DNA of 41,355 bases, from assembly GCA_022425505.1 (NCBI GenBank), contig JAKMFI010000003.1, positions 1 to 41,355 on the forward strand, given 5' to 3'. Both the position numbers and the translations under genes were made by a program. Of the stretch, positions 1 through 41,355 are shown piece after piece. The notes under the pieces were generated by a model. That model did no database searches. It was not told where the DNA came from and was given only the letters and a program-made list of their open reading frames with translations. The stretch is from Flavobacteriaceae bacterium (GTDB lineage: Bacteria; Bacteroidota; Bacteroidia; Flavobacteriales; Flavobacteriaceae). How positions within the stretch are numbered: position 1 is the first letter of the stretch; each line of letters opens with the position of its first letter.

Positions 1-578
1 ATGCGGTGAAGTCTGAAACGTATTTTACAGCGGAGCCAAATGGACACGCCTATGCGGTTGATTTGGTGAAGCAGATTGATGCGATGAACCATGGACAGTA
101 TCTCGATGATTCGATCGAAAATACGGCAACCACTAATTTTTGCGTTGGCGTGGCTGGGTATCCAGAAAAACATATGGAAGCACCGAGTTTGGAGAGCGAC
201 CTTCATTTCTTAAAAAAGAAAGTCGAAGCAGGGGCTAACTATGTGGTAACCCAAATGTTTTTTGACAATCAAAAGTATTTTGCATTTGTAGATAAGTGCA
301 GACAGGCAGGAATTGAGGTTCCCATTATCCCAGGTTTAAAACCCATGGCCATTGCCAAACAACTCAATTTGATTCCTCATCGCTTTCACGTCGACCTTCC
401 AGAGCCACTTATTAAAGAGGTGATCAAGTGCAAGGACAACAAACAAGTCCGACAAGTAGGGATTGAGTGGTGCATCAACCAAGGTAAAGAGCTGATTGAC
501 TTTGGCGTACCATTTCTCCACTACTATTCGATGGGTAAATCCGATAATATCCACGCCATTGCCAAAGAAGTGTTTTGA
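1..578 (+). CDS. metF: Methylenetetrahydrofolate reductase, C-terminal part (5' end outside the window)
   Basis: Open frame continues to the window edge; SETYFTAEPNGHAYAVDLVKQIDAMNHG and GANYVVTQMFFDNQKYFAFVDKCR are MTHFR-like. Confidence 0.9.
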   Translation, partial: AVKSETYFTAEPNGHAYAVDLVKQIDAMNHGQYLDDSIENTATTNFCVGVAGYPEKHMEAPSLESDLHFLKKKVEAGANYVVTQMFFDNQKYFAFVDKCRQAGIEVPIIPGLKPMAIAKQLNLIPHRFHVDLPEPLIKEVIKCKDNKQVRQVGIEWCINQGKELIDFGVPFLHYYSMGKSDNIHAIAKEVF

Positions 579-608
579 TTGAACAGTGTACCGTCGATTC
601 AATTATAG

Positions 609-1382
609 CTATTCAAGGACGGATTGTAAGACTTCGTAATATCGTTGGGCGATAAATTCCGCTCCTTGTTCGTTATAATGAATATCATCGGAGAGATAGC
701 GATCGGTAAAGCCGTCAAACATATTTACCGGGATCACTTGTGAACTCTCGTCGGTTTGATCTTGCGCAATCATTTCCACATCCAAAACGGCTTGATCAAA
801 AATCGCGGTTAACTCTGGAGTCATAAAGCTTGTTTTGCCTGGGGCAAGCTGTTCAATGAGTATGACAATGTCAGGATTGCGATCTTGGAAGAGATCAATA
901 ATACCATGTATATTCTCAATGACATTTTCGTAAGGAAGGCCATCCAAAATATCATTTCCGCCCGGAGAGCTAAATAGAACAATATCAGGATATCCAGTTT
1001 CATGGAGTGTACTTTCTAAGTCTTCAAATATTTGTTCGGATGTCCAGCTCATTTTCCCCTGATGATCAGGGTCAAAAGAAAGGCCCTCATAATTGGGATA
1101 AGAGCCCGTTTCCGTTTCTGGTCCGATGTAGTCAAAGTCCCAGCCCCCATCAATCAGGTCTTTCCACAACTCGTATCGATAACTTTCAAACCATGGCGAA
1201 AGCCCCTGTACACGAGAGGCGCCCAGTGGCATGATTTTGTTTGGGATATCGTTTGTATTTATTTCCTCTGTAGCATTTCCTTGATCAAGTTCATCTGATT
1301 GGCAGCCGAGCAACAGGCATATCCAAAAAACCACAAGGAACAAGCGTGAATAACCAGGGTATTCTATGCGGTTGAATATCAT
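609..1382 (-). CDS. SGNH/GDSL-family hydrolase, predicted lipoprotein
   Basis: Lipobox-like LLLGC; block I IMPLGASR; GGND; C-terminal DDIHYNEQGAEFIAQRYYE (DxxH). Confidence 0.75.
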   Translation of the reverse strand: MIFNRIEYPGYSRLFLVVFWICLLLGCQSDELDQGNATEEINTNDIPNKIMPLGASRVQGLSPWFESYRYELWKDLIDGGWDFDYIGPETETGSYPNYEGLSFDPDHQGKMSWTSEQIFEDLESTLHETGYPDIVLFSSPGGNDILDGLPYENVIENIHGIIDLFQDRNPDIVILIEQLAPGKTSFMTPELTAIFDQAVLDVEMIAQDQTDESSQVIPVNMFDGFTDRYLSDDIHYNEQGAEFIAQRYYEVLQSVLE

Positions 1383-1431
1383 ATGAATTGATAAAACTTT
1401 GAGTTAAACCTACAAAAAAATCATATAAACA

Positions 1432-1462
1432 TTTGTTTTTTCGGGGGATGCACTTACATTTG
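1432..1462 (+). promoter_or_regulatory. Bacteroidetes-type promoter upstream of the pheA leader
   Basis: TTTG (1432-1435), 19-nt spacer, TACATTTG (1455-1462), matching TTTG-N17-23-TAnnTTTG. Confidence 0.65.
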
Positions 1463-1470
1463 CATCCGTT

Positions 1471-1536
1471 ATGAATAACACGTTATACTATTACAGCGCC
1501 TTTTATACTTCTCAAACGGAGCAGGGCGATTTGTAA
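1471..1536 (+). CDS. Candidate aromatic attenuation leader peptide MNNTLYYYSAFYTSQTEQGDL
   Basis: 21-codon ORF with 4 Tyr and 1 Phe within 7 codons, directly upstream of an intrinsic terminator and an aromatic operon. Confidence 0.75.
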   Translation: MNNTLYYYSAFYTSQTEQGDL

Positions 1537-1570
1537 TACAATACGATGAAACAAATACTAGAAAGTCCTG
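1522..1570 (+). promoter_or_regulatory. Candidate antiterminator hairpin
   Basis: CAGGGC (1522-1527) can pair with GTCCTG (1565-1570, one G-U); ATTTGT (1529-1534) pairs with ACAAAT (1551-1556). The first pairing is mutually exclusive with the terminator. Confidence 0.55.
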
Positions 1571-1595
1571 ACAACAACATCAGGGCTTTTTTTTT
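1564..1595 (+). terminator. Intrinsic terminator / attenuator before pheA
   Basis: AGTCCTGA / TCAGGGCT stem (8 bp, one G-U), loop CAACAACA, tract of nine T, ending 4 nt before the pheA ATG. Confidence 0.85.
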
Positions 1596-1598
1596 GAT

Positions 1599-2423
1599 AT
1601 GAAGACAACAGTTGCGATACAAGGGATCAAAGGGTCATTTCACGATGAAGTGGCACAGCAATATTTTGTAAATCAGAGAGAGATATTGGCTTGCGATTCA
1701 TTTGATCTGTTGGTGCAGTCGGTTGTAAATGACAAATGCAAGCAAGCAGTCATGGCCATAGAAAACTCGATTGCTGGCTCGATTTTGCCCAATTACGCCT
1801 TGCTTGATCAGTATGATTTATCCATTGTCGGTGAGCATTTCTTAAGCATTACCCATAATCTGATGGCTATGCCAGGGCAAAGCATTTCGGACATTCAAGA
1901 AGTACACTCACATCCGATGGCACTCCTGCAGTGTAAACAATTTTTTCAGGCCTACCCTCACATCAAGCTTGTTGAAAGTTCAGATACAGCAGCTGTCGCT
2001 AAAGATATCAGCGACAATAACCAAACTGGGAAGGGTGCGATTGCCAGTCGGCTTGCGGCTGACCTGTATGGTCTTCAAGTCATTCGCGAGTCGATTCAAA
2101 CGATTAAAGATAACGTCACCCGTTTTGTCATTGTTCAAAAAACAGTAGATCAAGCAATTACAAATATTTCAAAAGCAGCATGGAAATTTGCTCTGGATCA
2201 CAAACGCGGAAGTTTGGCAACAGCTCTCAATGTGATGAGTGACTGCAAATTGAATCTCACCAAAATACAATCCTTGCCGGTGATTGAAACACCCGGCAAG
2301 TATGCCTTTTTTGTCGATGTCACATTTGATGACCCTGCAAACTATCGAAAGGCCAAATCTCTGTTGGAAATTATGGCAACCTCATTTAAAATTTTAGGAG
2401 AATACCAATCTAAAACACCATGA
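1599..2423 (+). CDS. pheA: Prephenate dehydratase
   Basis: IQGIKGSFHDEVAQQYF, AVMAIENSIAGSI, DNVTRFVIV, C-terminal ACT-like region. Confidence 0.92.
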   Translation: MKTTVAIQGIKGSFHDEVAQQYFVNQREILACDSFDLLVQSVVNDKCKQAVMAIENSIAGSILPNYALLDQYDLSIVGEHFLSITHNLMAMPGQSISDIQEVHSHPMALLQCKQFFQAYPHIKLVESSDTAAVAKDISDNNQTGKGAIASRLAADLYGLQVIRESIQTIKDNVTRFVIVQKTVDQAITNISKAAWKFALDHKRGSLATALNVMSDCKLNLTKIQSLPVIETPGKYAFFVDVTFDDPANYRKAKSLLEIMATSFKILGEYQSKTP

Positions 2424-3565
2424 CAGCAAGAAGATTAGATCGTGTTCAGGAGTATTATTTCTCCAAAAAGCTACGGGAAGTACGTGCGATGATTGCGTCG
2501 GGTAAGCCCGTGATTAACATGGGTATTGGCAGTCCTGATCTGCCGCCGCCTCAAGATGTGGTCGATGCCCTTCACAACAGTATGTCGCACCCGACTGCAC
2601 ACAAATACCAAAGCTATCAAGGCATCCCTGCGTTGCGTGAGGCCATTGCAGACTTTTATCAAAAGCAGTATGGAGTAACCCTAAATCCAGAAAATGAAAT
2701 TCTACCCTTGTTGGGATCCAAAGAAGGGATTATGCACATTTCGATGGCATTCCTCAATCCCGGCGACCAAGTATTGGCGCCCAATCCGGGCTACCCAACC
2801 TATACTTCTGTCACGCGATTGGTAGAAGCTGAAGCAGTGTTTTACAATCTCGAGGCACATCACCATTGGCAACCAAACCTTGAGGAGCTTAAACGCATTG
2901 ACTGTACAAAGGTTCGATTGATGTGGATCAATAGTCCACATATGCCAACTGGAACAACAATTGACCCCCAACTTTTGACCGAGCTTGTTGGATGGGCTAA
3001 AGAAAACGACATTTTGTTGGTCAATGACAATCCATACAGTTTTGTACTCACAGACCAGCCACAGAGTATCTTCCAAAATATAGATGATAAATCTCATGTT
3101 ATGGAGTTGAATTCATTGAGCAAGTCGTTTAACATGGCTGGTTGGCGAATGGGAATGTTAAGCGGATCTAAAGAGAACATCAATCATGTACTTAAGGTCA
3201 AAAGCAATATGGATTCGGGCATGTTTTATGGAATCCAACAGGGCGCGATTGCTGCCTTGCAGCAACCACAATCTTGGTTTGATCATATCAATGCCATATA
3301 CAAAGAGCGAAGAGAGCAAGTTTGGAAATTGGCAGAAGTCATGGGTTGTACTTTCAGCAGGGACAACAGTGGGATGTTTGTATGGGCAAAACTTCCCGAT
3401 GGGCACAATGACAGTGAACGTTTTATTGATCAACTCCTGCACGAAAAACATATTTTTTTAGCGCCTGGCACCATTTTCGGAAGCGCGGGTCAAGGATACA
3501 TCCGGTTCTCGCTATGTATTGATAAAGGTCAGATTGTAGAAGCTTTAAATCGATTAGAGAAATGA
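2420..3565 (+). CDS. Pyridoxal-phosphate aminotransferase class I/II, probably aromatic/prephenate-type
   Basis: INMGIGSPDLPPP, NPGYPTY, SLSKSFNMAGWRMG (PLP lysine); 4-bp overlap with pheA. Confidence 0.88.
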   Translation: MTARRLDRVQEYYFSKKLREVRAMIASGKPVINMGIGSPDLPPPQDVVDALHNSMSHPTAHKYQSYQGIPALREAIADFYQKQYGVTLNPENEILPLLGSKEGIMHISMAFLNPGDQVLAPNPGYPTYTSVTRLVEAEAVFYNLEAHHHWQPNLEELKRIDCTKVRLMWINSPHMPTGTTIDPQLLTELVGWAKENDILLVNDNPYSFVLTDQPQSIFQNIDDKSHVMELNSLSKSFNMAGWRMGMLSGSKENINHVLKVKSNMDSGMFYGIQQGAIAALQQPQSWFDHINAIYKERREQVWKLAEVMGCTFSRDNSGMFVWAKLPDGHNDSERFIDQLLHEKHIFLAPGTIFGSAGQGYIRFSLCIDKGQIVEALNRLEK

Positions 3566-4422
3566 AAGTAGGATTGATCGGCGTTGGTTTGATGAATGGA
3601 TCCTTGGCATTAGATCTGAAAAGTGCGCACCCAAGTGTTCTGGTATACGGGGTGAGTCGAACGGAAGCCACGTTATCAAATGCAATGGAATTGGGCTTGA
3701 TCGATCATCGTGCCACAATCGATGAGTTAAAAGACATGGACTTGGTTTCTGTTGCCATTCCAGTTGAGGCCACAGCATTTCTTTTACCAAAGATTCTTGA
3801 TGCAGTAGGTCCAGATACCTTGGTTATCGATATGGGATCGACCAAAACGGCGATCTGTGAGTCGGTTGCCCAACATCCAAAACGCGAACAGTTTTTGGCA
3901 TGTCACCCAATCGCTGGAACAGAGTTCTCAGGTCCCCAAGCTGCCATTCGCAACATGTACAAAGACAAAGTCAATATGCTTTGTGAAACCTATAAAACAA
4001 GACCTGAATTATTGGAGCGTGCACGCTCTATTTTTACCAATTTGGGAATGCAGCTTCGTGAGATAGAACCGATTGCACATGATCGGCATATCGCCTATGT
4101 ATCGCATCTATCGCATATTACCTCATTTATGCTTGGAAAAACTGTCATGGAAAAAGAGGAAAATGAGCAAAACATATTCGACATGGCGGGAAGTGGATTT
4201 TCATCTACTGTTCGTTTGGCAAAAAGCTCACCCGAGATGTGGATGCCGATTTTTAAGCAAAACAAGCAAAACGTCATCGAGACACTTGACGAATACATTT
4301 CCAATATGGAATATTTTAAATCCTTATTGACAAATGATGATTACACCACGCTAGTGGAAGAAATGAAGAAAATTAATACAATCACACATATTTTAAAACC
4401 TGAAATAAAGACAAATGGATAA
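3562..4422 (+). CDS. tyrA: Prephenate dehydrogenase
   Basis: MKVGLIGVGLMNGSLALDLK NAD-binding motif, VIDMGSTKTAI, CHPIAGTEFSGP. Confidence 0.92.
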   Translation: MKVGLIGVGLMNGSLALDLKSAHPSVLVYGVSRTEATLSNAMELGLIDHRATIDELKDMDLVSVAIPVEATAFLLPKILDAVGPDTLVIDMGSTKTAICESVAQHPKREQFLACHPIAGTEFSGPQAAIRNMYKDKVNMLCETYKTRPELLERARSIFTNLGMQLREIEPIAHDRHIAYVSHLSHITSFMLGKTVMEKEENEQNIFDMAGSGFSSTVRLAKSSPEMWMPIFKQNKQNVIETLDEYISNMEYFKSLLTNDDYTTLVEEMKKINTITHILKPEIKTNG

Positions 4423-5497
4423 TAATAAATCAATGGGTAAATGGCTTCATGCCTTTAACCTCTCTCATCCCCTCGTGATTGCGGGTCCTTGTAGCGCAGA
4501 GACCGAAGAGCAAGTGATGGATATTGCACACCAACTCAAGGATACCGATGCCACAATTTATCGAGCAGGGATTTGGAAACCAAGAACCCGGCCTGGAAAT
4601 TTTGAAGGCGTTGGAGCCATTGGATTAAAGTGGTTGCAACGCGTCAAAGAAGAAACGGGAATGATGACCGCCACAGAAGTAGCCAATAAAGATCATGTGA
4701 AGCTTGCTTTAGAAGCGGATATTGACGTGCTTTGGATTGGTGCTCGATCAACGGTCAGCCCGTTTATTGTACAGGAAATTGCAGACGCACTTCAGGGTAC
4801 AAACAAAATTGTACTTGTAAAAAACCCTGTAAACCCTGACTTGGCGCTTTGGCTTGGTGGGATTGAGCGATTATATACGTCTGACATCAAAAATCTGGGT
4901 GTGATTCACCGTGGGTTTTCGAGTTATGCAAAAACAAAATATCGCAACAATCCAGAATGGCAATTGGCGATCGAATTGCAAAATCGATTCCCTGACCTTC
5001 CCTTGATTTGTGATCCATCACATATTTGCGGACGCCGTGACATTTTACAAGACGTATCGCAAACAGCACTGGACCTGAATTTTGACGGTTTGATGATTGA
5101 ATCCCATCGCGACCCGGATAATGCATGGAGCGATGCGGCACAGCAAATTACGCCAGAAACTCTTGTTCAAATAATGAAAGATCTTCGCATTCGAAAAACA
5201 ACAGACAATGCAGAAAGCTATGTCAATAAGCTCGATACCCTTCGTGCTCAAATTGATGTGATTGACCACAGTTTGCTTGAAACATTAGGAAAGCGGATGA
5301 ATATTTCTGTCGATATCGGAACCTTGAAGAAAGAGCACAATGTAGCTGTTTTGCAGTCTAAGCGTTGGAATGAGATTTTGGGAAAGATGATTCTCGAAGG
5401 AGAAAAACATGGATTGAGTGAAGAGTTTGTGTTGCGCATGTTCAAAGCGATTCATCAGGAATCGATCAATCATCAAGAGAAGGTGATCAACACCTAA
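4415..5497 (+). CDS. Bifunctional DAHP synthase / chorismate mutase (C-terminal AroQ-type domain)
   Basis: VIAGPCSAETEEQV, YRAGIWKPRTRPGNFEGVG, LICDPSHICGRRD; C-terminal LDTLRAQIDVIDHSLLETLGKRM. Confidence 0.92.
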   Translation: MDNNKSMGKWLHAFNLSHPLVIAGPCSAETEEQVMDIAHQLKDTDATIYRAGIWKPRTRPGNFEGVGAIGLKWLQRVKEETGMMTATEVANKDHVKLALEADIDVLWIGARSTVSPFIVQEIADALQGTNKIVLVKNPVNPDLALWLGGIERLYTSDIKNLGVIHRGFSSYAKTKYRNNPEWQLAIELQNRFPDLPLICDPSHICGRRDILQDVSQTALDLNFDGLMIESHRDPDNAWSDAAQQITPETLVQIMKDLRIRKTTDNAESYVNKLDTLRAQIDVIDHSLLETLGKRMNISVDIGTLKKEHNVAVLQSKRWNEILGKMILEGEKHGLSEEFVLRMFKAIHQESINHQEKVINT

Positions 5498-5523
5498 GAT
5501 TGAAAAGTCTTACCTTGTAAGCT

Positions 5524-6465
5524 GTGGAAGGAACGGTTTATAAATCGACAGGAAGTTGGTATACTGTGAAAACAGATACAGGGATATTTGTTTCGTGTCG
5601 GATAAAAGGCAAATTCAGAACCGACCATATATCGAGTACCAACCCCGTTGCGGTTGGGGATCGTGTGACCATTTCGTTAGCCGAAAATCGGGAGGAAGGA
5701 GTTATCCAAGCCATCCATGATCGAAGAAACTATATTGTCCGTAAATCGGTAAACCTTTCTAAACAAATCCATATTCTTGCAGCGAATATTGACATTGCCT
5801 TTTTGTTGATTACGCTGAATAACCCTGTGACTTATCCTGCATTTATCGATCGATTTTTGGCAACGGCTAAGGCCTTTGGAATTGAAGTTGTTTTATTGTT
5901 CAACAAGGAAGACACTTACTCGAAACAGGAAATGGATGAACTCCGTCAGCTCAAAGCGGTTTATGAGGATATCGGATATCATTGTCTTGAAATTTCAGCG
6001 CTCAAAGGAACCAATGTTGATCAGGTAAAATCCATTATGACATCCAAAACTTGTATGCTTTCTGGGCATAGTGGTGTTGGAAAATCAACTTTAATAAACA
6101 CCTTGGCTCCGCAGTTAAATATCAAAACCAAAGCGATTTCGGATCAGCACCAGCAAGGTCAGCACACGACAACCAATGCCGAATTGCATGAGTTGGATTT
6201 TGGGGCTAAAATCATCGATACGCCGGGGATTCGTGGATTTGGAATGATCACATTTTTACCACAAGAGTTGGGCGATTATTTTGTTGAATTTTTTGAACGA
6301 AAAAGCCAATGTAAATTCAATGACTGCCTGCATATAGACGAGCCAAAATGCGCTGTAAAATTGGCAGTTGAATCAGGGGATATTGCGAGTTCACGATATA
6401 AAAGCTATACCCAAATTCTTGCTGGGGATGACCAACATTACCGAACCGATTTTTGGGAATCATGA
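5524..6465 (+). CDS. rsgA: Ribosome small-subunit-dependent GTPase A (GTG start)
   Basis: OB-fold N-terminus; circularly permuted GTPase with GHSGVGKSTLIN and DTPGIRGFG; Cys/His zinc motif. Confidence 0.92.
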   Translation: MEGTVYKSTGSWYTVKTDTGIFVSCRIKGKFRTDHISSTNPVAVGDRVTISLAENREEGVIQAIHDRRNYIVRKSVNLSKQIHILAANIDIAFLLITLNNPVTYPAFIDRFLATAKAFGIEVVLLFNKEDTYSKQEMDELRQLKAVYEDIGYHCLEISALKGTNVDQVKSIMTSKTCMLSGHSGVGKSTLINTLAPQLNIKTKAISDQHQQGQHTTTNAELHELDFGAKIIDTPGIRGFGMITFLPQELGDYFVEFFERKSQCKFNDCLHIDEPKCAVKLAVESGDIASSRYKSYTQILAGDDQHYRTDFWES

Positions 6466-6914
6466 GAGTGGTTATACAGCGTGTTGGCAAAGCAAGTGTT
6501 CGAGTCGATGGAGAGCTAGTGGGTTCGATTTCCAAAGGGCTACTGGTGTTTTTGGGGATTACTCATGATGACCAGTTGGAGGATGTCTCATGGTTGGTTA
6601 AAAAAACACTCGGACTCCGTATTTTTAGCGATACAAACGATGTGATGAATTTTTCTGTACAGGATGTGGATGGAGATGTATTGATTGTGAGTCAGTTTAC
6701 ACTTCAAGCACTGACCAAAAAAGGAAATCGACCGTCTTACACAGAGGCGGCCAAACCAGAAACTGCCTTACCTTTGTATCGCAGCTTTGTGGAACAGTGC
6801 GAAAAGGCCCTTGGAAGACCAGTGGCCACTGGCGTTTTTGGCGCCATGATGGATGTAGAGCTTAACAACGATGGCCCAGTCACGATTTTGATGGATTCAA
6901 AAAATAAAGCATAA
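6462..6914 (+). CDS. dtd: D-aminoacyl-tRNA deacylase
   Basis: MRVVIQRVGKASVRVDGE, VSQFTLQALTKKGNRPSY, ATGVFGAMMDVELNNDGPVTI; ORF-track start 6453 is an upstream TTG. Confidence 0.93.
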   Translation: MRVVIQRVGKASVRVDGELVGSISKGLLVFLGITHDDQLEDVSWLVKKTLGLRIFSDTNDVMNFSVQDVDGDVLIVSQFTLQALTKKGNRPSYTEAAKPETALPLYRSFVEQCEKALGRPVATGVFGAMMDVELNNDGPVTILMDSKNKA

Positions 6915-7243
6915 TGAATATAGACAATGTACAACAAGCGGTTGATCAATGGATCAAAAATCATGGTGTTCGCTATTTTGACGAACTGACCAACATGGCA
7001 CAATTGACCGAGGAAGTTGGCGAAGTTGCGCGTATCATTGCCCGTCGATATGGTGAGCAATCCGAAAAAGAAAGCGACAAAGAAAAAGACTTGGGTGAGG
7101 AACTCGCCGATGTGCTTTTTGTCGTATTCTCTTTGGCAAATCAGACGGGGGTGGATTTGACCAGTGCATTTGCCAAAAAACTAGAACTCAAAGCCAAACG
7201 CGATCACGATCGCCATCACAACAACCCTAAAATCAATCAATGA
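6914..7243 (+). CDS. MazG-like nucleotide pyrophosphohydrolase
   Basis: LTEEVGEVARIIARRYGE ... DLGEELADVLFVVFSLANQTGVDL. Confidence 0.85.
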   Translation: MNIDNVQQAVDQWIKNHGVRYFDELTNMAQLTEEVGEVARIIARRYGEQSEKESDKEKDLGEELADVLFVVFSLANQTGVDLTSAFAKKLELKAKRDHDRHHNNPKINQ

Positions 7244-8463
7244 AAGATTTGACACTTCGTCATCAATCGGGGAATTTACACGGAAAAATTCAGATTACTG
7301 GGTCAAAAAGTGAGTCGAACCGGATGTTGCTTTTACAGGCACTATTCCCTCAGATTGCGCTTGACAACCTATCATATTCCGATGATACCGTTGCGATGAA
7401 GTCTGGACTGGAAAGTGATAACGACTTGGTGGATATCGGACATGCAGGCACTAGCATGCGGTTTTTGACAGCTTACTATTCTAGTTTAGAAAATCAAGAA
7501 AAAACATTGACGGGTTCGCCGCGTATGCAAGAACGTCCAATAGGCATACTGGTCGATGCGCTTCGCCAACTTGGAGCGGACATTAGCTATCTCAAAAATG
7601 AAGGGTACCCACCCTTGTTGATTAAAGGAAAACGGCTTACTGCCAGTGAGGTCCGCCTTTCAGCCAACATCAGTAGCCAATATATCACGGCATTGATGCT
7701 GATTGCTCCAACTTTACCTCGTGGACTATGTCTTCACCTCGAGGGGAAAATAACCTCAGTTCCCTATATCGAAATGACGCTTTCTCTATTGCGTCAAATC
7801 GGCGTTGAGGCAACTTTTTCTGGACAGCGCGTTCAGGTTTTTCCTAAAAATGATATTGCTCAAACTACCCACGCTGTCGAGTCGGATTGGAGTTCGGCCT
7901 CGTACTATTTTAGTATGGTAGCACTTGCCAAGGGCGCAGATATCACCCTTTCAACGTATAAACAAAACAGCTTGCAAGGGGATAAGGTCTTGATGGATAT
8001 TTACGAGCAGTTGGGGGTTAAGTCTATGGTCAAAAACAACACACTTTATCTGCAAAAGCAAGCTTTGGGTTCCAAACCGATACAATTAGATCTTTCGGAT
8101 GCACCAGATATTGCCCAAACCATAGCAGTTGCTTGTTATGGATTAGGAGTCGCTTGCGACTTAACGGGATTGCACACACTGAAAATCAAAGAAACAGACC
8201 GATTGGTTGCCTTGCAAAACGAATTGACAAAGTTAGGGGCAACAATCGAAATCACAGATAAGAGTTTGCATTTGCAAAAACGCTCAAATCCAATTCATCC
8301 CAATGTTTTGATCGAAACCTATCATGATCACCGAATGGCGATGGCATTTGCCCCTTTGGCTTTGTTGGTTCCCATAAGAATACTAGATGCAGATGTTGTC
8401 ACAAAATCCTACCCAGGGTTTTGGGAAGATTTAGAGCAGAATGGGTTTTTATTGGGGTTATAA
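7240..8463 (+). CDS. aroA: 3-phosphoshikimate 1-carboxyvinyltransferase (EPSP synthase)
   Basis: ITGSKSESNRMLLLQALF, DIGHAGTSMRFLTAYY, IKETDRLVALQNELTKLGA, YHDHRMAMAFAPLAL. Confidence 0.93.
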   Translation: MKDLTLRHQSGNLHGKIQITGSKSESNRMLLLQALFPQIALDNLSYSDDTVAMKSGLESDNDLVDIGHAGTSMRFLTAYYSSLENQEKTLTGSPRMQERPIGILVDALRQLGADISYLKNEGYPPLLIKGKRLTASEVRLSANISSQYITALMLIAPTLPRGLCLHLEGKITSVPYIEMTLSLLRQIGVEATFSGQRVQVFPKNDIAQTTHAVESDWSSASYYFSMVALAKGADITLSTYKQNSLQGDKVLMDIYEQLGVKSMVKNNTLYLQKQALGSKPIQLDLSDAPDIAQTIAVACYGLGVACDLTGLHTLKIKETDRLVALQNELTKLGATIEITDKSLHLQKRSNPIHPNVLIETYHDHRMAMAFAPLALLVPIRILDADVVTKSYPGFWEDLEQNGFLLGL

Positions 8464-8508
8464 TGTAAAAACATGCTCAATAACTTGACAACCCCCCTGC
8501 TGAGAATG

Positions 8509-8516
8509 TATATTTG
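8509..8516 (+). promoter_or_regulatory. Candidate -7 box for queA
   Basis: TATATTTG matches TAnnTTTG, 18-25 nt before the queA start codons. Confidence 0.5.
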
Positions 8517-8533
8517 CCGCCTTAATGTATAAA

Positions 8534-9583
8534 ATGAAACTTTCACACTTTAATTTTGATCTACCAGATAATCTGTTAGCGGAATACCCTACAGATCATC
8601 GAGACGAGTCAAAACTTATGGTTTTACACCGTGAAACCGAAACCATCGAACATAAATATTTCAAAGACATCGTTGATTATTTTGATGAAGGAGATATCAT
8701 GGTTCGAAACAACACCAAAGTGTTTCCAGCTCGTTTGATTGGAAATAAGGAAAAGACAGGAGCCAAAATAGAAGTTTTCTTACTCCGTGAACTGAATCAG
8801 TCACAACGACTTTGGGATGTTCTTGTAGACCCTGCTAGAAAAATAAGAATTGGAAACAAACTCTATTTTGGAGGGGGTGAGGATTTGGTTGCTGAAGTCA
8901 TTGACAATACGACTTCCCGTGGGCGGACGCTTCGATTTTTATATGATGGGCCTTATGAGGCCTTCCGAGAAAAGCTGCACGAGATGGGTCAAACACCGCT
9001 TCCCAAGTATATCAAACGCGATGAGAAAGAATTTGATCGGGAACGCTATCAAACAATCTATGCCAAACACGAAGGTGCCGTTGCAGCACCAACTGCTGGG
9101 CTCCATTTTTCAAAGCACGTTCTGAAAAGACTCGAAATCAAAGGGATTGATATGGCTGACATCACACTTCATGTAGGGCTTGGTACCTTCAACCCAGTTG
9201 AAGTGGAGGATTTGTCCAAACATAAAATGGATTCAGAAGAACTACATATCGATCAGATTGCTGCCGATATGGTAAACAATGCGAAGAGCAATAAAAATCG
9301 GGTATGCTCCATAGGAACAACATCAATGCGTGCACTTGAAAGTGCTGTATCTTCAAGCAAAACACTCAATACCTACCGGGGCTGGACGCATAAGTTTATT
9401 TTTCCACCTCATGAGTTTAGCATTGCAGATAGCATGGTTACCAATTTTCATTTACCAAAATCAACTCTTTTGATGATGGTTTCTGCTTTTGCTGGGCATG
9501 AATTTGTGAAAAAAGCATATCAAGAAGCTGTCAAGAAAAAATATCGTTTCTATTCTTATGGTGACGCGATGCTAATTATATAG
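8534..9583 (+). CDS. queA: tRNA preQ1(34) S-adenosylmethionine ribosyltransferase-isomerase (ORF open from 8525)
   Basis: [61 protein letters not shown]. Confidence 0.93.
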
Positions 9584-9585
9584 TC

Positions 9586-10653
9586 ATGGAGAAAGCACGT
9601 CGTGATATTCGTGCCTTATCCTTGGACGAATTGCGTCGTTTCTTTACCTCTCATTCACTACCTGCTTTCAAAGGGAATCAGGTTTATGAATGGCTTTGGA
9701 GCAAGGGATCCCATGACTTTTTGGGGATGACCAATTTATCAAAGTCACATCGCTCGCTTTTAGAAGAGTATTTTGTGATCAACCATATCGCGGTTGACCA
9801 ATTGCAACGAAGTGTTGATGGCACAATCAAAAATGCCATTCGCCTTCATGACGGATATCTCGTAGAATCTGTATTGATCCCCACTAACACACGTTCTACG
9901 GCTTGTGTGTCGAGTCAAGTTGGGTGTAGCTTGGACTGTCATTTTTGTGCGACTGCCAAACTCAAACGAATGCGTAATCTCAACCCAGATGAGATTTATG
10001 ACCAGGTTGTGGAAATCGACAAACAAAGTCAATTGTATTACAATCGTCCACTGACCAATATCGTATTTATGGGAATGGGCGAACCTTTGATGAATTATAA
10101 GAATACCCTGACTGCCATTGATAAAATTACTTCACCTGATGGGTTAGGGATGTCACCCAAACGAATTACGGTATCAACTTCTGGAATCACCAAGATTATT
10201 CGAGAGATTTCAGACCAGAGCCCAAAGTTTAAATTGGCAGTTTCTCTTCATTCTGCAATCGAAGAAACACGAAATCGACTGATGCCATTTACCAAAACCT
10301 TTCCGCTCGATCAGCTATTGGTAGCACTTAAATATTGGTATGAAAAAACGAAAAGCAAAGTTACCTTTGAAGTGGTGGTATGGAAAGACATCAATGACAA
10401 ACATGTGGACATTGACGCACTCGTTTCCTATTGTAAGCGGGTGCCTTCGAAAGTAAACTTAATTGAATACAATGCAATTGGAGATGATCAGTTTGTGCAA
10501 GCAAGGCCAGAGGCGATATCGGCATATACGACTGCATTGGAAAACAATCGAATTTCGGTTACCGTACGACGGTCGCGCGGAAAGGATATAGATGCTGCAT
10601 GCGGTCAGCTGGCAAATAAGAACAATGAATTCACACATGGTCAAGATGTTTGA
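9586..10653 (+). CDS. rlmN: 23S rRNA/tRNA adenine C2-methyltransferase
   Basis: Radical SAM CxxxCxxC (CSLDCHFCATAK), VFMGMGEPLMNY, SLHSAIEETRNRLMP. Confidence 0.93.
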   Translation: MEKARRDIRALSLDELRRFFTSHSLPAFKGNQVYEWLWSKGSHDFLGMTNLSKSHRSLLEEYFVINHIAVDQLQRSVDGTIKNAIRLHDGYLVESVLIPTNTRSTACVSSQVGCSLDCHFCATAKLKRMRNLNPDEIYDQVVEIDKQSQLYYNRPLTNIVFMGMGEPLMNYKNTLTAIDKITSPDGLGMSPKRITVSTSGITKIIREISDQSPKFKLAVSLHSAIEETRNRLMPFTKTFPLDQLLVALKYWYEKTKSKVTFEVVVWKDINDKHVDIDALVSYCKRVPSKVNLIEYNAIGDDQFVQARPEAISAYTTALENNRISVTVRRSRGKDIDAACGQLANKNNEFTHGQDV

Positions 10654-10685
10654 CAGTAACAAGTGAAATTGTATATTTAAAACGG

Positions 10686-11657
10686 ATGAAAATCACTGAG
10701 CAACTCAAACGCCCCATACGCGAGGAAATGGAACTCTTCGAAGGAAGATTTTCCAACGCAATGTCTTCCAAAGTTGCATTGTTAAACCGAATTACGCATT
10801 ATATCGTCAATCGCAAAGGAAAACAGATGCGGCCAATGTTTGTTTTTCTTACTGCAAAGTTGCTAGGAAAAACCAATGAGCGCACCTACCGAGCAGCATC
10901 CGTAATCGAACTCATCCACACCGCAACTTTGGTTCATGACGATGTGGTCGATGATAGTGATAAGCGTCGAGGGTTTTTCTCAATCAATGCCCTATGGAAA
11001 AATAAAATCGCTATTTTGGTAGGAGACTATTTGCTGTCGAAAGGACTATTGCTTTGCATCGACAATAAAGACTTCGATTTGCTTGAGATTATTTCAACTG
11101 CTGTGCGCGAAATGAGTGAAGGGGAGTTGTTGCAAATCGAAAAAGCCAGAAGTCTCGATATTACGGAGGAGGTCTATTATGAAGTCATTCGAAAAAAAAC
11201 CGCTACGCTTATTGCATCCTGTTGCGCTTTGGGCGCATGTTCTGTTGAGAGCTCTGAGACGGAGGTGCAAAAAATGCGAATGTTCGGCGAAAAAATTGGG
11301 ATGGCATTCCAGATTAAAGACGATTTATTTGACTATGGCAAACAACGTATTGGAAAGCCAACAGGAATCGATATACGTGAACGCAAAATGACCTTGCCTT
11401 TGATTTACACCATGCAACAGGCAAATCCATCAGAACGAAGGTGGCTCAAGCGAAATTTAAAAAAGTACAACACGAACAAAAAGAAAGTAAAAGAAGTAAT
11501 TGCATTTGTCAAAACCAATGGCGGATTGGATTATGCAATCCATAAAATGTATGAATTCCAACAAGAGGCAAATCTGATTCTGGATTCATTTCCGGCTTCC
11601 GACGCCAAGGATAGTTTGCAAAAACTGGTCTCTTATGTAATTGATCGGGAGTTTTAA
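10686..11657 (+). CDS. Polyprenyl (octaprenyl-type) diphosphate synthase (ORF open from 10650)
   Basis: GKQMRPMFVFLTAKLLG, IHTATLVHDDVVDDSDKRRG (first Asp-rich motif), FQIKDDLFDY (second). Confidence 0.9.
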   Translation: MKITEQLKRPIREEMELFEGRFSNAMSSKVALLNRITHYIVNRKGKQMRPMFVFLTAKLLGKTNERTYRAASVIELIHTATLVHDDVVDDSDKRRGFFSINALWKNKIAILVGDYLLSKGLLLCIDNKDFDLLEIISTAVREMSEGELLQIEKARSLDITEEVYYEVIRKKTATLIASCCALGACSVESSETEVQKMRMFGEKIGMAFQIKDDLFDYGKQRIGKPTGIDIRERKMTLPLIYTMQQANPSERRWLKRNLKKYNTNKKKVKEVIAFVKTNGGLDYAIHKMYEFQQEANLILDSFPASDAKDSLQKLVSYVIDREF

Positions 11658-11698
11658 TTGCTTTTTTTTCTATTTTTAATCTTTACAATTGTCCAATT

Positions 11699-13648
11699 TT
11701 GATTAGTAAGTCAACCGTAGATCTCGTTTTTGAAACCGCACGACTGGAAGAGGTTATTGGTGACTTTGTACTGCTCAAAAAGTCAGGTTCGAATTTCAAA
11801 GGGTTAAGTCCCTTTTCCAATGAAAAAACTCCGAGTTTTATGGTCTCTCCTGCCAAACAAATTTGGAAAGATTTTAGCAGTGGAAAAGGGGGTAACGTCG
11901 TTTCCTTTTTGATGGAGCATGAACATTTTACATTTCCAGAAGCGATTAAATTCCTCGCAAAGAAATACAATATCGAAGTTGAGGAAACCCAACAAACCAA
12001 CGAGCAAAAAGAAGCAGCATCTCTTCGCGAAAGTATGTATGCCGTTACAGATTTTGCGCAATCTTTTTTTTCAAAAATGCTCACCGAAAGTCAAGAGGGA
12101 AAAAATATTGGGTTGGCTTATTTTCAGGAAAGAGAATTCACTGCAGAATCGATTGATCGATTCCATTTGGGATATTCGCCTGACCAGTGGGATGCTTTCA
12201 CTAAGGCAGCATTGGATGCCGGATTTCAAGAGGAGTTTTTGGTGTCGAGTGGCTTGACGATTCAAAAAGGAGAAAAACAGTTTGACCGTTTTAAAGGGCG
12301 AGTCATGTTTCCAATTCACAGTATGTCTGGTCGTGTGATGGGTTTTGGGGGACGTATCCTAAAACAAGACAAGCAGGCGGCAAAATATGTCAACTCTCCC
12401 GAGAGTGAAGTATATCAAAAAAGCAAAGTTCTATATGGGCTTTATCAGGCAAAACAGCATATCGCTAAGCAGAGCAACTGTTATCTTGTAGAGGGATATA
12501 CGGATGTGATTCAAATGCATCAGGCAGGGATTCAAAACGTTGTTTCCTCTTCTGGGACTGCATTGACTCCTGATCAAGTTCGTTTGATTCGTCGATTGAC
12601 GGACACCATAACCTTGTTGTTTGATGGAGATGCAGCGGGTCTTCGTGCAGCCATGCGTGGAGTCGATATCATCTTGGAAGCAGGGATGCAGGTTTCCATT
12701 TGTACATTCCCCGATGGAGAAGATCCAGACAGCTTTGTCAGAAATCATCAGCTCACTGAAGTCAAACAATTTTTAGAAAACAATACAGTTGACTTTATTC
12801 AATTTAAAGCAAAATTACTTGCAGAAGAGGGTAAAAACGAGCCCATCCGAAAAGCCGAAACTATACGCGAAATTGTACAGAGTATTTCCATAATTCCAGA
12901 TGCCATTCGCCGAGAGGTCTATATACAGAGTTGTGCTTCTTTGATGAATATCAGCGAAGATGTGCTGTTTTCGACCCTTGCCCAGTTGCTTCAGAAAAAG
13001 GGTCAGCAAGCACCACAAGCTCGAAAATTAAGCGAGATGCAAGTTGTCAATGTCCCGAAACAGAAAGTTGATCCGCGCTTTGAGCTCGAACGAAATATCA
13101 TCTCTCTCCTTTTACTGTATGGACAGGAAGAAGTTTCATTTGAAGATGTCGTGATGCAGTCCGATGAAGAAGGAAAAATTGTCCTTACGCCAACTGAAAT
13201 TAGCGCCAAAGTGTATGAAAAAATTTACCTGGATCTTCAACAGGACGAAGTCGAGCTATCAACCCAAAACTTTCGGGAACTTTACCATTCTTTATTGTCG
13301 ATTTACAATGCTCAAAAACCTCTCGTTATGGAGACGTTTTTGCAAGAGCTTACGCAAGAGCAGTCCGAACTGGTCAGCAGTATTATCATGAATGATGAAA
13401 ACAATGTTCTCCACGATTGGGAACGAAAAAATATCGTGATCAAGGACAAAAAGACTGAAATCGGAAGGTGGTTACAGCAAACCATACTGAATCTCAGATG
13501 TTTGTTAATCCAAGAAAAAATCGGGGAATTACAAAATCAAACTGCGGAGAGCCATATCGAAACTCATCGCGAAATTTTAGAGGAAGTCAACGATTATGTT
13601 GGGCTCAAAAAGAATTTGAGTAAGCGCTTAGACCGTGTTATTTTTTAG
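11699..13648 (+). CDS. dnaG: DNA primase (TTG start likely)
   Basis: KGLSPFSNEKTPSFMVSPAKQIWKDFSSGKGG; TOPRIM VEGYTDVIQMHQAG and LFDGDAAGLRAAMRG. Confidence 0.92.
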   Translation: MISKSTVDLVFETARLEEVIGDFVLLKKSGSNFKGLSPFSNEKTPSFMVSPAKQIWKDFSSGKGGNVVSFLMEHEHFTFPEAIKFLAKKYNIEVEETQQTNEQKEAASLRESMYAVTDFAQSFFSKMLTESQEGKNIGLAYFQEREFTAESIDRFHLGYSPDQWDAFTKAALDAGFQEEFLVSSGLTIQKGEKQFDRFKGRVMFPIHSMSGRVMGFGGRILKQDKQAAKYVNSPESEVYQKSKVLYGLYQAKQHIAKQSNCYLVEGYTDVIQMHQAGIQNVVSSSGTALTPDQVRLIRRLTDTITLLFDGDAAGLRAAMRGVDIILEAGMQVSICTFPDGEDPDSFVRNHQLTEVKQFLENNTVDFIQFKAKLLAEEGKNEPIRKAETIREIVQSISIIPDAIRREVYIQSCASLMNISEDVLFSTLAQLLQKKGQQAPQARKLSEMQVVNVPKQKVDPRFELERNIISLLLLYGQEEVSFEDVVMQSDEEGKIVLTPTEISAKVYEKIYLDLQQDEVELSTQNFRELYHSLLSIYNAQKPLVMETFLQELTQEQSELVSSIIMNDENNVLHDWERKNIVIKDKKTEIGRWLQQTILNLRCLLIQEKIGELQNQTAESHIETHREILEEVNDYVGLKKNLSKRLDRVIF

Positions 13649-14280
13649 AAAGAGTCTATCTGAATTGATTGGGCTTTTCGAACGAGCTCAACGAGATTTC
13701 GAACGCGTAACTTTTTCATGATTCGACTGCGGTATGTACTGACAGTTTTTTCGTTTAGTTTTAACTCCAACGCAATCTCTTTGTTCCTTTTGCCATCGCA
13801 CAGCATCTTGAGAACTTCAACTTCACGCATAGAAAGCTTTTTGAACATTCTCCTTGGTCTTCCTGTCGACTCGTCAAATGCAATCGTTTGGGCAAGTTCA
13901 TTGGTGATGTATACCCCTCCAGAGGCAATTTTCAAAATCGCATGACGAATTGCAGTGGGGTTGGCTTTTTTGTTCAGATAACCAGATGCGCCTGCTTTTA
14001 ATGACGAAATGGCATAGACTTCCTCGGGCTGATTTGAAAAGATCAAAACACGAACACCTGTGTGCTCATTTTTAATACGTCGCAAGACCGCTAATCCATC
14101 TGATTTTAGCAAATCGAGTTCTAGGACGATAACATCAACAATCTTCCGCTCAAGAATATCAAAAAGATCATCTGGAACCATGGCTTTTCCAGTGATTGAA
14201 ATTTCAGTGGAATTCTTAAAACTGGCCTTGATCCCTTTATGGATTATTGGATGAGAATCAGCAACGACAACTTTTATCAC
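13645..14280 (-). CDS. LuxR/NarL-family response regulator with atypical receiver
   Basis: N-terminal receiver-like fold plus HTH KLSMREVEVLKMLCDGKRNKEIALELKLNEKTVSTYRSRIMKKL; Glu54 at the phosphosite position. Confidence 0.88.
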   Translation of the reverse strand: MIKVVVADSHPIIHKGIKASFKNSTEISITGKAMVPDDLFDILERKIVDVIVLELDLLKSDGLAVLRRIKNEHTGVRVLIFSNQPEEVYAISSLKAGASGYLNKKANPTAIRHAILKIASGGVYITNELAQTIAFDESTGRPRRMFKKLSMREVEVLKMLCDGKRNKEIALELKLNEKTVSTYRSRIMKKLRVRNLVELVRKAQSIQIDSF

Positions 14281-14383
14281 AGACCTAAAGTAAGATGGTT
14301 ATTTATGTTGATTCTTTAAAGAAACAACAATTGAAACAAACTACAAAGGATGTAAGTAAATTCTTAAAAAATTTAACAAAAAA

Positions 14384-15172
14384 TTACTTTAGACGCTGTG
14401 GTATCACACAAATGGGAATGGGAACCATTTTGTGTTTATTCATTGTGTGGTGTTTTTCATAGGTTGAAAAGACGGTCTTGTCACGGCCTGCAAAGTCTGT
14501 TGTTGTTTTTCCAATTTCTTGTTGTTCCATTGCCCATTCGAGTTCGTCATACGTTGCACCGAGCTGGTCTTCATCTGTTCGATTATCGTCCCACAACCCA
14601 TCAGTTGGAGCGGCATTAACAATTGAACCATGTACGCCCAAATGTGCAGCGAGTTCTCTGACTTCACTTTTCATCAAATCTGCTATTGGACTAACATCCA
14701 CTCCGCCATCTCCGTATTTGGTGTAAAACCCAACCCCAAAGTCTTCAACTTTGTTGCCCGTTCCAGCTACAAGAAACCGTTCTTGTGACGCGAAATAGTA
14801 CAAAGTTGTCATTCGCAAACGAGAACGCGTATTGGCTAAAGAGAGAGGGGTGTTTGTATTGTCATTTCCGTCGGCGTCTAACTGGCAAAAACTATCATAC
14901 AAGGTATTTAGCGGTACGACTTTTACACGCACATTGCTGAAGTTTTTAGAAAGCCAATTTGTATGACTGTTGGCTCGACTCACCTGATTGCTTTCTTGGT
15001 GTATTGGCATTTCAAGACAAAGTGTTGGTTTTCCCGTGGTAGCGCACAAGGTAGAAGTGAGTGCGGAATCTACACCACCAGAAACACCGACGACAAAGCC
15101 GTCTAGCTTTGACTCTTCTACATAGGCGTTTAGCCAATGTATAATATGATCTGCGACGTCTTTAGTTTTCAT
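14384..15172 (-). CDS. nadE: NH3-dependent NAD+ synthetase
   Basis: VVGVSGGVDSALTSTL (PP-loop), GTGNKVEDFGVGFYTKYGDGGVDVSPIADLMKSEV. Confidence 0.92.
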   Translation of the reverse strand: MKTKDVADHIIHWLNAYVEESKLDGFVVGVSGGVDSALTSTLCATTGKPTLCLEMPIHQESNQVSRANSHTNWLSKNFSNVRVKVVPLNTLYDSFCQLDADGNDNTNTPLSLANTRSRLRMTTLYYFASQERFLVAGTGNKVEDFGVGFYTKYGDGGVDVSPIADLMKSEVRELAAHLGVHGSIVNAAPTDGLWDDNRTDEDQLGATYDELEWAMEQQEIGKTTTDFAGRDKTVFSTYEKHHTMNKHKMVPIPICVIPQRLK

Positions 15173-15244
15173 AGCACAACTGAATTATCATCTAAAAAAA
15201 TAGTAGTTTCGTAAACTCTAATTTTACTTTCAAAGGTAGTATTT

Positions 15245-16210
15245 ATGCACGTATTCAAAAACAGGTTTTGTTCAATTTTAATCCTTTTGATTATTTCTGT
15301 CCTATTTTGGAGCTGCTCGAACCGAAAAACATCAAAAGATGCTGCACAGTCCTATGAACTCATTCGTTTTGAAAGTATTTTTTTTGATGCCCACCCAGAC
15401 TCCCTTGCTGAAGTCGAGAAACACTTTCCTTATTTTTTTCCAAAAAGCTATCCCTTTTCCGTATGGGTCAATCGACGTACAGACAGCTTGCAGCTGGCTT
15501 TGTATGAGCAAACCAAATCGATTTCGAATTCAGATATTCAAGACCAGCTGATCCCTTTTATGGAAGGTCTTCCTCGTGTTTTTGAGAATGTTCGAGTGCC
15601 CAATAAGTTGATTACGATCACTTCGGACGTTGACTACAACAATAAAGTCATCATCAACGACAGCATGGTATTGATTGCCATTGACAATTTTTTGGGTGTT
15701 AATCATCACATGTATGAGGGAATTGCCTTGTATTTGCGTCAGCAAATGGAGTTGAAACATCTATCAAAAGAACTGGCAGAATCATTTGCAAACAATCGAA
15801 TTGCTTTGCCCAAAGACCGTACCTTTTTGGCGCAATTGATTTACTCTGGTAAAATCCAGTTCTTGAAGCAATCGATTTTGTCCGATTATTCAGAAGATAA
15901 AATTTTGGGATACACGCCTGACCAGCTCGCTTGGGCAATGACGAATGAAAAAGAAATCTGGAATTTCTTTGTTTCCAAAGAGTTGCTTTACAGTACAGAT
16001 CCAGAGTTGATCAAACGCTTTATTTCGCCAGCTCCGTTTTCAAAATTTTATTTGAATATCGATGTTGACTCTCCAGGTCAAATCGGTCAATGGCTTGGCC
16101 TTCAAATCGTTAAGGCCTATCAAATGAAAGAACGAAAATCCATTGCGCAGCTCCTCAATACTCCTTACAGAGAGTTGTTTGAACAATCAAAATATAAACC
16201 TCGAAGATGA
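15245..16210 (+). CDS. gldB: Gliding motility lipoprotein GldB
   Basis: Lipobox ISVLFWSC; FPYFFPKSYPFSVWVNRRTDS; next to a gldC-like ORF and nadE. Confidence 0.85.
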   Translation: MHVFKNRFCSILILLIISVLFWSCSNRKTSKDAAQSYELIRFESIFFDAHPDSLAEVEKHFPYFFPKSYPFSVWVNRRTDSLQLALYEQTKSISNSDIQDQLIPFMEGLPRVFENVRVPNKLITITSDVDYNNKVIINDSMVLIAIDNFLGVNHHMYEGIALYLRQQMELKHLSKELAESFANNRIALPKDRTFLAQLIYSGKIQFLKQSILSDYSEDKILGYTPDQLAWAMTNEKEIWNFFVSKELLYSTDPELIKRFISPAPFSKFYLNIDVDSPGQIGQWLGLQIVKAYQMKERKSIAQLLNTPYRELFEQSKYKPRR

Positions 16211-16560
16211 TGAAAAAGACGAGTATTACGATAAATGTTACCCTGGATGAGAATCATGTGCCAGAAAAGCTAAGTTGGTCTGCCCCTGATGGTGGTATTG
16301 ACAAGCAAGAAACGCACGCCATGTTTTTAAACACTTGGGACAAAGAAACCCAAGAAAGCGCTCGTATTGACTTATGGACCAAAGAGATGCCTGTTGACCA
16401 AATGCGTGTGTTTGTTCACCAAACGCTTGTCGGCATTCGCAACTCGTATATGAAAGCCACGCAAGATGTTGAAATGGGAGAGGTCTTTCAACAATTTTGT
16501 GATTATTTTTCAAGTGAACATAAACTGGGCAAGGTCCAAAAAACTAAAGATTCGAATTGA
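16207..16560 (+). CDS. gldC: Gliding motility protein GldC
   Basis: [44 protein letters not shown]; overlaps the end of gldB. Confidence 0.85.
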
Positions 16561-17140
16561 TTGATTCGATATAGTTGAGAATTTCTTTTTTTCCTTCTCC
16601 ATTCTTAGCTGAAGATTCAAATAATGGCGGAACACTTTCCCAACCCTGCTCCAAAAGATGCGATTTATAAACAGACATATTGTTTTGACGTTGTGTGATG
16701 GAGAGTTTATCAATCTTAGTAAACACGATAGAGAATGGATGTTGTTGAGTACCTAGCGCATTGATAAAATCGATATCGATTTTTTGCGGTTCGTGCCGAC
16801 TATCGATTAAAACAAAAGTATTGACCAATTGTTTTCGATTGGCGAAATAGCCTTGGATTAGTGTTTTGAGCTCCTTTCTCTCTTGTTTCGATATTTTAGC
16901 ATACCCATAACCAGGTAAGTCAACCAGACACCAAGCTTCATTGATTAAAAAGTGATTGATCAGCTTTGTTTTTCCAGGGGTTCCCGAAGTTTTTGCGAGT
17001 TTTTTATTGTTTGTTAGGGCATTGATTAGTGATGACTTTCCAACATTAGAGCGGCCGATAAAAGCATATTCAGGAAGAGAAGACTTTGGGCACTGATCAA
17101 CAGTAGAGTTGCTAACCAAAAAACGGGCAGAATGAATCAT
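16544..17140 (-). CDS. engB: YihA/EngB family ribosome biogenesis GTPase
   Basis: [57 protein letters not shown]. Confidence 0.93.
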
Positions 17141-17146
17141 GGCAAC

Positions 17147-17911
17147 TCAATTTGAATGAGAGTTTAACCAAGCTTCCATATGCACATTGAAAAGATCTGG
17201 ATGTTCCATCATGGGCGCATGCCCACATTTTTCAATCCAAAACAAGGAAGAACTTGGTAGTAAACGATCGAAGTCATGTCCAACTTCAGGTGGCGTTACA
17301 ATGTCGTTTTCTCCCCATATTATGGCGGTTGGAATTTGGATTTTTGGCAAATCTTTCGCCATATTATGCCGAATTGCACTTTTTGCAATTGCTAGAATCT
17401 TAACCAATTTTTTTCGATCATTGACGGTTTCAAACACCTCATCAATAACTTCGTCAGTAGCCACCTTAGGGTCATAAAAAACCTCTTGACATTTCCGCGT
17501 CATGTAGACTTTATCTTCTCTTTTGGGGTAGCTTTCACCCATAGAGTTTTCATAGAGCCCAGAACTACCTGTGATGATAAGTCCTTTGATGTTTTTGGGA
17601 TATAACAAAGAAACCAGCAGTCCAATGTGTCCTCCAAGGGAGTTTCCAAGCAAAGTGACTTCTGATAAATTCAGATGGGAAATAAATTGATTGACATAAT
17701 TGGCAAACTCTTTGACGTTGGTTTTCAGCAAGGGGAGGTCGTAAATAGGTAACATCGGGATTATCACCCGATACCCTTTGTCAGGAAAGTAGTCAGTAAC
17801 TCCTTGAAAGTTACTCAAACCGCCCATAAGTCCATGAAGAATTACGATTGGCTTTCCAGTGCCTACTTCAAGGAATTTAAATTTCCCCGATGTTTTTATT
17901 GTTTGTTTCAT
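17147..17911 (-). CDS. Alpha/beta-fold hydrolase
   Basis: VILHGLMGGLSNF, LLGNSLGGHIGLL nucleophile elbow, CGHAPMMEHP. Confidence 0.88.
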   Translation of the reverse strand: MKQTIKTSGKFKFLEVGTGKPIVILHGLMGGLSNFQGVTDYFPDKGYRVIIPMLPIYDLPLLKTNVKEFANYVNQFISHLNLSEVTLLGNSLGGHIGLLVSLLYPKNIKGLIITGSSGLYENSMGESYPKREDKVYMTRKCQEVFYDPKVATDEVIDEVFETVNDRKKLVKILAIAKSAIRHNMAKDLPKIQIPTAIIWGENDIVTPPEVGHDFDRLLPSSSLFWIEKCGHAPMMEHPDLFNVHMEAWLNSHSN

Positions 17912-17935
17912 CTAATTGAAGCCAATATAGTGCGC

Positions 17936-17943
17936 AAATATAA
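17936..17943 (-). promoter_or_regulatory. Candidate -7 box for the alpha/beta hydrolase
   Basis: CAAATATA on +, i.e. TATATTTG on -, 25 nt upstream of the start codon. Confidence 0.45.
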
Positions 17944-18101
17944 CCATTTCAAGTCAGTTGCCTTATTCGTTTTGCATAAAGTGAAAGCAAATGGTTTAGA
18001 ATTCACAATTTCAATCGAGTTTGCTTAATAAAATGGCAATAACCTCATTGTAAATGATTTAAGCCACTCACAAATGCAAGGTGTTTGAACTTATCAACAA
18101 A

Positions 18102-18126
18102 GTGGTAAAAAGTGGTAAAAAGTGGT
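18102..18126 (+). promoter_or_regulatory. Candidate MraZ operator: three GTGGT repeats at 10-bp period
   Basis: AGTGGTAAAAAGTGGTAAAAAGTGGTAA; GTGGT at 18102, 18112 and 18122, just upstream of the -7 box. Confidence 0.7.
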
Positions 18127-18136
18127 AATTTATTGA

Positions 18137-18144
18137 TATATTTG
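18137..18144 (+). promoter_or_regulatory. Candidate -7 box for the mraZ/dcw operon
   Basis: TATATTTG, 19 nt before the mraZ ATG. Confidence 0.55.
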
Positions 18145-18163
18145 ACTCAATTCAAGTCGGGAA

Positions 18164-18619
18164 ATGCACGTAGTTGGCACGTATGAATGCAAATTAGATC
18201 CCAAGGGTAGGGTAAAACTTCCCGTGTCTATGGTCAAGCAGCTCAAAGGAGTTGAAACCTTTGTGCTCAAACGTTCTGTGTTTCAAAAGTGTTTGGAGCT
18301 TTACACTTTAGAAGAGTGGTCAGCCATGATGGAAAAAGTGAATAAACTCAACCGATTCAGAAAGAAAAACAACGATTTCATTCGCCGATTCACTGCTGGG
18401 GTGAAAATGATTGATATCGACGCTGCAACCAGAATATTGATCCCGAAGGATTTACTTGGGATTGCTTCTTTAAATAAATCGCTCGTCTTGTCATCGGCAA
18501 TCAACATGATTGAAATCTGGGATAAGGAATTGTACGAACAAGCCATTGACGATGCTGCTCTTGACTTTGCGGAATTGGCAGAAGAGGTGATGGGAAATCA
18601 TGACGAAGATGTATCATAA
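18164..18619 (+). CDS. mraZ: Transcriptional regulator MraZ
   Basis: GTYECKLDPKGRVKLPVSM N-terminus; first gene of the dcw cluster. Confidence 0.92.
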   Translation: MHVVGTYECKLDPKGRVKLPVSMVKQLKGVETFVLKRSVFQKCLELYTLEEWSAMMEKVNKLNRFRKKNNDFIRRFTAGVKMIDIDAATRILIPKDLLGIASLNKSLVLSSAINMIEIWDKELYEQAIDDAALDFAELAEEVMGNHDEDVS

Positions 18620-19502
18620 TCCTGTTTTATTGGAAGCTTGCCTTGAGGGGTTGGCTCTCAAGGAATCAGGCACTTATGTCGATGTGACTTTTGGCGGCGG
18701 CGGTCACACCAAAGCCATTTTAGATGCGATTGGACGTGACGGAAAGGTGATTGCTTTTGACCAGGATGAAGATGCGATTGAAAATTCATGGGAGGATGAG
18801 CGCTTGATTTTTATTCATCAAAACTTCACCTATCTACAGCGCTTTTTACGATTTCATAAGATTGATAAAGTCGATGGGATTCTTGCAGATTTAGGTGTTT
18901 CCTCTCACCAAATTGACACACCAACTCGCGGGTTTTCTACACGATTCGATGGCCCACTTGATATGCGAATGAGCTCATCGGAGGGAACATCGGCAAAAGA
19001 CGTGATTAATTCTTATACAAAAGAGCAGTTGAGTGATATCTTTTATCAATATGGAGAACTGACGAATGCACGCAAGATCGCCTCAAGGATCGTTGAGCGC
19101 AGAGAAGTAAACCCCATTGAAACGACTTTGGAATTAGCGGACCTGCTTCGCCCACTTGTTCCTGCAAAGATTCAGCACAAAGTATTGGCCCAAATTTTTC
19201 AAGCTCTTCGTATTGAGGTCAATCAAGAGTTGGAAGCCCTAAAATCTCTTCTCGAGCAAAGCGTAGAAGTCCTCAACCATAATGGAAGACTTTGTGTGAT
19301 CAGTTATCACTCTTTAGAAGATCGCCTTGTTAAGCGTTTTATTCAGCATGGCTGCTTTGAAAACGAACCACAAAAAGATGAGTTTGGGCGTTCATACAAG
19401 CCACTCAAAAAGGTGGGAAACATGACGCTGCCAACGGAAATAGAGATTCAAAACAACAAACGTGCACGCAGTGCCAAACTGCGAATAGCTGAGAAAATAT
19501 GA
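18600..19502 (+). CDS. rsmH: 16S rRNA (cytosine1402-N4)-methyltransferase
   Basis: YHNPVLLEACLEGL, YVDVTFGGGGHTKAIL, GILADLGVSSHQIDTPTRGFS. Confidence 0.94.
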   Translation: MTKMYHNPVLLEACLEGLALKESGTYVDVTFGGGGHTKAILDAIGRDGKVIAFDQDEDAIENSWEDERLIFIHQNFTYLQRFLRFHKIDKVDGILADLGVSSHQIDTPTRGFSTRFDGPLDMRMSSSEGTSAKDVINSYTKEQLSDIFYQYGELTNARKIASRIVERREVNPIETTLELADLLRPLVPAKIQHKVLAQIFQALRIEVNQELEALKSLLEQSVEVLNHNGRLCVISYHSLEDRLVKRFIQHGCFENEPQKDEFGRSYKPLKKVGNMTLPTEIEIQNNKRARSAKLRIAEKI

Positions 19503-19807
19503 GACAAAGTATGTTAGAAATTCTTCGAGGTTCTTTCTTGGTGCAGCAAGGTGCCTTACGGAACTGGCGACTCATATTTTTCTTCTTTTTTCTGGCGGGT
19601 GTTATGATTACATCCTCTCACAATATTGACCAAAAGGTGATGCAGATTTCGTCCTTAAACACCGAAATCCAAGCGTTAAAAAGTCAGTTTGCAGAAACGA
19701 GAACCCAAGCCATGTATATGCGTTTGGAAACGGAAGTAAAAAGCAAATTGTCCAAACGTGGATTTGTATCCTCTGTTACCCCACCCACAAAAATCATCAT
19801 TGAATAA
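19499..19807 (+). CDS. FtsL-like small membrane division protein
   Basis: Small ORF between rsmH and ftsI with one N-terminal TM segment (LIFFFFFLAGVMITSS) and a helical tail. Confidence 0.75.
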   Translation: MRQSMLEILRGSFLVQQGALRNWRLIFFFFFLAGVMITSSHNIDQKVMQISSLNTEIQALKSQFAETRTQAMYMRLETEVKSKLSKRGFVSSVTPPTKIIIE

Positions 19808-19812
19808 GACAA

Positions 19813-21672
19813 ATGGAAAAGCAAAAGAGACTGATTTCTAGATTTTCATTTGTGGTGATTGGGCTTTTCCTACTTGGGTTAGGGATTGGGTATAAAATCA
19901 TCCACATCCAGCTTGTAGAAGGAGATTCCTACAAACTTCTCGCTGAAAAGGCAACCGTACAAAACTTTGAAATTCAACCGATTCGCGGAAATATATATGC
20001 GCATGACGGTAGTCTTCTTGCCACTTCAGTACCGAGATATACCATTCATTTTGATGCAGCTACAGTGACTACAAGTCGTTTTGAGAGTTATGTGGATGCG
20101 CTTGCAGACTCACTCGCTTTTCTATTGGGGAATACGCCCAATTATTATCACAACCTTCTCCTTGATGCGCATAAAAAACAGCATCGCTACAAACGTATTG
20201 CAAAGGATCTAAGTTATGGGCAAATGACTCGTTTGCGAACTTTTCCATTGTTTCGATTGGGGGGCGTTCGCGGGGGCTTGATTGTCGAGCGAAAGACCGT
20301 GCGTGAAAGACCTTTAGGAAAAATCGCCGAACGCACCATTGGCTATGAACAAGAGCAGCCAAACGGGAGCTACCTACGCGTTGGGCTTGAAGGAGCTTTT
20401 GGAGATGAATTACGCGGGATTCCTGGGCTACAGCTGCGTCAAAAAATCGCAAATGGAGAATGGAAACCCTTAAGCTATTCATATCTACAAGAACCACAAG
20501 ATGGGTATGATGTACAAACAACACTTGATGTCAACATTCAAGATGTCACTCACAATGCTTTGCTCGGAGCTCTTGAAAATTTTAAAGCCGATCACGGAAC
20601 AGCTGTCGTGATGGAAACCGAAACAGGAGCGATTCGTGCTGTGGCAAACTTGGGTCGAACTAAAGAGGGGAAGTATTACGAAAAACTCAACTATGCTATT
20701 GGGGAGTCTCACGAACCCGGTTCTACCTTCAAGCTGATGGCACTTGTAGCAGCTCTCGAGGACCAAGTTGTCGATACGACGACAGTTTTTGATACGCAAA
20801 ATGGAGAACTGACTTTTTATGGCAAATACAAAGTACGTGATTCTCGTAAAGGGGGCTATGGTAAAATTCCGATTACCGAAATTTTTGAGCGTTCCTCAAA
20901 TACAGGAATGGTACAGGTAATATACAATGAGTACAACACAAAACCAGAGCAATTTGTAAATCGCCTGATGAATATGGGTCTCAGCGAACCGCTAGGATTG
21001 CCTATCGTAGGCGAGGCAAAACCAGTCATCCCACATCCCGACAAAAAAGGGTGGAGTGGGATTTCTCTTCCATGGATGGCTTATGGATATGGGGTGTTAA
21101 TTACACCAATGCAGACGCTCACTTTCTATAACGCCATTGCCAATGACGGCGTCATGGTTAGACCCAGATTTATCGAAGGTACCCAAAACACAAGGAGACA
21201 AATCAAAAAGCAGTCTGAAGTCGAAGTTATCAACCCTTCCATTTGTTCCAAAGAGACGATTGGCAAGGTCAAAAGTATGTTGAAAGGAGTGGTGGAAAAA
21301 CCTTGGGGTACAGCTCATAATATTTACGATCCCAATTTTGCAATCTCTGGAAAAACAGGAACCTGTCAGTTGGACTACAACACGGACGAGGTACAATACG
21401 TTGCGAGTTTTGTAGGGTATTTTCCTTCAGACCAACCAAAATACTCATGCATAGTGGTCATTCACCGCCCTGATAAAGAAAAAGGATATTTCGGAAATCA
21501 GGTAGCTGCCCCAGTTTTCCAAACAATTGCTCACAAGCTATACAGCTCAATTCCAAGAGAAACCAAGCTCAGCCGAGATCGCTATTTGGAAATCACGGGT
21601 AATAAGAGTGAGACCAACCAAAGCGTGGTCGAAGCCGATGTCAAACTCACCAAAACACAAAAGAAATCCTGA
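19813..21672 (+). CDS. ftsI: Peptidoglycan transpeptidase, class B PBP (FtsI/PBP3-like)
   Basis: Signal anchor; EPGSTFKLMALVAAL (SxxK), RSSNTGM (SxN), SGKTGTCQLD (KTG). Confidence 0.92.
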   Translation: MEKQKRLISRFSFVVIGLFLLGLGIGYKIIHIQLVEGDSYKLLAEKATVQNFEIQPIRGNIYAHDGSLLATSVPRYTIHFDAATVTTSRFESYVDALADSLAFLLGNTPNYYHNLLLDAHKKQHRYKRIAKDLSYGQMTRLRTFPLFRLGGVRGGLIVERKTVRERPLGKIAERTIGYEQEQPNGSYLRVGLEGAFGDELRGIPGLQLRQKIANGEWKPLSYSYLQEPQDGYDVQTTLDVNIQDVTHNALLGALENFKADHGTAVVMETETGAIRAVANLGRTKEGKYYEKLNYAIGESHEPGSTFKLMALVAALEDQVVDTTTVFDTQNGELTFYGKYKVRDSRKGGYGKIPITEIFERSSNTGMVQVIYNEYNTKPEQFVNRLMNMGLSEPLGLPIVGEAKPVIPHPDKKGWSGISLPWMAYGYGVLITPMQTLTFYNAIANDGVMVRPRFIEGTQNTRRQIKKQSEVEVINPSICSKETIGKVKSMLKGVVEKPWGTAHNIYDPNFAISGKTGTCQLDYNTDEVQYVASFVGYFPSDQPKYSCIVVIHRPDKEKGYFGNQVAAPVFQTIAHKLYSSIPRETKLSRDRYLEITGNKSETNQSVVEADVKLTKTQKKS

Positions 21673-23129
21673 TGCAACTCAAAGAATTACTTTTTGGCGT
21701 ATCCATAGAGTCTGTTTTTGGGATCACATCCGTTTCGATTGATTATGTGACTGCAGACTCTCGTCAGGTCGAACCCAATACATTGTTTGTTGCCATTCGT
21801 GGAGAGTTTCACGATGGGCATCAACACATCGATGATGCTGTAAAGAAGGGTGCTATCGCAATCCTATGCGAAGAATTACCCAAAAAGCAAGTGGAAGGAA
21901 TTACCTATGTGCAAACCTTCCAATCCCGAAGTGCCTATGCTGTGATCGCGTCTAATTATCACAATCGACCTTCTGCCAAACTCAGTCTTATAGGTGTAAC
22001 AGGAACCAACGGCAAAACATCGATTGTTCAATTATTGTTTGAGGTATTCCAGCACTTAGGGTTTTCAGTTGGGAAATTATCCACCATTGCCAACGCCATC
22101 AACGAGCATCACTATCCAGCAACACACACAACACCTGACCCTATGGAGATCAATTCCTTTTTGGCAAAAATGGTCGAAGCGGACGTTTCGTATTGCTTTA
22201 TGGAAGTTTCGTCTCATGGGATCGACCAGCATCGTATAGATGGGCTTCATTTTACAGGTGGGATCTTCACCAACCTTACGCATGATCACCTCGACTATCA
22301 CAAGACTTTTGAAAGCTATAGAGATACCAAAAAGAAGTTTTTTGACAAACTGCCAGCAACCGCTTTTGCACTGAGCAATCACGATGATAAGAATGGAAAG
22401 TATATGTTGCAAAATTGCGCTGCAAAGCAGCATTCCTATGCGTTAAAGAACACAGCTGAATTTAAAGCGAAAATCCTTGAGCATGACTTTTCGGGAATGC
22501 AACTTCGGATAGACGGTAAAGAAACATGGGTGGCATTGGTTGGTGACTTCAACGCATCGAATATGTTGGCGGTATACGCTTGCACACAGCTACTGGGAGA
22601 GAACGCTGACCAGAGTCTAAGTGCTTTGAGTGTGGTAGAGCCCGTATCGGGACGGTTTAATGTTGTCAGTGGAGGGCATCCAGTCCGAGCGATTGTTGAT
22701 TATGCGCATACGCCAGATGCATTAAATCACGTACTGGAGACAATCAACAAAATTAGGACTGGAAATGAGATGTTGATCACCGTTTTTGGTTGTGGTGGAG
22801 ATCGGGATAAGGCAAAGCGTCCACTCATGGGACGGATTGCTTCAACATTAAGCGATAAGGTGATTTTTACTTCTGATAATCCGCGCAATGAAGACCCTGA
22901 AAAGATTATTGAGCAGATCGAATCGGGTGTACCAGCAAAACATTTTAAAAAATACATCAGTATCTCAAGCCGATTACAAGCGATAAAAACTGCTTGTCAG
23001 CTTGCCCATAAAGGGGATATCATTTTGGTGGCAGGGAAAGGTCATGAAACTTATCAAGACATTAAAGGTGAGCGTTTGGATTTTGACGACGCTAAGGAGT
23101 TAAAACAACATTTACAAAACAAGAACTAA
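21672..23129 (+). CDS. murE: UDP-N-acetylmuramoyl-L-alanyl-D-glutamate ligase (MurE)
   Basis: [48 protein letters not shown]. Confidence 0.93.
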
Positions 23130-24325
23130 TGCTATACTATCTGTTTGAATATTTAGAACAAGAATTCCAGTTTCCAGGAGCTAGTTTATTCCAGTTCATC
23201 AGTTTTCGAGCATCCATAGCAATCATCTTTTCGCTACTTGTCTCTTTGATTTTTGGGAAACAAATCATACAGCTCTTACAACGCAATCAAATGGGGGAGA
23301 GTATCCGAGATCTAGGCCTGGAAGGTCAAAAAGAAAAAGCTGGCACGCCGACTATGGGAGGTCTCATAATCATTCTGGCAACCCTTGTGCCCGTATTGTT
23401 GTTTGCCAAACTCGACAACATCTACATTCTTCTTCTCATCATCACGACGATTTGGATGGGAAGCATCGGATTTATAGATGATTACATCAAGATTAAGCGA
23501 AAAAATAAAGAAGGTCTTAAAGGAAGGTTTAAAATCATTGGTCAAGTTGGTTTGGGTCTTATTGTCGGGATTACGCTTTACTTCCATCCTGATGTGACCA
23601 TAAGAGAAAACGCTACACTAGGACAAGAGATTGTTGTCAATGAAAAATCGACAAAAACCACAATTCCATTATTGAAAAACAATGAATTTGATTATGCCGA
23701 AGTGATTACTTGGATTGACGAATCCTGGTCTGTGTATGCTTGGTTGGTTTTTATTCCGTTTGTGATCTTTATTGTGACGGCGGTTTCAAATGGCGCAAAC
23801 CTCACCGATGGCATAGACGGATTAGCCGCAGGAACAGCAACCCTAATCGTATTGGTATTGGGGGTTTTTGCATGGGTTTCGGGCAACATTATTTTCTCAG
23901 ATTACCTCAACGTCATGTATATCCCCGATGTGAGTGAACTCGTGATTTTTATCGCGGCATTTGCTGGGGGTCTGGTCGGATTTTTATGGTACAACACCTA
24001 TCCAGCTCAAGTGTTTATGGGTGATACAGGAAGCTTGACCATTGGCGGTATTATTGCCGTTCTCGCACTTTCGGTTCGAAAAGAATTGCTTATTCCTATC
24101 CTGTGCGGTGTTTTCTTCATCGAAAGCTTGTCAGTTATCCTTCAAGTAGGGTATTTCAAGTACACCAAAAAGAAAACAGGAGTTGGAAAACGAATTTTCT
24201 TGATGGCACCTGTCCATCATCATTTCCAAAAACAAGGATATCACGAGAGTAAAATCGTGACTCGTTTATGGATAATCACCATCGCTCTTGCGATCATTTC
24301 ACTTGTAACCTTAAAAATCAGATAG
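23129..24325 (+). CDS. mraY: Phospho-N-acetylmuramoyl-pentapeptide-transferase
   Basis: [48 protein letters not shown]. Confidence 0.94.
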
Positions 24326-24328
24326 CCA

Positions 24329-25630
24329 ATGTCAAAAAATATGATTGTATTGGGTGGAGGAGAGAGCGGAGTTGGCGCAGCACTTCTTGGTCAGCACCTT
24401 GGCTATCATGTCTTTTTGAGCGATAAAGGGGCAATTGGTGAGTCCTACCAAAAAGAATTGGATGATCATCATATAGAATGGGAACAAGGACAACACACTT
24501 CCGAACGGATTACAAGAGCCGATTTGGTTGTAAAAAGCCCAGGGATTCCCCCAAATGTACCAATAGTCGAAGAAATCAGGTCTGCTGAGATTCCCTTGCT
24601 TTCAGAAATTGAATTTGCTTCACTACACACAGATGCGGAGCTGATCGGTATCACAGGTACAAATGGAAAGACGACTACGGCCATGCTTACGCATCACTTA
24701 CTTGCATCGGCAGGAAAGTCTGTCGCGCTTGCTGGGAATATTGGGTCAAGCTTTGCCAAAGCAGTAACGACAAGTTCGCCCGATTACTGGGTACTTGAAC
24801 TCAGTAGTTTTCAATTGGAGGACATCGATTCCTTCCACCCGCGATATGCTGTGATGACCAATCTCACCCCCGACCATTTAGATCGCTATGAAAACAGTTT
24901 TGAGCGATATGTTGACGCCAAGTTTTGCATGTTGAAAAACCAAACGATTGAAGACTATTTCATCTATGATGACACAGATGATGAAATCAAGTTGGCAATC
25001 GAACGACACAAGCCCAAATCGCAATGCATACCCTATACAGATAAAACAATAAAACACGAACGATTTAATACAACCGATATGATTAGGATTGACAATCCCT
25101 CGTTGGAGGGAATTCACAATGCCAAAAATGCAATGGCAGCAGCGACCATTGCCCAGTTGGTCAACATTCGCAAACAAACCATAAGGGAGAGTTTGCGAAC
25201 CTTTCAAGGCGCTCCGCACCGATTGGAGAAGGTGCTGCGTATTCTAAAAGTAGATTATATAAATGATTCCAAAGCAACAAATGTCAATGCAACATACTAT
25301 GCGCTCAACAGTATGACACGCCCAACAATTTGGATTGTAGGTGGTGTTGACAAAGGCAATGACTACGCCAAACTCATGCCTTTGGTTCGTAAAAATGTAA
25401 AGGCCATTATTTGCCTTGGGCTTGACAATGAAAAAATCATCGATTGTTTCTCTCCAGTTGTAAACCTTTTGGTGGAAGCAGGGTCGATGTCTGAAGCTGT
25501 TCAGGCATCCTATGACTTGGCAAAGCAGGGAGATGCGGTATTGTTGTCACCAGCTTGTGCAAGCTTTGATCTTTTTGAAAACTACGAAGATCGGGGAGAT
25601 CAATTTAAACAGCTCGTTCGTCAACTGTAA
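24329..25630 (+). CDS. murD: UDP-N-acetylmuramoylalanine-D-glutamate ligase
   Basis: VLGGGESGVGAA, GITGTNGKTTTAMLTHHLL, NDSKATNVNATYYAL. Confidence 0.93.
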   Translation: MSKNMIVLGGGESGVGAALLGQHLGYHVFLSDKGAIGESYQKELDDHHIEWEQGQHTSERITRADLVVKSPGIPPNVPIVEEIRSAEIPLLSEIEFASLHTDAELIGITGTNGKTTTAMLTHHLLASAGKSVALAGNIGSSFAKAVTTSSPDYWVLELSSFQLEDIDSFHPRYAVMTNLTPDHLDRYENSFERYVDAKFCMLKNQTIEDYFIYDDTDDEIKLAIERHKPKSQCIPYTDKTIKHERFNTTDMIRIDNPSLEGIHNAKNAMAAATIAQLVNIRKQTIRESLRTFQGAPHRLEKVLRILKVDYINDSKATNVNATYYALNSMTRPTIWIVGGVDKGNDYAKLMPLVRKNVKAIICLGLDNEKIIDCFSPVVNLLVEAGSMSEAVQASYDLAKQGDAVLLSPACASFDLFENYEDRGDQFKQLVRQL

Positions 25631-25633
25631 TTT

Positions 25634-26815
25634 ATGCGTTTTATCACAAAACATATCCACGGAGATCGCGCCATATGGGCTATTGTAGCCCTGTTGTCTG
25701 TGTTTTCATTTTTACCTGTTTATAGCGCAAGCTCCAACCTGGTATATGTTTTAGGGATTGGCTCTGTTACTGGTCATTTGATCAAGCATGTTGCCATTGT
25801 CTTGATTGGAATTAGTATTATGTATGCGACACACCGTATTCCATTCAAATACTTTAGCGGATTGTCTGTCATTGCGCTGCCTATTGTTTGGGTTTTGTTG
25901 GTCTACACCGCCCTGCAAGGCAATATGATAGATGGAGCAAATGCAAGTCGTTGGATCAAAATTCCAATCCTTGGCTTGTCTTTTCAAACATCAACATTAG
26001 CTTCGGTTGTGCTGATGGTGTATGTGGCTCGTTACCTCTCAATCAATAAAGATAAAGACATTCATTTTTGGCGAAGTTTGCTCGTTCTATGGCTGCCTGT
26101 CTTGTTGGTGATTGCGACCATCTTACCAGCAAACCTATCAACGGCAGCTTTATTGGTTGCTTTGGTGTTTGTGTTGGCATTTATTGGGGGCTATCCTAAA
26201 AAATATCTGTTGTTGATGTTGGGTACTGCTGCGGTCTTTCTAGCCTTGTTTATCATGACAGCAAAAGCATATCCAGATGCTTTCCCCAACCGCGTCGATA
26301 CATGGTTGAGTCGAATTGAAAGTTTTACGGGAGATGGTGATGCAAATACCAACTACCAAGTGCAACGTGCCAAAACTGCAATTGCTACTGGCGGTGTCCT
26401 TGGAAAAGGAGCTGGTAAAAGTGTGATGAAAAACTTATTACCCCAAAGCACATCTGATTTTATTTATGCCATTATCACTGAGGAGTACGGTATGGCTGGC
26501 GGCTTGAGTTTGTTGTTTTTATACCTGCTGCTTCTGTTCCGTATTTTCATGAGTGTATATAAAACAGAACACTTTTTTGGCCAACTTCTAATCGTAGGAG
26601 TTGGACTTCCGATCATTATGCAGTCTTTGGTGAATATGGGTGTTGCCGTTTCGATATTTCCCGTAACTGGGCAACCTCTACCATTGATTAGCAGTGGTGG
26701 AACTTCCATATGGATGACATTTCTTGCACTCGGTATTGTTCAGAGTGTGACTGCAGGCCGCATGGTAGAGAGCGACGAAAAAAACCCTTTAGCAATTTTG
26801 AGTGAAGCAGTTTAA
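25634..26815 (+). CDS. ftsW: SEDS-family glycosyltransferase FtsW
   Basis: Polytopic; GNMIDGANASRWIKI, YQVQRAKTAIATGGVLGKG, DFIYAIITEEYGM, PLPLISSGGTS. Confidence 0.93.
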   Translation: MRFITKHIHGDRAIWAIVALLSVFSFLPVYSASSNLVYVLGIGSVTGHLIKHVAIVLIGISIMYATHRIPFKYFSGLSVIALPIVWVLLVYTALQGNMIDGANASRWIKIPILGLSFQTSTLASVVLMVYVARYLSINKDKDIHFWRSLLVLWLPVLLVIATILPANLSTAALLVALVFVLAFIGGYPKKYLLLMLGTAAVFLALFIMTAKAYPDAFPNRVDTWLSRIESFTGDGDANTNYQVQRAKTAIATGGVLGKGAGKSVMKNLLPQSTSDFIYAIITEEYGMAGGLSLLFLYLLLLFRIFMSVYKTEHFFGQLLIVGVGLPIIMQSLVNMGVAVSIFPVTGQPLPLISSGGTSIWMTFLALGIVQSVTAGRMVESDEKNPLAILSEAV

Positions 26816-27893
26816 AACCATATTGTCTGGCGGAGGAACAGGGGGCCACATCTTCCCTGCACTAGCGATTGCCAACGCGATAAAAAGCGACAATGGCTCT
26901 GCTGAGATTTTATTTGTCGGTGCAAGTCAACGTATGGAAATGAAACGTGTTCCCAAAGCTGGTTTTCCAATCAAAGGGCTTTGGATATCAGGGATTCAGC
27001 GTAAGCTTTCAGTTCAAAATCTATTGTTTCCTCTCAAGTTAATTGTGAGCTTGTGGCGTTCCTATTTTATTTTAAAGCGATTTCAACCAAAGGTTGTTAT
27101 TGGTACTGGGGGCTTTGCGAGCGGTCCATTGTTATATATGGCCACAAGAATGAATATTCCATCACTCATTCAAGAGCAAAACGCTCTACCTGGGATAACC
27201 AACCGATTACTTGGCAAATATGTACAACGAGTATGTATCGCTCATGCGGAAGCAGAAAGATTTTTTCCGAAGCATAAGACAGAGCTAACAGGAAACCCTT
27301 TGCGATCGGAGTTGATCCAACTGAACATCAGCCCCGAAGAAGCAAAAAAGAAGATGGGGTTATCACAAAAGAAAACAACCCTGCTAGTTGTCGGTGGAAG
27401 TCTAGGCGCAAGACGAATAAATCAGCTTATGGCCAATCACCATGGAAGACTATCTGAGATGGGGGTTCAAATTGTGTGGCAATGCGGTTCGCTTTACGAA
27501 AAAGAATATGTGCCACTACAAACATCATATGTTCACATCACGCCATTTATTGATGATATGGCAGTGGCTTATGCGGCGGCTGATGTGATTGTTTCACGAG
27601 CAGGGGCACTTGCCGTTTCGGAGCTTTGTCAGGTCGGAAAAGCGGTTTTGTTTATCCCATCACCCAACGTGGCAGAAAACCATCAATATAAAAATGCACT
27701 TGCCATAGCCAATAAGGATGCAGCTTTGGTCATCGAAGAAAATGAACTGGATCAAAAATTCCAAACCCAACTAGGTGTTCTTCTTTCTGATAAAAAGAAG
27801 AGAGAAACCCTGGGAAAAAACATTAAAAACTTGGCAAAACCAGGTGCTACTCAATCGATTGTCAAACAAATTAAATCCCTTGTCAATGATTAA
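26802..27893 (+). CDS. murG: Undecaprenyl-PP-MurNAc-pentapeptide GlcNAc transferase
   Basis: LSGGGTGGHIFPALAIA, GTGGFASGPLLYMA, LVVGGSLGARRINQ. Confidence 0.94.
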   Translation: MKQFKTILSGGGTGGHIFPALAIANAIKSDNGSAEILFVGASQRMEMKRVPKAGFPIKGLWISGIQRKLSVQNLLFPLKLIVSLWRSYFILKRFQPKVVIGTGGFASGPLLYMATRMNIPSLIQEQNALPGITNRLLGKYVQRVCIAHAEAERFFPKHKTELTGNPLRSELIQLNISPEEAKKKMGLSQKKTTLLVVGGSLGARRINQLMANHHGRLSEMGVQIVWQCGSLYEKEYVPLQTSYVHITPFIDDMAVAYAAADVIVSRAGALAVSELCQVGKAVLFIPSPNVAENHQYKNALAIANKDAALVIEENELDQKFQTQLGVLLSDKKKRETLGKNIKNLAKPGATQSIVKQIKSLVND

Positions 27894-29232
27894 GCAACAG
27901 CTGTATTTCTTGGGGATTGGCGGAATCGGAATGTCCGCATTGGCACAGTATTTTATTCAGCAAGGGCATGAGGTATATGGGTATGACCGAATCGAAACAG
28001 AGATTACCGACAAGCTCATTCAAATCGGTGCAAAGGTGCATACAGATGACGGTGTTGATCGAATTCCATTAGTGTGTAAGAAGAGCGCCAACACGACTGT
28101 TGTATTTACCCCTGCAATCCCACAAAACTCTCCACAACTCAAGTTTTTCAAAGCAAATGGGTTTGATGTTTTTAAGCGTTCTGAAGTTCTTGGCGAATTG
28201 AGCAAAGGTCTACACTGCTTGGCTGTAGGAGGAACTCATGGCAAAACCACAACATCCTCAATTCTGGCACATCTACTTCGAGAAAATGGAAAAAAAATCA
28301 CTGCGTTTTTGGGTGGAATTTCATCTAATTTTGACTCCAACTTTATCTGCGAAGGCAACGAATATATGGTGGTAGAGGCAGATGAATTTGACCGTTCCTT
28401 TTTAACGCTTCACCCCAATCTTCTCTGTATCACGTCAATGGATGCAGACCATTTGGACATTTACCAGAACGTGGAGAATATCGAAACGAGTTTTCAATCC
28501 TTTGCCGCTTTAGTTTCAAATCCAAACCAATGTTGGGTTCGAGAAGGACTTGACGTTTCAGGGGTTACATTTGGCACGAGCAAACACGCAGAGGTTCGGG
28601 TCGAACATGTCAGAGTCGAAAATGGTCATTACGTTTTTGATTTTCACAGTAAAGATCAAATCTTAAAGAATCTTCAGCTTCGTCTTCCTGGGAAACATAA
28701 TTTGATGAATGCCACAGTAGCCATCGCAATGGCATTGTCTGTTGGTTGTGATCCGCAGTCAATTGCGACGGCCTTGCAGCATTTTCGAGGTGTTGATCGC
28801 CGATTTAGCGTTCGGATCGAGGAACCCGCGGTGGTGATCGATGACTACGCTCATCATCCAACTGAAATCAACCAAATGGCGGATGCGGTCAAGCAGTTTT
28901 ACCCTTCTGTCAAACGACTCGCAGTGTTTCAGCCTCACTTGTTTAGCAGGACGAGGGATTTTTGCGAGGGTTTTGCGGAGAGTTTGTCTCAGTTTGACCA
29001 TACCATATTGCTCGATATCTATCCAGCACGTGAGTTGCCGATCCCAGGGATTACCAGTCAATCCATACTTGAAATGATGAGTGGATCGGTTGAAATTGTA
29101 TCCAAAAGTCAATTGCCAGAAAAGGTAGCTGATGCTGGTGCAGACGTTGTTGTGGTTATGGGTGCAGGCGATATTGCTGATGAGGTGCAACCAATTGTAG
29201 AACATCTAAAACGAACGTCCTATGTGGGTTAG
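27886..29232 (+). CDS. murC: UDP-N-acetylmuramate-L-alanine ligase (ORF open from 27775)
   Basis: YFLGIGGIGMSALAQYF, GGTHGKTTTSSILAHLL, DDYAHHPTEI. Confidence 0.94.
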   Translation: MIKQQLYFLGIGGIGMSALAQYFIQQGHEVYGYDRIETEITDKLIQIGAKVHTDDGVDRIPLVCKKSANTTVVFTPAIPQNSPQLKFFKANGFDVFKRSEVLGELSKGLHCLAVGGTHGKTTTSSILAHLLRENGKKITAFLGGISSNFDSNFICEGNEYMVVEADEFDRSFLTLHPNLLCITSMDADHLDIYQNVENIETSFQSFAALVSNPNQCWVREGLDVSGVTFGTSKHAEVRVEHVRVENGHYVFDFHSKDQILKNLQLRLPGKHNLMNATVAIAMALSVGCDPQSIATALQHFRGVDRRFSVRIEEPAVVIDDYAHHPTEINQMADAVKQFYPSVKRLAVFQPHLFSRTRDFCEGFAESLSQFDHTILLDIYPARELPIPGITSQSILEMMSGSVEIVSKSQLPEKVADAGADVVVVMGAGDIADEVQPIVEHLKRTSYVG

Positions 29233-29938
29233 AGTGATGTCATTTTCTTTTTGGATTGTGCTCTCAATCGCTATGATTGTGCTGTCTTCGCACCGAAATT
29301 CTGCGAGGTCAATACAAGGATTTCATGTGCACATTGATGAGAATTACCCACAGATGATCTCAAAAGATTCGGTTGATAACATGTTGAAACTTGTTTTCAA
29401 AGACTCGACGAGTAAACAAAAATCTGAAATACATTTAAAGCGTCTTGAGTTGCAACTTGCTCAAAACGATTTAATCAAAAAAACAGAAGCATTTTTAACG
29501 TTGGACGACGTTCTTCACATAAAAGTCCTACCGAGGATTCCAGTGGCTCGTGTAAAAGGTAAATCAGAATTTTATCTTGACTCCGAGGGCAGGCATATTC
29601 CGCTTTCACCCACTCACGATTGGGAGGTGCCAACAATTGTCAACGATCCCGATGTCGATCGATACGAAGCCCTCTCTGTCCTCTCCATTGCGATTGCTCA
29701 AGACGGTTTTTTAGCATCGCATATCGGAGACATCCAAGACCATGGAGACGAGATGTCTATGCATGTGATTGATCAGAATTACCAGATCAAGATCAAGTCG
29801 GTGGATGATATTCAATCAAAATTTAAAAAATATAAAGCTTTTTATGCTGTAGCCACAGATCAAGGTATGATTGGAGACTACAGGGAAGTCGCATTAGATT
29901 ATAGCAACCAAATCATTTGTAAAAGAAACACGTTATGA
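29222..29938 (+). CDS. ftsQ: Cell division protein FtsQ-like
   Basis: Between murC and ftsA; N-terminal TM segment then GFHVHIDENYPQMIS / LPRIPVARV POTRA-like region. Confidence 0.78.
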   Translation: MWVRVMSFSFWIVLSIAMIVLSSHRNSARSIQGFHVHIDENYPQMISKDSVDNMLKLVFKDSTSKQKSEIHLKRLELQLAQNDLIKKTEAFLTLDDVLHIKVLPRIPVARVKGKSEFYLDSEGRHIPLSPTHDWEVPTIVNDPDVDRYEALSVLSIAIAQDGFLASHIGDIQDHGDEMSMHVIDQNYQIKIKSVDDIQSKFKKYKAFYAVATDQGMIGDYREVALDYSNQIICKRNTL

Positions 29939-31248
29939 AGCTAGAAAACAAAGGGGTAGGACTAGATATTGGAACCACAAAAATTGTGGCCATGCTTGGG
30001 CGTAAAAACGAGTATGGTAAACTCAAAATCATCGGTGCTGGAAAATCCGAAAGCTTAGGGGTTCACAGAGGAGTCGTCAACAATATTACCCAAACGATCC
30101 AATCCATTCAATCTGCCGTCCAAGAGGCAGAAGCAGCTTCTGGCGAGACAATCCGCGAGGTGGTTGTTGGGATTGCTGGTCAGCACATCCGCAGTCTTCA
30201 ACACAGCGATTATATCACAAGGCCAAATCCGGAGGAGGTCATTCAGGAGTCAGATGTGGAAGAGTTGATTAACCAGGTTTATAAACTTGTGATGCTACCG
30301 GGGGAAGAAATTATTCATGTCCTTCCGCAAGAGTTCAAAGTCGATGGGCAGTCAGAAATCAAGGAGCCAATCGGGATGTATGGGGCGCGCTTGGAAGCCA
30401 ACTTTCATGTCGTTGTTGGTCAAATGTCGTCGATTCGCAATATTGCACGATGTGTAAAATCAGCTGGTTTGGAGTTTGGCGGGATTACTTTGGAGCCCTT
30501 GGCATCATCCTCAGCGGTACTGAGTAAAGAAGAGAAAGAAGCTGGAGTTGCGCTTATCGATATTGGAGGTGGCACCACAGATCTTGCCATCTTTAAGGAT
30601 GGAATCATTCGTCACACCTCGGTAATTCCCTTTGGCGGAAACATCATTACAGAAGACATCAAAGAGGGCTGTTCAATTATTGAAAAGCAAGCAGAGCTTC
30701 TCAAAACAAAATTTGGATCTGCCTGGCCAGGGGAGAATAAAGACAATGAAATTGTTGCCATACCAGGGCTACGAGGACGAGATCCGAAAGAAATCACACT
30801 AAAAAACCTTTCTAAAATCATTCATGCACGTGTGACCGAAATCATAGAAAGCGTATATGCCGAAATCAAAAACTACGGACACGAAGAGCAAAAGAAAAAG
30901 TTGATCGCAGGAATCGTTTTAACAGGCGGAGGGAGTCAACTGAATCACCTCAAACAACTTGTTGAATATATAACTGGCATGGATACTCGAATTGGATTTC
31001 CAAACGAACATTTGGCAGGGGATGAGCATGCAGAGTCAACCGCTAGCCCGATGTTTTCAACTGCTGTTGGATTGGTTATGAAAGCGGTCGAACAAATGAG
31101 CGCATATGAAGAGTTGGCGGAAGATGAGCATGAAGCTGAAGAGGCAGAGACAGGTGAATCTACAGAGCAACAAGAAGTAAAAAAGCGAAGATCCATCTTT
31201 GATCGCTTTACAGAGGGAATACGAGAATTTTTAGATAACGCAGAATAA
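29935..31248 (+). CDS. ftsA: Cell division protein FtsA
   Basis: GLDIGTTKIVAMLGRKNEYG, ALIDIGGGTTDLAIFKDG, GIVLTGGGSQL. Confidence 0.94.
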   Translation: MKLENKGVGLDIGTTKIVAMLGRKNEYGKLKIIGAGKSESLGVHRGVVNNITQTIQSIQSAVQEAEAASGETIREVVVGIAGQHIRSLQHSDYITRPNPEEVIQESDVEELINQVYKLVMLPGEEIIHVLPQEFKVDGQSEIKEPIGMYGARLEANFHVVVGQMSSIRNIARCVKSAGLEFGGITLEPLASSSAVLSKEEKEAGVALIDIGGGTTDLAIFKDGIIRHTSVIPFGGNIITEDIKEGCSIIEKQAELLKTKFGSAWPGENKDNEIVAIPGLRGRDPKEITLKNLSKIIHARVTEIIESVYAEIKNYGHEEQKKKLIAGIVLTGGGSQLNHLKQLVEYITGMDTRIGFPNEHLAGDEHAESTASPMFSTAVGLVMKAVEQMSAYEELAEDEHEAEEAETGESTEQQEVKKRRSIFDRFTEGIREFLDNAE

Positions 31249-31258
31249 ATAAGCACCT

Positions 31259-33112
31259 ATGGAATTAGATTATCAAAAAATAGATTTTGACTTACCGAAA
31301 AACCAAAGCAATGTCATAAAAGTCATTGGCGTAGGCGGTGGTGGTAGTAATGCGGTAAACTATATGTACCACTTGGGGATCAAGGGGGTTGATTTTGTGG
31401 CTTGCAATACCGACGCGCAAGCTTTGCAAAACAGTCCATTACCCAATAAGATTCAGCTTGGAGTATCACTTACCGAAGGGCTGGGAGCAGGTGCAAATCC
31501 TGAAATTGGAGAGCGTTCTGCGATTGAAAGTGTAGATGAGCTATCCCGAATGCTTGCTACCAACACCAAGATGATTTTTATTACTGCTGGAATGGGTGGA
31601 GGAACTGGCACGGGTGCTGCGCCAGTAATCGCCAAGATGGCACGTGATATGGGAATTCTCACGGTTGGAATCGTCACGATGCCCTTCCAGTTTGAAGGAA
31701 AAACGCGCAACGATCAAGCGGAAGTAGGCTTGGCGAAACTCAGGAAATTTGTCGATTCAATTATTGTAATCAACAACAACAAACTTCGAGAAGTATATGG
31801 AGACCTTGGATTCAAACAAGGGTTTGCAAAAGCCGATGAGGTGCTGGCAAATGCATCCCGAGGAATTGCCGAGGTGATTACGCATCACTATACCCAAAAC
31901 ATTGACCTTCGGGATGCCAAAACGGTATTGGCTGATAGCGGAACAGCGATTATGGGGTCGGCGACTTCCTCTGGACCAAATCGAGGGGAGGAAGCTGTTG
32001 CGAAAGCGCTAGATTCACCACTACTCAATGATAATAAAATCATCGGTGCAAAAAATGTCTTATTGCTTGTTGTTTCGGGCGGCGATGAAGTGACCATAGA
32101 TGAAATTGGTATTATCAATGAACATATCCAACGCGAGGCAGGTCATGGTGCGAATATTATTATGGGAATCGGCGAAGACCCATCACTGGGTGAGGATATT
32201 GCAGTAACGGTAATTGCAACCGGATTTGATATCGAGCAACAAGAAGTGATTGTCCATGCCGATCCTAAAAAAATCATTCACACCCTGAATGATGAGCAAA
32301 CGGTCGTACACACCCTTGAGAGTGATATGACAGAAGCAGATTTATTTTCGGGACTGTCTCCAAAAGCCGACGACAAACAACAAATGGAGGAATTTGTAGA
32401 AACAACGGATGTGATTCGATCGATTGAGGTTTATCACGAAGAGATTTCCGAACCAACTCACGAGCCTCTTCAGGATGGTGAGGAGTTTATTATCCATGAA
32501 TTACCAAGTGAAGTCAATGATATTGATGTTGTTGATCATGAGGAAATTGTAGCTGAGACAAAGCCATTTGATAGTCCGATTGAAGAGACCAAACAAACGA
32601 AGGAGACCTTAGAAAATGAGGTTCCAGTACTTTTCCATTTGGAAGAGCAACCCCAAACACAAGCACTTCAGGATAGTAAACCAATCTTAGCCACCGCAGA
32701 AGTGGAGGAAGAAATAGAAACGCTAACGGTAAAAAAGTACAATTTAGAAGATTATATAGAGCCAGTTGTCGAAGAGAAGGAGATACAAATAACTGCTGAG
32801 CCAACTCCAAAAGAAGAAGTAAAAACAGAAGATTTACCTGAAAAGGAAGAGGAGGAATTAACTCCGCTAAACAGCACGATTACCCTAGGACTGGCACAGC
32901 GTGCAGAAGAAAGACGAAAGAAACTCAAATCATTTAACCATAAATTTATGACAAACCGAATCGATGAGCTCGAAAAAGAACCAGCTTACAAAAGGGCTCA
33001 AGTTGATATGAATGCAGAGCAAGATATATCTCGTCTTTCTGTTGATACAGATTCCAATGATGAGATGCGAATACGAACAAACAATTCTTTTTTACACGAT
33101 AACGTAGATTAA
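31259..33112 (+). CDS. ftsZ: Cell division protein FtsZ with long acidic C-terminal extension
   Basis: VGGGGSNAVNYM, GMGGGTGTGAAPVIAK, NNNKLREVYG; C-terminal NNSFLHDNVD. Confidence 0.95.
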   Translation: MELDYQKIDFDLPKNQSNVIKVIGVGGGGSNAVNYMYHLGIKGVDFVACNTDAQALQNSPLPNKIQLGVSLTEGLGAGANPEIGERSAIESVDELSRMLATNTKMIFITAGMGGGTGTGAAPVIAKMARDMGILTVGIVTMPFQFEGKTRNDQAEVGLAKLRKFVDSIIVINNNKLREVYGDLGFKQGFAKADEVLANASRGIAEVITHHYTQNIDLRDAKTVLADSGTAIMGSATSSGPNRGEEAVAKALDSPLLNDNKIIGAKNVLLLVVSGGDEVTIDEIGIINEHIQREAGHGANIIMGIGEDPSLGEDIAVTVIATGFDIEQQEVIVHADPKKIIHTLNDEQTVVHTLESDMTEADLFSGLSPKADDKQQMEEFVETTDVIRSIEVYHEEISEPTHEPLQDGEEFIIHELPSEVNDIDVVDHEEIVAETKPFDSPIEETKQTKETLENEVPVLFHLEEQPQTQALQDSKPILATAEVEEEIETLTVKKYNLEDYIEPVVEEKEIQITAEPTPKEEVKTEDLPEKEEEELTPLNSTITLGLAQRAEERRKKLKSFNHKFMTNRIDELEKEPAYKRAQVDMNAEQDISRLSVDTDSNDEMRIRTNNSFLHDNVD

Positions 33113-33114
33113 AA

Positions 33115-33564
33115 ATGAACTTTCAAGACCAATTAAACTCCAAACTCAAAGCGGCCATGCGTGAAAAAAACAAGATTGCTTTAGAGTCATTACGCGCGAT
33201 CAAATCAGCCATATTATTGTTACAAACACAGTTTGGCGCAAAAGAAACTCCTGATGATACTGAAATCACAAAGCTATTGCAAAAACTCGTTAAGCAACGT
33301 AAGGAGAGTGCCTCGATTTTTAGGGAGCAGGGGCGAGTAGATTTAGCAGAGCCCGAGGAAGCTCAAATAGAGGTTATCAGTCAGTTTCTTCCTGAGCAGC
33401 TTTCTGCGGAGAAAGTTGAGAGAGTTATTGACGAGGTCATTCAGTCGGTGGGTGCCACAACGATGAAAGAGATGGGTAAGGTTATGGGTATGGCAAACAA
33501 ACAATTGGCTGGTAAAGCAGATGGAAAGCTTATCGCAGAGATTGTCAAAAAACGCTTGGGCTAA
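33115..33564 (+). CDS. GatB/YqeY domain-containing protein
   Basis: LNSKLKAAMREKNKIALESLRAIKSAIL ... GKVMGMANKQLAGKADGKLIAEIVKKRLG. Confidence 0.9.
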   Translation: MNFQDQLNSKLKAAMREKNKIALESLRAIKSAILLLQTQFGAKETPDDTEITKLLQKLVKQRKESASIFREQGRVDLAEPEEAQIEVISQFLPEQLSAEKVERVIDEVIQSVGATTMKEMGKVMGMANKQLAGKADGKLIAEIVKKRLG

Positions 33565-33609
33565 CTGTAAGACTATTCTAGTGAAAGTTAGTACATTCGC
33601 AGACGCAAA

Positions 33610-33683
33610 GGCCCAGTAGTTCAACTGGATAGAATATCAGATTTCGGCTCTGAGGGTTGGGGGTTCGAATCCTCCCTGGGTCA
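33610..33683 (+). tRNA. tRNA-Arg (anticodon TCG)
   Basis: Cloverleaf by eye: GGCCCAG/CTGGGTC acceptor (one G-U), TCAGA-TTTCGGC-TCTGA anticodon arm, GGGGG-TTCGAAT-CCTCC T arm, discriminator A; CCA not encoded. Confidence 0.88.
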
Positions 33684-33688
33684 CGAAT

Positions 33689-33729
33689 TATTCCCAAAAA
33701 TAATTTTTTATTTCTGGGAATATTTTTTT
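33689..33729 (+). terminator. Intrinsic terminator of tRNA-Arg (copy 1)
   Basis: TATTCCCA...TGGGAATA stem extended by AAATAA/TTATTT, then seven T. Confidence 0.85.
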
Positions 33730-33789
33730 GAGTATACATCACTAATTCCACTCAAAAAGTCTGAACTACTGTATGTTTGGGTCACGGAT

Positions 33790-33829
33790 TATTCCCAAAA
33801 ATAATTTTTATTTCTGGGAATATTTTTTT
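33790..33829 (+). terminator. Duplicated intrinsic terminator (copy 2)
   Basis: Near-identical to copy 1: TATTCCCA (33790-33797) / TGGGAATA (33815-33822), then seven T. Confidence 0.85.
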
Positions 33830-33874
33830 ACTATATCTCACTAATTGCACTCAAAAAGTCTGAACTACTGTATG

Positions 33875-33892
33875 TTTGGGTCACGAATAAAT
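33875..33892. repeat. 18-bp direct repeat, left copy (att-like)
   Basis: TTTGGGTCACGAATAAAT, identical to 40993-41010; TGGGTCACGAAT also matches the tRNA-Arg 3' end and flank. Confidence 0.9.
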
Positions 33893-33907
33893 TATACAAT
33901 AAGAAGA

Positions 33908-33936
33908 AACGCCAAGCTTGCTTGAGCGTTTTTTTT
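33908..33936 (+). terminator. Intrinsic terminator after the third tRNA tail
   Basis: AACGC-CAAG-loop-CTTG-a-GCGTT followed by eight T. Confidence 0.8.
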
Positions 33937-34101
33937 AAACTATTTTCAAAACAGCGCATGGTTAGAATCTCAAACCATTTCTTAAAGTAATTTTGGTTTT
34001 CGGAAATATTTTTTTAAAACACAGTACCTAAATATTCTGGTTTTTTAGAAGACATGTAATATAAAACACTTTTATATATTTACATTAAGACTATTCTAAA
34101 A

Positions 34102-34596
34102 ATGACATCTGTAAAATACGCCAAATTAATGACCGGGATTCGAAAGATTGTCCGTGCAATTAATCTTGAATCCAAACGTGTACAAAAGGATCTTAACATC
34201 AGCATTCCTCAATTACTTACGTTAAAACACCTCCAAGACTGCGCAGATTATAAGTCGACGATGAAGGAAATAAAAGGCTTTTTGTCGCTAAATGCGAGTA
34301 CGGTTACCGGTATCGTTGCACGTTTGGAACAAAAAGGGCTGATTGCGCGATTACCCGACCCTAAAGACAAACGATCCACGCCTATAATACTCACCTCCAA
34401 AGGCAATGATTTATTGGTTCGATCAAATGAATCCCTTCATGAACGCATTTCAAAAAAACTTGAACTTATCGACGATGGTGAATTTTCTGAAATTATAAAT
34501 TCACTGGAAACTTTAATAGACCTTTTCAATATACAAGACGTAGATGCATCCCCAATCATTACAGGGCAGGCCACTATTGAAAAAAATATTGATTGA
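34102..34596 (+). CDS. MarR-family transcriptional regulator
   Basis: LNASTVTGIVARLEQKGLIARLPDPKDKRSTPIILTSKGNDLL winged-helix motif. Confidence 0.9.
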   Translation: MTSVKYAKLMTGIRKIVRAINLESKRVQKDLNISIPQLLTLKHLQDCADYKSTMKEIKGFLSLNASTVTGIVARLEQKGLIARLPDPKDKRSTPIILTSKGNDLLVRSNESLHERISKKLELIDDGEFSEIINSLETLIDLFNIQDVDASPIITGQATIEKNID

Positions 34597-34602
34597 TAAT
34601 TG

Positions 34603-34616
34603 GTTTCAGTAGAAAC
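34603..34616. promoter_or_regulatory. Candidate operator palindrome upstream of susC
   Basis: GTTTC-AGTA-GAAAC, 7 nt upstream of the -7-like TATATTTA (34624-34631). Confidence 0.35.
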
Positions 34617-34648
34617 TATCTAATATATTTACGCAAAATAATTTTTCT

Positions 34649-37600
34649 ATGCAAATATTTAAGTTAGTCACATGTTTATTTACTATACTAACCTTTAATT
34701 CAATCAGTGCACAGGGTACTGTTTCAGGAACAGTAACCGATGATCAGGGCGTCCCTCTTCCTGGTGCCTCTGTTGTGATTGCTGAAACAAACAATGGTGT
34801 TACCACAGATTTTGACGGGTTATTTCTTATTGAAACAACTTCTGCAGTTACGCTAACCATTAGCTATGTAGGATATGAGTCAAAAACCACGACAGCAACC
34901 CCTGGACAAGAATTGAGTATTCAATTGAACCAATCCAATGCCTTGGATGAGGTCGTTATTACCGCACTTGGCATTCGACGTGCTGAAAAAGCCATCGGAT
35001 ATTCTGTTCAAGGAATTTCTGGAGGTGAAGTAGCTGAAGTAAAAACAACCAACATCATCAATGCCCTTTCGGGAAAAGTAGCAGGTGTTAACATCACAGG
35101 TTCTTCGGCTGGCCCTTCAGCCTCTGCGAACATCACTATTCGCGGTGCCACTTCCCTAATGGGGAACAATCAACCTTTGTTTGTCGTAAATGGTATTCCC
35201 ATTACCAACGACCTATATTCGTTTGATGATGGGCTCAACGGATCTTCCTCTATTGATTTTGGTAACGCAGCACAAATTATCAATACAGATGATATTGAAG
35301 CTATTAGTGTATTAAAGGGTCCTGCAGCCTCTGCATTATACGGTTCCCGAGCAGCTAACGGAGTTATTTTAGTAGAAACAAAAACAGGAAAGCTTTCAGA
35401 GTCTGGTTTTAGGGTAGATTTGAGCACCAACCTTCAGTTTGGTTCTCCCTTAAAGCTTCCAAATTACCAAAACACCTATGGTTCTGGTGGACACGGACAA
35501 TACAGTTATGTAGATGGCCTTTGGTCTACTGGCGAAGCCAATCAACGTGATGCATATGGAGAAAACTGGGGGCCAAGAATGAACGGTCAACTTATCAAAC
35601 AATTTAACTCAAACGGAGAAGCAGTTCCGTTTACCCCATCTCCAAATAATGTTAGAGACTTTTATGAAACTACAATTACGAGTTCTACAAATGTTTCAGT
35701 AAGCTCTAGAAGTGAAGATTCATTTGGTCGTTTTTCTTACACACACTTGACCAATAAAGGACTTATTCCCAATACAGATTTACAACGAAACACCTTCAAT
35801 ACCTCATTTGGAAGATCACTTTTTGACGATAAGTTTAGTGTATATGTAAACTCGATGTTTGTTCGATCAACCTCTGATAATATCCCAAATACAGGGTACG
35901 ATGAATCATCATCGGTCATGTACGGTTGGTTGTGGTTTCCGCGTCAGGTTGATATCGGAGATTTACGAGATTATTGGCAACCTGGTAAGGAAGGAGTTCA
36001 ACAACGCTATGTAGAGAATGAATGGGTAAACAACCCTTGGTTTTTGGCTTACGAAAACACAAATGCTTTTCAGAGTAATCGATTTATCTCCTCCATTCAA
36101 ATGGATTATACGTTTAATGAATACGCTAATATCCGTTTTCGCTATGGAGTTGATTATGTGGATGAACAACGCCAATACAAAAGAGCACCTTCAACCAAGG
36201 CGGTATTGAACGGTAGCTATCGAGAAGACGAAATTTCATTCAGGGAAAGTAACGCAGAGTTGTTGTTAAACTTAGATTTCTCTCCCAATGAGGACAACAC
36301 CATTGATGTTGAAGCAAAATTTGGTACGAATCTCATGTCACAAATCGCAAACTTTGGAATTGCTAATAATCCGGAATTACAAATATTTGGTACAGACCCA
36401 TCCATATATACACTGACAAATTCGCGCTCTGGAGTGCTTGTTGAGTCGCAAAAAACAAATGCAAAAATCAACAGTGTATTTGGGCTTGTAAGTTTGGATT
36501 ATAAAAACAAAGTGTATCTGGACTTAACGTACCGAAATGATTGGACCAGTTCATTAGTAAATCCGCTAGTTGGTAAAGATCAGTCTAATTTTAGCTTTAG
36601 TTATCCATCGGCTTCATCAAGTGTTTTAGTACATGAAATAGTTGATCTTCCAAACGAAATAGGCTTTTTTAAAGTTCGGGCTTCTTATGCCGAAGTAGGG
36701 AATGGAGCTCCAGCTTATTCTTTTGGTAATACCTTTACCCCGCAAGCAGCCTTTGGAAACAATCCTGCTTATGCTACCAACAGAACCATTTCCGATCCAA
36801 ACCTGAAGAACGAGCGAACGACCGCCTCAGAAATCGGATTTGATATTAAAGCGTTCGATAACATCCTAGGACTCGATTTGACCTTCTACAAAATGAACAG
36901 CTTCGATCAAATTATTTCACTGCCTATTGCTAAAACCAGTGGTTATGACTTTACATTGACCAATGGTGGAGAAATTAGCAATACAGGTGTAGAAGCTTCT
37001 TTGAATATTAATTATATAAATACAGCTGACTTTAAGGCTTCCTCTACCATCAATTTTGGAAAAAACCGAGCTATAGTCGAAGAGTTGCCTGATGTAATTA
37101 CAAGTGGTAGATACTCTATTATTGCGGACGTGTTTCCTGGTGATGAGGGTGGTTCGGACTTAGAGCTAGTTGCCGAAAAAGGTAAGTTGTTGGGTCAACT
37201 TTATGGATTAGGATTCCAGCGCGGACCAGACGGTCGTATCATTCACGAAAACGGACTGCCGTTAATTACTGATGAAAAAGTTTCTGCTGGAAGTTATCAG
37301 CCCGACTTTAGACTTGGATGGTACAATGAGTTCTCGTACAAAGATTTGAAGTTTTCGTTCTTGTTTGACGGGCAAGTTGGCGGTAAAATATATTCTAGAT
37401 CGCATGCACTATATGCAACTGGAGGGGCAATTACCAACGAGGATGATCCGAATCTAAACCTAACTACAATGGAAGGTAGAAATGTTTACTCTGTGTCTTA
37501 TGATGGGGATGGGGCCCCAGTTTACACGGCTGAGCCTGGTTCAGGTGTAGGTGTTGTAGGTCCTGGGTGGATGTACGATGGTTCTGGGAACCTCGTAGAA

Positions 37601-37951
37601 AATAATGTTGCTGTACCTCCAGGAGGTGCTGCATATACAGGTTATTTTTACAACTACTATGGAAATGGATTTAATCGTGATAATATCGAAGCAGCCACCT
37701 ACGACGCTACCTATTTTAAACTAAGAGAGGTTAGCTTTAGTTATAATTTGACAGATAAATTGGCCTCATCACTTGGCTTTAGTTATGCATCGGTGTCAAT
37801 TATTGGACGTAATCTATTGCTATTTTCAAAAGTACCCACCATTGATCCAGAAACGTATTCGATAAGGAATGGGATTTTCGTCAATGGATTTGAAAGCACG
37901 TCCATTCCATCAACAAGAAGCTTTGGTGTTAATGTTAAACTTGGATTTTAA
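34649..37951 (+). CDS. SusC/RagA-family TonB-linked outer membrane protein
   Basis: Signal peptide; GTVSGTVTDDQGVPLPGASVVI carboxypeptidase-like domain; plug AEVKTTNIINALSGKVAGVNIT; GPAASALYGSRAANGVILVETKTG. Confidence 0.95.
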   Translation: MQIFKLVTCLFTILTFNSISAQGTVSGTVTDDQGVPLPGASVVIAETNNGVTTDFDGLFLIETTSAVTLTISYVGYESKTTTATPGQELSIQLNQSNALDEVVITALGIRRAEKAIGYSVQGISGGEVAEVKTTNIINALSGKVAGVNITGSSAGPSASANITIRGATSLMGNNQPLFVVNGIPITNDLYSFDDGLNGSSSIDFGNAAQIINTDDIEAISVLKGPAASALYGSRAANGVILVETKTGKLSESGFRVDLSTNLQFGSPLKLPNYQNTYGSGGHGQYSYVDGLWSTGEANQRDAYGENWGPRMNGQLIKQFNSNGEAVPFTPSPNNVRDFYETTITSSTNVSVSSRSEDSFGRFSYTHLTNKGLIPNTDLQRNTFNTSFGRSLFDDKFSVYVNSMFVRSTSDNIPNTGYDESSSVMYGWLWFPRQVDIGDLRDYWQPGKEGVQQRYVENEWVNNPWFLAYENTNAFQSNRFISSIQMDYTFNEYANIRFRYGVDYVDEQRQYKRAPSTKAVLNGSYREDEISFRESNAELLLNLDFSPNEDNTIDVEAKFGTNLMSQIANFGIANNPELQIFGTDPSIYTLTNSRSGVLVESQKTNAKINSVFGLVSLDYKNKVYLDLTYRNDWTSSLVNPLVGKDQSNFSFSYPSASSSVLVHEIVDLPNEIGFFKVRASYAEVGNGAPAYSFGNTFTPQAAFGNNPAYATNRTISDPNLKNERTTASEIGFDIKAFDNILGLDLTFYKMNSFDQIISLPIAKTSGYDFTLTNGGEISNTGVEASLNINYINTADFKASSTINFGKNRAIVEELPDVITSGRYSIIADVFPGDEGGSDLELVAEKGKLLGQLYGLGFQRGPDGRIIHENGLPLITDEKVSAGSYQPDFRLGWYNEFSYKDLKFSFLFDGQVGGKIYSRSHALYATGGAITNEDDPNLNLTTMEGRNVYSVSYDGDGAPVYTAEPGSGVGVVGPGWMYDGSGNLVENNVAVPPGGAAYTGYFYNYYGNGFNRDNIEAATYDATYFKLREVSFSYNLTDKLASSLGFSYASVSIIGRNLLLFSKVPTIDPETYSIRNGIFVNGFESTSIPSTRSFGVNVKLGF

Positions 37952-37954
37952 ATT

Positions 37955-39427
37955 ATGAAACGAATTATTTTTTTACTAACAACCCTTTTTATTGCTACGG
38001 TTTCATGTTCCGATTTTGAGGAATTAAACCAAAACCCAAATGAACCCACAAGTGTTGGAGCAGATGTTTTACTCACCAACGCTATTCGTAACAGTGCACA
38101 AACAACATCAAACGAAGCTTTTTTGATATCAAACAATGTAGCTCAGCTAACAGGTAAAGCGCTTCGTTTGGAGGTTGATAACTACAAATGGAATGCTTTC
38201 CCAACATTGTGGGAAGGACTTTACGAAAGTCTAACTGATATTGAAGCCGCACTGGCTTTGGCAGAAGAGGCGAACAACTCCGCTATGCAAGGTGCACTTA
38301 TAGTACTTAAATCTTGGATTTATAGTCAGTTGACAAATGCCTATGGAGATATCCCTTATACTGAAGCAATTAACGGAGGCCTAGCAGCAGAACCCAATTT
38401 AACTCCCAAATATGATACACAAGAGTCAATTTATGCAAGTTTACTGGGAGATTTAGAAACTGCTGGTGGCTTACTTTCTAGCGGCGGTTCAATTAGTGGG
38501 GACGTATTGTACAATGGTGATACAGATAAATGGATTAAGTTTTCAAATGCCTTGCGCTTACGCTTGTTGATGTACAAGTCTAATAAAGAAAATGTAGCTG
38601 CTGAATTTAAAAATATAGCGGATAATGAACCGTTATTTACATCCAATGACGATCAAGCTGCCTTAACATTTTTGAGAGCCTTCCCTAACGAATTCCCAAC
38701 ATTACCTCTAAAATCTGGAGATTTTATTGCTGTTGCTTTTTCTGAGTCTGCCTTAAATGCATTTAACCAGTACAACGATCCTAGATTGAGTAGGTATGCA
38801 AGACCCAATGCTGACGCAAATGGAGATCGTGATTATGATAATCCAACATTTACAGGAATTACCAATGGAGTGGTTTCTGAAGGTTCTCTTTTAGGTGTAG
38901 CTTATTATGACTTTATCGGGGATGCTACTGCAGCTGAAATGGGTGTTAACTATGCCCAAGGTCTTTTAATGACCTATGCAGAGCAAGAGTTGCTCTTGGC
39001 AGAGGCTGCGCACAACGGTTGGATCACTAATGATGCTGAAACACACTTCAAAAATGGTATTAAGGCTTCACATGACTATTGTCAAGTAAATTACACTCCT
39101 TTTGGCTACACTGGTTTTGATGATTTCTACACAAACTCGGGTGTAGCTTTAGATGAGAAAATGGATATTTGGGAGCAAAAATGGCTTTCGCTTTACTTTA
39201 CTGCTATGGATCCATATTTTGAAGTAAGGAGGATATATGTAGAAGCTGGTGGATTTGATGGAATTCGATTTTTAAAAGAACCCTATGGGACGAATTTTAA
39301 CAATAAGGAATTACCTATGCGATTTTTGTATCCATTTCAAGAGCAGAGCTTAAACGAGTCCAACTACAATAATGCCAAAAGCCAGTATGATGGTATTAAC
39401 GGCAAAATGTGGATTTTGAGTAACTAA
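37955..39427 (+). CDS. SusD/RagB-family lipoprotein
   Basis: Lipobox-like ATVSCSDF; FEELNQNPNEPT; helical repeats; adjacent to susC. Confidence 0.92.
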   Translation: MKRIIFLLTTLFIATVSCSDFEELNQNPNEPTSVGADVLLTNAIRNSAQTTSNEAFLISNNVAQLTGKALRLEVDNYKWNAFPTLWEGLYESLTDIEAALALAEEANNSAMQGALIVLKSWIYSQLTNAYGDIPYTEAINGGLAAEPNLTPKYDTQESIYASLLGDLETAGGLLSSGGSISGDVLYNGDTDKWIKFSNALRLRLLMYKSNKENVAAEFKNIADNEPLFTSNDDQAALTFLRAFPNEFPTLPLKSGDFIAVAFSESALNAFNQYNDPRLSRYARPNADANGDRDYDNPTFTGITNGVVSEGSLLGVAYYDFIGDATAAEMGVNYAQGLLMTYAEQELLLAEAAHNGWITNDAETHFKNGIKASHDYCQVNYTPFGYTGFDDFYTNSGVALDEKMDIWEQKWLSLYFTAMDPYFEVRRIYVEAGGFDGIRFLKEPYGTNFNNKELPMRFLYPFQEQSLNESNYNNAKSQYDGINGKMWILSN

Positions 39428-39428
39428 A

Positions 39429-40937
39429 ATGAAAAAATACTTTGACGTATACCCTAGAGTATTTTACCCTTCATTGGTATTTATTCTGGGGTTTGTTTTC
39501 TTATCAATCCTGGGCGGCGATGAGGTCCGTCATTTTTTTTCAGAGACAGCTAATCTAATTACTTCACAAACAGGATGGTTGTTTGTTTTAGGAGTGAATA
39601 TTTTCTTGGTGTTTTGTCTCTACATTGCTTTTAGCAAACACGGGAAACAACGACTTGGTGGCAAAAGTGCACAACCTGAGTTCTCCGTTTTTTCATGGTT
39701 TTCTATGTTGTTTTCTGCAGGAATGGGTATTGGCTTGCTGTATTTTAGTGTATCGGAACCCATCACACATTTTGCAAACCCGCCAATACCGAAGTTAGTA
39801 GATGAAGATAGAGCCATACAAGCATTAAACTTTACATTTTTGCATTATGGACTTCACGCATGGGCAATTTACTGTCTGGTAGGATTAGGACTTGCATATT
39901 TTACTTTTAGTAAAAAACTACCATTTTCGTTACGTTCCATATTTTTTCCCGTCATTGGTAGAAAGATTTTTGGCAAAGTCGGAGACTATATTGATATCAT
40001 TGCAGTAATCGCAACTTTGTTTGGCTTAGCTACTTCATTAGGTTTTGGTGCACGTCAAATTGCAACAGGTTTACATTACATTTTTGGCACAGATCCCGGT
40101 CAAACGACACAATTACTCATTATTCTATTTATCACTTGTGTTGCTACTATTTCAGTAGTAACCGGCTTGAAAAAAGGGGTTAAATTTTTAAGTAGACTTA
40201 ACATGATTATTGCCGGAATTTTCTTAATTATTGTGCTGTTGCTTTCTGGTCCTGTAGATATGATTAATATATTCATACAGAGCACGGGGAAGTACTTCAC
40301 CCGTTTTTTTGATTTAGGTACTTTTGCTTCTTCTTTTGTAGACCAAGAATGGCAAAACAATTGGACCATATTTTATTGGGCTTGGTGGATTGCTTGGGCG
40401 CCTTTTGTGGGAACCTTTATTGCACGTGTTTCTAAGGGAAGAACCATCCGCGAATTTGTCTTAGGGGTTTTATTAGTTCCAACAATGATGACGTTTTTAT
40501 GGATTTCCGTTTTTGGAGGTTCTGCACTATCTATGGAACTTCAAACTCCAGGGATTCTTTCTAATGTAGTGCTCAAAGACAGCTCAACTTCGCTTTTTGT
40601 GTTTCTTGAGCAGTTTCCATTGGCTTCAATAACAAGTTTAATAGGAATTTTTATGGTATCCGTTTTCTTCGTTACATCCTCTGATAGTGGATCTTTGGTC
40701 ATAGATAGCATTACAGCAGGCGGAAAGTTAAATGCACCTGTAGGGCAGCGTATTATGTGGGCGTTTATCGAAGGGGCAGTAGCCGCAGCATTACTCATTG
40801 GGGGTGGACTAAAAGCAATGCAAACCGCATCGGTAAGCTCTGGGATTTTATTTTTATTGTTGTTATTTGTCATTTGTTTTTCACTGCTAAAATCTTTGAA
40901 TAGAGATTTTCGTAAAAAGAAATTACAAAAACGTTAA
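39429..40937 (+). CDS. BCCT-family (betaine/carnitine/choline) transporter
   Basis: SAGMGIGLLYFSVSEPITHFANPP; WTIFYWAWWIAWAPFVGTFIARVSKGRTIREF; 12-TM type. Confidence 0.93.
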   Translation: MKKYFDVYPRVFYPSLVFILGFVFLSILGGDEVRHFFSETANLITSQTGWLFVLGVNIFLVFCLYIAFSKHGKQRLGGKSAQPEFSVFSWFSMLFSAGMGIGLLYFSVSEPITHFANPPIPKLVDEDRAIQALNFTFLHYGLHAWAIYCLVGLGLAYFTFSKKLPFSLRSIFFPVIGRKIFGKVGDYIDIIAVIATLFGLATSLGFGARQIATGLHYIFGTDPGQTTQLLIILFITCVATISVVTGLKKGVKFLSRLNMIIAGIFLIIVLLLSGPVDMINIFIQSTGKYFTRFFDLGTFASSFVDQEWQNNWTIFYWAWWIAWAPFVGTFIARVSKGRTIREFVLGVLLVPTMMTFLWISVFGGSALSMELQTPGILSNVVLKDSSTSLFVFLEQFPLASITSLIGIFMVSVFFVTSSDSGSLVIDSITAGGKLNAPVGQRIMWAFIEGAVAAALLIGGGLKAMQTASVSSGILFLLLLFVICFSLLKSLNRDFRKKKLQKR

Positions 40938-40992
40938 AAGTTTACTTGCGATATATTGTTATACCCCTCTGTAATGTTCGAACTTTCAAAAC

Positions 40993-41010
40993 TTTGGGTC
41001 ACGAATAAAT
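40993..41010. repeat. 18-bp direct repeat, right copy (att-like)
   Basis: TTTGGGTCACGAATAAAT identical to 33875-33892. Confidence 0.9.
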
Positions 41011-41011
41011 C

Positions 41012-41044
41012 AAAAGCAAGCAAAATCATAAAGCTTGCTTTTTT
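41012..41044 (+). terminator. Intrinsic terminator after the fourth tRNA tail / BCCT operon
   Basis: AAAAGCAAGC (41012-41021) / GCTTGCTTTT (41033-41042), T-rich 3' side. Confidence 0.85.
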
Positions 41045-41050
41045 GATTTT

Positions 41051-41207
41051 GTGAGGTTTTGATTTTCAAAGCGGAGCTTTGTGAGGATCACTGAGTAATC
41101 CTTTTGTTTGTGAGGTTTTCAAAGCGGAGCTTTGGAGGATCACTGAGTAATCCTTTTGCTTGTGAGATTTTCAAAGTGGAGCTTTGTTAGGATCACGTGC
41201 TAATTTT
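41051..41207. repeat. Three degenerate tandem copies of a double-hairpin repeat
   Basis: GTGAGGTTTT(GATTTT)CAAAGCGGAGCTTTG(T)GAGGATCACTGAGTAATCCTTTTG repeated from 41051, 41110 and 41162; contains CAAAGC-GGA-GCTTTG and GGAT..ATCC hairpins. Confidence 0.85.
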
Positions 41208-41263
41208 TACTTGCATACTTTGAATAAAAGTTTAAGGTACAGATACTACCGTTCTAAACCCAG

Positions 41264-41355
41264 TATGCATACTTCCTGTGTCTGGTGTGGTTTTCATCCG
41301 CATACTGTTTCGGTATCCACTGCAATAACTGTCATGACATAAAAAACTACCGCCT
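41264..41355 (+). pseudogene. Possible degenerate N-terminus of a GIY-YIG-type endonuclease
   Basis: ...ATACTGTTTCGGTATCCACTGCAATAACTGTCATGACATAAAAAACTACCG reads as ILFSVSTAKYYVGHTKN only if several small indels are assumed; window ends here. Confidence 0.25.

Follow-up and report, generated by a model that had tools for sequence, protein, structure and literature searches.

Leader-peptide attenuators such as trpL, hisL and the ilv, leu and thr leaders have been described for Proteobacteria and Actinobacteria. In E. coli, the pheL leader has Phe as its only control codon, and pheA is the one gene that it regulates, tyrA-aroF being encoded on the other strand. Leader-peptide attenuation of hisS in Firmicutes was described in 2010 (Naville and Gautheret, PMC2965389); that study does not mention Bacteroidetes, and a his-gene survey of Bacteroidota names attenuation only in passing. 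A 2021 transcriptome of Flavobacterium psychrophilum, as far as its accessible text goes, reports a structured element in the 5' region of pheA that is kept in other Flavobacteriaceae and has no Rfam hit, together with strong clues for leader-peptide attenuation before amino-acid operons (PMC9723704). Here, we analysed the region upstream of pheA in the window, a 41,355-nt stretch of flavobacterial DNA. We propose that it very probably contains a ribosome-mediated leader-peptide transcription attenuator of the pheL/trpL type, predicted from sequence comparison to respond to the supply of charged aromatic tRNAs.

The window belongs to a genome of 1.36 Mb (79% complete) whose closest relatives are marine Flavobacteriaceae MAGs. 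In the window, a short ORF encoding MNNTLYYYSAFYTSQTEQGDL, with four Tyr codons and one Phe codon, stands 5' of an operon for the biosynthesis of these amino acids (Table 1). The ORF with its sensor codons, the promoter TTTG-N19-TACATTTG, the two copies of CAGGGC, the GTCCTG between them and the ATTTGT/ACAAAT pair had all been described in the original prediction; on a base-by-base check, they were found exactly as it had placed them. The domain matches likewise agree with its gene order of pheA, aminotransferase, tyrA and DAHP synthase-chorismate mutase. Divergent from this operon, on the minus strand at 609-1382, lies a gene for a GDSL-like lipase/esterase-like lipoprotein, which scores under the Pfam cut-off.

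Table 1 Features of the pheA leader and operon in the window
Feature	Position	Strand	Basis or remark
-33 promoter element TTTG, Bacteroidota type	1432..1435	+	sequence and pattern match; kept by eye in relatives
-7 promoter element TACATTTG, consensus TAnnTTTG	1455..1462	+	pattern match
Leader peptide ORF MNNTLYYYSAFYTSQTEQGDL, 21 codons	1471..1536	+	stop TAA at 1534-1536; base-by-base check
Sensor codons TAC TAT TAC AGC GCC TTT TAT	1486..1506	+	Tyr6-Tyr8, Phe11, Tyr12
Region 1, 5' arm of the 1:2 hairpin, overlapping the Tyr/Phe codons	1489..1502	+	minimum-energy fold
Region 2, last leader codons and stop	1522..1538	+	pairs with region 1 (1523-1538) or region 3 (core CAGGGC 1522-1527)
ATTTGT, extension of the 2:3 antiterminator, partner of 1551-1556	1529..1534	+	sequence; duplex prediction
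ACAAAT, partner of 1529-1534	1551..1556	+	sequence; duplex prediction
Region 3 core GTCCTG, common 3' arm of antiterminator and 5' arm of terminator	1565..1570	+	folds, duplexes, covariation
Region 4 core CAGGGC, terminator 3' arm	1581..1586	+	terminator scan, fold, covariation
U-tract of the intrinsic terminator, nine T	1587..1595	+	sequence; terminator scan
pheA, prephenate dehydratase	1599..2423	+	PF00800, E 2.2e-57
Class I/II aminotransferase, presumably aromatic	2420..3565	+	PF00155; 4-nt overlap with pheA
tyrA, prephenate dehydrogenase	3562..4422	+	PF02153/PF20463; NCBIfam NF006307 over cut-off
DAHP synthase-chorismate mutase fusion	4415..5497	+	PF00793 and PF01817

The four genes of the operon overlap successively by 4, 4 and 8 nt. 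In all 68 relatives with full-length loci, they form one block on one strand, with the aminotransferase moved to the end in 11; therefore, one attenuator can control the entire branch. The promoter pattern is not significant in the window alone, where 3 occurrences were found against 2.5 expected. Among the family loci, a TAnnTT(T/A)G box is placed at most 32 nt upstream of the leader ATG (5-24 nt gap) in 177 of 188, compared with 7% of shuffles. The gap between the -7 box and the ATG is 8 nt in the window, so that the transcript, going by the -7 box position given in the literature, would probably start only a few nucleotides 5' of the leader ATG. Translation initiation in Bacteroidota proceeds without Shine-Dalgarno pairing.

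The leader ORF is separated from pheA by an intrinsic terminator, a 12-bp hairpin at 1560-1591 with nine T up to 1595. Its energy is -14.3 kcal/mol (z -4.6) and none of 200 shuffles was equally good, while the fold of the entire leader gives a z of -3.05. The original prediction was correct about this terminator and one nucleotide off about its distance, as the gap from the U-tract to pheA is 3 nt rather than 4. In the minimum-energy fold of the whole leader, we also observed a 1:2 helix that had been missed before, in which region 1 (1489-1502, Tyr7 to Phe11) pairs with 1523-1538, which completes the set of three helices known from textbook attenuators. This protector hairpin over the control codons is clear in the window and weaker across the set of relatives; owing to it, an untranslated leader would also terminate. 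The 2:3 helix is modest in the window alone (fold of 1505-1575, z -1.4) and becomes compelling only in comparison with relatives. Its energy in the window is about -10.6 kcal/mol versus -14.3 kcal/mol for the 3:4 helix, and the 2:3 helix must therefore form first, during transcription.

We then compared the upstream regions of pheA at 239 loci. The detector called a mini-ORF in which 12 residues include 5 or more aromatic ones and which has a terminator behind it, and dinucleotide shuffles of the family upstream regions served as the control. An aromatic leader ORF and a terminator precede pheA at 190 of 196 family loci, a count over related and thus not independent sequences, compared with 7 of 588 shuffled family upstream regions (1.2%). 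Outside the family, the pair was found at 5/6 other loci of the order and 29/37 other Bacteroidia. The sensor block contains 954 TTT/TTC and 40 TTA/TTG codons, and aromatic codons are in excess in the reading frame only, indicating that selection acts on the codons and not on base composition. Phe and Tyr codons do arise easily from U-rich sequence, and one might ask whether an AT-rich upstream region has thrown up an aromatic-rich ORF and a strong terminator by chance. With such a gap between real loci and shuffles, with Leu TTA/TTG nearly absent from the sensor block and with covariation far over that of shuffles, this explanation is vanishingly improbable, and we rejected it as refuted by the comparative data.

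The arms of the helices were compared as 6-mers and by duplex energies. Region 3 occurs as 32 distinct hexamers (for example GTCCTG, GTCTCG, GTCCCG, TCCCGC, CCCGGA and GACCGC), and in most cases a locus' own regions 2 and 4 match it. Over 108 distinct triples, among which some arms are mis-extracted, the 3:4 helix is paired in 98.6% of cells (shuffled maximum 69.3%) with 190 double-change cells (maximum 64). The corresponding values for the 2:3 helix are 89.8% (shuffled maximum 63.9%) and 189 (maximum 71), where the fitting of region 2 to region 3 inflates the paired fraction and leaves the difference from swapped arms unaffected. The mean 2:3 duplex has an energy of -12.9 kcal/mol with its own region 3, versus -8.25 kcal/mol with the region 3 of another species, and synonymous recoding of the leader tail weakens this helix (mean z -1.5, window z -2.3). 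Compensatory changes thus support a 2:3 antiterminator that uses the 5' arm of the terminator and is mutually exclusive with it. The support for the 1:2 helix across relatives is real but weaker: over 221 leaders, the duplex has -11.6 kcal/mol with its own arms versus -8.1 kcal/mol with swapped arms and a z of -0.8 against synonymous recoding, values to be read with the caveat that Tyr codons are partly complementary to the Leu-stop-codon sequence by default. A conserved aromatic mini-ORF in relatives, with compensatory changes in both alternative hairpins, was what the original prediction had expected of an attenuator, and both the 2:3 and the 3:4 helix carry such changes.

These data also bear on whether the ORF encodes a functional small protein on a transcript of its own, which the terminator merely ends while pheA is expressed from another promoter. 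The ORF is conserved and lies directly behind a promoter, as this would require; it is conserved, however, in aromatic character alone, as Y, F and W interchange freely and the length varies, and its C-terminal codons track the RNA pairing. In addition, the 3 nt between the end of the terminator and the start of pheA in the window have no space for a promoter. We consider a small protein highly improbable.

The position of the aromatic codons relative to the RNA arms fits a ribosome that acts as a ruler. In 203 leaders, aromatic codons occupy offsets -15 to -5 relative to region 2. Counted from the first base of region 2, Tyr, Phe and Trp codons together make up 86-98% at -8 to -5; their share drops to roughly one quarter at -4 and does not exceed 3% from -3 to +1. 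They end about 13-15 nt 5' of region 2. Since a ribosome extends about 12-13 nt beyond its A site, one with the A site at codon -5 would come right up to region 2. The window has Tyr12 at 1504, the first base of region 2 at 1522 and the stop codon at 1534; from this spacing, a ribosome stalled at the control codons would leave region 2 free and a terminating ribosome would cover it.

In the mechanism that we propose, RNA polymerase would start a few nucleotides before the leader ATG, and a ribosome would translate the 21 codons of the leader. A shortage of Tyr-tRNA (or Phe-tRNA) would stall this ribosome at codons 6-12, where it would cover region 1 and leave region 2 free from 1522 to pair with region 3 (1565-1570), aided by 1529-1534/1551-1556, so that no terminator forms and the operon is transcribed. 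When the aromatic tRNAs are charged, the ribosome at the stop codon would sit on region 2, the 3:4 helix would form and transcription would terminate at the U-tract. With no ribosome on the leader, the 1:2 helix would form and transcription would also end. This model of stalling, antitermination and termination had been put forward for the window from its letters, and the conserved ORF, the covariation and the codon ruler support it as a prediction. T-boxes, riboswitches and protein-bound attenuators likewise use terminator/antiterminator pairs before aromatic genes in other phyla. Such an element in place of a ribosome-sensed one is extremely improbable here, since it would leave the codon-level selection and the ribosome ruler unexplained, the leader is only about 130 nt long, and the Rfam search of the leader returned no match to a T-box or riboswitch family.

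As to what the attenuator would sense, Tyr and Phe codons are both present in all 221 retained leaders, and Trp codons also occur in 90 (about 40%). It could be argued that each attenuator senses one amino acid, effectively Tyr in the window and mainly Phe in most relatives, with the other aromatic codons as passengers. The four Tyr codons against one Phe codon in the window leader and the clade-dependent Phe/Tyr ratio speak for this. We regard it as unlikely, because none of the 221 leaders lacks Tyr and none lacks Phe, both amino acids occupy the decisive final codons of the sensor (-8 to -5), and both are products of the operon. We therefore favour joint sensing of Tyr and Phe as the probable reading. 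In the window's own genus, the leaders are rich in Tyr and do not have the FYFYF block seen in other genera; most Phe codons have been lost from the leader within this genus (1471-1536 in the window), and its Tyr bias (YYY...FY) possibly reflects a shift of sensor specificity. A Trp codon (NWFYFFF) is seen in many flavobacterial leaders (loci L093-L103, L114-L172), and judging from these leaders, Trp may be sensed along with Tyr and Phe by the pheA-DAHP synthase operon.

The leader follows the Bacteroidia type of pheA beyond the class. In other classes of the phylum, it was found at 4 of 20 loci (L255-L258), where PheA is 43-44% identical to that of the window, and no leader was found at the 16 others (L259-L274), with PheA 33-38% identical. 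The restriction to Bacteroidia-like pheA genes suggests that the operon was transferred between classes together with its attenuator. At three loci of one genus (L213-L215; PheA 48-50% identical), no aromatic leader was detected even though PheA is near the flavobacterial type, possibly through loss or rearrangement. The broadest reading that we draw is that across Bacteroidia a single leader, read from a nearly leaderless, Shine-Dalgarno-free ORF, combines the signals of two charged tRNAs, Tyr and Phe in every case, or of three, with Trp in ~40%, sets the whole aromatic branch including the first step by DAHP synthase, and was passed on together with the operon to other classes in the phylum; we see about an even chance that it holds in full.

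The window's own genome probably contains a further leader of this kind. On contig C95, an ORF encoding MKNINTWWSACNAQS and a terminator precede trpE (locus L251:1344-1440, trpE at L251:1450). The ORF has tandem Trp codons and a TATATTTG box 8 nt before its ATG, the same spacing as in the pheA leader, and its 12-bp terminator lies just before trpE. MKNINTWWSACNAQS is likely a trp leader peptide, and together with the terminator it makes the lineage appear to use leader-peptide control for trp as well. We found no hisG match in the 79%-complete window genome, while the HisG family model matches in 13 of 14 control genomes, which would reflect either an assembly gap or histidine auxotrophy.

Leader-peptide attenuation depends on a ribosome that stays close behind RNA polymerase. 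Bacteroidota use unusual promoters and initiate translation without Shine-Dalgarno pairing, and an attenuator found throughout one of their classes lends itself naturally to testing, with a simple assay, how transcription and translation are coupled in this phylum. It would also offer an explanation of how flavobacteria that are abundant in the sea and in soil may control their main aromatic amino-acid operon. From the motif of aromatic mini-ORF, regions 2-4 and pheA, an Rfam family and a gene annotation could be made.

Compared with known systems, the pheA leader is a classical kind of switch, and the new points are evidence at the level of mechanism, a sensor of mixed aromatic codons and an extent that covers the class. 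To the original prediction, a mixed Tyr/Phe sensor in this phylum had looked under-described; this novelty is weaker than it had hoped, as the structured pheA element and the clues for attenuation were published in 2021 (PMC9723704). That element shares the gene and the family with ours, and the accessible main text describes neither a peptide nor helices or sensed amino acids, and does not follow the element beyond the family. In the literature that we searched, which leaves out subscription papers, notably Lopatovskaya 2010, we found no description of the peptide, the helices, mixed sensing or the class-wide extent. As in leader-peptide attenuators generally, the control codons are those of the operon product and antiterminator and terminator are mutually exclusive; the leader differs from them in its TTTG/TAnnTTTG promoter, its mixed Tyr/Phe(/Trp) control codons and, in the window's genus, a leader ATG only a few nucleotides from the predicted transcription start. 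The Rfam model Phe_leader (RF01859) matches the leader weakly, at 24.8 bits (E 0.029) against a gathering threshold of 55 bits, and in the same register (1470-1595 on model positions 1-125). E. coli pheL shares the short aromatic-rich leader ORF, the three helices 1:2, 2:3 and 3:4 and the position of the terminator directly upstream of pheA, and our detector returned the same ORF-terminator layout for pheL of E. coli K-12. In pheL, however, region 2 appears just after the stop codon, whereas in the window it lies in the last sense codons, and in contrast to the single gene under pheL, the window operon combines the Phe and Tyr pathways with DAHP synthase.
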